Shown: positions 1 to 64,000 of the stretch, piece after piece
Numbering within the stretch: the first letter of the stretch is position 1
How the letters are laid out: each line of letters starts with the position of its first letter
From: Bacteroidales bacterium
GTDB taxonomy: Bacteria; Bacteroidota; Bacteroidia; Bacteroidales; P3
Assembly (NCBI GenBank): GCA_009785425.1
Contig: WQWI01000008.1
Coordinates: 1-64,000, forward strand
DNA length: 64,000 bases
Direction: 5' to 3'
The notes under the pieces: model-generated
Seen by the model: the letters and a program-made list of their open reading frames with translations, nothing else
The model's database searches: none
What the model was told of the DNA's origin: nothing
Made by a program: the position numbers and the translations under genes

Positions 1-138
1 AACAGGAAGAGATCCCGGATTGTCAAAAATAATGGAATTTCTTACTTGAGAACCAAAACCCAAATCTAAAACAGAAGACTGGGAGTAAACAAGTGTGCTC
101 GCTAAAAATAAGAATAGCAAAGTAAAGGTTTTTCTCAT
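1..138 (-). CDS. Secreted protein, N-terminal fragment (runs off window)
   Basis: Minus-strand reading from ATG at 138: MRKTFTLLFLFLASTLVYSQSSVLDLGFGSQVRNSIIFDNPGSLPV; signal peptide; TATCTTTG box upstream (~190). Confidence 0.7.
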   Translation of the reverse strand, partial: MRKTFTLLFLFLASTLVYSQSSVLDLGFGSQVRNSIIFDNPGSLPV

Positions 139-338
139 TGTTTATGATAGTTTATTAATTTGTAGCATGATTTTATTACACATAAAGACTGCAAAGATAC
201 AAAAAAAAAATGAATCTACCAAACTTTGAAGGCGGTTTTAAGCAAAAAATAAATACCAGTAAGCGACAATATGCTAATAATCACCGATTTACACTTTGTG
301 AAAATTTTAAAAAATGGCGGTTTTAAGCATATCGCCTG

Positions 339-1655
339 CTACCCCCAATATCTATCCACAAATTCTTGCTTGATTGAAACCTCCTCTTTCGAGAAGTATT
401 TCGCAAAGAATTTCCATGCTGTATCAAGCATTTCAGTGGTATCGATATTTACGTCGATTGCGAGTAAACCTTCGGCATAATCCTTTGCAAAAGCGAGTGT
501 ACGGTTGTCATAATCGGATAGATCAAAACCGTTTTCCAATTTGGTTTTTGCGTTGGCAGCATCGGCATAAAGACGGACACAAGCGTTCATCACTTGCGGA
601 TGATCTTCACGGGTTTGCTTACCTATTACCAATTGCTTCAAGCGTGATAACGAACGGAACGGGTCGATAATAACTTTTCCTGTGTCGCTGTCGGCACGTA
701 AAAACAACTGTCCTTCGGTAATATATCCGGTATTGTCGGGAATAGCATGCGTAATATCCCCACCGCTCAACGTAGTTACCGACAAAATCGTAATTGAACC
801 ACCATCAGGCAACTGTACCGCCTTTTCGTAAATTTTCGCAAGATCGGAATAGAGCGAGCCGGGCATACTATCTTTCGACGGAATTTGATCCATACGGTTA
901 GAAACAATACTCAATGCATCCGCATAAAGCGTCATGTCCGTGAGCAAAACGAGTACGCTTTCATTCTTATCCACAGCAAAATACTCCGCAGCAGTAAGAG
1001 CCATATCCGGAATAAGCAAACGCTCTACCGGTGGCTGTTCCGTGGTATTCATAAAGCAGATAATTCTGTCTAATGCACCGGCACTTTCGAATGTTTTTTT
1101 GAAATACAAATAGTCATCGTTACTCATTCCCATGCCTGCCAAAATAATGCGGTCAACTTTTGCACGAAGGGCAACCATTGCCATAACTTCATTATAAGGT
1201 TGATCCGGATCGGCAAAAAACGGAATTTTTTGTCCGGAAACCAAAGCGTTGTTCAAATCAATACCTGCAATTCCCGTAGGAATGAGTTGCGAAGGCTGCT
1301 GTCTGCGAAACGGATTTACCGATGGTCCACCGATTTCGCGTTTTTCGCCATCAACCTTCGGACCACCGTCAATCGGTTGTCCGTAAGCGTTGAAAAATCG
1401 TCCCGAAAGGTCGTCGCTCACATTTAGAGTTGGCGATTCACCCAAAAAGGTCACTTCCGTAGCCGTACTGATACCTTCTGTTCCCGCAAATATCTGCAAA
1501 ACAACTTGGTCGCCGTTGATTTTCACAACTTGTGCCAAACGGTCGCCAACCATAGCGAGTTCATCATTCATCACATTTTCCGCCTTAATCGTAACGGTTG
1601 CTTTGGTCACACCTTCTAACTTGGTGTAGATTTTTTGGAAAGGTTTTGTATTCAT
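339..1655 (-). CDS. atpB: V-type ATP synthase subunit B
   Basis: Translation MNTKPFQKIYTKLEGVTKATVTIKAENV...; start trimmed from the ORF track, whose 51-aa N-terminal extension reads through a repeat element. Confidence 0.93.
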   Translation of the reverse strand: MNTKPFQKIYTKLEGVTKATVTIKAENVMNDELAMVGDRLAQVVKINGDQVVLQIFAGTEGISTATEVTFLGESPTLNVSDDLSGRFFNAYGQPIDGGPKVDGEKREIGGPSVNPFRRQQPSQLIPTGIAGIDLNNALVSGQKIPFFADPDQPYNEVMAMVALRAKVDRIILAGMGMSNDDYLYFKKTFESAGALDRIICFMNTTEQPPVERLLIPDMALTAAEYFAVDKNESVLVLLTDMTLYADALSIVSNRMDQIPSKDSMPGSLYSDLAKIYEKAVQLPDGGSITILSVTTLSGGDITHAIPDNTGYITEGQLFLRADSDTGKVIIDPFRSLSRLKQLVIGKQTREDHPQVMNACVRLYADAANAKTKLENGFDLSDYDNRTLAFAKDYAEGLLAIDVNIDTTEMLDTAWKFFAKYFSKEEVSIKQEFVDRYWG

Positions 1656-1713
1656 GGTCTTTGTATTTTCTTGCTTAGTTCTGTGAGTATGCTTGTTTTG
1701 GTGTTTCCTTTGA

Positions 1714-1877
1714 TAGCCGGCAGATTCCTCAGTCGCTACGCTCCTTCGGAATGACCGCGTTTCACATAAGGAAAGGGGAGGTTGCAGTGGCGAGGCATGC
1801 CTCGCCACTGCAACCTCCTACCCCCACCACATTGAAAGGATTGTCATCCCGAACGCAGTGAGGGATCTGCTTGCTAT
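1714..1877. repeat. Composite palindromic element A
   Basis: Left arm TAGCCGGCAGATTCCTC...CGGAATGACCG, central perfect 42-nt palindrome (1777-1818), right arm GTCATCCCGAACGCAGTGAGGGATCTGCTTGCTA. Confidence 0.9.
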
Positions 1878-1943
1878 TATTTCCAGCTCTTTTCATTAAT
1901 GAGTTAAATTTTATACTATCCAAAATTATCAAAGAGGTTCTTG

Positions 1944-2261
1944 TCATTGTTTTTTCGTCTTATACTCAAATCCCAAATCGGCAGCAATATTCAGCTCAAC
2001 ATCATTACCACTTCCCAATTCATACAGATACTCAGGAGCGAAATCTGCACCATTAGACCATTCTATCGTATTATATGTTATTCTGCACTGTTTGAAATAG
2101 TCTATATTTTTTAGTGGAGCATACACTTCACCAATCAATTCATTTTTCAAATCAACAATTCTCGTTTCCCCTGTGTTAAACTGCAGCCACAATTTGTAGT
2201 CGTCCAAATGCCTGACATCTGTAACCTCAAGAAACGTTGTATTTTTAACTGCTTTCATCAT
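1944..2261 (-). CDS. DUF2442-like protein
   Basis: TDVRHLDDYKLWLQFNTGETRIVDLKNEL...NGADFAPEYLYEL pattern; adjacent to DUF4160-like gene. Confidence 0.75.
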   Translation of the reverse strand: MMKAVKNTTFLEVTDVRHLDDYKLWLQFNTGETRIVDLKNELIGEVYAPLKNIDYFKQCRITYNTIEWSNGADFAPEYLYELGSGNDVELNIAADLGFEYKTKKQ

Positions 2262-2262
2262 T

Positions 2263-2520
2263 CTATACTAAAGGTGCAATTTTACCAATAGGTTCACCAT
2301 TTTGTGCTTTATTCCATAATTCTAACAATTCCACTCTGTGAATTTCCAACCAATCAAAAACCATTTTCAACGCCCTTTGTGGCATTTCGCCAACCACTGT
2401 GCCGTTTTCAATATAGACTAACATTTTATATTCACCATACCACACATGAAAATGCGGAGGGTTATGATCCTTGAAGTTCATCAAAATGATTAGTCCGTAA
2501 AATTCACTTATTCTTGGCAT
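2263..2520 (-). CDS. DUF4160-like protein
   Basis: MPRISEFYGLIILMNFKDHNPPHFHVWYGEYKMLVYIENG pattern; start trimmed to MPRIS. Confidence 0.8.
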   Translation of the reverse strand: MPRISEFYGLIILMNFKDHNPPHFHVWYGEYKMLVYIENGTVVGEMPQRALKMVFDWLEIHRVELLELWNKAQNGEPIGKIAPLV

Positions 2521-2543
2521 AATTGGTGTTTTTTTTTGCACTA

Positions 2544-4304
2544 TCAAGCGACTTTCCGCTCTTCAATAGCTTCCGCCAACTCCCCAACATAGCGATCATA
2601 CTCTTCGCTTTCATATTCCGAATAATTCATCTGCTTGCAAATGTTAATAATGCGTTTATAGAATGTCGCACATTCCTCAAAATTCTTGAAGTCGAAAGTC
2701 ATATCGCAAATATCGAGAATTTTATTGTACATGAATTTTTGTCGCTCAAGCGGACAGTTCGCGTCAATTTTGTCAAACGCATCTTGCTGTAAAATTACAA
2801 AATCTATCAATTCCGACTTCCAAAATCTGTCGTGAAATTCTACCGGAACGCCATCATCACCCAAAATGTTGATTTGGTCGTTCACTTCTTTTCCACGTTG
2901 TACGACAGTTTTACCTTTATACACTTTTTCAACCCAACCTTTTTCAATACGTTCGTCCAGATATTCCACAATTTCCGGATATTCCAAATATTTAGAATAG
3001 CTATCCACCGGATCAATCGCCGGATAACGCTTGCTGTCTGCCCGCGATTGAGCAAGTGCATAGAAACAGCGTGCGGTTTTTTTGGTCGCCTCCGTTACAG
3101 GCTCTTTCAAGTTTCCTCCTGCCGGCGAAACCGTTCCCAAGAATGTAATTGAGCCGGTTTGTCCGTTGTTCAAATACACGAAACCAGCACGTGCGTAATA
3201 ATTCGAGATAATCGCAGGCAAATCCATCGGGAAAGCATCCGCTCCCGGAAGTTCTTCCAAACGGTTCGACATTTCACGCAAAGCCTGTGCCCATCGAGAT
3301 GTCGAATCTGCCAACAATAAAACCTTTAAACCCATTGAACGGTAGTATTCGGCAATTGTCATTCCGGTATAAACCGATGCCTCACGAGCTGCAACAGGCA
3401 TGTTTGACGTGTTACAGATAATCGTCGTACGTTCCATCAATTTCCGACCGCTACGAGGGTCTTCCAAATGCGGAAACTCCGTAAAAATTTCTACAACCTC
3501 GTTAGCACGCTCTCCGCAAGCAGCAATAATAATTACATCGGCTTCGGCTTGCTTGGAAATTCCGTGTTGCAATACTGTTTTACCTGCACCGAACGGACCC
3601 GGAATAAAGCCTGTACCGCCTTCTGCAATCGGATTAAATGTATCAATCGCACGAACACCTGTTTCCATAATTTTGAACGGACGTGGCTTGTTATCGTAGG
3701 CTGTGATTGCGACTTTTACAGGCCATTTTTGGCTCATGGTCAGTTTTTCCTCGTTTCCATCCGAGTCCACAATTGTTGCGATATGATCATTAATTGTGTA
3801 ATCCCCTATTCCTGCGAGCCACTTAAGTGTATAACTACCCTTGCTTTTGAACGGCACCATGATGCGATGAGGCAACCACCCTTCTTTTACTTCGCCAAGC
3901 CATGATGCGGCTTCCACCGTATCACCCTCTTTTGCAGTTGGTATGAAATGCCATGTTTTTTCTGTGTCTAACGGCTGTGTATATTCACCACGTTTGAGAA
4001 AAACACCATCCATTTTTTCGAGATCATTTTGCAATCCGTCAAAGTTTCGCGAAAGCAGACCCGGTCCCAAAGTTAGTTCGAGCATGTGCCCTTGAAATTC
4101 AACATGACTACCGATTTTTAAACCGCGTGTACTCTCAAAGACCTGCGTATAAGCTTTACTACCGACGATTTTGATAACCTCCGCCATCAACTTTGTGTCT
4201 TCACACTCGATCATACAGATCTCGTTTTGTGCCACAGGTCCATCCACTTGAACTGCCACAAGGTTAGAAATAATACTCGTTACTTTACCAATTGTATTTT
4301 TCAT
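2544..4304 (-). CDS. atpA: V-type ATP synthase subunit A
   Basis: GPFGAGKTVLQHGISKQAEADVIIIAACGERANEV P-loop; catalytic A subunit. Confidence 0.95.
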   Translation of the reverse strand: MKNTIGKVTSIISNLVAVQVDGPVAQNEICMIECEDTKLMAEVIKIVGSKAYTQVFESTRGLKIGSHVEFQGHMLELTLGPGLLSRNFDGLQNDLEKMDGVFLKRGEYTQPLDTEKTWHFIPTAKEGDTVEAASWLGEVKEGWLPHRIMVPFKSKGSYTLKWLAGIGDYTINDHIATIVDSDGNEEKLTMSQKWPVKVAITAYDNKPRPFKIMETGVRAIDTFNPIAEGGTGFIPGPFGAGKTVLQHGISKQAEADVIIIAACGERANEVVEIFTEFPHLEDPRSGRKLMERTTIICNTSNMPVAAREASVYTGMTIAEYYRSMGLKVLLLADSTSRWAQALREMSNRLEELPGADAFPMDLPAIISNYYARAGFVYLNNGQTGSITFLGTVSPAGGNLKEPVTEATKKTARCFYALAQSRADSKRYPAIDPVDSYSKYLEYPEIVEYLDERIEKGWVEKVYKGKTVVQRGKEVNDQINILGDDGVPVEFHDRFWKSELIDFVILQQDAFDKIDANCPLERQKFMYNKILDICDMTFDFKNFEECATFYKRIINICKQMNYSEYESEEYDRYVGELAEAIEERKVA

Positions 4305-5134
4305 AGGTCTATATTTTTTTGCTCTACCAATGTTTTCACAAAACCGTCGAATAGCACGGCTCCGCGTTCTTTATCCAGTTTCAACCAACGATCCAAAATA
4401 TCTGCTTTTACCAAAAAAGCAAGAATTTTGTCCATGTCGAAATAATTAAACGTTGTCAATTCGTCCGCCAATTGCCAACGGATTTGATCGAAACGAAATT
4501 CACGTTCCAAAAGATCAATTTCTTCGTCGAGTAAATTAAAAATTTGCTCTCCAAACGGAATCTCACGTCGAAGTCCGAAGTCTGGCAAATTATTTTTAAC
4601 AAAATAATCAATCTCTTCGTCCCAACCTATCAATTGTTTTTGCATAGGCTCTCCTAATTTCCTACACATCCAAGCAGCTTGAATGTTACGCAAAATATGA
4701 TCAAATTCCCACCACAAACGAATAAATCTGTTTTTCGATTTTTCTGCAATCTTTTGATAAAATTGCAACCAAATATAGTACGATCTCTTGCGATACTCTT
4801 CATGAAGACCGCTACTTTCGTGTCCATATTTGAATTTTTGAACGAAATCAATCATATATTCCGGCATGTCGTCCGGTTTTTCTAATTGGGTTTTTAGAAA
4901 ATCTAAACTATAATACCCTTTATTGTCGAACAAATCTTCTCTCCCTCGCATCAAATGATGAAGATTCAGATGATCGTAAGGCATAAGAAATTGTCGTATA
5001 AGCTCACGATCGCAATCTTTGATTTGTCCGTAAATTTCATCGACAAGAGCTCTTAAATCAAAATCTTTCACATCTCGTTCGAGCACAAAATCCGGCAATC
5101 CGGCTACCAAATAATGATATTCCCGCTTGAACAT
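4301..5134 (-). CDS. DUF2764 family protein (V-ATPase operon associated)
   Basis: YHYLVAGLPDFVLE...; position between subunits E and A. Confidence 0.75.
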   Translation of the reverse strand: MFKREYHYLVAGLPDFVLERDVKDFDLRALVDEIYGQIKDCDRELIRQFLMPYDHLNLHHLMRGREDLFDNKGYYSLDFLKTQLEKPDDMPEYMIDFVQKFKYGHESSGLHEEYRKRSYYIWLQFYQKIAEKSKNRFIRLWWEFDHILRNIQAAWMCRKLGEPMQKQLIGWDEEIDYFVKNNLPDFGLRREIPFGEQIFNLLDEEIDLLEREFRFDQIRWQLADELTTFNYFDMDKILAFLVKADILDRWLKLDKERGAVLFDGFVKTLVEQKNIDL

Positions 5135-5136
5135 GG

Positions 5137-5742
5137 CTATTGTCTTCCAAACAAAAGTTCAACCAATTTCGAGCGAATATGTGTTTTGAAAAGTTCCGCA
5201 AAATCGGCATCCGTAAACGTAAGTTGATAACCGCCGGCTCTAGTATTGATACGGAATCCGGACTTTATATTGCGTTCAAATTTCACATCTACACCTTGTC
5301 CGAATGCGTTTTGCATATTGTTTTGGAGCATATTCAAAAACTCTGCTTCTTTGTTTGCCGGCAAAATCACAGTTAAATTGTCTGTTTTTTGCATATCTCC
5401 GATCACCATTTTGATCAAATCTTTTACAAACACAACATCATCGAATGCTTTTGTCACAGGTGTTTCAATGGTTTTAGCAACAACCAAATCTTCCACCGTT
5501 TGCTTTACACGTGCAATGGTTTGACGCGATGCCAAATCAATTTCCGCTTCAGCATTTCGTTTGGCTTCAACGGCTGATTTTTCCGCTTTTTCTATGATAT
5601 CCGCAGCCTGTTTCTTAGCATCTTCGATAATCTTCTCAGCTTGTTGATGTGCATGCTGAACCAAGTGTTCTGCTTCGGATTTACCTTTTGAAAGCCCCTC
5701 GTTGTACAACTTTTCCGTGAGTTGTTGAAGTTTATTTTCCAT
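5137..5742 (-). CDS. atpE: V-type ATP synthase subunit E
   Basis: Coiled-coil N-terminus MENKLQQLTEKLYNEGLSKGKSEAEHLV...; operon position. Confidence 0.85.
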   Translation of the reverse strand: MENKLQQLTEKLYNEGLSKGKSEAEHLVQHAHQQAEKIIEDAKKQAADIIEKAEKSAVEAKRNAEAEIDLASRQTIARVKQTVEDLVVAKTIETPVTKAFDDVVFVKDLIKMVIGDMQKTDNLTVILPANKEAEFLNMLQNNMQNAFGQGVDVKFERNIKSGFRINTRAGGYQLTFTDADFAELFKTHIRSKLVELLFGRQ

Positions 5743-5857
5743 ATGGTTTTGAGTATATAGATTTTTTGCCATGCAAAGATACGAAAAAAAAAGGAGTTTT
5801 CAAAATTTGTATGTAGTCAGGCAAGAGGTGCGGTTTCTGCATAGCAAAAGGGGCAAA

Positions 5858-6043
5858 TAGCAAGCAGATGTCTCGACTTCGCTTCGCTCCGCTCGACATG
5901 ACGGCATTACAAAAAGAGGGGAAAATGGAGTGAGAGGATTTGGCGGCTTCGCCGCCAAATCCTCTCACTCCATTTCATAACGAAACACCCGTCATTCCGA
6001 GCGAAGCACACGTAGTGTGCGAAGTCGAAGAATCCCCCTGCTA
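5858..6043. repeat. Composite palindromic element B
   Basis: TAGCAAGCAGATGTCTCGACTTCGC...; central inverted repeat 5923-5975 with 25-nt arms and 3-nt loop; right arm GTCATTCCGAGCGAAGCACACGTAGTGTGCGAAGTCGAAGAATC. Confidence 0.9.
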
Positions 6044-6143
6044 CAGCGAAACAAACAATAATGACCAAGCAAAACATGCTATATTTAGACCAGGAATTGT
6101 TTGGTATTATTGTTTTTTTTTCGTATCTTTGTCGAAAAAAAAC

Positions 6144-7124
6144 ATGAGACCATTATTTCTAACTGTAATCTCCGCATTTTTGCTGACTGCATGCAATCTT
6201 GAAAGAAATGTTCAACCTAATTCGGGTGGTAGAACTCTCGAAGTTTTAGTGGTTTGCAGCAGAAGCGATTTCGAAGGCGAGGTGGGCGACACATTACGTG
6301 CAGCTCTTATGAGACCCAATCCGTCGTTAAATCAGGCCGAACCGATGTTTACGTTAGCGAATGTAGCTATGAGTGCATTCGAAAGAGCCGATATGTTTCA
6401 ACGTATGCGGAGTATCATTATAATTAATTTTACTCAGGAAAATCTGCGGCCGTTTATGGTCAGACGAGATGTTTGGGCAAATAATCAAGTCGTGTTTCAG
6501 TTCAATGTTCCGGATAGAGAAACTTTTTTTACGCTATTCAGAGAAAATCAAGCATTGATGGAGCAAACGTTTTTCCACAGAGAGCATGCACGCATGATCA
6601 GCACATTTCGAGCTACGGAAAGTTTTATTATTTCAGACCGTTTGCGAAGCACATTCGGCTTTAGACTTGTTGCTCCTGATCAATTTAGGGTCCGTACAAG
6701 TAATCCGAATTTTGTTTCGATTAACAGAGAAACAAGGCATTTCGGGCAAAATATTATGGTTCACTCCTACCCTTTTACTGCTAACAGTTTCACGCAAGAA
6801 GACATCATTCGTGTTCGCAACGAAATTTCACAACGTTATATTTTCGGTCCGATCGAAGGCTCGTTTATGACTACCGAATACCGCGTGCCTCCAATAAGTA
6901 GAGAGGTAAATTTCAATGGACGATTTGCCATTGAAACTCGCGGATTATGGCGACTAATTGGTGATTTCATGGGTGGTCCCTTTGTCAATTATGTGTTTTT
7001 TGATGAAGAAAGAAATCAAATGATCATGATTGATGGCTTTGTACATGCTCCGGGACGGAACAAACGCGATTTGTTGTTGCAATTAGAAGCAATCGCATAC
7101 TCGATAGACAGAATCGAAAACTAA
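6144..7124 (+). CDS. DUF4837-like lipoprotein
   Basis: Lipobox MRPLFLTVISAFLLTAC; TATCTTTG promoter box directly upstream. Confidence 0.65.
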   Translation: MRPLFLTVISAFLLTACNLERNVQPNSGGRTLEVLVVCSRSDFEGEVGDTLRAALMRPNPSLNQAEPMFTLANVAMSAFERADMFQRMRSIIIINFTQENLRPFMVRRDVWANNQVVFQFNVPDRETFFTLFRENQALMEQTFFHREHARMISTFRATESFIISDRLRSTFGFRLVAPDQFRVRTSNPNFVSINRETRHFGQNIMVHSYPFTANSFTQEDIIRVRNEISQRYIFGPIEGSFMTTEYRVPPISREVNFNGRFAIETRGLWRLIGDFMGGPFVNYVFFDEERNQMIMIDGFVHAPGRNKRDLLLQLEAIAYSIDRIEN

Positions 7125-7221
7125 GTACCCCCGTAAGGGCGAACCCACGCTTGCATTGAGCGCAGTCGAAATGTGTTCGCCCAACCCCCAAAGGACAGAT
7201 ACCGGTTCTTGCTCCAACAAA

Positions 7222-8253
7222 ATGAAAATCGAACAAAACATACCGCTAAGAAAACACAATACGTTCGGCATTGACGTAAACGCTCGGTATTTCGTAGAAA
7301 TATCAACAATAGACGAATTGAAAACGCTCGTTTCCTCCGACATTTTTCAAAATAATTCCTACTTAATTTTGGGCGGAGGTTCAAACATCTTGTTTACAAA
7401 ATCCTTCGACGGGTTAGTGATAAAGCCCAATTTTAAAGGCATTGAAGTTGTTCGTGAAACCGAAAACGAAATTTTCATCAAAGCATATTCCGGCGAAATT
7501 TGGCATGATTTTGTGATGTACTGTTGCGAAAAAAACTGGAACGGACTCGAAAATTTAGCTTATATTCCGGGGAATGTCGGTGCATCGCCCATTCAAAATA
7601 TCGGAGCATACGGCGTTGAAATTAAAGACGTGTTGGATTCGCTTGAAGCATTTAATTTTGAAACAAAACAGATTGATATTTTTTCAAACATAGATTGCAA
7701 ATTTGATTATCGCGAAAGCGTGTTCAAGCACGAATACAAAGGAAGATACGTGATTTGCTCGGTAACTTTTCGTTTATCAAAACAACCTAAATTCGACACA
7801 AACTACACAGCAGTAAACGATGAGCTGAAACGCATGAACGTGTCCGAATTATCTGCGAAAACGATTGCCGAAGCCATCACAACTATCCGCAAATCCAAAC
7901 TTCCGGAAACTTCGAAAATCGGCAGTGCAGGGAGTTTTTTCAAGAATCCGACAGTATCGCAAGATATTTTTCAGTCCTTAAAAACACAGTATCCGGATAT
8001 TGTTGCATACCCCTGTCATCCTGAGCAAAGCGAAGGATCTGCTATGAAATTAGCCGCAGGCTGGCTTATCGAACATGCCGGCTGGAAAGGGTTTCGCAAG
8101 GGCGATGCGGGTGTGCATACACAACAGGCGTTGGTGCTCGTCAATTACGGAAAAGCAACAGGTGCCGAGATTTTGAACCTCGCTCATCAAATCATAGATT
8201 CCGTAAAATCAAAATTTGGCATAGAATTAGCACCGGAGGTGAACATTTTTTAA
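7222..8253 (+). CDS. murB: UDP-N-acetylmuramate dehydrogenase, with in-frame repeat insertion
   Basis: LILGGGSNILFTKSFDGLVIK, NVGASPIQNIGAYGVE, GSAGSFFKNP, KLAAGWLIEHAGWKG. Confidence 0.93.
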   Translation: MKIEQNIPLRKHNTFGIDVNARYFVEISTIDELKTLVSSDIFQNNSYLILGGGSNILFTKSFDGLVIKPNFKGIEVVRETENEIFIKAYSGEIWHDFVMYCCEKNWNGLENLAYIPGNVGASPIQNIGAYGVEIKDVLDSLEAFNFETKQIDIFSNIDCKFDYRESVFKHEYKGRYVICSVTFRLSKQPKFDTNYTAVNDELKRMNVSELSAKTIAEAITTIRKSKLPETSKIGSAGSFFKNPTVSQDIFQSLKTQYPDIVAYPCHPEQSEGSAMKLAAGWLIEHAGWKGFRKGDAGVHTQQALVLVNYGKATGAEILNLAHQIIDSVKSKFGIELAPEVNIF

Positions 8254-8297
8254 TCAAAAAACCTAAAGATAAATTTGCTAAATTCAAAAAAATGTTG

Positions 8298-8305
8298 TAA
8301 CTTTG
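8298..8305 (+). promoter_or_regulatory. -7 promoter box of the small RNA
   Basis: TAACTTTG with TTTG about 20 nt upstream. Confidence 0.65.
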
Positions 8306-8458
8306 TGGGGCTGAAAGGAACTTGTTTTAAGTTTACCCGCGATTAGCACAGACGACGAATTTTCACTGTGACTAACACTAAGAGGACGGTCAAAGCGTCG
8401 AAAATTGACTCCAGAAGGTTGGTGGCCCTTTTGCTCTGAACAAGTTCCTTTCAGTCTT
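8306..8458 (+). ncRNA. Structured small RNA, 6S-like candidate
   Basis: -33 TTTG (8274) and -7 TAACTTTG (8298-8305); ends pair perfectly over 16 nt (CTGAAAGGAACTTGTT 8311-8326 with AACAAGTTCCTTTCAG 8439-8454), followed by a T-run; no plausible ORF. Confidence 0.6.
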
Positions 8459-8900
8459 TTTTCCAAAGTAAATTTTCGTTTTTGAAGTATTTTTTGTCCC
8501 TTGTAAACGCTGTTTTTATCTCATAAAAACCTGCTTTAAAAGCAAAATTTAACTCTATAACTGTTACTTTTGGAACACAGTTCCAATGTACTAAAAAAAA
8601 TGATTGTCGACCTTCCTGCTTATAAATCCGATTAAATTTATCTATTACCAAATCAACGAACATTAGCGGAGTTAGTCCAAGTTTTGCTAATTCGTCTTTG
8701 TGTCGATTAAAGATGTGTTTAATGTGACTGTCGTCAATGTAGATGTCTGCTGGGGTTTTACCGATTGCTCTAGCAATAGGGCTGCGTAAGCGACCGATTT
8801 TTCTATACTGCCTTTGATATTCAATTCGAGAGCTACCTGCTGTTGTTTTCTTTTTCATGTCGTGTTTTATTTTTAGTAGATAATTTGTTTTTGCGTTCAT
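8451..8900 (-). CDS. Putative PBECR/BECR-fold-like nuclease domain protein
   Basis: IYIDDSHIKHIFNRHKDELAKLG...ELNFAFKAGFYEIKTAFTRDKKYFKNENLLWKKD; family assignment by pattern only. Confidence 0.45.
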   Translation of the reverse strand: MNAKTNYLLKIKHDMKKKTTAGSSRIEYQRQYRKIGRLRSPIARAIGKTPADIYIDDSHIKHIFNRHKDELAKLGLTPLMFVDLVIDKFNRIYKQEGRQSFFLVHWNCVPKVTVIELNFAFKAGFYEIKTAFTRDKKYFKNENLLWKKD

Positions 8901-8907
8901 TTATGTA

Positions 8908-10029
8908 TCACAAAATCCGCCAACGCTTTCCGGGTAAAACCTCAACTATTCCGGCAATTTCTAATTGCAATAAAGTTGCAGAAAGTTTCGATAACGGCAG
9001 TTTTAACAAGTCGCAAAGTTCATCAACAATGGCTTCAGGGTGGTTTTGTAAAGCCTCGAAAACAACACGTTGATCATCGGGAAGTTCGATAAATAGTTTT
9101 TTCTGAATTTGTCTCGTCATTCCGAGCGAAGTCGAGGAAGCCCCTTGATTTTTCTCCAAGTCCCAGTTGAGCAAATAGCGAACATCTCGTGCACTTTCAA
9201 TCAATGCCGCTTTATTGGTTTTAATGAGAAAATTACACCCGGCCGAACGTTCATCATTCAATCGTCCGGGAACCGCAAACACATCACGATTGTAACTGTT
9301 GGCGATATCTGCAGTAATGAGAGCTCCGCCGTGTCGTGCCGCTTCAACCACAATCGTGGCATCAGAAAGTCCTGCAATAATGCGATTCCTCGAAGGAAAA
9401 TTCACTGCGTCGGGATTGGTTTTGGATAAAAAATCAGTCAACAAACCTCCGTTTTTAAGCATTTTTTTTGCTAAATTTCGATTCTGATGTGGATAAATTC
9501 GATCCAAACCATGGCCTAAAACTCCCACAGTTGCCAACTGATTGTCTAACGCTATTTGATGCGCCAAAGTATCGATTCCGTATGCCAAGCCACTAATCAC
9601 TAAAACATTGTCGTTTTTCAAATCCGAGAGTACGTCGGCAATCGTTTGTCGTCCGTAATCCGTACATTTTCGCGTACCAACTATACTCACAATTTTTTCG
9701 GCATTCAAATCTGCATTTCCTTTGAAATAGAGCATCAGCGGGCTATCCGAACAATGAGAAAGCCGTCGCGGATAATTTTCATCTTTGAAAAAAAACGTTT
9801 GAATTTGATGTTTTTCGATGAACAAAAGCTCTTCTTCTGCACGTTTCAATACATTTTGCGACACAATTTTTTGTGCGGTGATTCGTCCGATTTCCGGAAT
9901 TTTTTCCAAGTTTCGCTTTTTCTCTTTGAAAACGGCTTCCGCACTTCCGCAAAAATTCACAAGGCTTTTCCCGAGCTTATCGCCAATCCCGGGCAAAAGC
10001 GTTAATCCGATGTTGTAAAGTAGTTCCAT
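8908..10029 (-). CDS. dprA: DNA processing protein DprA, with in-frame repeat insertion
   Basis: SIVGTRKCTDYGRQ, SGLAYGIDTLAH, GLLTDF, FPSRNRIIAGLSDATIVVEA. Confidence 0.95.
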   Translation of the reverse strand: MELLYNIGLTLLPGIGDKLGKSLVNFCGSAEAVFKEKKRNLEKIPEIGRITAQKIVSQNVLKRAEEELLFIEKHQIQTFFFKDENYPRRLSHCSDSPLMLYFKGNADLNAEKIVSIVGTRKCTDYGRQTIADVLSDLKNDNVLVISGLAYGIDTLAHQIALDNQLATVGVLGHGLDRIYPHQNRNLAKKMLKNGGLLTDFLSKTNPDAVNFPSRNRIIAGLSDATIVVEAARHGGALITADIANSYNRDVFAVPGRLNDERSAGCNFLIKTNKAALIESARDVRYLLNWDLEKNQGASSTSLGMTRQIQKKLFIELPDDQRVVFEALQNHPEAIVDELCDLLKLPLSKLSATLLQLEIAGIVEVLPGKRWRIL

Positions 10030-10175
10030 ACCCTATATAACGCAAAAAAGTCGTTTTTCGTATAAAAAATTCCTTAAAAAATGTTAAAATGTTGATAACT
10101 TTCTGAAATTGTTAATAAGCTTGGTGAAAAAATATCATTTTTTTTTCGTACCTTTGTAAAAAATTATGCCCAAAA

Positions 10176-11552
10176 ATGACCGACACTACAAATATTGCTC
10201 AAGATACAGAACAACCCGAATATAACACGCTCGATGAACGCCCAATCATCAAAGAGGATAACAAATATAACACACGAGGCTGTTGTCGCAAACCTACTCT
10301 GGAAGACCCAACTCGCGCACAACAAATGTGTTGCTGTGCCAAGTTGGCAACGTTCGACTGGACAAAAGGATTAACCGGTGCCGATGATACTTCCAAGTAC
10401 AATGTAATCGAAGTTCGTTTTAAAAATTCGCACAAAGACTTTTATCGAAATGTTGACGCAACAACGGTTTTGGCAGTTGGCGAAATTGTTGTTGTAGAAG
10501 CACCGACCGGACACGATGTTGGAGTTATCACACTGACGGGCTCTGCAGCTCATCTGCAATACCGCAAACGTCAGAATGTTTTGCCTGTTGAGGAATTACG
10601 AAAAGTGCTTCGAAAAGCACGCCAAAACGATGTTGACAAGTGGAATAAAACCATCGATTTGGAAAAAGAAACTCAAATCAGAGCCCGAAGAATCGCCAAC
10701 GATATGGGGCTCAAAATGAAAATTAACGATGTCGAATATCAAGGCGATGGTAGTAAAGCCACGTTTTTCTACACTGCCGATGATCGCGTGGATTTTCGAC
10801 AACTGATCAAGGTTTATGCCGAGGAATTTCGTATTCGAATTGAAATGCGGCAAATCGGTGCACGCCAAGAAGCGATGCACCTCGGCGGGATTGGTTCGTG
10901 CGGAAGAGAGTTGTGTTGTGTCACATTTTTGAGCAATTTTCACACGGTTTCGACACATACGGCACGTGTGCAACAACTATCGCTAAATCCTCAAAAATTA
11001 GCCGGGCAATGCGGAAAACTGAAGTGTTGCCTGAACTACGAATACGAAATGTACAAAGAAGCAGCGAAAGATTTTCCCGATCCCGAAATTCCGTTGTTTT
11101 TCAGAAAGGGCAAGGCTATTTGGCAGAAAACCGATGTGTTTGCACGAACAATGTATTATGCCTACGCCAACAATCAAGGTGAATTGATGGGGCTTCCGGT
11201 TGAATCTGTTCATGAAATTATCAAACTGAATCAAGAGAAAGATTTTCCGGAAGGCTTGGAGCAGTTCACAAAAAAAGGCAAAATTAAAACATTGCCGAGT
11301 GAAGGTGCCGAGTTCTTCGATAATGTTGTCGGACAAGATGATTTGACACGTTTTGACAAGAAAAAATCTCGTCCTCAAAATTCGCGTCCGCCACGTCAAC
11401 CGCGAGAAAACCACCGCAATGCGAAAGGCGAATCTAACGAAGCAAAGCCACGCCCAAACAATCCTGAACAACGTTCGGAAAAGCCCATTCAGCGACCTGT
11501 TCGACAAATCCAAAAACCGATTTTAAAACCCAAAAACAATCCGGATGCGTAA
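10176..11552 (+). CDS. PSP1 domain protein (RicT-like)
   Basis: GGIGSCGRELCCVTFL, QCGKLKCCLNYEYEMY. Confidence 0.85.
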   Translation: MTDTTNIAQDTEQPEYNTLDERPIIKEDNKYNTRGCCRKPTLEDPTRAQQMCCCAKLATFDWTKGLTGADDTSKYNVIEVRFKNSHKDFYRNVDATTVLAVGEIVVVEAPTGHDVGVITLTGSAAHLQYRKRQNVLPVEELRKVLRKARQNDVDKWNKTIDLEKETQIRARRIANDMGLKMKINDVEYQGDGSKATFFYTADDRVDFRQLIKVYAEEFRIRIEMRQIGARQEAMHLGGIGSCGRELCCVTFLSNFHTVSTHTARVQQLSLNPQKLAGQCGKLKCCLNYEYEMYKEAAKDFPDPEIPLFFRKGKAIWQKTDVFARTMYYAYANNQGELMGLPVESVHEIIKLNQEKDFPEGLEQFTKKGKIKTLPSEGAEFFDNVVGQDDLTRFDKKKSRPQNSRPPRQPRENHRNAKGESNEAKPRPNNPEQRSEKPIQRPVRQIQKPILKPKNNPDA

Positions 11553-12012
11553 ATTAATTTTTCTGCTGTTGTGTGCGTATTTGGTGTCCTGTTCGCCATC
11601 GAGTAACGCCATCTTGTACGAATCTGTGGCGATTCCGGAAGCAGGTTGGACGATTGACAATCCGGTACGGTTTACGGTGGAAATTACAGATACAACGCAG
11701 CTTTACGACATTTACATCACCTTGCGACACAACACAGATTACCAATGGATGAATTTGTTTTTGTTTTTGAAAACGTTTTATCCCTGTTTGGAGTTTTCGC
11801 GTGACACACTAGAGTGTTTCTTAGCAGACGAGACAGGACGCTGGTTTGGAAGAGGTACCTCTTCTGTGAGAAATAATGTGATGCTTTTACAAAGAAATGT
11901 AAGATTTCCGCAAAAAGGACGTTATCAATTTGTGTTTACCCATGGCATGCGTACGGAAAATCTACAAAATATCATGGATTTAGGCATGAAAATTGTGCCG
12001 GCAAGAAATTAA
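11545..12012 (+). CDS. gldH: Gliding motility lipoprotein GldH
   Basis: Lipobox LVSC; YITLRHNTDYQWMNLFLFLK; position between ricT-like gene and PBP1A. Confidence 0.75.
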   Translation: MRKLIFLLLCAYLVSCSPSSNAILYESVAIPEAGWTIDNPVRFTVEITDTTQLYDIYITLRHNTDYQWMNLFLFLKTFYPCLEFSRDTLECFLADETGRWFGRGTSSVRNNVMLLQRNVRFPQKGRYQFVFTHGMRTENLQNIMDLGMKIVPARN

Positions 12013-12019
12013 TGTAAAG

Positions 12020-14260
12020 ATGACCCAACAAAGAAAAAAAATGAGTTTAACAAAAAAATTATGGCTGATTTTCGCAGGACTTTGGACTTCTGTAATCATG
12101 CTTTTTGTCGGTATTTCGCTCGGTTGGTTCGGATTTATGCCCACATTTGAAGAGTTAGAAAACCCTCGAACCAATTTAGCAACGGAAATTATTTCTTCTG
12201 ACGGAGTTGTGTTGGGTACATTTTTCATCGAAAACCGTGTAAATGTTGACTATTCGCAACTTTCGCCATACTTGATTCAGGCGTTGGTTGCTACGGAAGA
12301 TGAACGATTTCATCAGCATTCAGGTATAGATGCCCGTGCATTGATGCGTGTGGTTGTGAGAACCGTAATGTTGCAACAAGGCGGACAAGGAGGCGGTAGC
12401 ACAATCTCTCAACAATTGGCAAAAAATTTGTTTCCAAGAGAGCATAGAAACACACTTGGTTTAGTGATGCAAAAATTTAGGGAATGGGTTATTGCCGTAA
12501 GGCTCGAACGCAGTTATACCAAAGAGGAAATCATCGCAATGTATTTCAACACGGTAGATTTCGGCAACAATTCGTTCGGTGTTCAAACCGCCGCCAACAC
12601 GTATTTTGGTGTGAATCAAGAAAATTTGAAAGTTGAAGAAGCCGCATTATTAGTCGGGATATTACAGGCTCCATCATTTTTTAGTCCGGTACGACATCCC
12701 GAACGGGCTACACGTCGTCGTGATGTAGTGCTTGGCCAAATGCTTAGGGCAGGATACCTGACAAGAGAAGAACACGACAGCATTCGTCAAGTCCCGTTGG
12801 ATATGTCAAGATTCAGACAGCAAGATCACAGAGCCGGTTTGGCACCATATTTTCGTGAGTTTCTGCGCATGTATGTGAGAGATTGGATCGCGAATAACCC
12901 AAGACCCGATGGAACAAGGCACAACCTTTACAGAGACGGATTAAGAATTTATACCACGATAGATTCTCGGATGCAGCGTTATGCCGAAGAAGCCGTTGCC
13001 GAACACTTGTCAAACAATCTGCAACCGGCGTTTTTCAGACAGTTGAGGCATTTGAGAAATCCGCCGTTTAGCAATAATATCTCGTCTGATGATGCTCGAC
13101 GGATAGTGACTCAATCCATGAGAAGGTCAGATCGCTACCGTCAAATGAGGCGTGCCGGAGCATCAAATTCAGAAATCGAAGAAGCATTCCATACACCTGT
13201 AAGAATGCGGGTTTTTTCCTGGCAAGGCACATTAGACACTGTGATGTCTCCGTGGGATTCGCTGCTTTATCACAAATGGTTTTTGCATGCAGGCTTAATG
13301 GCTGTTGAGCCGCAAACAGGGCATATAAAGGCTTACGTTGGCGGAATTAACTACGATTTTTTCCAGTTTGACAATGTAACCGGAGGCCGCAGGCAAATTG
13401 GCTCGGTATTCAAGCCATTTATTTATACAATGGCTATGGCGGATGGCTATTTGCCTTGCGATAAAATTCCGAATGTGCAAGTGTGTATAGAACTACCCGG
13501 ACGGCAGGATGATTGGTGCCCGAGAAATTCCTCAACTCTAAGAGAAGGAGAGATGGTCACTATGCAATGGGCTTTAGCACGCTCTGTAAACTTTGTTTCT
13601 GCTTATTTGATTAGACGATTCCCACCGCAATCCGTAATCAATTTAGTTCGAAAAATGGGCATCGAAGCCCCTATAGAGCCGGTACCGTCAATTGCCTTGG
13701 GAGTTTCCGATATATCCGTATTTGAAATGGCAGGAGCAATGGCAACTTATGCCAATAGAGGAGTTTTTATTCGACCGTCATTCATCACAAGTATTGTAGA
13801 TCGCAACGGAGTTGTTATCTATCGTCCCGTACCGGAACAAAATGAAGCCATGAGCGAACGAACGGCTTATCTGACTTTAAGGCTTATGCAAGGTGTTACA
13901 GAATTCGGTACAGGAGTGCGTTTGCGAACCAGATATGGTTTTAATATGCCTATCGCCGGAAAAACAGGAACAACCCAAAATAACTCCGATGGTTGGTGGG
14001 TTGGCATAACTCCGCAATTAGCCACAACTGTTTGGGTTGGTGGCGAAGTACGCTCAATTCACTTCCCAAATATCACCTACGGACAAGGTGCAAACATGGC
14101 TTTGCCGATTTGGGCACGCTTTATGCAAAGGGTGTACCGCAACGAATCAATCAATCTCTATCGAGGTCCTTTTGCGACTCCTCCGGGAATCAACTATAAT
14201 TTCAATTGTGAAGAAACCGAACAAGAGGATCCTGAAGGTGGGTTTGATGATATATTCTAA
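12020..14260 (+). CDS. Penicillin-binding protein 1A (transglycosylase/transpeptidase)
   Basis: ATEDERFHQHSGID, GGSTISQQLAKNLFPRE, IGSVFKPFIYTMA, AGKTGTTQNNSDGWWVG. Confidence 0.93.
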   Translation: MTQQRKKMSLTKKLWLIFAGLWTSVIMLFVGISLGWFGFMPTFEELENPRTNLATEIISSDGVVLGTFFIENRVNVDYSQLSPYLIQALVATEDERFHQHSGIDARALMRVVVRTVMLQQGGQGGGSTISQQLAKNLFPREHRNTLGLVMQKFREWVIAVRLERSYTKEEIIAMYFNTVDFGNNSFGVQTAANTYFGVNQENLKVEEAALLVGILQAPSFFSPVRHPERATRRRDVVLGQMLRAGYLTREEHDSIRQVPLDMSRFRQQDHRAGLAPYFREFLRMYVRDWIANNPRPDGTRHNLYRDGLRIYTTIDSRMQRYAEEAVAEHLSNNLQPAFFRQLRHLRNPPFSNNISSDDARRIVTQSMRRSDRYRQMRRAGASNSEIEEAFHTPVRMRVFSWQGTLDTVMSPWDSLLYHKWFLHAGLMAVEPQTGHIKAYVGGINYDFFQFDNVTGGRRQIGSVFKPFIYTMAMADGYLPCDKIPNVQVCIELPGRQDDWCPRNSSTLREGEMVTMQWALARSVNFVSAYLIRRFPPQSVINLVRKMGIEAPIEPVPSIALGVSDISVFEMAGAMATYANRGVFIRPSFITSIVDRNGVVIYRPVPEQNEAMSERTAYLTLRLMQGVTEFGTGVRLRTRYGFNMPIAGKTGTTQNNSDGWWVGITPQLATTVWVGGEVRSIHFPNITYGQGANMALPIWARFMQRVYRNESINLYRGPFATPPGINYNFNCEETEQEDPEGGFDDIF

Positions 14261-14370
14261 AAAGTACGGGCTATTCTTTCTGTCATTTTGTCATAATTTT
14301 TTATTTGGAACGACTTTTGTTTGATGTGAGTTGAAAAACATTCGCAAAAAACAAAAAAGGACAAAATACT

Positions 14371-16314
14371 ATGGCAAAAATTATTGGAATTGACCTCGGA
14401 ACATCTAACTCCTGCGTAGCAGTAGTCGAAGGTAACGAACCCGTTGTGATCACAAACAACGAAGGCCGCAGAACAACACCTTCTGTGGTGGCGTTCGTTG
14501 ATGGTGGCGAACGAAAAGTTGGTGATCCTGCCAAACGTCAGGCAATCACAAATCCTCAAAAAACTGTTTTTTCAATCAAACGTTTTATGGGTGAAACCAT
14601 GGAACAAGTGAAAAATGAAATTTCGCGTGTACCATACACTATCGAAGCCGGAAAAAACAACATGGCAACCATCGGTATCGATGGAAAAGCCTACACACCA
14701 CAAGAAATTTCGGCAATGATTCTTCAGAAAATGAAGAAAACAGCCGAGGATTATCTCGGACAAACTGTATCCGGAGCAGTTATTACCGTACCTGCATATT
14801 TCAGCGATTCGCAACGTCAAGCGACAAAGGAAGCCGGAGAAATCGCCGGTTTGAAAGTACACCGTATCATCAACGAGCCAACCGCAGCGGCTTTGGCTTA
14901 TGGTATCGACAAGAAACATCAAGACAGTAAAATTGCTGTATTCGACTTTGGTGGCGGAACATTTGACATCTCAATTCTCGAACTTGGCGACGGCGTGTTC
15001 GAAGTAAAATCAACCAACGGCGACACACATTTGGGTGGTGATGATTTCGACCAAAACATCATTAACTGGTTGGCAGACGACTTCCTAAAAGACAAAGGTA
15101 TCGACTTGCGTAAAGACCCAATGGCTTTGCAGCGTTTGAAAGAAGCTGCAGAAAAAGCAAAGGTCGAGTTGTCAAGTTCGACCTCTACGGAAATCAATCT
15201 GCCGTACATCATGCCGGTAGAAGGGATTCCGCAGCACTTGGTAAAAACGTTGACGCGTGCTGAATTTGAAAAAATCAACGATAGTTTGATTCAACGTTGC
15301 GTTGCACCTTGCGAAAAAGCATTGTCGGACGCAGGGTTAAAGGCATCGGAAATTGACGAAGTGATTTTGGTTGGAGGCTCAACACGTATTCCTGCAATCC
15401 AAGCGTTGGTTGAAAAAATCTTTGGAAAAACGCCGTCAAAAGGTGTAAATCCGGACGAAGTTGTGGCTTTGGGTGCCGCGATCCAAGGTGCTGTTTTGAC
15501 CGGTGAAGTGAAAGACGTGTTGTTGTTGGATGTAACTCCGCTTTCGTTGGGAATTGAAACGATGGGCGGTGTGATGACTAAGCTCATCGACTCAAACACG
15601 ACCATTCCGACCAAAAAATCGGAAACTTTTTCGACTGCAGCAGACAATCAACCCTCTGTTGAAATCCACGTGTTGCAAGGCGAGCGCCCAATGGCAACAA
15701 ACAATAAAACGATTGGACGCTTCCACTTGGACGGCATTCCTTCGGCACCACGCGGGATGCCGCAAATCGAAGTGACTTTTGATATTGATGCAAACGGAAT
15801 TTTGAGCGTGTCGGCATTGGATAAAGGTACCGGAAAATCCCAACAAATTCGTATCGAAGCATCGTCAGGACTCTCGGATGAAGAAATCAAACGCATGAAA
15901 GAAGAAGCCGAAGCCAACGCCGAAGCCGACAAAAAACTGAAAGAAGAAGCCGACAAATTGAACGCTGCAAGTACTATGATTTTTCAAACAGAAAAACAAC
16001 TCAAAGAGTATGGCGAGAAAATTTCAGAAGAAAAACGCATGCCAATCGAAGAAGCCTTGACGGAACTGAAAGAAGCCGAAAGCACAAAAGATATATCCAA
16101 AATCGAACCCGCTCTCGAAAAGCTCAATACCGCATGGACAGCTGCTTCTGAGGAGCTTTACAAAGCTATGAATGACGCACAAGGCGGTGCTCCAAATCCA
16201 TTCGGAAATGCAGATCCGTTTGCAGGAAACACCACTGACACGACAAATGCTCCAACTCAAGACGAAACTGTTACGGATGCCGATTTTGAGGAAGTGGAAG
16301 AGGAAACAAAATAA
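14371..16314 (+). CDS. dnaK: Chaperone DnaK
   Basis: [21 protein letters not shown]... Confidence 0.98.
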
Positions 16315-16319
16315 TGTTT

Positions 16320-16347
16320 GTAGGGGTCGAAAATTTTCGACCCCTAC
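16320..16347. repeat. 28-nt perfect palindrome, GTAGGGG frame
   Basis: GTAGGGGTCGAAAATTTTCGACCCCTAC. Confidence 0.95.
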
Positions 16348-16380
16348 TTTTATTTCCATTTTTTTTTGTATCTTTGCATT

Positions 16381-18210
16381 ATGTTATTCGAAAAACTTAC
16401 ACAGGATATGATTACACGCATCAGTGGCAAACATCTTTATTACGCGTTTTTGGCGGGAGCCAAGCGCATCTTGGAAGAACAGCAATACCTCAATAAAATT
16501 AACGTTTTTCCTGTTCCGGACGGAGATACGGGAACAAATATGGCTTCGACCGTTCAAGCCATTATTGACAACACCAAAATTCATACCGGTTACAAAGAAA
16601 CAGCTATGTCTGTCGCCGATGCCGCATTGATAGGGGCACGAGGAAATTCCGGAATTATTTTTGCACAATTTTTATTCGGAACTGCCTCTGATTCGCCAAA
16701 CTCAGAAACTATCTCCATTGAAGAGTTTATCGAAAGTGTAAAAGCAGGTGTTAAAGCTGCTTACGAATCAATTTCAAATCCTGTTGAAGGTACAATTATC
16801 ACGCTTTTGCGACGATGGGCAGAAGTTATGGATGAGTCTAAAACGAAAGCAAAAGATTTTGTCGAATTGTTGACTCTCGCCTACCCCGCTTTGGAGGAGG
16901 CTTTGAAGGAGACCAAAAAACTTCTTCCAAAATTGGCAAAAGCCAAAGTCGTTGATTCCGGAGCCCAAGCCTTCGTGTTTTTTGTTCAAGGTGCATTGGA
17001 ATTTCTGACAACAGGAACGCTGAAAGATTTAGCAGGAACACGCTCGCAAACTATCGCAGAAATTGAAGAAGCACACATCGACCATGAAGAAATCAAATTC
17101 AGATATTGCACCGAAGGCATGATGACTTTGGTTAATGATGTGGATTTAAAAAATCTACGACATCAACTTTCTCGATTAGGCGATTCTATTGTGGTTGCAG
17201 GTAGTAGTATGCGTTTGCGTGTACATATTCATACCGACACACCTGCAAAAGTATTTGCCATTTTGTCTCGCTATGGAAACATAGATTTTCAGAAAGTCGA
17301 CGATATGGAATTTCAACACGAATTGCTGACTAAAGGACCCAAAAACAAAATTGGACTACTCATTGACAGTTGTGCAGATATGCCGAAATCAGTCCGTGAA
17401 CAGCACCAAATGCATTTGATTTCATTGAATTTGCATATCGGAAAAAGCCAGTATTTAGACCGTATTTCTATCACACCGAATCAATTTTATCGCTTATTGC
17501 GTAAAGGCGATGAAAAAGAAAAAATATCAACGTCTCAGCCTTCGAAAAAAGATTTTCTCGATAAATACAATTTTATGGCATCGCTTTACGACTCGGTAAT
17601 AAGTTTGAGCGTTTCGTCAAAATTGAGCGGAACTTATCAAAACAGTGCAGATTCTGCAGGGCGCGTGGCTATTAATACTGGTAAGCGAATTTCTGCAATT
17701 GATACTAAACTGTGTTCAGGTACAGAGGGGTTGCTTGCAGTTTTGGCTGCAGAAGCAATCGAAGAAGGATTTTCTCACGAAGAAATTTTAGGCAAAATCA
17801 ACCAATGGATTCCAAAATCTAAAGTTTTTGTGAACACTAAGTCTATTGAAGGATTTATTCGCAGTGGGCGCATTTCTAAAAGTAAAAGTATAATTGCTAA
17901 TTTGCTGGGACTTCGTCCGTTGATTACGATGACGAAGGAAGGTACAGGTGATAAAATCGGCAACTTCAAAGGTCAAGAAAAAATGATTCGTCATAATTTG
18001 GAAATTTTCCGTAAAGATCACGAAGAATTTGGCATTGACAGATACTGTATATGCTATACCGATCAGGCTGAAATACACAAGGCAGAGGAAGTTGCGGAAC
18101 GTATGTATCAAATTTGCGGAAAAAAGGTAGAATACATCACGCAAGTATCGCCTGTTCTCGGCTCTATTGGCTATAACGGTGCTATTGAGGTGGCTTATGT
18201 GATGACGTAA
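16381..18210 (+). CDS. DAK2 (DhaL-like) and DegV fusion protein
   Basis: NVFPVPDGDTGTNMASTVQ, GARGNSGIIFAQFL; C-terminal DegV-like IGLLIDSCADMPKSV. Confidence 0.85.
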   Translation: MLFEKLTQDMITRISGKHLYYAFLAGAKRILEEQQYLNKINVFPVPDGDTGTNMASTVQAIIDNTKIHTGYKETAMSVADAALIGARGNSGIIFAQFLFGTASDSPNSETISIEEFIESVKAGVKAAYESISNPVEGTIITLLRRWAEVMDESKTKAKDFVELLTLAYPALEEALKETKKLLPKLAKAKVVDSGAQAFVFFVQGALEFLTTGTLKDLAGTRSQTIAEIEEAHIDHEEIKFRYCTEGMMTLVNDVDLKNLRHQLSRLGDSIVVAGSSMRLRVHIHTDTPAKVFAILSRYGNIDFQKVDDMEFQHELLTKGPKNKIGLLIDSCADMPKSVREQHQMHLISLNLHIGKSQYLDRISITPNQFYRLLRKGDEKEKISTSQPSKKDFLDKYNFMASLYDSVISLSVSSKLSGTYQNSADSAGRVAINTGKRISAIDTKLCSGTEGLLAVLAAEAIEEGFSHEEILGKINQWIPKSKVFVNTKSIEGFIRSGRISKSKSIIANLLGLRPLITMTKEGTGDKIGNFKGQEKMIRHNLEIFRKDHEEFGIDRYCICYTDQAEIHKAEEVAERMYQICGKKVEYITQVSPVLGSIGYNGAIEVAYVMT

Positions 18211-18340
18211 AAAAAGCAACAAAACGCCGTGTATTTGTTGCTTCATTGCTGCTGCCTACCAGGAACACTCAGACCTTTCGAGTTATGGCATAGATTTGGA
18301 TCATTCCGAATCTTTCTTGGTTCAATTTTTCAAATACCAC
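18209..18340 (-). ncRNA. Putative small RNA 1 (paralogue of 21206-21380)
   Basis: Minus-strand TAATTTTG box (18345-18352); AAGCAACAAA...TTTGTTGCTT terminator followed by a T-run; internal blocks shared with the second locus. Confidence 0.45.
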
Positions 18341-18380
18341 ACCACAAAATTACAGCATTTTTTGAGAAAAACAATACTTT

Positions 18381-19688
18381 TTATTCGGGATTTTTGAAGT
18401 AATCTCCGATGAGATATAAGGGTACATTTGTCATCCAATCTTCTTCTTTGTAGTCGGTAAGCGAAGTACGAATTGCTTTTGTAGGTTTGTGCTTCTCGCA
18501 AAAATACTTGAAGCTTTTAGCTCTTAAGATTTCGCCTGCTTTTACTTCAATCGGTATCAGTTCATCATCCTCATTTTGAACAATAAAATCAAGTTCGTAT
18601 CTTCCGTTTTCAAAAGGATAATAATTGAGTGAAGATTCTTCATTGAGCAAAAGTTGCTGAAAAACATATTGCTCGGTTAATGCACCTTTAAATTCTTCAA
18701 AAACTTCATTTCCATTGACGAGTGTTTTTGCATTTAATTTCGACATCGCTCCAAGTAGTCCGATGTCGTTGTGATATAACTTAAACGCAGAAAAATCTTG
18801 ATAAGCAATAAGCGGTAGAGCAGGCTTTGTAACAGCGTGAATTTTATGCAATAATCCGGCGTCTGTTAGCCATTGAATTGCCAGTTCAAAATCCTTTGCC
18901 CTCGCACCTTCTTTCAATACACCATAAATAAATTTTTTGTTTTCTTTCGCCAATTGTGCAGGAATACTGCTCCAAACCATATTTATTCGTGGCAAAATTT
19001 CTTTTGGTGCGTGTTTTGAGAAATCGCTTTGGTAGTTTTCGATAATCTTATTCTGAATTTGTCGAGCCTTTTTCCAATCTCGATTTTCAGCAAATGCGAC
19101 AACCGCTTCGGGCATTCCTCCTACATAAAAATAGTATCGCAAGAGTTCAATAAATTTCTTAGAAAATAATGGGATGTCAAATAATTTTTCTCTTAGAATT
19201 CTTGCCAAGCCGTTTTCTTCGCCCATTGCAAGTAGAAATTCGTAGAATGACATTGGATAAAGTGTCATCATATCAATCTTCCCAACAGGGAAGGATTCAT
19301 TAGGATGGATATTAGTTCCCAAAAGAGAACCGGCAGCAATGATTTGATATTCTCTTGCTTCTTCACAAAAATACTTTAGCGAAGTAATGCCTCGTTCTAC
19401 GGCTTGAATCTCGTCTAAAACAATCAAAGTGTCTTCGGGTGTGATTTTTAATCCCGAATAAAATTCAAATGCCATAATCAGCCGTTTGGGGTCGAGGTCG
19501 TTCTGAAATATATCTTTCATTTCGTCAGCCCGTTCAAAATTGATATATACCATTTGCTTGTATTCGGACTTTCCGAATTCTTGAAGCAGATAAGTTTTAC
19601 CCACCTGCCTTGCTCCCAAAAGCACAAGCGGTTTTCTATTTCTATTTAATTTCCACTCTAATAGTGATTTAATCTTACTTCTATACAT
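18381..19688 (-). CDS. AAA ATPase with DUF4143-type C-terminus
   Basis: LVLLGARQVGKTYLLQEF, LIVLDEIQAVERGITSLKYFCEE; DUF4143-like C-terminus. Confidence 0.85.
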   Translation of the reverse strand: MYRSKIKSLLEWKLNRNRKPLVLLGARQVGKTYLLQEFGKSEYKQMVYINFERADEMKDIFQNDLDPKRLIMAFEFYSGLKITPEDTLIVLDEIQAVERGITSLKYFCEEAREYQIIAAGSLLGTNIHPNESFPVGKIDMMTLYPMSFYEFLLAMGEENGLARILREKLFDIPLFSKKFIELLRYYFYVGGMPEAVVAFAENRDWKKARQIQNKIIENYQSDFSKHAPKEILPRINMVWSSIPAQLAKENKKFIYGVLKEGARAKDFELAIQWLTDAGLLHKIHAVTKPALPLIAYQDFSAFKLYHNDIGLLGAMSKLNAKTLVNGNEVFEEFKGALTEQYVFQQLLLNEESSLNYYPFENGRYELDFIVQNEDDELIPIEVKAGEILRAKSFKYFCEKHKPTKAIRTSLTDYKEEDWMTNVPLYLIGDYFKNPE

Positions 19689-19876
19689 GTTTTTGCAGTT
19701 TGTTTATTCGTAAAATGACATTTTTTTGCACTTAAATCCGTTGCAAAAATACATTTTTTTGCAGTTAAAAACAAGCTTTTCGCACATTTTTTCCAATTTT
19801 ATGACTGTAGAATGACACATTTTAGCCAAATTTTACGATTTTTTCTATGCCATATTCGATTTTTTTTCTCATATTT

Positions 19877-20554
19877 TTATACATAAGGCGAAATCATTTC
19901 TGCCTTACCAGTCTTTATACCTGCGATGATATCATGAATATCACGGGCTTTCTCGTACAGCATAATACCGCCCGAGCCGCATTGTTTTACACTGTGTGCA
20001 TCACTGCCCGATTGCATAGGCAACCCATGCTTCTTTGCAAATGCGTATGCCTTCAAATTAACCGCCTCTGACCGCTCTCCATTGTAGGCTTCGATACCAT
20101 CCATTAATGCCGGATCCACAGGCTTAGGTCGCATTATCCAAGAGCCTTCACGAAACGGATGTGCTTGTGCCAAGTACCCACCGTGCCTGCGTACCAATGC
20201 ACTATACTCTGCCACACTTAAAGCATCCATCCCCGGATGTGCGTACAAAAACGCCTCATCCAACCCATAAGTCAAAAATTCCGCTCCTCGCACATTGTAC
20301 TCCCAACCCAAAAACACATCCAAGCCAATAGCATCCCCCTCCAGTTTTGCCGCCTCATACCCCGATAAAAGGAACGCCACTTTCTCGTCCCAAGTCATCT
20401 TACGATACCCTCCAAAATTCCCATTAAAAAAATGATCAGTAACAATAACCCCCGCATACCCAAGTTGTTTGTACGCACGAACCATCGCCTCCGGCGTATC
20501 TATGGCACAAGCACTTACGGGTGCAGTATGAAAGTGGGTTTCGTATAGATACAT
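19877..20554 (-). CDS. PHP domain metal-dependent hydrolase
   Basis: ETHFHTAPVS, GVIVTDHFFNG, AQAHPFR, QSGSDAHS. Confidence 0.85.
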   Translation of the reverse strand: MYLYETHFHTAPVSACAIDTPEAMVRAYKQLGYAGVIVTDHFFNGNFGGYRKMTWDEKVAFLLSGYEAAKLEGDAIGLDVFLGWEYNVRGAEFLTYGLDEAFLYAHPGMDALSVAEYSALVRRHGGYLAQAHPFREGSWIMRPKPVDPALMDGIEAYNGERSEAVNLKAYAFAKKHGLPMQSGSDAHSVKQCGSGGIMLYEKARDIHDIIAGIKTGKAEMISPYV

Positions 20555-20558
20555 ATTT

Positions 20559-21176
20559 TTATTGATTTTTCGAGTATTTCAAGTACAAAAAATTATTAAT
20601 TCCGGATTTTTGTTCGCCTCCACGTGCTTTTCGGCGATGTGCTTCTTCGTAGCCAAATTTTTTGTACAGCCTAACCGCATTTTCGTTTGTATCTACCACT
20701 TCCAGTAAAAATGTGTCATAGTTTGGAAATGCGTGTACGTGATTTAGCAACGCTGTTGCAACGCCTTTTCCGGTATGTTTTGGATGTGTTGCCACCATTT
20801 CTACAGTTGCTGTGTTTTCGGTTGTTTTCACAGACGGACACTTTTTTATGGTTGCTTTAAGATAATGCCCAAACATAAAGCCAATAATAAAACCTTTCAC
20901 AGTTCCAAAATGTTTCATAAACTCCTTTTTGCGAGGTCTTATGAAAACATCGTTTTTGGGCATACAACCAATCATTCCGGCAATTTCGCCATCAATCATA
21001 GCAAAATAAACGTGTTCAAGATTAAACATATGTGCACTTGCCGTGATTAATGCTTTTTTGTCATCATCATTCTTAACGATTTGCCCCAAATGATCCATCA
21101 AGAACGCCTCAACAAAAACTTCGCTAACTTTTTCACGAACGCTGTCGTCAAATTCTGTTGCTTTTTTGATTTTCAT
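20559..21176 (-). CDS. GNAT family N-acetyltransferase
   Basis: VEMVATHPKHTGKGVATALLNHVHAF, NENAVRLYKKFGYEE. Confidence 0.85.
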   Translation of the reverse strand: MKIKKATEFDDSVREKVSEVFVEAFLMDHLGQIVKNDDDKKALITASAHMFNLEHVYFAMIDGEIAGMIGCMPKNDVFIRPRKKEFMKHFGTVKGFIIGFMFGHYLKATIKKCPSVKTTENTATVEMVATHPKHTGKGVATALLNHVHAFPNYDTFLLEVVDTNENAVRLYKKFGYEEAHRRKARGGEQKSGINNFLYLKYSKNQ

Positions 21177-21205
21177 AAATTTATTTTGTTTGACTCAATG
21201 CTCAA

Positions 21206-21380
21206 TAAAAAACCCCAACACTTCACAAAACACGCCATTGAAGTTTCAAAACGTTGACCTACCAGGTTACTTAACCTTTTGAGTTTTTAATTGATTGTTA
21301 ATTTGTTATGTTTTTGCTTTTCGAGTTGTGGCTTAGATTTGGTTAGTTTCGAGTCCTTCAGGCTTAATTTTTTCAAATCC
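21206..21380 (-). ncRNA. Putative small RNA 2 (paralogue of 18209-18340)
   Basis: Minus-strand TAACTTTG box (21387-21394); weak hairpin with T-run at ~21207-21244; shares CCAAATCTAaGCCAcAACTCGAAA and CCTGGTAGG blocks. Confidence 0.45.
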
Positions 21381-21653
21381 ACAGCACAAAGTTACGACAT
21401 TTTTTTGAGAAAAACAAACCGCTCATATTTCCGTGATATTAAGTTGTTTGCGATTTACTTGTCAAAACTTCACGTTTTTTGAAATTTTGATAAAGTTGTT
21501 TGCAAATGATTACCTCGTGATGTCGCTGGGCGTGAAGGGCAAAATACCTTTTCTATTACTAAATTTTTATTAATGAACTCTAACTTAGAAAAAGAAATGT
21601 TTTGATAACAAGCACAATACGAAAATCTCTATCCCTTGTTTTATTTCTAAAAT

Positions 21654-23315
21654 TTAGTTTCTTATTTCTAAAATCCATACTGGCTCTTTTTTTGAGCCTG
21701 TATTTCGGATTTTATTTGACACTCTTAATTCTGTGATCAGATTCTTAACTTTGTTCTTCTTCTGTTTCTCGCTCATCCATTCCGGCAACATATTCCAAAG
21801 CAATTTGTTTATATCTTGCCGATTTAGACATCCGTGTTCTTTTATGGATTTCAAAACCCAATCAACATACTGCTGTTTTTCGAATGCCTTGTTTCTAGAA
21901 TACTCCGCTTTTCGCCCCGTTGATTGCGATATTTTTGCACCAATGAAATAGTTTGGTTTCCGCCCCTCGATAAGCTTCTTCTTTTTCAGTTCTTCGACGG
22001 CTTTGTCAGTTATTTCTAAATGCTTTTGAACTCTATCTAAAAGAACAACCTCACTTAAATCCAAATCGCTACGCTTTTCAATAAGTGTTTTTGAATAATT
22101 TTCATCAATTGCTTGTCCGTACATATACATGACGACCATTTGCGGATCGGTCAAAATATAATCGGGTAATGGAAAAAAGCGATTGCGTTGCGACACATAC
22201 AACGTGTGAATACCGTATCCCAAGCGGTCAATCATACCCAAATTGAACATTGCGTGAACAAGCCACGGATTGCGGTAACGATTGGGTGTTTTGTCGCCGA
22301 GACTGTATTCTTCAGGTTTTCCCTCAAAAAAACTTCCGGCGTTGGAAAAAATCAACTTATCAACTTTTTCAGTAACAATAATCCTTGATCGAAGTGAATA
22401 ATCTTGATGTGCCACGCAATTATGAATAGCCTCTAAAATACTTTTTGTGTCGTATTTATTGACAGTTGTAGCAAGTAGTTCGAAGTCGGGGTAAAACCGA
22501 ACTTGTACATTTCGGATTCGTTGCATCACTTGTGTTGTCGTTAGAAGGAACGGAACAGTAAAATGTTCGTATGCTTTTTCTTCGGCATCCAATTTCCACG
22601 TGATCTCTGCAACCGACGGAAGCAAGTAATGTGTGGATTCCGGCTTGCCTAAAAGCAAAATCGCTGTTCGAGTTATTTTTCCGTCAATCGTGATTTTTGC
22701 CCTATTTAAGAATGTAATATCGTCCCATTTGTCAACGTCGTCAGCCAATTTAGGGTATTTTTGCTTAAATTGTTTTCGTGCTTTTGAAATAGCTTCACTA
22801 TCTAAATCGTTGAGCGAAGCGTTTGGAATGATTTTTGCCGTCCAATCTTCAACAATATCTTGTTTTCTGATTCGCTCGATTTCTTCTATGTTCAACGGCA
22901 CTAACTCTTCGCCGTCTCTGCCATAATAGTGTCCTTCAAAGGCAATAGGAATACCCTTTGGAGCTGGTGGAATTTCAAGCAGAACAACCCTGCCGTTTGG
23001 ATGATTTACTTCGTAAATCTCGATGAACGTAATTCGATTGGTCATTTTGTTGGCGATTTCGCCTTTTAGATGATCCAAATCTTTTCGTGCTTTGCGAAAC
23101 TGTGAACCCACAACTTGATGCTTTTTGTTCACACCAAACACGAGCCAAGCCGAAGTTTTGTTTTTAAGATTTGCTTCGTTGCTCAACGCCGAAAAATACT
23201 TTCCCAACTTTGTGAAGTCGTATTGATTTTTGGCTTCCTTAAATTCGACAACTTCCGTTTCGGCTTCTAAAGCTAACAATTCGTGAAGTTTTTCTTTTAT
23301 TTCGTGAGATGTCAT
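21654..23315 (-). CDS. AlbA_2/Schlafen-like DNA-binding protein with ATPase-like C-terminal part
   Basis: ALEAETEVVEFKEAKNQYDFTKLGKYFSALSNEANLKNKTSAWLVFGVNK; HNCVAHQDYSLRSRIIV; own TACCTTTG promoter (23330-23337, minus). Confidence 0.8.
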   Translation of the reverse strand: MTSHEIKEKLHELLALEAETEVVEFKEAKNQYDFTKLGKYFSALSNEANLKNKTSAWLVFGVNKKHQVVGSQFRKARKDLDHLKGEIANKMTNRITFIEIYEVNHPNGRVVLLEIPPAPKGIPIAFEGHYYGRDGEELVPLNIEEIERIRKQDIVEDWTAKIIPNASLNDLDSEAISKARKQFKQKYPKLADDVDKWDDITFLNRAKITIDGKITRTAILLLGKPESTHYLLPSVAEITWKLDAEEKAYEHFTVPFLLTTTQVMQRIRNVQVRFYPDFELLATTVNKYDTKSILEAIHNCVAHQDYSLRSRIIVTEKVDKLIFSNAGSFFEGKPEEYSLGDKTPNRYRNPWLVHAMFNLGMIDRLGYGIHTLYVSQRNRFFPLPDYILTDPQMVVMYMYGQAIDENYSKTLIEKRSDLDLSEVVLLDRVQKHLEITDKAVEELKKKKLIEGRKPNYFIGAKISQSTGRKAEYSRNKAFEKQQYVDWVLKSIKEHGCLNRQDINKLLWNMLPEWMSEKQKKNKVKNLITELRVSNKIRNTGSKKEPVWILEIRN

Positions 23316-23381
23316 AGGATGTTTTTTTGCAAAGGTACGGAGTTATTTTGGACTTTTCTTATGCACAAGCATCATTTGTAT

Positions 23382-26300
23382 TTATTTAGAAATCTCAATC
23401 CTATCTCCTACAACCTTGAAACTAGTAATGTATTGCTGTTGTCTTAAAATATTTACAAATTTGAGGGTGGTTGGATTTTTTGGAATGAAGAACGCCTCTT
23501 CATTTTGGGACATACTAGAATACGGCTCGGAGAAATGTGAAAAAATATCTGAAATATCATCATTGTCAAATTTATGACTTGATTTGTTAAATAACGCGAT
23601 AACTGCCCTATTGGTTTTATCAAAATTTTTAAGCACTGCCTTTAATATACCTTTGCTAATATCATAAGGTTCTTTATTTGCAATTAATATATTTCCCACC
23701 AACTCCAGTATTTCAGCACTTTCTATAATGCTTCCTTCGTCGTACGTATTGATAATTTCTAATTTATCTTTTTGTGATAAAACTCGTGACTTTAATAATG
23801 AAATAACATCTTTATTATTTATTGATAACTCAGATAATTTTTCCGACAATTCGTGCTTCCTTACTTCTATCAATTTGATGTGTAAAGCGGATTCTTTTTC
23901 TTTTAATTTGCTGTAATTTTCTTTATTCAGACCTAGCTTATTATTTTTAATTAACAGCCTTATATTTTCATCGGATAAATTTTCAAAACTTAAAGAATTA
24001 TAATAATATGGGACAGATTTTAACAATAGGTCGTATGATTTCGCATATATTTCCTTGCTTAAAATTATTGCTTCCAAGAACTTTTTAACTGTCCCTTCAT
24101 CAGGGCTTTCCGTGTCAATTTTGAAGTTTGACAACGCCTTTGCATTTTCTTCATTATTCAAAAAGTCCAAAATATGTTCCTTCAGTTCTTGTTCATTATC
24201 GCAATAGTTATTGATGACATTTTCCCAGGTAGGCTGGATTTTAGTGTTTTGTATTAATAAATTTCTTATTTCTATGGTCTCTATTTTTTCTAAATAAAGG
24301 ATTCTTGTTTTCACTTTTTTAATAATTGCGATTTTGTCTTTCTCATCGAGTTTTTTGCTGTTTAGTAATCCTGCTAGATATTTTTCGCTTTCGTTTGTAT
24401 TTGCCTCTATTTTGAGATAAGTATTCGTAATATAATTTTTTATATTTTCGTCAATGTAATCTACTAAAATATCACAATTAGAATTTTTAATTGCGTGGTA
24501 GTTTTGTGTGTCGAAATCGACTTGATTAAACTTGCTTTTTGTTTGAATAATTTTCCTAAGCATTATCTTATTTATTTGATAATGGTTGTTTGTATATACA
24601 TAATCGAACATTTCACCCGAAATCACATCTGTATCTATGTCAGAAAATTTAATATCAAGTGTATTTAATATCTCTTTAATTTTATCTTCTTTGTACAGAC
24701 TACAAAAATCAGATCTGTCGGAGATAATTTGTTTTAAATTAGAATTCTTTGAGATTTCCTTTATATCTGAAATTTCAGCATATTTGATAATAAGCAGAAA
24801 GTACTTGTCTTTTATTTCTTCCGGCATTGACGATGAATGTACATATTTCCAAATGTTGTTACTCCATCGCCAACGACTACATAGTTCCTTTATAAATTTC
24901 TCTACATTGTATCCCGAATCTAGATATACATTGATAAATTGTATGGAATTTTCAGATTCGTTGCTCAATAAACCAAATAGTTCGAGTTTATAGCTATGTA
25001 GTTTCGTGCCGAAAAGATCATTGGAATCTAAGTGATTCAGAATAAAATTCACTAATTTAAAATTTAATATGGATTCTTGTCTAAAATCATTCACATCAAG
25101 TTCCTCTATTAAATTCTCAACATTGTCAATTTGAAAATCAAAATTCAGTTTACTTTGAGATTTTACATTTATCAAAAAAGTATTGTCATTTTGAGACAAC
25201 TCTCCTTCGTAGAAAAGCGATATATAGCGTGAGTATTCTTCGTCAATATACCCCTTTCTCAACAACAAGTTAATCAGCTCTTTTTGCTTTTCTATTGATT
25301 TTTTTTGGTCGGATTCTTTTATATCATCTTCACTATGGATTTCTACGTGATTTGAGATCATCAAATTTTTTAGAGGCTCATGTTGTAAATTTTCTCTTTT
25401 TCGTTCTAATTGCCAAATTTTTGAATTCAATTCAGAAATTCTATTTTTATTCCAAGCATCAATTTGTGCTTTCCTATCTTCATAAGATAGGCTTTCATCA
25501 ACCGCTTTCTCAATATCAGAAAATTCTAATTGTATATGATCTATTCTGTGGCTTCTATTTCCAAAATATAAGGTGTTGCTTGCAATTAAATGAGAGAAGA
25601 TCTCATCATCAAGTATCTGATCAAGAGTATAGTTTGTGTCATTCAGAATAACGAACGTAAATCCATAAGAACTTTTTTCGTTTATTTTTTTGACGTATTG
25701 AAGAACATATAAAGCTTGTAATTCTTTTACATCTTTTATTTTTAGCAATTCTAATTGTTTTATTTCTCCTTTATATCCAGCGACCTCTTTTTCTATCTTC
25801 TCGCTTTCTAGCTTAACGTAATTTTGTTTTTTATTAATTGTTTGATATAAAAATCCATCATTGTTAGTAAGCTTTGCAAAATCATTCGGACAGATATTTT
25901 TGTAGACAATCATTGCAAGCAGCTTATTATGAAATTCCTCACAGTCTACTGTAAGCATATTGTCATATATTTTGAATTCATTGATTATGTTGTAGAGCAG
26001 TCTCATTTCATCTATAAACAGAGCAATATCACTAATCAAATTTTTAGAAACATCGGTTGTTATTTTTTCGATAGACTGTCGAAGTATTTCTTTTGAGTTA
26101 GAATGATTCAGAAATGGTATAACCGGTATAATAAAATCAAAAAATTTGGTACGATCCTTATTTACAAATATATCATCTCGAATAGCATAAATGAAAACAA
26201 CATCTCTCCTAATTTTTTTTGAATTGTTGATAAGTAAATTGATTTCTCGTAATTTTGTGAAAATTTCAGTTTGTTTGAAACGATCCAGGTCTTCAATAAT

Positions 26301-27098
26301 GACAACATTGTAGTCTGTGGCTTCAAAGAAATATAAAATCTCTTCTAAATTATGATTCAAGATTGATTTATTTATATCAGGATTGATCTGTATTTCGGCA
26401 TCACTTATTTTCAATTTGCTTATTTTCAGATTGTGTAAAATGCGAATAATTTTACGTAAGAAAAGAACAACACCTATTAATACTATGGACAAAGAACTGT
26501 AATGGAGTACGACTTTTTGAACAATTGACAACTCGCTTATTGATGATGGGAAAATGTGTAGAAACACAGTTGGTTTAATCAACAAAACGAATGCTAAAGC
26601 AAAAAGGATATAACCTGAGGCTTTTAGCAATAAATGCCATCCTGTGTGCTTTTTTATTTTTTTTAACCTTGAGTCTGGTAATTTTTGATTTTTTTCTTTA
26701 TAAAATAATTGTTGAATGATACTTAATTCTATCAAACGTAACAAGTTTTCGCCCTCTGTTTTATTTTTAATTTCTTTTTCCTCGCTAAATGTCGCTAATG
26801 ATATATTCAAGAAGTGTAAGTCCTTATTGGTGTTTTCTTTTTGAAATGCTTGCAGAATACTACTTTTCCCTGACCCATAAGTGCCTGTCAAAGCTATGTT
26901 TTTAATGTTTTTTCTTTTTCGGCTACTTAATGCCCAACTTAATGCTTCAAAATAGTTTTTCCCATTCTCTATTCTGTCCGTAGGAGAGAGAGAATGAAAA
27001 AGGTTATCTTCTATGGCTTGGGGTTTGCAAGCAAACTTCTGCCATCTATTGACGAAGAATTTTTTTATTGATTCTATGCGCTTCTTTATTCTATCCAT
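23382..27098 (-). CDS. YobI/KAP-like P-loop NTPase with TM segments
   Basis: LSPTDRIENGKNYFEALSWALSSRKRKNIKNIALTGTYGSGKSSIL; two hydrophobic segments; Walker B YNVVIIEDLDRFKQTEIFTKLREIN. Confidence 0.8.
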   Translation of the reverse strand: MDRIKKRIESIKKFFVNRWQKFACKPQAIEDNLFHSLSPTDRIENGKNYFEALSWALSSRKRKNIKNIALTGTYGSGKSSILQAFQKENTNKDLHFLNISLATFSEEKEIKNKTEGENLLRLIELSIIQQLFYKEKNQKLPDSRLKKIKKHTGWHLLLKASGYILFALAFVLLIKPTVFLHIFPSSISELSIVQKVVLHYSSLSIVLIGVVLFLRKIIRILHNLKISKLKISDAEIQINPDINKSILNHNLEEILYFFEATDYNVVIIEDLDRFKQTEIFTKLREINLLINNSKKIRRDVVFIYAIRDDIFVNKDRTKFFDFIIPVIPFLNHSNSKEILRQSIEKITTDVSKNLISDIALFIDEMRLLYNIINEFKIYDNMLTVDCEEFHNKLLAMIVYKNICPNDFAKLTNNDGFLYQTINKKQNYVKLESEKIEKEVAGYKGEIKQLELLKIKDVKELQALYVLQYVKKINEKSSYGFTFVILNDTNYTLDQILDDEIFSHLIASNTLYFGNRSHRIDHIQLEFSDIEKAVDESLSYEDRKAQIDAWNKNRISELNSKIWQLERKRENLQHEPLKNLMISNHVEIHSEDDIKESDQKKSIEKQKELINLLLRKGYIDEEYSRYISLFYEGELSQNDNTFLINVKSQSKLNFDFQIDNVENLIEELDVNDFRQESILNFKLVNFILNHLDSNDLFGTKLHSYKLELFGLLSNESENSIQFINVYLDSGYNVEKFIKELCSRWRWSNNIWKYVHSSSMPEEIKDKYFLLIIKYAEISDIKEISKNSNLKQIISDRSDFCSLYKEDKIKEILNTLDIKFSDIDTDVISGEMFDYVYTNNHYQINKIMLRKIIQTKSKFNQVDFDTQNYHAIKNSNCDILVDYIDENIKNYITNTYLKIEANTNESEKYLAGLLNSKKLDEKDKIAIIKKVKTRILYLEKIETIEIRNLLIQNTKIQPTWENVINNYCDNEQELKEHILDFLNNEENAKALSNFKIDTESPDEGTVKKFLEAIILSKEIYAKSYDLLLKSVPYYYNSLSFENLSDENIRLLIKNNKLGLNKENYSKLKEKESALHIKLIEVRKHELSEKLSELSINNKDVISLLKSRVLSQKDKLEIINTYDEGSIIESAEILELVGNILIANKEPYDISKGILKAVLKNFDKTNRAVIALFNKSSHKFDNDDISDIFSHFSEPYSSMSQNEEAFFIPKNPTTLKFVNILRQQQYITSFKVVGDRIEISK

Positions 27099-27136
27099 TC
27101 TGTTTTTGTGGTTTTCATAGGTTATTCGTTCTTGTT

Positions 27137-28648
27137 TTAATACCCAAATATTTTTATTTCATCAGGTTCGACTACTTGTGGTATCGCTTCAATTTGGTCT
27201 TCATTCACAATTGAATTATTTGCGAATTCTTCTCTGATTGGTTGCTGTTGTATCCAGTCAATATTCCAAATATCAACATCTCTATCTATGACCTTTTGGC
27301 AAAGTTTTTCTGTGTAGTCTTTTTTTCGTTCTGTTTTTATTGTCAAACGTTGTAACCAAACTTGCAAATGACCTACATTTGGAATTTTATCAAATTTTTT
27401 TTCAATAGAATCTAATATTTCTGCCACTGTTTCGGGATTGGTTTCCAAAGAAAGAATTTTACTCAAAATAGCCGTTATTACAGGATATGTTCTTGGATTT
27501 CTGTAAGCAATATCAGCCAAAATGCTTACCAAAATCTTTGAATTTTCAGATTCTTGGAATAATCTCAATGGATAGATTTTTTCTTCTAAAAACCTCGTCA
27601 AAGCCGTAGCCAAACTCCCTGAATTTGGGTGTTTTTCTGCCAAAGAATGAATGAGAAATAGCTGTTTTTGTAGAGATTTACGTTCTTGCGTTGCTTCGTT
27701 CCAATACAATTTATCGGGTTTGATAACATCTCTAACTATATTGTCTGAAATAAATGTTTTTTGCGAATTAAGTTTGAGATTCAAATCAATCAATGTTTCT
27801 GTCAGTAATTTTGCAATTTTTACTACCGTTTCTTGGTTTGTAGCAAAAATCCTATAATCGTCACGATACCTCAATATCTGATAATCCTCAATTTTGTATT
27901 TTTCTTCTCTACGATTGTAATAATAAATTTTACAAGAGAGTATTCTGTCTGCGTAACCTAAAACCATTTCGGCAATAAAATCCATTAAGGCACTTCCTTG
28001 TGGTATTCCATTAGTTTGAGAATGTTGCATACTTTGAATAGTAGTGTCAATATTATCTCCTATTTCTTTCCTCTTGATACCTGCCAAGATGTCTTTTTTC
28101 ACTTTTTCTTTTCCGTGTAACGCCCACGGAATAGTATGAGTATAGATAGAGCCGTAACAATCTGTTATGTCAGTATTCATAAAACAATCATAATTTAATG
28201 CAAGTTCTAATGATTGTTGCTCTACTTGTTGCCACCAATTTGTTATTGTTTTTGCTTTATTCGGTTTTTCGCCTCCTATCGCAATAATTGGGATACTACT
28301 ACATTTTATTTTTTCATTTGCTTGAAATTTTTTAAACTGACTTGCAATATGTTTCCAATTTTCTTCTTTTGTAATTTTATTCACAAGATTTACATATATT
28401 GCTGGATTGATAAGTTGTATTGGTCGCCACGCAAATTTCCCATCTTTATTTGTTAGAAATTTGTAATTGACATCATCTAATTTCTTAGCATTTTTCAAAG
28501 CAATATTTCCAATATTTCCGTTTCGTGAAAGGGCATTTAACAATGGCTGAAAGTCAAAGTATTTCGGCAAATCAACACTACTATAACTTTCCTGTTTCAG
28601 AAAAAACTCTCGCGCGTCTGTATGCGATAATTCAAGGATTGTTCTCAT
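27137..28648 (-). CDS. Reverse transcriptase of defence-associated (Abi/UG-like) type
   Basis: TDITDCYGSIYTHTIPWALHG, NGIPQGSALMDFIAEMVLGYAD, ILRYRDDYRIFATN; long helical C-terminal extension; no intron or retron context seen. Confidence 0.8.
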   Translation of the reverse strand: MRTILELSHTDAREFFLKQESYSSVDLPKYFDFQPLLNALSRNGNIGNIALKNAKKLDDVNYKFLTNKDGKFAWRPIQLINPAIYVNLVNKITKEENWKHIASQFKKFQANEKIKCSSIPIIAIGGEKPNKAKTITNWWQQVEQQSLELALNYDCFMNTDITDCYGSIYTHTIPWALHGKEKVKKDILAGIKRKEIGDNIDTTIQSMQHSQTNGIPQGSALMDFIAEMVLGYADRILSCKIYYYNRREEKYKIEDYQILRYRDDYRIFATNQETVVKIAKLLTETLIDLNLKLNSQKTFISDNIVRDVIKPDKLYWNEATQERKSLQKQLFLIHSLAEKHPNSGSLATALTRFLEEKIYPLRLFQESENSKILVSILADIAYRNPRTYPVITAILSKILSLETNPETVAEILDSIEKKFDKIPNVGHLQVWLQRLTIKTERKKDYTEKLCQKVIDRDVDIWNIDWIQQQPIREEFANNSIVNEDQIEAIPQVVEPDEIKIFGY

Positions 28649-31482
28649 ACTCGACCCCCCTCAGCTATCTTGATTTCTTCTGCCGTCAGTCCATACAACC
28701 CATAAACAATCTCATTGATTTTATCTTCGCTGTATTCAATCCGTGATTTTATCTGCTCAATGCGATTTGGAACAGTTGCAGATTGTAGTTTTTCATTCAG
28801 TTGTAAAAGTAAATCTACGTTTTTTACAATTTCGTTCTGTGCTTGGATTTCTAACTTATTTTTTAAGTCAATTAATTTTATCGGAAGAGGCTTTAAATTA
28901 ACTGTTTTTACTTGGGCAAATACTCGTCCGCTTTCTTGAACTTTACTTTGATACAAGAAATTTAGTAGTTTGCTATTGTAAATACCCAAAAAATACTTGA
29001 TGTCAATTTGATCTGTCAGTAAATGTAAAACGTGTGTGCTATCAAGTGAAAAATAACCTTCTCTGTCAAGCGTAGCTACAATTTTGTCGCTTGTTTGCCG
29101 ACTAATAATTTTTGCAGGAACATTAAACATTTTTTCATCTGTATTGCTCCATAAATCTTTTGGCGAATAATAAACATAAGTGTCGTTAAATGATGTGGAA
29201 TAACGGTTAATATCCCTACCTTTCAAAATTGGTTTCCATTGCTTCGTTTTTGCTTTGTCTGAAAGAAACCTTTTGTTGTCGCCCGTAATTATTCCTTGAT
29301 AAACTTTCACTATTGAGCCAAGCTCTACTACATTCTTTTGTCGACATATGTTTCCGAGAATTTTTGAAACCCCTTTATTCATTGTTAAATTAAAATCAGA
29401 GGAACTCAAAAAATCTTTTTGCGGAACTTTATTTATTGTAGGATTTTTAAAATCTTCAAAGGAATCTATAGCTATGATATTTGCATCCTTTCGCTTATTT
29501 GTTTTAGAATGGACGAACACGGCATTACCGCCTATTTCCGCATCTCCAAAAACTTTATATCGTAAATCCATAATGATGTCGAATCGTCCAGAGTCAAGCA
29601 TTAGTTTTCTGATTGGCTTGAACGAAATAGTGTTATACAACGAATTTGGAACGATAAAAGAAAAATATCCCTTGTCCGCCACAAGAGAAAGACTTTTTTC
29701 TATGAATAATGCGAATAAATTTACTTTATATTCAAATCCCGCTTTGTAACGAATTTGGTAATAATCTAAAATCGCTTTTTCCTGTGACTCTTGTTTTTTG
29801 CCAAGTTGTAGTGTACGATACGGCGGATTCCCAATCACACAATCAAAACCGCCTTGTGCAAATACTTCGGGGAAATTCTTTTGCCACGAAAACGGCTTTA
29901 CTTTTCGGTCGTCGCCAAAATCCAATTCGCCATCATAATAATCAAGGTCAATCAAACTGTTTCCGCTTTTGATATTGTCGTCCAAAGTTGGTAAAATGCG
30001 GTCGTGAAACATTTTGGTTTGTGCCTCGATACTCTCTTTGGTCTCGCCCTCCATGCATTTGAGCAACAGCGAAAGTTTCGTAACCTCAACGGCATTGCTG
30101 TCCAAATCCACACCAAAAATATTGTTTAGCAAAATTTCTTTCTTTTTGGCGGTAGTCAATTCGCCCATTGGTGTCAATGGGTTATTTTTACCGCCTTTGC
30201 TTGGTTTGCCGTTTTCGGAATAAAAGTCTTTGTGCCAATTCAACAGATATTGGTAGGCACCAATCAAAAAACTTCCACTTCCACAAGACGGATCAACAAT
30301 TTTGATTTTGCTGACTTCTTTCGGAGTTTTACCTTTTATTAATTTTCCGACAGTATGTTCTACGATGTAATCAACGATGTATTGTGGAGTGTAATAAACT
30401 CCGCCTGCCTTACGAACTTCGGGTTTGTGTTCAATTGTTGGACGCCCACCGACTTTCGATAGTGTGATTTGTTTGCCCAAAAATTGTTCGTAAGCACTTC
30501 CCAAAATCTCTACCGATAAAACCGAAAATTCATACGGACATTTTGGATAATATAATTCTTCAATAATACTCTTGATAACCTTGTTATCAACGGCAATTTC
30601 AGGACTTAATTTATCTTTGCTAAAATCGAAAAGTCCTGAATTATACTTGTTGTCGGCACTATGAAAATCTTGAAGTAGGTTTTCGTAGTATTCTCCCGAC
30701 TGAATGGAGATTTTTAAATTTTCGTAAGGCTCAACGCCTCTATCTTCGGCGATACGCAGAAAAATAATGCGATCAATGATGGTTTGCACCAAAAAATTCA
30801 ACTGCTCCTCATCCACATTATTACGAAGTGCAATGTTTTTCGCAAGTTCAACACGCCATTTATCAAGCGAACACAGAAAATCATGATCAACGGTTGTTGT
30901 TCCTTTTTTGTTTCTGTCGCTCTGAATATATTTGTCAAAACTGCCTTTCAGCACACGCTCTTTGCTAAACGTGTCCCAAATAAAATCAAATTCGGCGATG
31001 TAATCGGAATAGGTCAGATATTTTATTCGTGCGACACTCGCTTTGTCGGTTGGCTTGGGCTTATTAGAACAATCATAAATTGCAAGTTCTTCAAAGTTGG
31101 TAATGACGCTAATCGGCATTTTTGCACTCCAACCGTAACGACGAATTTGATACGCTGGTTCGATTTCGTTTTTGATTGCTACGCTTGGTTTTTTCGCTTC
31201 AAGAAAAAACAATCGCTTTCCGCCCGGAAGTCGAAACGAATAGTCAGGTGCCTTGGTTGCTCCGCCAATTTTTATGCGGTCTTCGTGAATAACTTCTCGA
31301 TAACTCTCCGCATAACCTTGCTCGTTGTCAATGTCCCAGCCGAGTGCTTTCCAGAACGGATTAATGAAATCCTGTCTTGTTTGCATTTCGTTGTAGTCCT
31401 TATTTTGATAGAACTCCTTCTGCTCATCGAAACGTTGAACAAGGGACTTGATTATTTTTAATGCTTTTTCTTTGGTTTGCAT
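28645..31482 (-). CDS. Type IIG-like restriction-modification enzyme (Eco57I-type methylase with N-terminal nuclease)
   Basis: N-terminal PDYSFRLPGGKRLFFLEAKKPS (PD-(D/E)XK-like), IVDPSCGSGSFLIGAYQYLL, CVIGNPPYRTLQ, C-terminal specificity-type region. Confidence 0.88.
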   Translation of the reverse strand: MQTKEKALKIIKSLVQRFDEQKEFYQNKDYNEMQTRQDFINPFWKALGWDIDNEQGYAESYREVIHEDRIKIGGATKAPDYSFRLPGGKRLFFLEAKKPSVAIKNEIEPAYQIRRYGWSAKMPISVITNFEELAIYDCSNKPKPTDKASVARIKYLTYSDYIAEFDFIWDTFSKERVLKGSFDKYIQSDRNKKGTTTVDHDFLCSLDKWRVELAKNIALRNNVDEEQLNFLVQTIIDRIIFLRIAEDRGVEPYENLKISIQSGEYYENLLQDFHSADNKYNSGLFDFSKDKLSPEIAVDNKVIKSIIEELYYPKCPYEFSVLSVEILGSAYEQFLGKQITLSKVGGRPTIEHKPEVRKAGGVYYTPQYIVDYIVEHTVGKLIKGKTPKEVSKIKIVDPSCGSGSFLIGAYQYLLNWHKDFYSENGKPSKGGKNNPLTPMGELTTAKKKEILLNNIFGVDLDSNAVEVTKLSLLLKCMEGETKESIEAQTKMFHDRILPTLDDNIKSGNSLIDLDYYDGELDFGDDRKVKPFSWQKNFPEVFAQGGFDCVIGNPPYRTLQLGKKQESQEKAILDYYQIRYKAGFEYKVNLFALFIEKSLSLVADKGYFSFIVPNSLYNTISFKPIRKLMLDSGRFDIIMDLRYKVFGDAEIGGNAVFVHSKTNKRKDANIIAIDSFEDFKNPTINKVPQKDFLSSSDFNLTMNKGVSKILGNICRQKNVVELGSIVKVYQGIITGDNKRFLSDKAKTKQWKPILKGRDINRYSTSFNDTYVYYSPKDLWSNTDEKMFNVPAKIISRQTSDKIVATLDREGYFSLDSTHVLHLLTDQIDIKYFLGIYNSKLLNFLYQSKVQESGRVFAQVKTVNLKPLPIKLIDLKNKLEIQAQNEIVKNVDLLLQLNEKLQSATVPNRIEQIKSRIEYSEDKINEIVYGLYGLTAEEIKIAEGGRV

Positions 31483-31508
31483 AGCGTTGTTGAGCTATAA
31501 GTGTTCTG

Positions 31509-31540
31509 CAAAGATACTCATTTTTCCCGAGTTATACAAA
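31509..31540 (-). promoter_or_regulatory. Promoter of the RM-RT-NTPase operon
   Basis: Minus-strand TATCTTTG (31516-31509) with TTTG (31540-31537) 20 nt upstream. Confidence 0.6.
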
Positions 31541-31576
31541 ATAAGTTTTCAACAAAAAAATGTTTGACTATCTGGG

Positions 31577-32236
31577 TTATTTCGAAGTCGCACCATATAC
31601 AAACTTCTTCTTGATTTGCCCGCCTTCAATGCTCACGATTGCTCTGCATTTTCCGCCATTATGAAGCACATCTTCAACCACTACTTCTTTGCCTTGTCTG
31701 AGTCGCTCGATTTGCTCTAAATTGAGTGTTTTGTTGCCAACGGTTATGGGATTATTCATTTGGTTATTGGCGTTCACCAACCATTGTGGCATTGTCGGCT
31801 TGCTCGGCTCTGTATTGCCACCATTCGGCTGGTTTTTGCTGTCATAATACTGCTCAACTTTCGCCAAAATTTTATAGACTTCTGTCGTGTATTTCAGAAT
31901 TTCGTCCATCTGCTTGTTGCCTTTTTCAAGCAAGATTTCGGCATCTTCGTAGATGTGGCTTGCTTGAATAAAGCGTGTTATTTGATTGAAATTTGTACAG
32001 ACGATTTTAACGTGTGTTGTGAAATCGTTGATTGCAATGTTGGTTTTTCGGGCTGTTTTATCGTAGGTTGTTAGGGTAAATTCTTTCTTGAACAGGCAGT
32101 GCCGAATGTAACTTGATTGGTTTCCATAACCGTGTTTGGCTATGTTTTCCAAGAACAAAGCGTGTTCCTTGGGAGTGAGTCGAATTTTTAGATTTACAGT
32201 TCTGTTTTCCGTTTCTTTTTTTGTTTTTTGTGTCAT
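31577..32236 (-). CDS. MobC-like mobilization protein with DUF3945-like C-terminal motif
   Basis: VNLKIRLTPKEHALFLENIAKHGYGNQSSYIRHCLF; C-terminal NLEQIERLRQGKEVVVEDV. Confidence 0.65.
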   Translation of the reverse strand: MTQKTKKETENRTVNLKIRLTPKEHALFLENIAKHGYGNQSSYIRHCLFKKEFTLTTYDKTARKTNIAINDFTTHVKIVCTNFNQITRFIQASHIYEDAEILLEKGNKQMDEILKYTTEVYKILAKVEQYYDSKNQPNGGNTEPSKPTMPQWLVNANNQMNNPITVGNKTLNLEQIERLRQGKEVVVEDVLHNGGKCRAIVSIEGGQIKKKFVYGATSK

Positions 32237-32274
32237 AATTTTATATTTTTAAGTTGTTAGAAAATCCGACTTTG

Positions 32275-32340
32275 GAGGATTTTCATCCTCGCAGAGGCAA
32301 GGTCTTTTGTGGGGCGTGTCCCACAAAAGTACACCTTGCC
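32275..32340. repeat. Two hairpins upstream of the MobC-like gene (oriT candidate)
   Basis: GAGGAT-TTTC-ATCCTC (32275-32290) and GGCAAGGTCTTTTGTGGGGCGTGTCCCACAAAAGTACACCTTGCC (32296-32340). Confidence 0.75.
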
Positions 32341-32563
32341 AATCGCCGATGCGATTATTTTTTTGTTGGTATGGTATTGTTTTTTCTTTTCCAAGTCTAA
32401 AAGATGCAGGGTTGGATTTGCGGTGAGTGGCATTCTTGTTTTAGATAGTTTGTGAGTTGTTTTTTTGTTTTGGAGTTTGGGTTGGGCTGTTTGTTTTGTT
32501 TTTTATATTTTGGCTATTTTTTCAATTTAATGAATTGATATTTCGGCTTTTGACTGTCTGCAA

Positions 32564-32644
32564 TGTTTGTATTGTCTGTATATAATGCACTGTTTGTATT
32601 GCCTGTGTATGTTGTATTGTCTGTATTGCTTGTGTAGATAATGG
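32564..32644 (+). repeat. Three 27-nt iteron-like direct repeats
   Basis: TGTTTGTATTGTCTGTATATAATGCAC / TGTTTGTATTGCCTGTGTATGTTGTAT / TGTCTGTATTGCTTGTGTAGATAATGG, back to back. Confidence 0.75.
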
Positions 32645-32670
32645 GAAGCCCTGTCCCCACAGGGCTTCCC
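32643..32670. repeat. 28-nt hairpin next to the iterons
   Basis: GGGAAGCCCTGT-CCCC-ACAGGGCTTCCC; could be the terminator of the Xis-like gene. Confidence 0.9.
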
Positions 32671-32713
32671 AGTGCCGTTGTTTTTTTTGTAATTTTTAGT
32701 TGAACCTCCTTTT

Positions 32714-32974
32714 TTAAGTGTTTAAATATTCTTTAATTGCGAATTCTGAAATCAATCCGGTTTTCGTTGATTTAATCGCCCCACTCGAAACCATAGATTT
32801 TATGGTGCGATGAGCCTTGCCAAGTCGTTTTGCAACTTCGTTGATTGTGTAAAGTTTTTCAACTTCACTTTTTCTTTTCTCTGTTTCATCAATACCTTTT
32901 CTAACGGCATCAGAAATCAGTTCTGCCAGTTGTTCGCCCGGAACAATCACGGCTACATTGTTTTGTTTGCTCAT
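32714..32974 (-). CDS. HTH/excisionase-like protein
   Basis: LYTINEVAKRLGKAHRTIKSMVSSGAIKSTKTGLISEFAIKEYL. Confidence 0.75.
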   Translation of the reverse strand: MSKQNNVAVIVPGEQLAELISDAVRKGIDETEKRKSEVEKLYTINEVAKRLGKAHRTIKSMVSSGAIKSTKTGLISEFAIKEYLNT

Positions 32975-33294
32975 AATAATACTGTTTTTATCGTTTTTGG
33001 TTAAATTATTTTGCAAAGTTACGGAATAGAAGCCGACAAAACAAGTCTTTTGTTAAATTATTTTGAAAGAATGTGCTTTCGTAATAATGCATATTGCCAG
33101 CATAATTAAGCATTTCAAAGAAGTTTTATGTGAAATTTAATTTTTATTCACAATCTCATCAATGTTTGTAAAATAATATGATAAGACGCACAAAATCACA
33201 CAAGTTGATAAAAAATCACAAATTTCATCAAAAAAAATCGTAACTTTGCAAAATAATATAAAGCGAAACACAAAGCAATCAAAAATACTTACGC

Positions 33295-33732
33295 ATGAAA
33301 TACCAATCAAAAAACCGAGAAGAACGCCTACAAATGTGCCATCAAATGATTAAACGTTTGGAAGAATTTATACATCTCAAAGGTCAAACATTTAATGAAC
33401 TGACACAGGAATTACAATTGTCTTCGGCTTATTTCTCTGCTCCAAAAAGAGGGGAGGGGGTCTTCGGAGCAGATGTCGTTGTTATGATTCTTGGTTACTA
33501 TCGCGATATGTCGCCGGATTGGTTTTTATTTGGTAGTGGCTCCAAATTTCGTGGCACGGCATTAGAGGCAAACAAAGTTACTTCCATTTCTGTCAAAAAA
33601 AACAAACTGGAAGCCGATTTAAGAAAAAGCCTTGAAAAAACGAAGAAGATGTCAAGCACGCTACAAAAACTGCAATCCAGCACCGAAAAATCATTGGGCG
33701 AATTCGAGAAACTTCTTTCTAAGGTAAAATAA
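33295..33732 (+). CDS. HTH regulator-like protein with coiled-coil tail
   Basis: LEEFIHLKGQTFNELTQELQLSSAYFSAPKRG; TAACTTTG promoter upstream. Confidence 0.6.
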   Translation: MKYQSKNREERLQMCHQMIKRLEEFIHLKGQTFNELTQELQLSSAYFSAPKRGEGVFGADVVVMILGYYRDMSPDWFLFGSGSKFRGTALEANKVTSISVKKNKLEADLRKSLEKTKKMSSTLQKLQSSTEKSLGEFEKLLSKVK

Positions 33733-34339
33733 CGATCCTTTTTTTACTCATTCTCACCTTTTCATCAATCCGCTCTTTGATGTCCATCAATAGTTGCGGT
33801 GTATAATCGTTGAGTTCAACACAGCAGTTATATTTTTTGGGACTGCCTATCGCTTCAATTGTTTGTTCGTTATCGTGCGTGTGTCCGTAGATATGGTAAA
33901 GGTTATTATAGTTTCCTGACCAACTCGCAAGCGGGTAATGACACGCCAAAAAATGATAACCATTGTAGCGTATTTCTGCCATATCGCCAACAAATAAAAA
34001 CTTGTCGGATTTTCTTTCCGCTTTTTCCACATCGATACGGCGGTCGTGATTTCCGATGATAAATATCTGTTTGCCATTGAGCCGAGCAAGGATTTTTTGC
34101 CAATCCCAACCTTTCCATATAAAATCGCCCAAATTGATAACAATATCGTTTTCGCCAACAACAGAATTCCAATTTGCGATGATGATTTCATTCATGTCTT
34201 CTACCGATGCAAACGGACGATGGTTGCAATGCTTGATAATGTTGGCATGACCAAGATGCAAGTCTGATATAGCAAAAACTTTTCCGTCGTCGCCGGCTAT
34301 TGTCAGATAGCCGTATTTTCCTTTTTGTGTTACTTCCAT
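33719..34339 (-). CDS. Calcineurin-like metallophosphoesterase
   Basis: AISDLHLGHANIIKHCNHRPF, IIGNHDRRID, HIYGHTHDNEQ. Confidence 0.9.
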   Translation of the reverse strand: MEVTQKGKYGYLTIAGDDGKVFAISDLHLGHANIIKHCNHRPFASVEDMNEIIIANWNSVVGENDIVINLGDFIWKGWDWQKILARLNGKQIFIIGNHDRRIDVEKAERKSDKFLFVGDMAEIRYNGYHFLACHYPLASWSGNYNNLYHIYGHTHDNEQTIEAIGSPKKYNCCVELNDYTPQLLMDIKERIDEKVRMSKKRIVILP

Positions 34340-34354
34340 GATTTCAAATGTTTT

Positions 34355-34555
34355 TTAGGTTATTAAATGTTCGAAAAACGCCTTATTAACAGGCTGTCGC
34401 ACGTTTTTCGATGATTGCTTTTCCATTAATTCATAGCAATGTCTAAACCATTCCTGGTCAATTGGTTTTCCGTTTTCGTCGTCGTTAAAAAATACGTACT
34501 CACGATAGCCCGGAATAGGCTCTTTCATGTCTTTGGTAATTTTCCATGTTTTCAT
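34355..34555 (-). CDS. Small hypothetical protein
   Basis: 66-aa ORF lying collinearly between integrase and phosphoesterase genes. Confidence 0.5.
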   Translation of the reverse strand: MKTWKITKDMKEPIPGYREYVFFNDDENGKPIDQEWFRHCYELMEKQSSKNVRQPVNKAFFEHLIT

Positions 34556-34581
34556 AATTTTAGATATTTAAGGTTAATAAA

Positions 34582-35781
34582 TTACAATCCGGCAATCGCC
34601 TGATTAAATGCATTCATAGATTCGACTTTCTGACTTTGCAGAATCTTGGCGTAAATCAACGTAACTTTCAACGAGGAATGTCCGAGAATTTTACTAATCA
34701 CTTCGAGTTTCATTCCACTATCAAGTGCCAGTGTAGCAAAAGTGTGCCGAGCACAATGGAGCGTTATCGCCTTCTTGATATCGGCGATTTTCGCAAGTTC
34801 TTTCAAGTAACGATTAAAAACTTGATTGGTCGGCACAGAAAAGACGGCTTCGTTGTCGCTCTTTTTTCCTTTATCCGGCAACATTTTTTTGGCTTCGTTT
34901 ATCAAAGGAATATTAACGGGCTTATTGGTTTTGTGCATCGTCAAAACAATAAAATCGTCTTTGATGTTTTCGAATTTCAGCCCTTTCAAATCTTGATATC
35001 GCAATCCAGTGTAGCAAGTGAATAAAAACAAATGCAAGATTTTTTTCAATCTTCTGTCTATAATCAAGTCGCCCGAATAAAGTTTTCGAAAGGTTTGCAG
35101 TTCGTCCATCGTGAGAAATTCACGCTTGCCCTCAACACTCTTGATTTTTACCTTATCGAAATCGTGGCTATCTAACAGCCCCTTGTTTATTGCTCGATTC
35201 AAAAACGATCTGATGATGCTTAAATCTTTGTTCCAAGTGTTTGTCTCGTTCCCTGACACGATCATCCATTTCTTATAATCCATCAGAAATTTGTAATCGA
35301 TATCCGATAATTTGAGGTTACTACGAAAACGCTCCAACTTTGTGAGTTTTGCCAAATAAGTGCGTTTTGTTTCTTTGGAAAGCGTGATATCTTCCTCAAT
35401 TTCAGCCTTTGCAAATTTAAAATAGTTGTCCGATGTAGTTCTTCCGAAGAGAGCCATTTTCAAACCTTCGAGAGTTTGTGGCTTTTTTTTGATTTGGCAG
35501 TCGGCGGTATAAGCCTTTGTCTGAGCATCGTAAAAATCGAGCATTTTGTTCTTATCCCAATGTTCAAATTCGTGCTTATTGACACGTTGTTTTCCATCGT
35601 CCCAGTTTTTCGGATTCACCAGTAATGGCAAGGCAAATCGGTGCTGACGATTGTTAAAATTTGTCCGTAAATAGACGGTTGTTTGTCCTGTTTTTGAAGC
35701 GTAATCTTTTCGTACGATAAACTTCGTTGGAGAATGTTTCATAAGTTGAAATTTGTGGCTTTTTTCTGGCTTAGATTTCAA
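34582..35781 (-). CDS. Tyrosine recombinase/integrase
   Basis: CYTGLRYQDLKGLKF, HCARHTFATLALDSGMKLEVISKILGHSSLKVTLIYAKI. Confidence 0.95.
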   Translation of the reverse strand: MKSKPEKSHKFQLMKHSPTKFIVRKDYASKTGQTTVYLRTNFNNRQHRFALPLLVNPKNWDDGKQRVNKHEFEHWDKNKMLDFYDAQTKAYTADCQIKKKPQTLEGLKMALFGRTTSDNYFKFAKAEIEEDITLSKETKRTYLAKLTKLERFRSNLKLSDIDYKFLMDYKKWMIVSGNETNTWNKDLSIIRSFLNRAINKGLLDSHDFDKVKIKSVEGKREFLTMDELQTFRKLYSGDLIIDRRLKKILHLFLFTCYTGLRYQDLKGLKFENIKDDFIVLTMHKTNKPVNIPLINEAKKMLPDKGKKSDNEAVFSVPTNQVFNRYLKELAKIADIKKAITLHCARHTFATLALDSGMKLEVISKILGHSSLKVTLIYAKILQSQKVESMNAFNQAIAGL

Positions 35782-35875
35782 CTAAAAACTACAAAAAGGG
35801 GGGATATTTCTTGAACGACACTTTTTTGAAAAGCAACATTTACAATGTTTTACTGTATTTGTTGCTTTGTCGTAG

Positions 35876-35946
35876 TTGACCTACCAGGATTCGAACCTAG
35901 ACGAACAGAACCAAAATCTGTCGTGCTGCCATTACACCATAGGTCA
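35876..35946 (-). tRNA. tRNA-Gln(TTG)
   Basis: TGACCTATGGTGTAATGGCAGCACGACAGATTTTGGTTCTGTTCGTCTAGGTTCGAATCCTGGTAGGTCAA folds as a cloverleaf with anticodon TTG; terminator hairpin with GCAACA arms downstream. Confidence 0.93.
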
Positions 35947-36055
35947 ATCGGGGTGCAAAGATACGGATTTTTTCCGAAATAACAAAATTTTTCTGTATTT
36001 TTTTGCCGTTTGCATTTTTTTTTGTATCTTTGTGAGTTAAATCATTTCAAATATT

Positions 36056-39000
36056 ATGAAGAACTACAAACGTCTTAACCTTATCATCGGCTTAATCATT
36101 GGAGTCGTTGCATGTACGGTTTACATCATGACTGCCGAACGCAGTGCAAGCTGGTGGGATTGCGGACAATTCCTCGCAACAGCATTCAAACTTCAAGTGG
36201 GACACCCTCCCGGAGCTCCAACATTCCAACTATTAGGAAATCTTTTTACCCTACTCGTGGGACGAGACCCAATGTTGGCTGGCTTCATGGTTAATGTACT
36301 GTCGGCTGTCGCAAGCGGACTTTCAATCATGTTTTTGTTTTGGACAATTACAATACTTGGTAAAAAATTAGCCTCAAAGTATGGTGAAATTACAGACACA
36401 AAAATGTGGGCAATCTTCGGTAGCGGATTAGTCGGAGCAATGGCTTTCTGCTTTTCCGATGCTTTTTGGTTTTCGGCTGTAGAAGGTGAAGTTTATGCAC
36501 TCTCAGTGTTTTTCACTGCAGTAACATTTTGGGCGATATTGAAATGGGACGAAGAAGCCGACAAACCGCATAGTTTGCGGTGGATTATTCTAATCGCATA
36601 TTTAGTTGGCTTGTCTATTGGTGTCCACCTCTTGAATTTACTGGTGATTCCGGCGATTGTATTCATCGTTTATTACAGAAAGTTTCAACCAACACGCAAG
36701 CGTTTCTGGGTTGCACTTGCAACTTCTGTTGTTTTGCTCGGTGGGATTTTGTGGGGGGTAATTCCTTATATCGTTCACTTTGCAGGACGATTTGAATTAC
36801 TTTTTGTAAATGGTTTCGGCTTGCCATTCAACTCAGGGGCTATTTTTTGGTTCGCATTACTTATCGGAGGAATTACTTGGGGAATCCATTATTCTATCAA
36901 AAAAGGCAAAGTGATTTTGAACACGGCATTGCTTTGTTTGACGTTTCTTTTAGTCGGATATTCAACGTATTTTATCGTGATTATCCGTGCAACTGCCGAA
37001 ACTCCTCTCAATTTTGGAGCACCAAAAAACACGTTCGCTTTGTTGGATTATTTGAATCGCGAACAATACGGTACCCGTCCGTTGGTTTACGGCAGTTCTT
37101 TCACAGGAAGTGCTCTTCGTATTGAAGAGCGTTCGCCAAGATATACACGCAACTACGAAACCAGACGATACGATAGAGTTGGTGCGAATATGCGAGTTGT
37201 TTGGGATCCTACACACACCGGATTGTTTCCGCGTATGCATGCTATGTCTAACGAGCCAGGTCGTCCGAATATAGATTTTTACCATTTCTTTGGCAGAATA
37301 ACACCGAGATTTTACACCTGCCCGAGAACAGGCGAACAGCGACAAATGAAGCCAACCTTTGCAGAAAATATGCGATTTTTCATTCGTTATCACCTCGGCT
37401 GGCAATACATGCGATATTTCATGTGGAATTTTGTCGGACGACAAAACGATATACCGGGAAGGGGCTTCGATGTGCAAGGGAATAGAGATGTATTCCACGG
37501 AAATTGGATTAGCGGAATACGATTTATTGATGAGGCTCGCCTCGGACCTCAAACCAACTTGCCGGATTTTCTAAAATATAATCAAGGGCGAAACACCTAC
37601 TTCTTCTTGCCATTGATTTTAGGATTGATAGGATTATTCTATCAATACCGAAAAGACAAAAATAATTCGTTTGTTACGTTTTTGCTATTTTTCATGACCG
37701 GAATTGCGATTGTAATCTACCTCAATCAGCCTTCTACCGAGCCTCGCGAGCGAGATTACTCCGTTGTTGGCTCGTTCTACGCTTTCGCTATATGGATCGG
37801 ACTTGGTGTAATGGCAATTGCCGATTTTCTGCAAAGAAAAGCCAAACTCAGCGGCAAACTCGCCGCAGGAGTTGCCACGGTGGTAACATTTTTGGCAGTT
37901 CCAACGTTGATGGCTCAACAAAATTGGGACGATCACGACCGCTCTCAATTATTTGCCGCACGAGATGCTGCACGAAATATGCTCAAATCCACCGAACCGA
38001 ATGCGATTATAATTTGCAACGGAGACAACGATACATTCCCACTTTGGTTTGCCCAAAATGTGGAAGGTTTGCGACCTGATGTACGGATTATCAATTCCGC
38101 TTTGGCTGGAAGTCATTGGCATATTCTGCCACTATTTAACACCGTTTACCAATCTGCACCGCTGAACCTTACATTAACCAGAGCAGATTATCAGCAAGGA
38201 ACTAATGATGCTGTTTTTATTCAAGACAGAAATGTTGGTCGTCGTGAATTGATAGAGCTGATTAGGTTCGTTGGCAGTGATAATCCAAACACTCAACTTA
38301 CATTGGCCAGTGGCGAAGCTACAAACTTTTTGCCAACCACACAATACGTTTTGACGATTGACCGTGACGATCTTTTGGCAAGAGGCATCATTACCGAAGA
38401 GCAGCACATGTTCACGGTTACGCAAATGGAACATGATATTGATGTGGGCAGATGGAACAGGATCCATCGTTCGGATTTAGCATTTTTGGATATTTTGGCG
38501 AGCAACAATTGGGAACGCCCGATTTATGTAACTAGCCCGTGGGCACAACGCCACATTTGGCCTATTACACAATTTGCACAAATGGAAGGAACTCTTCATC
38601 GCTTTGTGCCGTTTCATAATCCGAACAGAGGTCTCACTAACGCAGGGGCGAACGGCATTGCAACGGACAGAACCTATGACTTGTTTATGAACGTATTCAC
38701 ATCATGGGGAAATGTCAATCACCCAAGAGTTAGAATTTGTTTTGATACTCGCCGTACGGCACAAAACCAACGACATCAATTTGGTTTTCTCGCACAGGCT
38801 TTGATTGTTGATGGAAGAATGGAAGATGCAGTTAGAGTTTTAGATAGAGCATTGTATCTTTTCCCGCATCGCAACATTGATTTTGATCCGTCGATGATTT
38901 TCTTTGTTCAGTCTTATTTCCGAACAGGCGAAACCCAAAAAGGCTTAGAATTAGCCAATAAATTGATAGGTATCTATGAAAGAAATTTGCTTTACTTTGA

Positions 39001-39163
39001 GAGTTTTCCACCAAGACACCGTAGGTTTTTAGAGTCTCATATACAAGAATCTCTCACAGTATTTATGCACTTACGTCACCTGCTGCAAGGATTTGAAGAA
39101 GAAAGCCAAGAACTATTCGAGCGTTTAGACAACCTTTTAGCAATCCGAGGATTTCATGAATGA
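36056..39163 (+). CDS. DUF2723 membrane protein (PMT/glycosyltransferase-like)
   Basis: ERSASWWDCGQFLATAFKLQVGHPPGAPTFQLLGN; multiple TM segments. Confidence 0.88.
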   Translation: MKNYKRLNLIIGLIIGVVACTVYIMTAERSASWWDCGQFLATAFKLQVGHPPGAPTFQLLGNLFTLLVGRDPMLAGFMVNVLSAVASGLSIMFLFWTITILGKKLASKYGEITDTKMWAIFGSGLVGAMAFCFSDAFWFSAVEGEVYALSVFFTAVTFWAILKWDEEADKPHSLRWIILIAYLVGLSIGVHLLNLLVIPAIVFIVYYRKFQPTRKRFWVALATSVVLLGGILWGVIPYIVHFAGRFELLFVNGFGLPFNSGAIFWFALLIGGITWGIHYSIKKGKVILNTALLCLTFLLVGYSTYFIVIIRATAETPLNFGAPKNTFALLDYLNREQYGTRPLVYGSSFTGSALRIEERSPRYTRNYETRRYDRVGANMRVVWDPTHTGLFPRMHAMSNEPGRPNIDFYHFFGRITPRFYTCPRTGEQRQMKPTFAENMRFFIRYHLGWQYMRYFMWNFVGRQNDIPGRGFDVQGNRDVFHGNWISGIRFIDEARLGPQTNLPDFLKYNQGRNTYFFLPLILGLIGLFYQYRKDKNNSFVTFLLFFMTGIAIVIYLNQPSTEPRERDYSVVGSFYAFAIWIGLGVMAIADFLQRKAKLSGKLAAGVATVVTFLAVPTLMAQQNWDDHDRSQLFAARDAARNMLKSTEPNAIIICNGDNDTFPLWFAQNVEGLRPDVRIINSALAGSHWHILPLFNTVYQSAPLNLTLTRADYQQGTNDAVFIQDRNVGRRELIELIRFVGSDNPNTQLTLASGEATNFLPTTQYVLTIDRDDLLARGIITEEQHMFTVTQMEHDIDVGRWNRIHRSDLAFLDILASNNWERPIYVTSPWAQRHIWPITQFAQMEGTLHRFVPFHNPNRGLTNAGANGIATDRTYDLFMNVFTSWGNVNHPRVRICFDTRRTAQNQRHQFGFLAQALIVDGRMEDAVRVLDRALYLFPHRNIDFDPSMIFFVQSYFRTGETQKGLELANKLIGIYERNLLYFESFPPRHRRFLESHIQESLTVFMHLRHLLQGFEEESQELFERLDNLLAIRGFHE

Positions 39164-39244
39164 TGAGTGATTATCTTTGCAAAACAAAAACGAAATACTT
39201 TGTGTATTTCGTTTTTTTTTGTATCTTTGCAGGAAAAAAATCAC

Positions 39245-40111
39245 ATGAAAAAAATTATCTTCTTTATCCTCTTCCTTGCCGTATTGAATAGTTGTAGAAC
39301 TGTGCCTATAACCGGACGCAGACAGTTTGTAGCAATTCCTGCATTTTACATGAATTCGTTAGCACTAACTTCATTCACTGAAGTGGTTAATACAAGCCGA
39401 CTTTCAACAAATGTTGAACAAACTCAAATGATTGAGCGTGTTGGAAATCGTATCCGTGTGGCGGTAGAAGATTTCTTAGCAACAGAAAATTTATCGCACC
39501 TAACCCAAGATTTTGTTTGGGAGTTTATTCTGATCGACAATCCGGCCATAAATGCGTGGGTTATGCCGGGAGCCAGAGTTGCATTCTATACGGGGATTCT
39601 ACCCGTTGCTGCTAACGAGGATGGTGTAGCCGTAATAATGGCACACGAAATCGCACATGCCGTTGCTAATCATGCTGCCGAACGAATGAGTCGAGCATTG
39701 ATTACGCAATTAGGCGGCGTTGCACTTTCGGTAGCTTTGAACGAACAGCCGCAAATGACCCAGGCGTTGGCTTTGTCGGTCTTTGGAGTAAGTACGGAGC
39801 TATTTAGTGCTCTACCGCACAGCCGTCGAAACGAATTGGAAGCCGACAGGTTGGGTTTGATTTTTATGGCAATGGCAGGATACGATGTGCACGAAGCACC
39901 CAGATTTTGGCAACGAATGATGGATCTTTCCGGCAATCCGTCCGCATCTGATTTCCTTTCGACCCACCCCTCAAACGCAAGACGTATTAACGAAATCAAC
40001 AGACATATTCCGGAAGCTCTGAAATTTTACAGACCATACGCCGGCGTTCGTCACCAGCAGCCTGTTTTAGGCGATCCACCCGCCGCACCGGGAACAAGGA
40101 CACGGCGATAG
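39245..40111 (+). CDS. M48 family metallopeptidase lipoprotein
   Basis: Lipobox LAVLNSC; VIMAHEIAHAVANHAAERMS; ELEADRLG. Confidence 0.9.
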   Translation: MKKIIFFILFLAVLNSCRTVPITGRRQFVAIPAFYMNSLALTSFTEVVNTSRLSTNVEQTQMIERVGNRIRVAVEDFLATENLSHLTQDFVWEFILIDNPAINAWVMPGARVAFYTGILPVAANEDGVAVIMAHEIAHAVANHAAERMSRALITQLGGVALSVALNEQPQMTQALALSVFGVSTELFSALPHSRRNELEADRLGLIFMAMAGYDVHEAPRFWQRMMDLSGNPSASDFLSTHPSNARRINEINRHIPEALKFYRPYAGVRHQQPVLGDPPAAPGTRTRR

Positions 40112-40132
40112 CCATTAACGAGTAACGGTCAG

Positions 40133-40226
40133 TAGCAAGTAGATTCCTCGCTTCGCTCGGAATGACGGCGATTTTAATAGAGGAGGAGTAAAAAAGGAGC
40201 GTAGCAACGAGGGATCTCCTTGCTAT
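40133..40226. repeat. Composite palindromic element C (short form)
   Basis: TAGCAAGTAGATTCCTCGCTTCGCTCGGAATGACGG...CGAGGGATCTCCTTGCTA; lacks the long central palindrome. Confidence 0.85.
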
Positions 40227-40278
40227 TGTCCGTTATTTTTGCTACATCGGCAAGGGCGGGCGAACCCCGCCCCTACCG

Positions 40279-41670
40279 TTAATATCCCAAAATTTTCAGC
40301 ATGGATTTATGGCTTTGTTCTTTGGCAAATAGTTTTGTAAAATATTCGCCATCTTCGTCCACATCAATGAGAATATGTTTTGGTGCAGGTATTAAACAAT
40401 GTTGAATACCGCCATATCCGCCGAGTGACTCCTGATAGGCACCTGTATGAAAAAATCCGATGTATTGAGGAATCTCCGATTGTAATTTTGGCAAAAACAC
40501 AGCGTTTGAATGGCGTTCCGAATTGTAAAAATCCTTACCGTCGCAAGTCAAACCTCCGAGGAAAACACGCCGATATTCGGCATCCCAATTGTTTATTGGC
40601 AACATGATAAAGCGTTGATCGTTACCCCAGACATCGGGCAATGTAGTAATAAACGAACTGTCAATCATGTACCATAATTCCCGGTCGTTTTGTTGCTTCT
40701 GATTCACAATAGAGTACAAAACCGCACCGGATTCGTTCACTGTAAATGATCCAAACTCAGTAAATATATCCGGTTCAACTACACCATGTGAGTTACAAGT
40801 TTGCTGAATTTGTGCAATAATTTCCTCTGCAATGTATTCATAATCGTAGTCGAAATCCAACGAGCTTTTGAATGGGAACCCCCCTCCGATGTTCAAAGAA
40901 GTTAAGGACGGACACACTTTCTTCAACTCACAATAGACATTTACAGCCTTGGAAAGTTCATTCCAGTAGTGTGCAGTGTCTTTAACCCCGGTGTTGATAA
41001 AGAAGTGCAACATTTTGACTTCAAACTTACTACGCTTGATACGCTTGATGTAAAAATCAACAATGTCGTTGATGCGCAAGCCTAATCGTGATGTATAGAA
41101 ATCAAACACAGGCTCTTCTTCCGTAGCAATGCGAATACCGATTTTGCATTTTTGTTGTACGTTAGCTTCCAGTAAATCCATCTCTTCCTTATTGTCAATA
41201 ATCGGAATGGTGTTGTGAAAACCTTTATTGATGAGTTCGGCGATATTTTCAATGTATTGAGGGCGTTTGAAACCGTTGCAAATGATATAAATATCTTTGT
41301 TTGTGATTTTTCCTTGCTCGTAAAGTTCGTTGATTAAATTGATATCGAACGCAGACGAAGTTTCCAAATGTGTATCATTTTTTAACACTTCCTCCAGTAC
41401 AAATGAGAAATGCGAACTCTTTGTACAGTAGCAATAATTGTATTCACCCTGATAATCTACCTTAGCCATAGCCACATTAAACAGTCGCTTAGCACGCTGA
41501 ATTTGAGAACTTATCTTAGGCAAATATGTAATTTTTAGGGGCGTTCCATATTGTTTAATAATGTCCATTAACGGCACATTGTTAAAGTACAACTCATCAT
41601 CCTTGACCTCGAATTCAGCCTGCGGGAAATCAAATGTCTGTTCGATTAGGTCTTTGTATTTGTTCTTCAT
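40279..41670 (-). CDS. speA: Arginine decarboxylase (alanine-racemase-fold PLP enzyme)
   Basis: YCTKSSHFSFVLEEVLKNDTHLETSSAFDI, LNIGGGFPFK, YQESLGGYGGIQHCLIP. Confidence 0.8.
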   Translation of the reverse strand: MKNKYKDLIEQTFDFPQAEFEVKDDELYFNNVPLMDIIKQYGTPLKITYLPKISSQIQRAKRLFNVAMAKVDYQGEYNYCYCTKSSHFSFVLEEVLKNDTHLETSSAFDINLINELYEQGKITNKDIYIICNGFKRPQYIENIAELINKGFHNTIPIIDNKEEMDLLEANVQQKCKIGIRIATEEEPVFDFYTSRLGLRINDIVDFYIKRIKRSKFEVKMLHFFINTGVKDTAHYWNELSKAVNVYCELKKVCPSLTSLNIGGGFPFKSSLDFDYDYEYIAEEIIAQIQQTCNSHGVVEPDIFTEFGSFTVNESGAVLYSIVNQKQQNDRELWYMIDSSFITTLPDVWGNDQRFIMLPINNWDAEYRRVFLGGLTCDGKDFYNSERHSNAVFLPKLQSEIPQYIGFFHTGAYQESLGGYGGIQHCLIPAPKHILIDVDEDGEYFTKLFAKEQSHKSMLKILGY

Positions 41671-41855
41671 TTTTCTGATTCAATTGAGTTAAACTTGATT
41701 TTTTTCACCAATCCGATTGACTCGGATTTGAATTTTCGCTGCAAAATTACGAAAAAAAAATGATAAAACAAAGATAATCTACGAAAAAATTTGCATTTTT
41801 CAAAAAAAAGTCGTAACTTTGCACCATTATTAACCAAATTAAAACAAATAAAATC

Positions 41856-42215
41856 ATGAAAAAAGTATTGTTAGTGCTCGCCGTTGCTGCTTTTGCCGTT
41901 GCTTGCGGAAATGCGGGACAACGAGGAACAGCTGCTGAACATTCAGGATGTTGCCAGACGGCAGCAGTAGTAGTTCCTATGTGCTGTCAAGAAGGTTTGA
42001 GCCAAGAAGAGTGTGCAAGAAGAAAAGCCGGTCCTTCGTGCTGTCAAGAAGGCTTGTGCCAAGAAGAATGTGCAAGAAGAAAAGCCGGTCCTAATTGCTG
42101 TCAAGAGGGATTGAGCCAAGAGGAATGCCAAAGAAGAAAAGCAGCAGCACGAGGTTGCAGCAGAGCAGCCGGAGAAGGCTGTAAAAGAGGAAATGAAGGT
42201 TGTTGCAGTAGCTAA
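41856..42215 (+). CDS. Cysteine-rich lipoprotein with 19-aa tandem repeats
   Basis: Lipobox AVAC; CCQEGLSQEECARRKAGPS x3; TAACTTTG promoter upstream and terminator downstream. Confidence 0.8.
   Translation: MKKVLLVLAVAAFAVACGNAGQRGTAAEHSGCCQTAAVVVPMCCQEGLSQEECARRKAGPSCCQEGLCQEECARRKAGPNCCQEGLSQEECQRRKAAARGCSRAAGEGCKRGNEGCCSS
41982..42146 (+). repeat. 57-nt tandem repeat inside the Cys-rich lipoprotein gene
   Basis: Units start at 41982, 42039 and 42096 (last one partial). Confidence 0.9.
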
Positions 42216-42238
42216 CAATCTTCCTTTACAATCATCTA

Positions 42239-42263
42239 AAACCCCGCAAAAGGCGGGGTTTTT
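42239..42263 (+). terminator. Rho-independent terminator
   Basis: AAACCCCGCaaaaGGCGGGGTTTTT. Confidence 0.85.
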
Positions 42264-42285
42264 AGTTTCAAAAATAAATTTTATC

Positions 42286-43086
42286 ATGACACTAAACTTA
42301 ACTAAATCCATTTGTTTTTTCGATTTAGAAACAACCGGAATAAACATAAACAGAGACCGTATCGTTGAAATTTGCATACATAAAATCAACCCGGATCAAT
42401 CAACACAAACCAAGACATATCGCCTCAATCCGACTGTTCCAATTCCTGTGGAAGCCAGTATAGTTCACGGTATCTACGACAAAGATGTGGTAGATTGCCC
42501 CACATTCAAAGACGTTGCAGGCGAACTCAACGCTTTCTTCGGAAACAGTGATTTGGCAGGGTATAACTCCAATAAATTCGATGTCCCGATTTTGGTTGAA
42601 GAGTTTTTGCGTGCAGAAGTTGATTTTGATATGAAAAATCGTCGGTTGCTTGATGTACAAAACATTTTTCATCAAATGGAGCAACGCACACTCGTTGCTG
42701 CATACAAATTTTACTGCAACAAAAAATTGGATGGTGCACACAGTGCTGAAGCAGATACTTTGGCAACGTACGAAATTTTGTTAGCGCAGTTGGAACGCTA
42801 CAAAGACGTGCCTTTTGAAGATAAAAAAGGGCAAATTTCGTTTCCTGTTGTTAATGATATCGAAGCACTATCTGAATTTACAACCACTAAAAAGTTTGTG
42901 GATTATGCAGGCACAATGGTTTACAACGACAAAGGTCAAGAGGTCTTTAACATCGGCAAACACAAGGGGCGCTTGGTTTCCGAAGTTTTTGCATACGAGC
43001 CATCGTACTATTCATGGATGATGGACGCGGATTTTTCGCTTTCGACTAAACGGAAATTGACGGAGATACGTTTGCGAAACCGATAG
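42286..43086 (+). CDS. DnaQ-like 3'-5' exonuclease
   Basis: ICFFDLETTGININRDRIVEICI, HGIYDKDV, LAGYNSNKFDVPIL, HSAEADTLAT. Confidence 0.92.
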   Translation: MTLNLTKSICFFDLETTGININRDRIVEICIHKINPDQSTQTKTYRLNPTVPIPVEASIVHGIYDKDVVDCPTFKDVAGELNAFFGNSDLAGYNSNKFDVPILVEEFLRAEVDFDMKNRRLLDVQNIFHQMEQRTLVAAYKFYCNKKLDGAHSAEADTLATYEILLAQLERYKDVPFEDKKGQISFPVVNDIEALSEFTTTKKFVDYAGTMVYNDKGQEVFNIGKHKGRLVSEVFAYEPSYYSWMMDADFSLSTKRKLTEIRLRNR

Positions 43087-43096
43087 GCAGTGAAAA

Positions 43097-43265
43097 TAGC
43101 AAGGAGATCCCTCGCGCCACTTCGTTACGCTCGGAATGACGGCTATCGCATAAAGGAGAGAGAATGGAGGCGTGGCTTAGCCACGCCTCCATTCTCTCTC
43201 TCCTGTTCCTCCTCAACAGCACTGTCATCCCGAAGGAGCAGTGCGACTGAGGGATCTCCTTGCTA
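43097..43265. repeat. Composite palindromic element D
   Basis: 17-bp terminal inverted repeats TAGCAAGGAGATCCCTC/GAGGGATCTCCTTGCTA; central 47-nt palindrome (43155-43201). Confidence 0.92.
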
Positions 43266-43278
43266 CTATACTGTACCT

Positions 43279-44493
43279 TTACATTAACATTTTTTTCGCA
43301 GTTTTCACACCCTCGATAAAAACATCAATTTCCTCTTTCGTGTTGTAAAATGCGAAACTCGCACGCACTGTTCCGGGAATGCCCAAAATCTCCATAAGCG
43401 GTTGTGCACAATGGTTTCCGGTTCTTACGGCAATACCCAACTGGTCGAGAATTGCACCAACGTCAGAATTGTGAACATTCTTGATATTGAAACTCAAAAC
43501 GGCTGTTTTTTGCTTGCTCGTTCCGTGGAAAATAATATCGTCGATTTCACTTAATTTTTCTGTGGCGTAAGTCAGCAATTCGTTTTCGTATTTCGCAATT
43601 TCTTTGAGTCCGATTTTTTGCATATATTGAATTGCAGTCTCAAGTGCTAAAATTCCATCAACATTAGGTGTTCCGGTTTCAAACTTGAATGGCAATTCAT
43701 TAAAGGTGCTTTCTTCAAAGCGTACTTCCAAAATCATTTCGCCACCGAACTGGTATGGTGGAAGTTTATTGAGCCATTCGGATTTTCCGTAAAGCACGCC
43801 AATTCCCATAGGTGCGTACATTTTGTGTGCTGAAAATGCCAAGAAGTCGCAATCTAATTTTTGCACATCAATCACTTCGTGAGCCACGCTTTGTGCGGCA
43901 TCTATCAAAACAGGAATGTTTTTTTTGTGGGCTTTTTCAATCAACACTTCAATTGGATTGATTGTGCCGAGAACGTTTGAAATATGCGTAATAGCAAGAA
44001 TTTTTACGTTTTGCGAAAGCAAATTATCAATCTCTGACAAGTCTAACTCACCGTTTTCCAAGACAGGAATAACTAATAAATTTGCTTTTTTCTGTTTGCA
44101 CATTTGTTGCCAAGGCACGATATTGGCGTGGTGTTCCATAGCCGAAATCAGCACGCTGTCGCCTTCATTCAAGAATTGTTGAGCAAACGTTTGAGCGACC
44201 AGATTGATACCTTCGGTAGTGCCTTTCGTGAAAATAATCTCGTGCTGTTCTTTGGCGTTGATAAACTTTTGAACAGTTGTTCTTGCACTTTCCAGAGCCT
44301 CCGTAGCCATTCGTCCGAGCGTATGTGTGCCACGATGTGCGTTGCTGTTTATAGTTTCATAATAATCCGAGATGCGGTCTATGACTGCTTGCGGTTTTTG
44401 TGTTGTAGCGGTATTATCTAAATATACCAAGGGTCTTCCGTTCACACTTTGGTGTAAAACCGGAAAATCTTTTCGAATGGAAGTTGTATTCAT
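43279..44493 (-). CDS. sufS: Cysteine desulfurase SufS
   Basis: PLVYLDNTATTQKPQAVID, VLIDAAQSVAHEVIDVQKLDCDFLAFSAHKMYAPMGIGVLYG, RTGNHCAQPLM. Confidence 0.93.
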   Translation of the reverse strand: MNTTSIRKDFPVLHQSVNGRPLVYLDNTATTQKPQAVIDRISDYYETINSNAHRGTHTLGRMATEALESARTTVQKFINAKEQHEIIFTKGTTEGINLVAQTFAQQFLNEGDSVLISAMEHHANIVPWQQMCKQKKANLLVIPVLENGELDLSEIDNLLSQNVKILAITHISNVLGTINPIEVLIEKAHKKNIPVLIDAAQSVAHEVIDVQKLDCDFLAFSAHKMYAPMGIGVLYGKSEWLNKLPPYQFGGEMILEVRFEESTFNELPFKFETGTPNVDGILALETAIQYMQKIGLKEIAKYENELLTYATEKLSEIDDIIFHGTSKQKTAVLSFNIKNVHNSDVGAILDQLGIAVRTGNHCAQPLMEILGIPGTVRASFAFYNTKEEIDVFIEGVKTAKKMLM

Positions 44494-44521
44494 GGTGCAA
44501 AGATACGAAAAAAAAATAACA

Positions 44522-44553
44522 TTGTAGGGGCGAGGCATGCCTCGCCCCTACAA
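44522..44553. repeat. Perfect 32-nt palindrome, GTAGGGG frame
   Basis: TTGTAGGGGCGAGGCATGCCTCGCCCCTACAA. Confidence 0.95.
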
Positions 44554-44568
44554 CAATATTATACCAAA

Positions 44569-46881
44569 TTATATCAAAAACCTCACCCCAAAATAAACCT
44601 TCCTCGGCATCGCAGGACCGTAAACAAATCCGGAATCACGCAAACTCCCTGCATTTAACGCTGTTGACTGAAATTGATCAAAGATATTTCTCATACCAAT
44701 ACTGGCTTGCATTCTCAATAGTTTGGACAGTCGAAATTCGTAAGCAACTCTCACTCCTGCATCGAAAAACGAAGGCGTTCGAAACAATTCATTATGACTG
44801 ACATATCCCTCCAAATGAGGAATAAGCATTGATCCTGTGTAAGTTCCCGTTGCAGAAATAGTGAGCCTTCTTATAGGCGTATAACTCAATACAATATAGC
44901 CATATTGATTAGGTGCACGCAACATTTCTCTTATAGGTTCAACATCCTCCGCCCATTCATGGTCTTCCGCGTAGCGACTGCTCTGAAGGGTAAAACCAAC
45001 ATTTGCAATAAGTCTAGAGGTTAAGCCCACAGTCAGTTCGAAGTTAAGACCTTGTACCACAGCACCTTCTTCGTTTACACGCTGAAAGGCTTGTTGACCG
45101 GGGTTATACCTTGAATCGGTAAGTTCAAGTGCAAACACATTCCGGATATTTGTGTGAAACGCATCAATCAAAAAGTTGGTATTCACTCTGCCAAATGCTC
45201 TATTCAGGTCAACTGAAAAGTTGAAGCTGTTTGAAAATTCGGGCTCCAAATCTTCTGCCATTTCAATCAAAACAGGCATACCATCTGCGAAAGGGATGTG
45301 CAAGTCTTCATCCTCAATTTGTGGTGGACGAAAACCGGCGGCATAACTTGCACGGAAAGTTATGTAATTATTTAGTGCAAAACGTGTGCTTGCACGTGGC
45401 GAAAAAATGACATTCTCCATCAGGTTATGTCTATCTAAACGCCCTCCGACCTGCAAACTGAATCGTTCATTTCTCCATTCGTTTTGAATGAACCCACCAA
45501 ACGATCTTGCACGTTGTCCGAGAGGAATCGCACGATGATAGGTATAATCTTCGAGGTTATTGCCGATAAACTCCATTCCTGCTGTAATTTGTGCAGGCAT
45601 AAACAGAAAATTATCTACGGAATAGGTATATTGTGCTCCTGCGACAAACGTGAAATCATTGGTTCGCCCGTAGCCTTCGAGGTCTTCATCGTCATCATCA
45701 TCTTCATCGCGTGCACCAAAAAAACTTTCACGACGAATATGTTGTGCCGAAGCGAAAACATTGAAACGATGCCTGTAATCTCTCGAAAAAAGATTGTACG
45801 TCAAACTTCCTCCATTGATTCTGTGGCTGAGTTGTTCGGTAAGATCGGCTTTGTGCGGAGGTTCGAAAAGTTCGTTCCCTCCACGTCGAAACTCGTGCAT
45901 ACGATGATATTCCAAGATTAATCTCGATTGATTAGTTAAGTTGTGATGAGCCTTGAAACCTAATGTTTCGGAACGAAGCATAGGTGCTTCGGAAAATCCG
46001 TCACCACTACGGTCGTAAGCACTGCGATTGTTGGCAACGGCAAACAAGTAAGCACCTGTTTGGAAATCGTCTGTTACAAACGAGCCATTGAGCGCAGTAC
46101 TTATATCGGTCAACCCTCTTCCAAAGACTCCTGTTTGATTAGAAATTGCAAACGAGTTTCTCAAGGGCTCTCTGGTAATGATATTAACCACTCCGGCAAC
46201 AGCATTTGGGCCATAAAGAGCAGACCCCCCGCCACGAATAACCTCTACACGCTCGATCATTCCAATAGGAAACTGCTCAAGTCCGTAAACACTTGCAAGC
46301 GAACTGAATATCGGGCGACTATTAATCAAAATCTGTGTATACTGACCGCCTAACCCGTTGATGCGAAGGGTGGGAGTGCCATCAACGATACACGTACTTT
46401 CGAGACGAAGTCCGGGTTGAAAACTGAGTACTTCGGACAGGCGCGTTGCTCCGGCAGCCTCAAAACTTCTTGCAGATAACACGCCTACAATCGTTGCAGA
46501 CTCTCTACGATCAATCTCGTTTCGCGAACCGGTAACCACCACGCCGGACAATTCCAAGGCTTGTGGAGTAAGTTCAAAATTAACCTCAATTGTTCGGTCA
46601 GAATGCTTATAAACTGTTTTTTCTACCCGTCCATAACCCACGAAAGATGCCACAAGCGTGAGTTCGCCAACGGGCGCATTGGTTATCAAAAAATGTCCGG
46701 TAGCGTCGGTCGTTCTACCTATATTTGTTCCTTGTATTCCTATGGAAACAAAGGGCATGTGTTCTCCGGTGGATGCATCAATAACGTGTCCGAAGATGTT
46801 GGCATCGGAGAATTGTCTGGTCTGTGCAAACATTGTTGTTTGCAAAATTAAAAGTGCTGATAGTATGATGATTTTTTTCAT
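44569..46881 (-). CDS. TonB-dependent receptor with carboxypeptidase-regulatory-like N-terminal domain
   Basis: IFGHVIDASTGEHMPFVSIGIQGT; plug VIRGGGSALYGPNAVAGVVNIITREP; C-terminal beta strands. Confidence 0.93.
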   Translation of the reverse strand: MKKIIILSALLILQTTMFAQTRQFSDANIFGHVIDASTGEHMPFVSIGIQGTNIGRTTDATGHFLITNAPVGELTLVASFVGYGRVEKTVYKHSDRTIEVNFELTPQALELSGVVVTGSRNEIDRRESATIVGVLSARSFEAAGATRLSEVLSFQPGLRLESTCIVDGTPTLRINGLGGQYTQILINSRPIFSSLASVYGLEQFPIGMIERVEVIRGGGSALYGPNAVAGVVNIITREPLRNSFAISNQTGVFGRGLTDISTALNGSFVTDDFQTGAYLFAVANNRSAYDRSGDGFSEAPMLRSETLGFKAHHNLTNQSRLILEYHRMHEFRRGGNELFEPPHKADLTEQLSHRINGGSLTYNLFSRDYRHRFNVFASAQHIRRESFFGARDEDDDDDEDLEGYGRTNDFTFVAGAQYTYSVDNFLFMPAQITAGMEFIGNNLEDYTYHRAIPLGQRARSFGGFIQNEWRNERFSLQVGGRLDRHNLMENVIFSPRASTRFALNNYITFRASYAAGFRPPQIEDEDLHIPFADGMPVLIEMAEDLEPEFSNSFNFSVDLNRAFGRVNTNFLIDAFHTNIRNVFALELTDSRYNPGQQAFQRVNEEGAVVQGLNFELTVGLTSRLIANVGFTLQSSRYAEDHEWAEDVEPIREMLRAPNQYGYIVLSYTPIRRLTISATGTYTGSMLIPHLEGYVSHNELFRTPSFFDAGVRVAYEFRLSKLLRMQASIGMRNIFDQFQSTALNAGSLRDSGFVYGPAMPRKVYFGVRFLI

Positions 46882-46963
46882 TTTGAATATGATTTTATTG
46901 TGAAAACGGGACATATCCCGCCCTTATCGGGCAATATGTCTTAAATAAAAAAGGGAGGTAGGC

Positions 46964-47365
46964 TTACACCGTCAAAGGAGGTCCTCTTAAGAAAAAAGAT
47001 GTGTAAAAGCCAACTTCAGGATGCTCCGATAAGAAAAATTTTGTATCCTCGCAAACCGTTGCTACGAGTTCTGAAACAAAGACTTGCAAGGCAATACCCG
47101 ACGTTTCTAATGCAGATTTTTGAGCAATGAAAATAAGTTCTTCTTGAGAGTGTCCACCTGAAAGTGGTGGTCTTTCCGATTCTGCACAACAATAGTAGTC
47201 GCAAGTATTATTATGGCACCTGTTGTGAAAGTGAGAGTGCGTAATTTTCTTACCGTCAATGATATGCACGTGCGAAAAGAAGCCAATGTTGAAGTAAAAC
47301 GCCGCAAACAAGGCTAACAAAAAGCCTGAAATCCATTGTTTGTGAACTTGTGGTTTTACAATCAT
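46964..47365 (-). CDS. Small His/Cys-rich membrane-anchored protein
   Basis: FSHVHIIDGKKITHSHFHNRCHNNTCDYYCC; directly upstream of and collinear with the TonB receptor. Confidence 0.6.
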   Translation of the reverse strand: MIVKPQVHKQWISGFLLALFAAFYFNIGFFSHVHIIDGKKITHSHFHNRCHNNTCDYYCCAESERPPLSGGHSQEELIFIAQKSALETSGIALQVFVSELVATVCEDTKFFLSEHPEVGFYTSFFLRGPPLTV

Positions 47366-47467
47366 TTTGCAAAGATACGAAAAAATTATGAAACAATTCA
47401 ACCCTACTTGTTAATAACTTCTCGCAAAAAAACGCGATTTTTTGCTTTTTTTGACTATTTTTGCATT

Positions 47468-49504
47468 ATGATAAATGCACCCATAGCAAAGAAAGAAGCA
47501 AAAATACTAACGACCCACGATGTCGTTCGGCAAGACGATTATTTTTGGTTGAACAAACGCGATGATCAAGATGTTTTGGATTATCTGAACGCCGAAAATG
47601 CGTACTGCGACGCAATGATGAAAGACACGGAAGACTTGCAAAAACAACTCTTTGACGAAATCAAATCGCGTATCAAAGAGGACGATCAAAGTGTTCCGTT
47701 TTTTCGCAAGGAATACTGGTATTACACACGTTACGAAACAGGTAGAGAATACCCGATTTATTGTCGAAAATTCCAAACACAAGACAATCCGGAAGAAATT
47801 ATTTTAGATGTGAACCAACTTGCCAAAGGTCACGCATTTTGTGCTATTGGCGAAATCGCAATTAGCGATGACAATAAAATGTTGGCGTTTGCCGTAGATT
47901 TTGTCAGTCGTAGAATTTATGATATTTGGTTTAAAAATCTGGAAACGGGCGAAATTTTGAATGAAAAAATCGAAAAAACTTCGGGAAATTTCACGTGGAC
48001 GGGCGATAATAAAACCTTGTTTTATGTGAAGCAAAACCGCCAACTACGCTCGTGCCGTGTGCTAAGATACGTGCTTGGAAATCCCGAAAAAGAACAAGAA
48101 ATCTTTTTTGAAAAAGATGCACAGTTTAATGTCGGTGTTGGACGAACGAAATCGGACGACTATGTTTTTTTGTTTTCGGGAAGTTCCACATCGGCGGAAT
48201 ACCGCACAATTCCGGCAAATCAACCCGAAGCGGAATTTCAGATTTTTCAACGCAGAGAAAAAGATTTGGAATATTCCATCGAACATTTTGAAGACCATTT
48301 TTTCGTGATGACGAATTGGGATGCAACCAATTTCAAATTGATGAAAACGCCACTGAATGCGACCGAAAAAGAGAATTGGAAAGATATTATTCCGCACCGA
48401 GACGATGTAAAATTGGAAGATTTTGAGGTTTTTTCCGACTATTTGGTTTTGCAAGAGCGAAAAAATGCACTCAATCACATTCGAATTATCAGTTTGAAAA
48501 ACAGCGAGGATTATTATCTCGAAATGTCGGAAGAGGTCTATAATACAGGCATTGGCTACAATCCCGATTTTTATGCCACAACGTTGAGATACGGCTACAC
48601 ATCAATGACCACGCCACGAACATCGTATGAATACAATCTGAAAACTCGCAAAATTGTGATGCTCAAACAACAGCAAGTTTTAGATAAAAATTTCAAACCC
48701 GAAAACTACGAAAGCAAGCGTTTGTGGGCTGTTTCGCACGATGGCGAACGGGTGCCGATTTCGATGGTTTACAGAAAAGGACTTTCTCTTGACGGACAAA
48801 ATCCGACCTTGTTGTACGGCTATGGTTCGTACGGGATTTCGCTCGACCCTAATTTTAGTTCGGCGAGGTTGAGCCTTTTAGACAGAGGGTTTGTGTATGC
48901 GATTGCACACATTCGCGGAGGCGAGGAAATGGGTAGAAAATGGTATGAAAATGCGAAATTTTTAAAGAAAAAAAATACGTTTTTGGATTTCATCGCTTGT
49001 GCGGAAACACTTCTTAAAGAGGGATTTACGACACCTCAAAAACTTTCAGGAATGGGCGGAAGTGCAGGCGGATTGCTGATTGGAGCAGTTGCAAATATGC
49101 GACCGGATTTGTTTCACACACTCATCGCACAAGTGCCTTTTGTAGATGTAGTTACGACGATGCTCGACGAAGATATTCCGCTAACCACAGGCGAATACGA
49201 AGAATGGGGAAATCCCAACGAAAAAACGTATTTCGACTATATGCTATCCTATTCGCCTTACGATAATGTGAAAGCACAAAACTACCCAAATATGTTGATA
49301 ACAACGGGTTATCACGATTCGCAAGTGCAATACTGGGAGCCCGCAAAATGGGTAGCCAAACTCCGTGCCACGAAAACCGACAACAATCTTTTGCTATTCA
49401 AAACCGAAATGAACTTTGGGCACGGCGGTGCTTCGGGACGGTTTGAATCGCTTAAAGAGACTGCTTTGGAGTTTGCGTTTTTACTACGAATGGTTAAAAG
49501 GTAA
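47468..49504 (+). CDS. S9 family peptidase (oligopeptidase B-like)
   Basis: AIAHIRGGEEMGRKWYENAK, GMGGSAGGLLIGAVANMRPDLF, MNFGHGGASGRFE. Confidence 0.93.
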   Translation: MINAPIAKKEAKILTTHDVVRQDDYFWLNKRDDQDVLDYLNAENAYCDAMMKDTEDLQKQLFDEIKSRIKEDDQSVPFFRKEYWYYTRYETGREYPIYCRKFQTQDNPEEIILDVNQLAKGHAFCAIGEIAISDDNKMLAFAVDFVSRRIYDIWFKNLETGEILNEKIEKTSGNFTWTGDNKTLFYVKQNRQLRSCRVLRYVLGNPEKEQEIFFEKDAQFNVGVGRTKSDDYVFLFSGSSTSAEYRTIPANQPEAEFQIFQRREKDLEYSIEHFEDHFFVMTNWDATNFKLMKTPLNATEKENWKDIIPHRDDVKLEDFEVFSDYLVLQERKNALNHIRIISLKNSEDYYLEMSEEVYNTGIGYNPDFYATTLRYGYTSMTTPRTSYEYNLKTRKIVMLKQQQVLDKNFKPENYESKRLWAVSHDGERVPISMVYRKGLSLDGQNPTLLYGYGSYGISLDPNFSSARLSLLDRGFVYAIAHIRGGEEMGRKWYENAKFLKKKNTFLDFIACAETLLKEGFTTPQKLSGMGGSAGGLLIGAVANMRPDLFHTLIAQVPFVDVVTTMLDEDIPLTTGEYEEWGNPNEKTYFDYMLSYSPYDNVKAQNYPNMLITTGYHDSQVQYWEPAKWVAKLRATKTDNNLLLFKTEMNFGHGGASGRFESLKETALEFAFLLRMVKR

Positions 49505-49525
49505 AAAAATGAACGAAAAAATAAA

Positions 49526-49704
49526 TAGCAAGCAGATGTCTCGACTCCGCTATGCTCCGCTCGACATGACGGCTTATCGTGTAGGGGGAAAAGGAGAAGT
49601 TATCGGCGGCTCTGCCGCCGATAACTTCTCCTCCATCAAGAGCCTCCAACCGTCATTCCGAGCAAAGCACACGTAGTGTGCGAAGTCGAGGAATCCCCTT
49701 GCTA
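49526..49704. repeat. Composite palindromic element E
   Basis: Outer arms nearly identical to element B; central 39-nt inverted repeat (49593-49631), 18-nt arms, loop TCT. Confidence 0.92.
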
Positions 49705-49723
49705 CGGAAAAAGCATCAAAACA

Positions 49724-50230
49724 ATGAAAAACACGATACATACACGTCCAATCGAGCCGAAAGATTACCCGCTTCTCGAAAATTTTCTTTATCACGCAAT
49801 ATATATTCCCGAAGGCAAAGATTACCCGCCGTATGAAATTGTTTTTGACCCGAAAATATACATTTACGTAGAAAATTTCGGATTGAATTCCGATTGCGGA
49901 GTTGTTGCTGAATGTTCGGAATCTGGCGATATTGTTGGAATTACTTGGACTCGAATTATTCCTGCTTATGGGCATCTTGATGAAAACACTCCCGAACTTG
50001 CCATATCAACATTGCCCGATTATCGCGGACAAGGCATCGGAACAATGCTGATGAATGACTTGTTTGAACAACTTCGCAAGTGTGGCTACAAACGAACATC
50101 GTTGTCTGTTCAACAAAACAATCCTGCCGTCCGATTTTACAAACGACTTGGCTATGAAATCACGATTGAAAAATTAGACCACGCAGGACACGAAGATTAT
50201 ATTATGGTGAAAAATTTGGTAGAACAATGA
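49724..50230 (+). CDS. GNAT family N-acetyltransferase
   Basis: LAISTLPDYRGQGIGTMLMNDLFEQL, NNPAVRFYKRLGYEI. Confidence 0.88.
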   Translation: MKNTIHTRPIEPKDYPLLENFLYHAIYIPEGKDYPPYEIVFDPKIYIYVENFGLNSDCGVVAECSESGDIVGITWTRIIPAYGHLDENTPELAISTLPDYRGQGIGTMLMNDLFEQLRKCGYKRTSLSVQQNNPAVRFYKRLGYEITIEKLDHAGHEDYIMVKNLVEQ

Positions 50231-50254
50231 AAACAACATACAATTTGCCACTAC

Positions 50255-50525
50255 GTCCCATCATTCCGTTAGGAATGATACGCTCGGTAGCAAGAGGAAT
50301 ACACCGCCGGTTCCGCATACCGTTAGGCGATGCCCTGAGCCTGTCGAAGGGTCTGCGACCGAATTCGACAATGGTTGCATTCCTACGGAATGCTGAATGG
50401 ATTGTGGACACCGTTTTTCTACCGAGCGATGCATCCCGCTGGGATGCGGGAGTAGCGTCATTGCGAGGGAGGTACGACCGAAGCAATCCAGAAAATAGAT
50501 TGCTTCGCTACGCTCGCAATGACGA
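50255..50525. repeat. Mosaic of several REP-like and dispersed repeats (element F)
   Basis: ATCATTCC-GTTA-GGAATGAT, GCATTCC-TAC-GGAATGC, GCATCCC-GCT-GGGATGC, CGCTCGGTAG tails in both orientations, GTCATTGCGAGG...AAGCAATC...GATTGCTTCG...CGCAATGAC. Confidence 0.85.
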
Positions 50526-50565
50526 CAAGAAACTATCGAACTATAAACTATAAAACTAAAAAGTT

Positions 50566-51444
50566 ATGATTCCAGCATCAGAATTTCCGCAAAACGCAGA
50601 CGGCAGTGTATATCACTTGCATTTGCACCCCGAACAATTGGCTGAAACCGTTATCCTACTTGGCGATCCGGGACGTGTTCCGATATTTTCAAAATATATG
50701 GAGCGTATCGACCATAAACAGCAGAACCGTGAAATCGTTACACACACAGGCGTTTACAAAGGAAAAACGCTAACCATTATGTCCACAGGAATGGGAACGG
50801 ACAACTTGGATATTGTTGTCAATGAATTGGACGCATTGGTCAACATCGATCTAAAAACTCGTGAAATCAAGTCCGAAAAAACTTCGCTAAACCTTGTGAG
50901 AATAGGCACTTGTGGTTCGTTGCAAGAAGACATCGAAGTAAACAAATTTATTGCTTCTGCCTATGGATTTGGTATTGACGGGTTGATGAATTTCTACAAG
51001 CCCGAAAATGATGTGTGCGACCGTGCGATGGAGCAAGCGTTTATGGATCACTCAAAGTGGCCTGCAACGTGGCCAAGACCGTACTTCGTCAAAGCATCGA
51101 ACGAACTCATCGAGCGTATTGCAAAAAACGACATGTATCGTGGAATTACCGGAACAGCACAAGGATTTTATGGTCCGCAAGGTCGTGTAGTACGTTTGCC
51201 GTTGGCGTTTCCGCAAATGCACGACGTGATGAAATCGTTTGAACACAACAGTTGGAAAATTACCAACCTCGAAATGGAAACATCGGCACTTTACGGATTG
51301 GGACAATCGCTCGGACACAAAACAATGACAGCCTGCTTGGTTGTAGCAAACCGAGTTACCGGAAAATTCTCGGAGAATTACAAACAAACGATGGAAAGTA
51401 GTATCGAAATGCTGTTAGACCGAATCTTGAACATCGCTGTGTAA
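50566..51444 (+). CDS. Nucleoside phosphorylase (uridine phosphorylase-like)
   Basis: VILLGDPGRVPIFSKYME, VRIGTCGSLQEDIEV, NLEMETSALYGLGQ. Confidence 0.85.
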   Translation: MIPASEFPQNADGSVYHLHLHPEQLAETVILLGDPGRVPIFSKYMERIDHKQQNREIVTHTGVYKGKTLTIMSTGMGTDNLDIVVNELDALVNIDLKTREIKSEKTSLNLVRIGTCGSLQEDIEVNKFIASAYGFGIDGLMNFYKPENDVCDRAMEQAFMDHSKWPATWPRPYFVKASNELIERIAKNDMYRGITGTAQGFYGPQGRVVRLPLAFPQMHDVMKSFEHNSWKITNLEMETSALYGLGQSLGHKTMTACLVVANRVTGKFSENYKQTMESSIEMLLDRILNIAV

Positions 51445-51449
51445 CGCCT

Positions 51450-51477
51450 GTAGGGGCAAATAATTATTTGCCCCTAC
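51450..51477. repeat. 28-nt perfect palindrome, GTAGGGG frame
   Basis: GTAGGGGCAAATAATTATTTGCCCCTAC. Confidence 0.95.
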
Positions 51478-51508
51478 TACCACCAAAAAACAATTATTTC
51501 GGAAAACC

Positions 51509-52381
51509 ATGAATAAAATTTCCGCACTAATCAAACTGATTGACGACCCTGACGAGCAGATTTTTTGGCAAATCAAAAATGAAATCTTGTCGATGGGTTC
51601 GATCATTATTCCGGATTTGGAAAATGCTTTGGTTTCCACATCGGATGGAAATTCCATCGAACGAATTAACGAAATTTTGAACGAATTTCAAACTGAAAAC
51701 CTATGTCAAAATTTCGAACAATGGTTAAAAAGTGAGGAGCAAGATTTGCTCGGATTGATGATTTTGATTGAACAAATTCGCGATTTCAATGTTTCGGAAG
51801 AAGACATCATTAAGCCGATTGCTCAAATCAAGTTCGACATTTGGATTGAGTTGAGCGAAGAGCGAACAATTTTGGAACAAGTCAAAATTATTGACCGAAT
51901 TTTTTACGAAAAACACAACTTTGAAGCCGACGAACGAGAGCCTTACGAACTGCCGAATTATTTTATTTCAAGCCTTTTGAAAAACAAAAAAGGAAACGAT
52001 ACAACCCTGGGCTTGTTGTATTTGTATTTAGCACAATCTCAGAATATTTCGTTTTGGGGCGTGAAATTGTTGTCGAATTTTATTTTAGCTTATACCGATT
52101 CTTCTCAAAACAAAGCCATTGATGATGTTTGGTTTTATTTAAACCCGTACAAAGTCCATGCAGTGCCTTACAAAAATGCAGCGAAATTTTCACGTCCGAA
52201 TTTACAAGAATTCTTTGCAAGTGCAGGTGTAGAACTGAATATCGCCGACATCACGCCTTGCTCAAATGTGGACATTGCACGCCGTTGGCTATGGTTTATT
52301 CAACAAGCCTATATTCGCAAGAATAACGAAGAAAAAACGGACTTGTTAAATAAATTATTGAAATTATTTGTTCATGTCTGA
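51509..52381 (+). CDS. Transglutaminase-like (SirB1-like) protein
   Basis: PYELPNYFISSLLKNKKGNDTTLGLLYLYLAQSQNISFWGV. Confidence 0.6.
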   Translation: MNKISALIKLIDDPDEQIFWQIKNEILSMGSIIIPDLENALVSTSDGNSIERINEILNEFQTENLCQNFEQWLKSEEQDLLGLMILIEQIRDFNVSEEDIIKPIAQIKFDIWIELSEERTILEQVKIIDRIFYEKHNFEADEREPYELPNYFISSLLKNKKGNDTTLGLLYLYLAQSQNISFWGVKLLSNFILAYTDSSQNKAIDDVWFYLNPYKVHAVPYKNAAKFSRPNLQEFFASAGVELNIADITPCSNVDIARRWLWFIQQAYIRKNNEEKTDLLNKLLKLFVHV

Positions 52382-52448
52382 TTTTTTCCGTACCTTTGCA
52401 TAATCGAAGCTAAACAGCAGTACAGGCACAACAAAGTTAACATTTTTC

Positions 52449-53462
52449 ATGAATACTTTTGAGTATATATCAAAATTTAGGGAACTGATTGAGAAATCGG
52501 AAAATATCGTAATTTTGACGCACTACAATCCCGACGGAGATGCAATAGGTTCGTGTGCAGCATGGCACGACTTCTTCCTAAGTTTGGGAAAAAGCTCACA
52601 AATTGTACTTCCTAATGACTTTCCACAAAATCTCAAGTGGATCAAAGGCTCGGAAACAGCTGTAATTGCTACCAAAGAAATGAAAAAAGCCGAAGCGTTG
52701 ATTGCTTATGCAGATTTGATAGTTTGTAACGATTTTCAGTCGTTTTCGAGAGTGGGTAAATTGGAGGAAATATCTCTGAAATCGAGAGCAAAAAAAGTTT
52801 TGGTTGATCATCACGTTGATCCGGAAATTGAGCAATTTGATTTGGTTTTTTCAAACATAGAAAGCTCATCGACAGCAGAAGTAGTCTTCGAAATAATTAC
52901 GCAACTAACTCCCGAAGAGCCAGTAAGTAAAACTATTGCGGAAGCGATTTACGTAGGAATTATGACGGATACGGGGTCGTTCAGTTTTTCGAGTGGCCAT
53001 AAAAAAACGTTTGAAATTGTAGCAGAATTGATTGATTTGGGAATTGATACCTGCCGAATTTATCAAGAAGTTTACAGCACATTTTCAGAAAATAGAATGA
53101 GAATGCTAGGTCATTGTTTGACGAACCGACTGAAAGTTCTACCCGAATTTTCAACCGCTTATATGTACCTCGCCAAGGAAGATCTATACAGATTCCGCGA
53201 AACTCCGGGCGATACGGAAGGTATCGTGAATTATGCACTTGCCATAAAGGGAATAAAATTTGCTGCATTCTTTACAGAACGAGAGAAACGTATTCGTATC
53301 TCGTTCCGTTCGAAAGGCGAAGTTGATTGCAATGAATTTGCCAGAACCTTCTTCAATGGTGGAGGACACCACAATGCTTCGGGAGGAGATTCGTTCGAAA
53401 CTATGGAAGAAACCATTCAAAAATTTGAAAAATTACTGCCGGAGTTAAAACAACTAAACTAG
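52449..53462 (+). CDS. nrnA: DHH/DHHA1 phosphoesterase, NrnA-like
   Basis: HYNPDGDAIGSCAAWHDFF, VLVDHHVDPE, GGGHHNASGG. Confidence 0.9.
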   Translation: MNTFEYISKFRELIEKSENIVILTHYNPDGDAIGSCAAWHDFFLSLGKSSQIVLPNDFPQNLKWIKGSETAVIATKEMKKAEALIAYADLIVCNDFQSFSRVGKLEEISLKSRAKKVLVDHHVDPEIEQFDLVFSNIESSSTAEVVFEIITQLTPEEPVSKTIAEAIYVGIMTDTGSFSFSSGHKKTFEIVAELIDLGIDTCRIYQEVYSTFSENRMRMLGHCLTNRLKVLPEFSTAYMYLAKEDLYRFRETPGDTEGIVNYALAIKGIKFAAFFTEREKRIRISFRSKGEVDCNEFARTFFNGGGHHNASGGDSFETMEETIQKFEKLLPELKQLN

Positions 53463-53516
53463 AGACGCACAGTTGTGCATCTCCGAAAATAACAAAACAA
53501 CAAAATCAACAAAACC

Positions 53517-54425
53517 ATGAAAAAAATCCTAATTACAGCAGCTACCTTGCTTTTGATAGCCAGCGTTTTCACTTCTTGCGGAAGAAGCGAATTGAGAGGC
53601 TTCAACCGAACTGAAACCGGTTTGCATTACAGATTTTACGTAAAATCCGATAGTCCGAGAGCACAAATTGGAGATATTATTGTTGGTGAAATGTGGGTCC
53701 ATATAGATGAAGAGTTGAACGTCACGAACGCAGGTAATCCGGATGTTTTGGCTCAGGTAGAACTCCCACATAGCGATGATTTGCTGTATAACCTTGTTAT
53801 GGAGGCTTTTCAAATGATAGGAGTTGGCGACAGCGTGAAGTTTGCGATCTGTCTTGATATGTTGAGGGGTGCGGATAGTGAATCTCGTAATCCTTTTATT
53901 CCGGAAGGCAACATTATGTTTTACACCTTCAAAGTTACAGGTATTTACTCGCCGGAAGAATTTGAGCTAAGAATGCAAATGGAGCAAATCATAGGTGAAG
54001 CCATAGAAGCCGAGATGTTGGCTGCTTTTCTTGAAGAAGAAGGAGTCACCGCACAACCTAATGACGATGGTGTTTACGTAATTATTACAAATAGAGGGAC
54101 TGGTGCTCGAGCAACCACAGGACGAATGATTCAAATGCATTACGTTGGTCGTTTGATTGATGGAACAGTTTTTGATACAAGTTTTGAAGATGTTGCCCGA
54201 GAGCATGGTCTTTTTACGCCGATGCGTCAGTACGACCCACTTGAGTTTCCGGTTGGAGTAGGGCAAATGATTCCGGGTATGGATAATGCCCTTGTGGATA
54301 TGAGAGCAGGAACAAGAGCAACCTTGATTATCCCGTCGAATATGGCTTATGGAGGACATGCTATGGGTATGATTCCTGCATTTTCAACGCTGATTTTCGA
54401 TATCGAAATAGTTGCTGTGAACTAA
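53517..54425 (+). CDS. FKBP-type peptidyl-prolyl isomerase lipoprotein
   Basis: Lipobox FTSC; MIQMHYVGRLIDGTVFDTSFEDV, FPVGVGQMIPGMDNAL, TLIIPSNMAYG. Confidence 0.93.
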   Translation: MKKILITAATLLLIASVFTSCGRSELRGFNRTETGLHYRFYVKSDSPRAQIGDIIVGEMWVHIDEELNVTNAGNPDVLAQVELPHSDDLLYNLVMEAFQMIGVGDSVKFAICLDMLRGADSESRNPFIPEGNIMFYTFKVTGIYSPEEFELRMQMEQIIGEAIEAEMLAAFLEEEGVTAQPNDDGVYVIITNRGTGARATTGRMIQMHYVGRLIDGTVFDTSFEDVAREHGLFTPMRQYDPLEFPVGVGQMIPGMDNALVDMRAGTRATLIIPSNMAYGGHAMGMIPAFSTLIFDIEIVAVN

Positions 54426-54431
54426 AAAGCA

Positions 54432-55310
54432 ATGAGTACATACGAAGAAAAATATCAAAAAAGACGACTGCGGAAGTCGTACATCACGTCGGTAATTAGT
54501 ATTACGCTTGTGTTGTTTTTATTGGGCATACAGGGTGTAATCCTCATACATGCACACAAATTGTCGCGTTATGTTCTCGAAAATATCATAGTTACAGCTG
54601 TTTTGAATGACAACGCCGAAGAAGCCGATATAGCACGATTGCAAAGACAGTTGGAGTTTACGCCTGCTGTAAAAAATTCCGTGTTTATATCCAGAGATGA
54701 AGCAGCTAGAATACTTACAGAAGAATTGGGCGAAGATTTTGTTGCGTTTATAGGACATAACCCATTGTCGGCATCCATCGAAATACGTTTGAGAGCGGAA
54801 TATGCAAACCCCGAGAGTATAGCAGCTTTGGCAGATCAATTGCTGGAAATCAGCGACGTTCAAGAGGTATATTATCAAACGAATTTGGTGCAGTTGATAG
54901 ATGACAATATACGTCGGATTAGCCTCATTCTACTTAGTATTAGTGCGATTATTTTGTTTATTGCAATAGCCCTAATCAATAATACAATTCGCTTGGCTGT
55001 TTATTCGAAACGCCTGCTGATTAAGAGTATGCAGTTGGTTGGTGCTACACAAGGATTTATTCGAAAGCCGTTCATCAAGCGAGGAGTTTGGCAAGGTATT
55101 ATTGGTGCATTTTTGTCGTCAGCCATGCTTGGCACTTTGGTGTATTACCTGCAGTATTACGCACCGGAGATTGTGAGTGTCCAAGATATGAGTTGGTTTT
55201 TACTTCTGTTTGCAAGTATTTTTGCTATTGCTATTATTTTCACGTGGATTTCGTCTTACCTTGCTGTTCGGCGATTTTTGAAAATGGGACACGATTTGAT
55301 CCACTATTAA
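54432..55310 (+). CDS. ftsX: Cell division protein FtsX
   Basis: Permease-like FtsX with ECD; RLAVYSKRLLIKSMQLVGATQGFIRKPF. Confidence 0.9.
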   Translation: MSTYEEKYQKRRLRKSYITSVISITLVLFLLGIQGVILIHAHKLSRYVLENIIVTAVLNDNAEEADIARLQRQLEFTPAVKNSVFISRDEAARILTEELGEDFVAFIGHNPLSASIEIRLRAEYANPESIAALADQLLEISDVQEVYYQTNLVQLIDDNIRRISLILLSISAIILFIAIALINNTIRLAVYSKRLLIKSMQLVGATQGFIRKPFIKRGVWQGIIGAFLSSAMLGTLVYYLQYYAPEIVSVQDMSWFLLLFASIFAIAIIFTWISSYLAVRRFLKMGHDLIHY

Positions 55311-55387
55311 AGGATTAAACAATGAACATTGGAACGAAGTGCATCGCATTTCGTTCTTTTTTTGTATCTTTGCATCTACAATCATTC

Positions 55388-56404
55388 ATGAACAGTTTCG
55401 GCGAACATATCAAACTAACAACTTTTGGGGAGTCTCACGGTGTGGCTGTTGGTGGCGTTATCGAAGGATTTCCGGCAGGTGTTGAAGTTGACGAAAATTT
55501 TATTCAAACAGAACTGGATCGCCGAAAACCCTCTCAACATAAGGCCAGCACAGCACGAAAAGAAAGCGATCGCATAGAAATTTTATCGGGAATTTTTGAA
55601 GGTAAAACACTTGGAACACCGATTGCATTCATTATTCGCAACGAAAACCAACAACCGGACGATTATGAATATCTTCGCGAAATATTTCGTCCCGGACATG
55701 CAGATTTCACTTATGCTAAAAAATACGGGCATTACGACCATCGCAGCGGTGGGCGTTCCTCTGCACGCGAAACCGCCTCACGTGTTGCTGCCGGAGCATT
55801 TGCAAAAACTATTCTGCAAAGCAAGGGTATAGAAATCACAGCAACTATCAAACAAATCGGAACAGCAAAAACTCCTAACGACATTGAGCGTTTGCTCGAA
55901 CAAACCAAAGCCGAAGGCGACAGCATCGGTGGAATTATTGAATGTGTCATAAAAGGTTGTCCTGTGGGTATTGGTGAGCCCGTTTTCGGCAAACTGCAAG
56001 CCCGACTTGCCGAAGCCATGATGAGTATCCCTGCTGCAAAAGGATTTGAATACGGTGAAGGCTTTGCATCCGCTACGATGAAAGGCAGCGAACATAACGA
56101 TGCTTACATTTTTGATAACGAAGTAAAACCTGCAACCAATCACAGTGGCGGCATTTTGGGTGGTATCAGCACCGGATTAGATATTGTTTTTCGTGTGGCT
56201 TTCAAACCCATTGCGAGCATTTCCAAGCCTCAGCAAACTGTTGATAAGAAAGGCAATTCCGTAGAACTTGCTAACCGAGGCAGGCACGACGTTTGCTGTG
56301 TACCCAGGGCTTTGCCTGTGGTGGAGGCTATGACGGCACTTGTGCTCCTTCATTTTTTTGTGCCCAAAAAAACGAAGCAAAAAAAGGCTTTGCGAAAATT
56401 ATGA
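55388..56404 (+). CDS. aroC: Chorismate synthase with repeat-encoded C-terminus
   Basis: MNSFGEHIKLTTFGESHGVAVGGVIEGFPAG, GRSSARETASRVAAGA, GRHDVCCVPRALPVVEAMTALVL. Confidence 0.95.
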   Translation: MNSFGEHIKLTTFGESHGVAVGGVIEGFPAGVEVDENFIQTELDRRKPSQHKASTARKESDRIEILSGIFEGKTLGTPIAFIIRNENQQPDDYEYLREIFRPGHADFTYAKKYGHYDHRSGGRSSARETASRVAAGAFAKTILQSKGIEITATIKQIGTAKTPNDIERLLEQTKAEGDSIGGIIECVIKGCPVGIGEPVFGKLQARLAEAMMSIPAAKGFEYGEGFASATMKGSEHNDAYIFDNEVKPATNHSGGILGGISTGLDIVFRVAFKPIASISKPQQTVDKKGNSVELANRGRHDVCCVPRALPVVEAMTALVLLHFFVPKKTKQKKALRKL

Positions 56405-56481
56405 TCTCCGCTGACGCTCCGACAATTTTCGCAGTATCGTATTCGTCGCGTTGCTCCTCATAATTTTTTACGCTTCGCTTG
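56351..56481 (+). repeat. Left copy of ~130-bp imperfect inverted repeat
   Basis: Aligns end to end with the reverse complement of 57387-57514. Confidence 0.88.
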
Positions 56482-56530
56482 TATTCCATTTTTTTTCGTA
56501 TCTTTGCGAAAGATTTACGATGTCGCAGTT

Positions 56531-57379
56531 ATGTTCCGAAAACTCATATTTATTTACCTTTTTCTTGCGATAAGTCCGAATATTTTTGCGCAGATTGCAG
56601 ATGCGGACTTCTTTACTCTTGAAAGAGAAATGTGTGGTGTAAAAAAAATCACAGAAAGACATAGTCCAAGACCCACTGGTCATTGGAAATCCGTTTTTTT
56701 CTACGATGAAAATGGTTTCTTGTTGCGTCAAGTTAGTTACCATAAAAGAAGAAGATGGCATTTTTTTAAAGCTAGGGCAGATTATAGATATGAATATTCT
56801 ATATCTGACACATTGCTGATAATAAAACAGAGGGAAGTTCGAAATATTAATAACAATCCGCCTAACTATATCAAAAAAAAGTACTATTACAACCACTTGA
56901 AACAGTGTTACAGGTTTGAAATTTATTCTTCAAACTTTTCTTTGATAAGTAATGGAAAGCCGTTTGTTGTGGGCGATAATTTTATCTACAAAGATGATTT
57001 GCTTCAGAGTTTTGACCGACACATATTTTTTTGGAGAAACGATAGTTTAGAGTTGGGTGGGAGTGATAGACATACTTTTACTCATGATAGCAAACGGCGA
57101 ACGGAACAAATATATCGTAATATTCATACCGGTACGGCATTTATGTGTTATTGTATAACAACCACAGTCTATCAAAATGGAAAGCTAACTGACATTATAC
57201 GAGATTGCGATGGATCGGGAGGGGTATTCATGGGTGTGTATTTTTGGAGTAAAGATAGACCTGATAAAATGCACATTAGATTCTCCAATTTCGATAGACA
57301 CGGAAACTGGACAAGGAGCTATTTTGTGACGGAAAAAGGAAAGCGCCTCCGTTCAGAAAGAAGAATAAGATATTGGTAG
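56531..57379 (+). CDS. Orphan secreted protein (MORN/toxin-RHS-like fold not assignable)
   Basis: Signal peptide MFRKLIFIYLFLAISPNIFAQ; TATCTTTG promoter upstream; no family recognised. Confidence 0.65.
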   Translation: MFRKLIFIYLFLAISPNIFAQIADADFFTLEREMCGVKKITERHSPRPTGHWKSVFFYDENGFLLRQVSYHKRRRWHFFKARADYRYEYSISDTLLIIKQREVRNINNNPPNYIKKKYYYNHLKQCYRFEIYSSNFSLISNGKPFVVGDNFIYKDDLLQSFDRHIFFWRNDSLELGGSDRHTFTHDSKRRTEQIYRNIHTGTAFMCYCITTTVYQNGKLTDIIRDCDGSGGVFMGVYFWSKDRPDKMHIRFSNFDRHGNWTRSYFVTEKGKRLRSERRIRYW

Positions 57380-57386
57380 TTTTTCA

Positions 57387-57514
57387 CAGGCAAAGCGTAA
57401 AAAACGATGAGGAGCAATGCGACGAATACGTTATCGCGAAAAATTGTCGCACGGGTGCGACGTTATTTTTTCGCAAAGACTTTTTTTGGTTCGTTTTTTT
57501 GGTCACAAAAAAAT
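57387..57514 (-). repeat. Right copy of ~130-bp imperfect inverted repeat
   Basis: Reverse complement shares CATTTTTTTGTG-CCAAAAAAACGAA-CAAAAAAA, CTTTGCGAAAA, CGTATTCGTCGC-TTGCTCCTCAT and TTTTTTACGCTT with 56351-56481. Confidence 0.88.
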
Positions 57515-57520
57515 GAACAA

Positions 57521-59527
57521 TCAAAGTATCTGAATCTCCGTACGGCGATTTTGTGCACGACCTTCTTCTGTGTCGTTAGGTGCAACAGGTCGCGACATGC
57601 CGTAGCCTGCAAATTCCAAACGATCGGAACGAATACCTCTGCTTATCAAAAAATCATAAACGGATTTAGCACGGTTTTCGGAAAGTCGCTGATTAAAGCT
57701 CACACTTCCAACATTGTCGGTATGCCCGCTGATTTCAATGCGAACACCTGGATTTTCATTCATAAATCTTACCAAACGCTCCAATTCTTGTATAGATTCA
57801 GGCTGTAAAGCATATTCGGCAGTGGCAAAAAAGATATTTCGCAACACGATACTTTCTCCTTGTTGAATTTGAGCAAGGGGAACATCAATTGTTATGGGTT
57901 GAATTTGATTAGCGATATCGCCAAATTCAAAATGCTCGGAGTGAAACAAATAGCCTTCTCTAGAAATGTTCAAGGCATAACTTCCGTCTGACGGCAAAGT
58001 TACTAAAAACTCTCCGGAAACTTCGTCAGCTTCTGCTCTTGCGACCACTTGTCCGGTGCGAAGGTTTATAATCTCAAGCCTCGCATCTAAAGGTAAATGA
58101 GTTCTTGCATCGAATAAATTCCCACGCAAATAACTTACTGCCAAAGGTCTTACGTCGCGATGCAGTTCGAAAACATAAATATCTGTTCCGCCTTTTCCAC
58201 CCGAACGATTCGAAGAAATGAAAGCCTTGTCTCCCCTTGAATTCACAAAAAAACTACTTTCGTCTCGGTGTGTGTTGATAGGATAACCTAAATTTACAGG
58301 TGTTCCCCAAGTTCCATCGGGATTTCTTCTGGAAACAAAAATATCTTTTCCACCCAGTCCGGGATGCCCGTCCGAAACAAAATAAAGGGTTTGGTTATCG
58401 TAATGGATAAACGGGGCACTTTCGTTACCGCTTGTGTTTATAGGGTATCCGAGGTTTTCAGGTTCCGACCACATGCCGTTGTCTTGAAGTACTGTCATCC
58501 AAATATCTGTTCCGCCTTTTCCACCGGGACGGTTGCTCGCAAAAAACAACGTTCTTCCGTCCGGTGCGATAGACGGTTGAGATTCCCAAAATCTTGTGTT
58601 GATCGGTGGTCCAAGGTTAAATGGTCGCCCCCAACTATCCCCTACCCTTCGGCTCACATAAATATCACAACTTCCAAAACCATCTCTACGGTTGCATCCG
58701 GCGAAAAACAAATATCTACCGTCGGGCGAAATACTTGGCGCCCCCTCGTTATCATCAGTAGTTATAGGATACGGCATACGAACAGCATTTTTCCAAGTTT
58801 GTGTACTGTCGCAAAATGTACTGAAATAAAAATCCTCACGACGATCTTCGACTAGTCTCGTAACGGTCATCGCATTTGGATGTGAAGCGTCTCTTAAAGG
58901 TCTTCCTGTTCTCCTGTCGACAACGTATGTTCGTTCTGTTTCGATGCGGGTACGTCTTGTGAAAATCATCGTTCTTCCATCTACGGTTAGAACCGGAAAA
59001 TATTCGTCCATTTCCGAATTAATACTATCCCCTAAATTTACGGGCTCAAATGGAACAGGATTATTCCTAAATTTAATAGCAGTACGTGCTCTTTGCAAGT
59101 TTGCTTCGGCTCTTTCTCGAACTTCATCACTACGAATAGGAGTCGCTAAATATCTTAAAAAAGACTCTTCAGCTTCTTCATAAAATCCTTGCGAAAGCTC
59201 TAAACTTCCCAAACGAGAAAGGGCGAACGGATGAATGCTCGGGTCTAATTCGACAAACCTTCGATAAGCCCAAATCGCACTATCCGGCATGCTGCTTAGT
59301 TCGAATGTTTCGCCCAACATCAGCCATGCTTCGGTGAAATTCGGGTCTTCGTTCAATGCTCTTCCGAATAACGCAATTGCTTCCTGCATGTTATTTTGAT
59401 CAAATTCTCTCAACCCTTGATTATAGAAGCGTTCCGCCCTTGACGAGTTCGTAGAAAGCGGGCGGGCCTGGCTGTAAACTAAAACAGTCAATAGACAGGA
59501 TAATACGAAGAGAGTTGTTTTTTTCAT
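57521..59527 (-). CDS. OmpA family protein with TPR and PD40 propeller
   Basis: TPR-like N-terminus; repeated GRYLFFAGCNR/GRTLFFASNRPGGKGGTDIW; C-terminal OmpA ISGHTDNVGSVSFNQRLSENRAKSVYDFL. Confidence 0.93.
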   Translation of the reverse strand: MKKTTLFVLSCLLTVLVYSQARPLSTNSSRAERFYNQGLREFDQNNMQEAIALFGRALNEDPNFTEAWLMLGETFELSSMPDSAIWAYRRFVELDPSIHPFALSRLGSLELSQGFYEEAEESFLRYLATPIRSDEVRERAEANLQRARTAIKFRNNPVPFEPVNLGDSINSEMDEYFPVLTVDGRTMIFTRRTRIETERTYVVDRRTGRPLRDASHPNAMTVTRLVEDRREDFYFSTFCDSTQTWKNAVRMPYPITTDDNEGAPSISPDGRYLFFAGCNRRDGFGSCDIYVSRRVGDSWGRPFNLGPPINTRFWESQPSIAPDGRTLFFASNRPGGKGGTDIWMTVLQDNGMWSEPENLGYPINTSGNESAPFIHYDNQTLYFVSDGHPGLGGKDIFVSRRNPDGTWGTPVNLGYPINTHRDESSFFVNSRGDKAFISSNRSGGKGGTDIYVFELHRDVRPLAVSYLRGNLFDARTHLPLDARLEIINLRTGQVVARAEADEVSGEFLVTLPSDGSYALNISREGYLFHSEHFEFGDIANQIQPITIDVPLAQIQQGESIVLRNIFFATAEYALQPESIQELERLVRFMNENPGVRIEISGHTDNVGSVSFNQRLSENRAKSVYDFLISRGIRSDRLEFAGYGMSRPVAPNDTEEGRAQNRRTEIQIL

Positions 59528-59560
59528 GGTTTTTTGCTGCTTATTGTCAGCAACTTACAT

Positions 59561-59583
59561 TTGTGCACCAACTTGGTGCACAA
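59561..59583. repeat. Short palindrome upstream of OmpA-family gene
   Basis: TTGTGCACCAA-C-TTGGTGCACAA, 11-bp arms, 1-nt loop. Confidence 0.9.
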
Positions 59584-59684
59584 TTTTGCTACTGTCGATA
59601 GTCGTTGTTTTTTGATATTGCTCATAGTTCAACTTACAAAGGTATGGAATTATTTTGGACTTTGTTGTTCGTTTCTTTGTATTC

Positions 59685-60302
59685 TTGCCCGTAGGGCATC
59701 CATATCAATAGAAACAGCATTGCTTTCAATCCCTTCAAAACCTCGTAGAGGTTTCATATTATTCAATTGGTTTAAAGATGTATCGTTCGTCATATTCTAT
59801 TTCAAATAATTTTAGAAATTCAAGATATTCTTCTTGAAATGTCCGCTTTTTATGGTGCTGTTCCTGCGTTGCAATATAATTGCAAATATTGGAAATTTGC
59901 GATTTGCCATAAGAAAATGCACCAAAACCTTCTTGCCACGAAAATTTCCCCATTACAAAACGATTTTCATTGACCCACAACGAAGAACTTCGTTTTACAT
60001 CTGCCACTAGTTCTGACGGCGATTGTTTGGGTGACATACTTACGAAGACGTGGACGTGGTCTGGCATTCCGCCGATTTGCAATAATTTATGTCCTTTGTT
60101 GGTAATCGTTCCGGTCATATATTTGTACAATTCGTCTCGCCAATGGAGCTGTATCAATCCTATTCGATTTTGAACGGCGAAAACGTAATGAATATAGATT
60201 TGTGTGTATGTGTTTGCCACTTCTCTATTGATATGAAACGCCTACGGCGTTTTGGTTTTGTGTGATACCGTGTTTTCTATTGATATGAATGCCCTACAGG
60301 CA
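59685..60302 (-). mobile_element. Y1 transposase bracketed by four REP-like hairpins
   Basis: Hairpins at 59685-59699, 59738-59754, 60236-60252 and 60290-60302; CTATTGATATG motif recurs next to three of them. Confidence 0.7.
59759..60220 (-). CDS. IS200/REP-associated-type (Y1, HUH) transposase
   Basis: MANTYTQIYIHYVFAVQNR, GGMPDHVHVFVSMSPKQSPSELVADVKRSSS, FSWQEGFGAFSYGKSQ. Confidence 0.93.
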   Translation of the reverse strand: MANTYTQIYIHYVFAVQNRIGLIQLHWRDELYKYMTGTITNKGHKLLQIGGMPDHVHVFVSMSPKQSPSELVADVKRSSSLWVNENRFVMGKFSWQEGFGAFSYGKSQISNICNYIATQEQHHKKRTFQEEYLEFLKLFEIEYDERYIFKPIE

Positions 60303-60386
60303 AGAGCGTCGCTTTTTGTAAAGGTACAGAATTATTTTGGGGTTGCCCAAAATAATTTATTCTTGAATAACATATATTGCTCTCGC

Positions 60387-60749
60387 TTATCCTGTTATTC
60401 TTGAATCTGTAGTCGTAAAGAGAACACCACCAGAAACAAACCCCACCATATCATCAGCTTGAACTCCTGTGCCAACTAATAAAATCCCATTAGTACCAAT
60501 TCTGGCAGCTCTGTTTTTCAGTTCATTTATTACTCGATCTTGTGCCAACTGCCTTGAAAATTCTACACCACTTGAAGCTTCAATTAATCCAATTGTTTCA
60601 AATTGCGATGGTGGATCAAGGTAAATTCTAACCACTGATGGATTAATGGCTGACCTTGCTTGACTTGTAACAATTGTTGATCCTGCGACACAACTCAAGA
60701 GAACGATAGCAAAAAATGATATTATTGCCATTGCTTTATACTTCATCAT
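60387..60749 (-). CDS. Small lipoprotein
   Basis: Lipobox IVLLSC; TAACTTTG-type box upstream on minus strand. Confidence 0.6.
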   Translation of the reverse strand: MMKYKAMAIISFFAIVLLSCVAGSTIVTSQARSAINPSVVRIYLDPPSQFETIGLIEASSGVEFSRQLAQDRVINELKNRAARIGTNGILLVGTGVQADDMVGFVSGGVLFTTTDSRITG

Positions 60750-60828
60750 ATTTTAAGTTTTTGCAAAGTTACGAAAAAAAACGAAACCAATCTCTCGTTT
60801 TTTTTCTAAACTATCACCACTAAATTGT

Positions 60829-61614
60829 TTACAACATAAACGCAACAACCGCCGCAAACACACAGTAAATCGCAAAATAAATTAATTTGCCTTTTTTGAC
60901 CAAATTTATCATGAATTTACAGGCAAACAAGCCTGCAACAAACGCCGCCAAAAAGCCAACGCCCATCACTGCTATAGGAATTCCACCCAAGGCAGAGGCA
61001 CCATCTCTCATTATTTCAATGACTTTCAATAAATTTTCGCCAAGAATAGGAATCAACACCATCAAAAATGAAAATTGAGCAATAACCGTACGTTTATTTC
61101 CGAGCAAAAGTCCTGTGGCAATAGTTGTTCCCGAGCGTGAAAGTCCTGGAATGACAGCCACCGCCTGTGCCAATCCGATAATGAAGGCATCTTTGAAACT
61201 GATATCTCTTTGTCCGTCTTTGTTGTAATGTGCAAAAGTTAGCAATGTTGCCGTCAATAAAAGTGCACCACCGACAATCCATAGCCTTCCGTCAAACAGG
61301 CTTTCCACCTGGTCTTTGAAAAAGAGTCCGACAATCATAATTGGAATCATCGACACAAAAATCATTGAGATATAGCGTGTTTCGGAATTCCATTTAAATT
61401 CTAAGCCACCTTTGAAAAGTTTTGATATTTCATGCCAAAACACAACAATCGTACTCATAACTGTTGCCCCGTGTACCACAACCGTAAAAGTCAAATTTCC
61501 TTCTTCAAAACCAAAAAGAGCCTTTGCAATTTCCAAATGCCCACTACTGCTTACAGGTAAAAACTCTGTTAATCCCTGAAGCAAGCCTAAAATTAGCGCT
61601 TCGAACCAAGTCAT
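60829..61614 (-). CDS. uppP: Undecaprenyl-diphosphate phosphatase
   Basis: [41 protein letters not shown]. Confidence 0.95.
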
Positions 61615-61618
61615 GCAA

Positions 61619-61930
61619 TTAATCTTTCGGGCGTTTCATAATCGCCACAAATGCAATTACAAATCCTGTCAAAAGCACCAATGGTGCCACAACCATACGT
61701 TGTGTATTGAACAATTCGTAACTAAATACATTCGGGTCATCAGAACCTCCACCGATCAACAGTAAATACCCAACAAGCAAAACACCAAGTGCAACAAGCA
61801 ACAAGATATAGTTTTCTTTACCGAAAGGAAAATCAAGTTTTCCACCGATATAGCCGTACTTACCGACTTTCTGAGGAGCAGCTTTCGGTGTTGAGTCTAA
61901 AGTATTTTTTTTGTCTGTATTTTTTGACAT
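61619..61930 (-). CDS. DUF3098 family membrane protein
   Basis: [43 protein letters not shown]. Confidence 0.85.
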
Positions 61931-62002
61931 AGTGATATTTTTTTGCAAAGATACGAAAAAAAAACGACATTTCACTTTTTTTTACCTGCTATCCGGAGCC
62001 GA

Positions 62003-62557
62003 CTATCTTAAATAGTACGATTGCGACATCGGAACTCGCCGAATAGCATTGGCAGGGCATACTCTTGCCAACTCACATTCATTGCAGTTTCTACACAAAT
62101 CCTGTTGAATTTGTAAATACATCGCCCCATTTCCGAAATCATTACAACCTTGCACACATCTTGCACAAGCAATACAGAGTTCTCGGATTATCGTGTATTC
62201 AAAATACGGATCCTCTATGAATCTGCGCTGAATTGCACCTGTAGGACACAATAAATTTTCCGCAGCAGTCGTGAGATCCATCACATTGGAACGAAAATAA
62301 CCACCGCACAAATCACAAAAACCACAAACGGTTTTGATATGAATCGCTCTTACTGCGGAAGGCATCAAAACGCAGTCCGTTTCGCAAAGCCCACAAGCAA
62401 TACACAAACTCGGATCAATCTGCCAAAAGAGATCCGCTTCCATTACTTGAGTTCTCGGAATTGCAAAACCTATAACCGTCAATATCGCACCTATTGCGAG
62501 AAATCGTCCAAAAGTATGCAGAAGTTTTCGGCGTTGTTCGGGGGTTGATTTGTTCAT
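62003..62557 (-). CDS. 4Fe-4S ferredoxin-type protein
   Basis: CIACGLCETDC, CGFCDLCGGYF, CIACARCVQGC, CRNCNECELARVC. Confidence 0.88.
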   Translation of the reverse strand: MNKSTPEQRRKLLHTFGRFLAIGAILTVIGFAIPRTQVMEADLFWQIDPSLCIACGLCETDCVLMPSAVRAIHIKTVCGFCDLCGGYFRSNVMDLTTAAENLLCPTGAIQRRFIEDPYFEYTIIRELCIACARCVQGCNDFGNGAMYLQIQQDLCRNCNECELARVCPANAIRRVPMSQSYYLR

Positions 62558-62571
62558 TTTTATATATTTTT

Positions 62572-62603
62572 GTAGGGGCGAGCGAAGCATGCCTCGCCCC
62601 TAC
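62572..62603. repeat. Imperfect palindrome, GTAGGGG frame
   Basis: GTAGGGGCGAG-CGAAGCATGC-CTCGCCCCTAC. Confidence 0.9.
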
Positions 62604-62617
62604 GGTTTATGATTTCT

Positions 62618-64000
62618 TTATTTCAGCCACTCATCAAACCAATCGATAAAACTGCGTTGCCAAAGAATTCCATTCTGTGCTGTAAGAATCCAGTGGTTTT
62701 CATCCGGGAAATAAAGGAAACGACTTGGAACACCCATTAGTTGTGCGGCATTAAACGCAGCCATACCTTGCGAAATCGGAACTCTATAATCTAATTCGCA
62801 ATGAATTACGAAAATAGGCGTGTGCCAATTTTGAACAAATCGGTGTGGCGATGAAGCGTACGAGCGTTGTGCGATTGCATTGTTTTTGTCCCAAAACGGA
62901 CCACCCATCTCCCAGTTAATAAACCACATTATTTCGACCTCCAAATAGAATTGCTCAAAATTGAATATTCCATTATGAGCCAATAATGCTTGGAAACGGT
63001 TGTTGCAGTTATGTCCGGCTAACCAAAAAGTCGAAAACCCGCCGTAACTCGCGCCGGCAGCACCCAAGCGGTTTTCGTCAACAAAAGGTTCTTCTGCTAC
63101 AACATCGATTGCTCTGAGCAAATCTCTTTTGTTCATTCCGCCCCAATCTCCACTGATTTGCTCGTTCCACGCTTGCCCGAAACCCGGAACTCCACGACGA
63201 TTCGGAGCTACAATAATATAATCGTGTGCCGTCATCAATGGGAAATTCCAGCGATAACTGAAATGATGACCAACCATACTTTGAGGACCTCCACCACAGA
63301 AAAGAATTGCAGGATATTGGTTGTTTGGATTGAAGTCGGGTGGAAAAAAGACCCAAGTCAACATTTCCTCTCTTGGACCTCCTGGAATTGTTGGTTCGAC
63401 AGAAATCCAACGTTCTTCCATTGTCCCCATATCGAGTTGTGCCAAAAGGTCAGTGTTTACTTGCGAAAGTTGTGTTACATTGCCATTCAGTCCAATCGAA
63501 AAGATTTCATTTGGCGAGAAAAATGTTTCTCCGGTTGCAATCAATTTATCGCCCAACCAACGCAAAGCACCAAAGCCTTTGTCTTCATTCGTGATTGGCG
63601 TGACGGTATTTGTTGCTAAATCTATTTTTCTGATATTGGTACGACCGTGCCAAGGCACTAAAAAGTAAATGGTTTCGCTATCTCTGCTCCACAATAAATT
63701 CTGCACATCAAAGTCATAATTTGTCGTGTGAATAAGACGTGCGCCCGTGCGGAAATTGTACGTTGCCAAATTTCTTTGGTCAGATTGGTACCCCTCTCTT
63801 TCTTGAGTTTCCCAAGCAATCATCGTTCCGCATGGCGAAAAACGAGGATTTCTATCATAGCCCATCATACCTTCCGAAATATTTCGGGTTGTTCGTGTGG
63901 CGATGTCAAAAATAAAGATATCGGCATTCGTTGAGATTGCCCATTCAATTCCTGCTATTTTTTTAGAATTGTATGCTATTTTCGTTCCACATGGCGACCA
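62618..64000 (-). CDS. S9 family prolyl oligopeptidase (5' end beyond window)
   Basis: GAAGASYGGFSTFWLAGHN, HCELDYRVPISQGMAAFNA, FPDENHWIL; open frame continues upstream of the ORF-track start to 64000. Confidence 0.93.
   Translation of the reverse strand, partial: WSPCGTKIAYNSKKIAGIEWAISTNADIFIFDIATRTTRNISEGMMGYDRNPRFSPCGTMIAWETQEREGYQSDQRNLATYNFRTGARLIHTTNYDFDVQNLLWSRDSETIYFLVPWHGRTNIRKIDLATNTVTPITNEDKGFGALRWLGDKLIATGETFFSPNEIFSIGLNGNVTQLSQVNTDLLAQLDMGTMEERWISVEPTIPGGPREEMLTWVFFPPDFNPNNQYPAILFCGGGPQSMVGHHFSYRWNFPLMTAHDYIIVAPNRRGVPGFGQAWNEQISGDWGGMNKRDLLRAIDVVAEEPFVDENRLGAAGASYGGFSTFWLAGHNCNNRFQALLAHNGIFNFEQFYLEVEIMWFINWEMGGPFWDKNNAIAQRSYASSPHRFVQNWHTPIFVIHCELDYRVPISQGMAAFNAAQLMGVPSRFLYFPDENHWILTAQNGILWQRSFIDWFDEWLK

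Follow-up and report, generated by a model that had tools for sequence, protein, structure and literature searches.

Three adjacent minus-strand genes in a 64,000-nucleotide stretch of Bacteroidales DNA (hereafter the window) encode a type IIG restriction-modification (RM) enzyme, a reverse transcriptase-like (RT) protein and a membrane NTPase, in this order and all behind one consensus Bacteroidetes promoter. The locus is most probably the defence cargo of a mobilisable-type island integrated at a tRNA-Gln gene, in which known genes are stacked behind that promoter and would act as successive layers. Judging from the families to which the genes belong, what is new is the arrangement, on a mobile island, of single-gene defence systems that are already known. 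An earlier note on this DNA had read the three genes as a new composite antiphage module; the defence role of all three and their shared promoter have support in the sequence, while the composite module was not borne out.

Organisation of the transcription unit

The three minus-strand open reading frames described in the earlier note were recovered at 28645–31482 (RM), 27137–28648 (RT) and 23382–27098 (NTPase). As described there, the stop codon of the RM gene and the start codon of the RT gene overlap in an ATGA (28645–28648, within GAGTATGAGAACA), and 38 nt separate the end of the RT gene from the start of the NTPase gene. Bacteroidetes promoters have a consensus made up of a -33 and a -7 box, against which the site upstream of the RM gene (TTTG-N20-TATCTTTG, 31509–31540, minus strand) is a perfect fit. 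Across the window the pattern (TTTG, spacer of 18–22) is seen 21 times, six-fold more than the 3.4 occurrences predicted by shuffling, and none of 100 shuffles attained 21 matches. A pattern scan of the minus strand over 21419–31508 gave no full match apart from the 31509–31540 site, in agreement with the single promoter that had been claimed, and RM, RT and NTPase are predicted to be co-transcribed.

A fourth co-directional gene, overlooked in the earlier note, lies 66 nt downstream of the NTPase gene (21654–23315, minus strand). It encodes a 553-aa protein with AlbA_2 (Schlafen) and HATPase_c_4 domains according to Pfam, and no further cargo gene separates it from the att repeat described below. 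It probably has a promoter of its own, since a candidate -7 box (TACCTTTG, 23330–23337, minus strand, with no good -33 box) lies within 26 nt that recur with 96% identity elsewhere in the same genome (L138:9474–9499), and that second copy directly precedes an unrelated gene (start codon at 9502).

Families of the three genes

The product of the RM gene (945 aa) is assigned to type IIG by PADLOC (REase_MTase_IIG, 647 bits), as the earlier note had suggested. Nuclease, methyltransferase and specificity domains are all found within its single chain, as HSDR_N, Eco57I/N6-MTase and TaqI_C (specificity domain, residues 750–868) in Pfam, and it carries a PD-(D/E)xK-like PDYSF..FLEAK (residue 79), the SAM motif DPSCGSG (397) and NPPY (552). 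The same genome contains a second type IIG copy (G000:C1:23183-26125, equivalent to L138:5184-8132), of which the DNA is 86% identical to that of the window gene over roughly the first 542 codons (about 90% for the protein), while the remainder is an unrelated specificity half (38%). This pattern looks like an exchange of target-recognition domains.

The RT gene encodes a 503-aa protein for which the earlier note had proposed classification by HMM. PADLOC places it in the AbiP2 family of protein-primed, RT-like polymerases with 636.6 bits over nearly the whole chain (residues 1–502, positions 4–484 of the 489 in the profile), the runner-up family being UG14 with 164 bits. It also matches the crystal structure of Abi-P2 from P2-EC30 (PDB ID: 7R08) over its full length, with 37% identity (E=8.6e-90), and its Tyr30 aligns without gaps with the priming residue Tyr61. 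Tyr30 and the catalytic D160, D263 and D264 are invariant in all 81 aligned sequences, and the three RT signatures reported earlier (DITDCYGS, GIPQGSALMDF and RYRDDYRIF) are present. The Abi-P2 enzyme is a trimer in which priming is carried out by Tyr61 (Figiel-type work, PMC9508834).

Two other assignments were rejected. The NCBIfam model for group II intron RTs gives 48.7 bits, where its cut-off is 300, and no intron RNA is found by Rfam, of which the only match in the window is a tRNA; the earlier note, too, saw no group II intron or retron ncRNA context. An ncRNA-dependent mode of the DRT2/DRT9 type is disfavoured by the 4-nt overlap upstream of the RT gene, the 38 nt downstream and the absence of an Rfam family, an argument that covers the intergenic space and Rfam families, whereas an ncRNA might lie within the coding sequence. 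The scarcity of intergenic room together with the lack of an Rfam match favours the Abi-P2 mode over the DRT2/DRT9 one.

The NTPase (1238 aa) matches Tmn in PADLOC with 337.4 bits (residues 34–1097, positions 26–1128 of the 1273 in the profile) and YobI-ATPase in Pfam with 398 bits. It has one Walker A motif (GTYGSGKS, residue 72), the sequence VIIEDLD at residue 266 and, in the hydropathy profile, two hydrophobic stretches (windows starting at about 154–169 and 192–206), which fits its earlier description as a YobI/KAP-like P-loop NTPase with transmembrane segments. Tmn has been described as an NTPase of the KAP family that has two transmembrane domains of an unusual kind and whose mechanism is unexplored, and is handled as a stand-alone system (PMC11846954).

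Abi-P2 and restriction-modification operons

The genomic context of Abi-P2 was surveyed at 80 loci from many phyla, all taken from one contig scan. An HsdS domain is found in 15 of the 54 genes immediately upstream of the RTs and an HsdR domain in 9 of the 40 immediately downstream (Pfam/PADLOC). When HMMs for HsdS, HsdM and HsdR were built from the loci and applied to the RT strand up to 5 kb away, 26 of the 80 loci had M/S-type genes upstream and/or an R gene downstream (17 had both), although a few of these 26 are not type I, as the HsdM model also picks up related N6-methyltransferases such as IIG enzymes. The RT strand is shared by 64 of the 65 RM genes at these loci; S and M genes lie upstream in 41 of 46 cases and R genes downstream in 18 of 19. 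The usual order is hsdM-hsdS-RT-hsdR, and many of the RTs overlap hsdS by 4 nt. The enrichment is judged only by this fixed order and strand, in a survey confined to Abi-P2 RTs. Nests of the hsdS-RT-hsdR kind are seen in many phyla (L030–L077, e.g. L031, L041, L047, L053, L054 and L064).

Other RM types also occur next to Abi-P2: two cases involve type IIG enzymes, a planctomycete locus (L050) with an Eco57I + TaqI_C gene upstream of the RT and locus L070 with an MmeI-type gene downstream, and on a Pediococcus plasmid the RT is followed by a 922-codon DNA methyltransferase gene. An E. coli plasmid carries a P2-like prophage whose only defence-like gene is Abi-P2, between portal and replication genes, and Abi-P2 is also found in the P2-EC30/EC58 and pro147 records. 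Two distantly related Abi-P2 RTs, from Odoribacter (L002:6940-9669) and from a Rickettsiales MAG (L066:4730-7390), each have a pyruvate phosphate dikinase gene upstream, and the two dikinase genes are 60% identical to each other; this is a common housekeeping gene, and the coincidence may be due to chance.

To explain the distribution of RM-linked RTs over the RT tree, 17 changes of the label are required, of which at least 12 fall on starred branches; RM linkage has been gained or lost repeatedly. The window RT belongs to a clade from Bacteroidota (10 rows, SH-aLRT 95) in which none of the nine other members is RM-linked, so that its pairing with the RM gene is an independent association, either a chance stacking or another instance of a recurrent preference. 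The adjacency claimed in the earlier note is recurrent as an RM-RT pair in the Abi-P2 family at large, but neither in the clade of the window RT nor as a trio.

The constancy of order and strand at the 26 loci raises the question of whether Abi-P2 is silenced by, or monitors, the upstream RM enzyme and is freed when a phage anti-restriction protein disables it, Tmn being an added neighbour. We consider this unlikely as an account of the window. It would agree with the frequent hsdS overlap, with the second pairing of an Eco57I-class IIG enzyme and an RT in the planctomycete, with the overlap of the window RT with the RM stop codon, and with the precedent of PrrC, which a linked type I RM system keeps silent until a phage anti-restriction factor activates it (PMC2610378). 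However, some two thirds of the loci surveyed have no such RM neighbour, P2-like prophages carry Abi-P2 free of RM, the well-supported clade of the window RT holds no other RM-linked member, and the RM types vary (I, IIG, MmeI), which makes one conserved physical contact hard to imagine. By analogy, a coupling of RT and RM as in PrrC/EcoprrI is possible. Equally doubtful in our estimation is the formulation in which Abi-P2 enzymes are back-up effectors of RM systems, placed beside the specificity subunit or domain (type I, IIG), which would sense disabled restriction and abort by untemplated DNA synthesis, the window representing the IIG version with Tmn added.

The mobile island

The genes are carried by an island of 14.6 kb (21253–35888), which had also been overlooked in the earlier note. 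Its integration site is the 3' end of tRNA-Gln(ttg) (35875–35946, minus strand), and it has a 14-bp repeat at both ends, the distal one (GTTGACCTACCAGG) at 21253–21266 and the proximal one, exactly the same as the 3' end of the tRNA, at 35875–35888. Starting from the tRNA, domain models identify an adjoining tyrosine integrase (34582–35781), an HTH_17/excisionase-like protein (32714–33016) and a MobC_2/Bacteroidales MobA-like mobilisation accessory protein (31577–32236), all on the minus strand and followed by the four cargo genes. A calcineurin-like metallophosphoesterase (33719–34339) is also encoded between the integrase and the mobilisation gene. No relaxase gene is evident among the open reading frames and domain matches of the island. 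The defence genes begin just after the mobilisation accessory gene, at the spot where a relaxase gene might be expected.

The G+C content is 29–35% over the NTPase and RT genes, compared with 41–46% over large parts of the flanks. In a congeneric genome, tRNA-Gln adjoins a homologue (70%) of the window gene at 36056–39163, and neither integrase nor cargo genes are found at its 3' end. The island is a lineage-specific insertion of 14.6 kb.

The apparent lack of a relaxase suggests that parts of the island may be decaying, in which case some of the genes could be non-functional or silent and merely hitch-hike. We regard such a passive cargo as very improbable, considering that the open reading frames are full length, the catalytic and priming motifs are intact and the promoter matches the consensus.

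Distribution of the trio

Within the order, 395 genomes were searched, 6 of which have Abi-P2, 9 Tmn and 47 the RM family of the window. Neither RT nor Tmn adjoins the RM gene at 28 IIG RM loci, the Tmn loci have no RT, and none of the 80 Abi-P2 loci has Tmn near the RT or an RM gene of the window's close type. The RM-RT-Tmn trio was thus not found at any of 80 Abi-P2, 28 IIG or 10 Tmn loci. A further 379 genomes of the phylum added one Tmn, in G557, where a different type IIG gene (PADLOC PDLC03612, 773 bits) is followed after 130 nt by a distant Tmn and then by AbiE. That locus (L186, G557:C35:205000-222000) is a defence island in which type IIG RM, Tmn and AbiEi/AbiEii follow one another, while DSR1 is encoded on the opposite strand.

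In one genome (G365), the closest Tmn (51%) occurs alongside an RT 70% identical to that of the window, but the two genes are on different contigs (5.4 and 4.1 kb). They may share one locus. It was rejected as a second case of the trio, as the gene just after the RT (244 aa, ending at the contig edge) is not Tmn, with no Tmn match by BLASTP, Pfam or a Tmn HMM. Viral or plasmid carriage of the trio was likewise discarded: IMG/VR has one Abi-P2 relative, no Tmn was found in IMG/VR or in phage records, and the plasmid matches inspected have RT and Tmn apart.

Two of the observations that the earlier note had named as speaking against a new composite module have been made, namely that each gene belongs to an already named family (type IIG, Abi-P2 and Tmn in PADLOC) and that the three are not adjacent at the loci surveyed. 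An obligate three-gene system, for which the single promoter, tight spacing and common strand could be invoked, is hardly credible when the trio is not found elsewhere and both RT and Tmn are seen without RM and without one another.

A probable layered stack of defence genes

Under the preferred reading, that of known defence genes stacked on an island, type IIG RM, Abi-P2 and Tmn would each be competent alone. The RM enzyme would cut incoming DNA devoid of its adenine methylation; where it fails, the Abi-P2 enzyme would carry out Tyr30-primed, template-independent DNA synthesis leading to abortive infection; and Tmn would provide a further, membrane-linked response. We infer these steps, and with them the layering, activity and independence of the three proteins, from their gene families. 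The reading is based on the full-length or nearly full-length PADLOC/Pfam matches of each gene and the intact priming tyrosine and catalytic aspartates; on the occurrence of Abi-P2 with no other defence genes in a P2-like prophage and of Tmn as a system in its own right; and on the absence of the trio elsewhere, the island with its ends, integrase and tRNA, the island-free tRNA-Gln of the same genus and the single promoter. Two points count against it: Abi-P2 is present in RM operons (26 of 80 loci) much more frequently than a free mixing of genes would produce, which, along with a distant Tmn after a IIG gene, means that adjacency to RM may carry function, and G365 has both a close RT and the closest Tmn, though on separate short contigs.

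The locus clearly illustrates how a small integrated element can bring named but unrelated defence genes, here three, under one promoter, and such stacking helps to explain how defence repertoires move jointly. The more useful outcome is the survey itself, in which RM operons with a fixed order account for about a third of the 80 Abi-P2 loci. This nesting makes loss of restriction as the trigger of Abi-P2 a concrete hypothesis, and deserves follow-up.

Comparison with known systems

Like type IIG enzymes of the Eco57I class (PADLOC PDLC03604), the window RM protein combines an endonuclease-like N terminus, an N6-adenine methyltransferase and TaqI_C in one chain, but its gene is followed by two further defence genes on the same predicted transcript. 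PrrC and RloC are nucleases that act on tRNA, and their RM partners are of type I. The window resembles EcoprrI-PrrC and RloC in that an operon places an effector gene beside RM specificity, which by analogy would serve as a back-up when restriction fails, whereas its effector is a polymerase and the coupling to RM is hypothetical here. DRT2 and DRT9 rely on an ncRNA beside the RT. They too provide antiphage defence by an RT, and DRT9 likewise makes DNA by protein priming (PMC12489045); in the window, however, the RT start overlaps the RM stop, only 38 nt follow and no Rfam ncRNA family matches. With Tmn (PADLOC PDLC02220; PMC11846954) the NTPase shares the YobI/KAP P-loop, the two hydrophobic stretches and a model match over most of the chain, although it is distant (a 337-bit PADLOC match) and has other neighbours. 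Compared with Abi-P2 of the E. coli P2-EC30 prophage (PADLOC PDLC03744), the window RT follows a type IIG gene and belongs to an integrated island instead of a P2 prophage, and it begins at the position of chain residue 32 in 7R08, lacking the N-terminal extension, while the two are alike in their full-length homology, priming tyrosine, catalytic aspartates and aligned helical C-terminal domain region.
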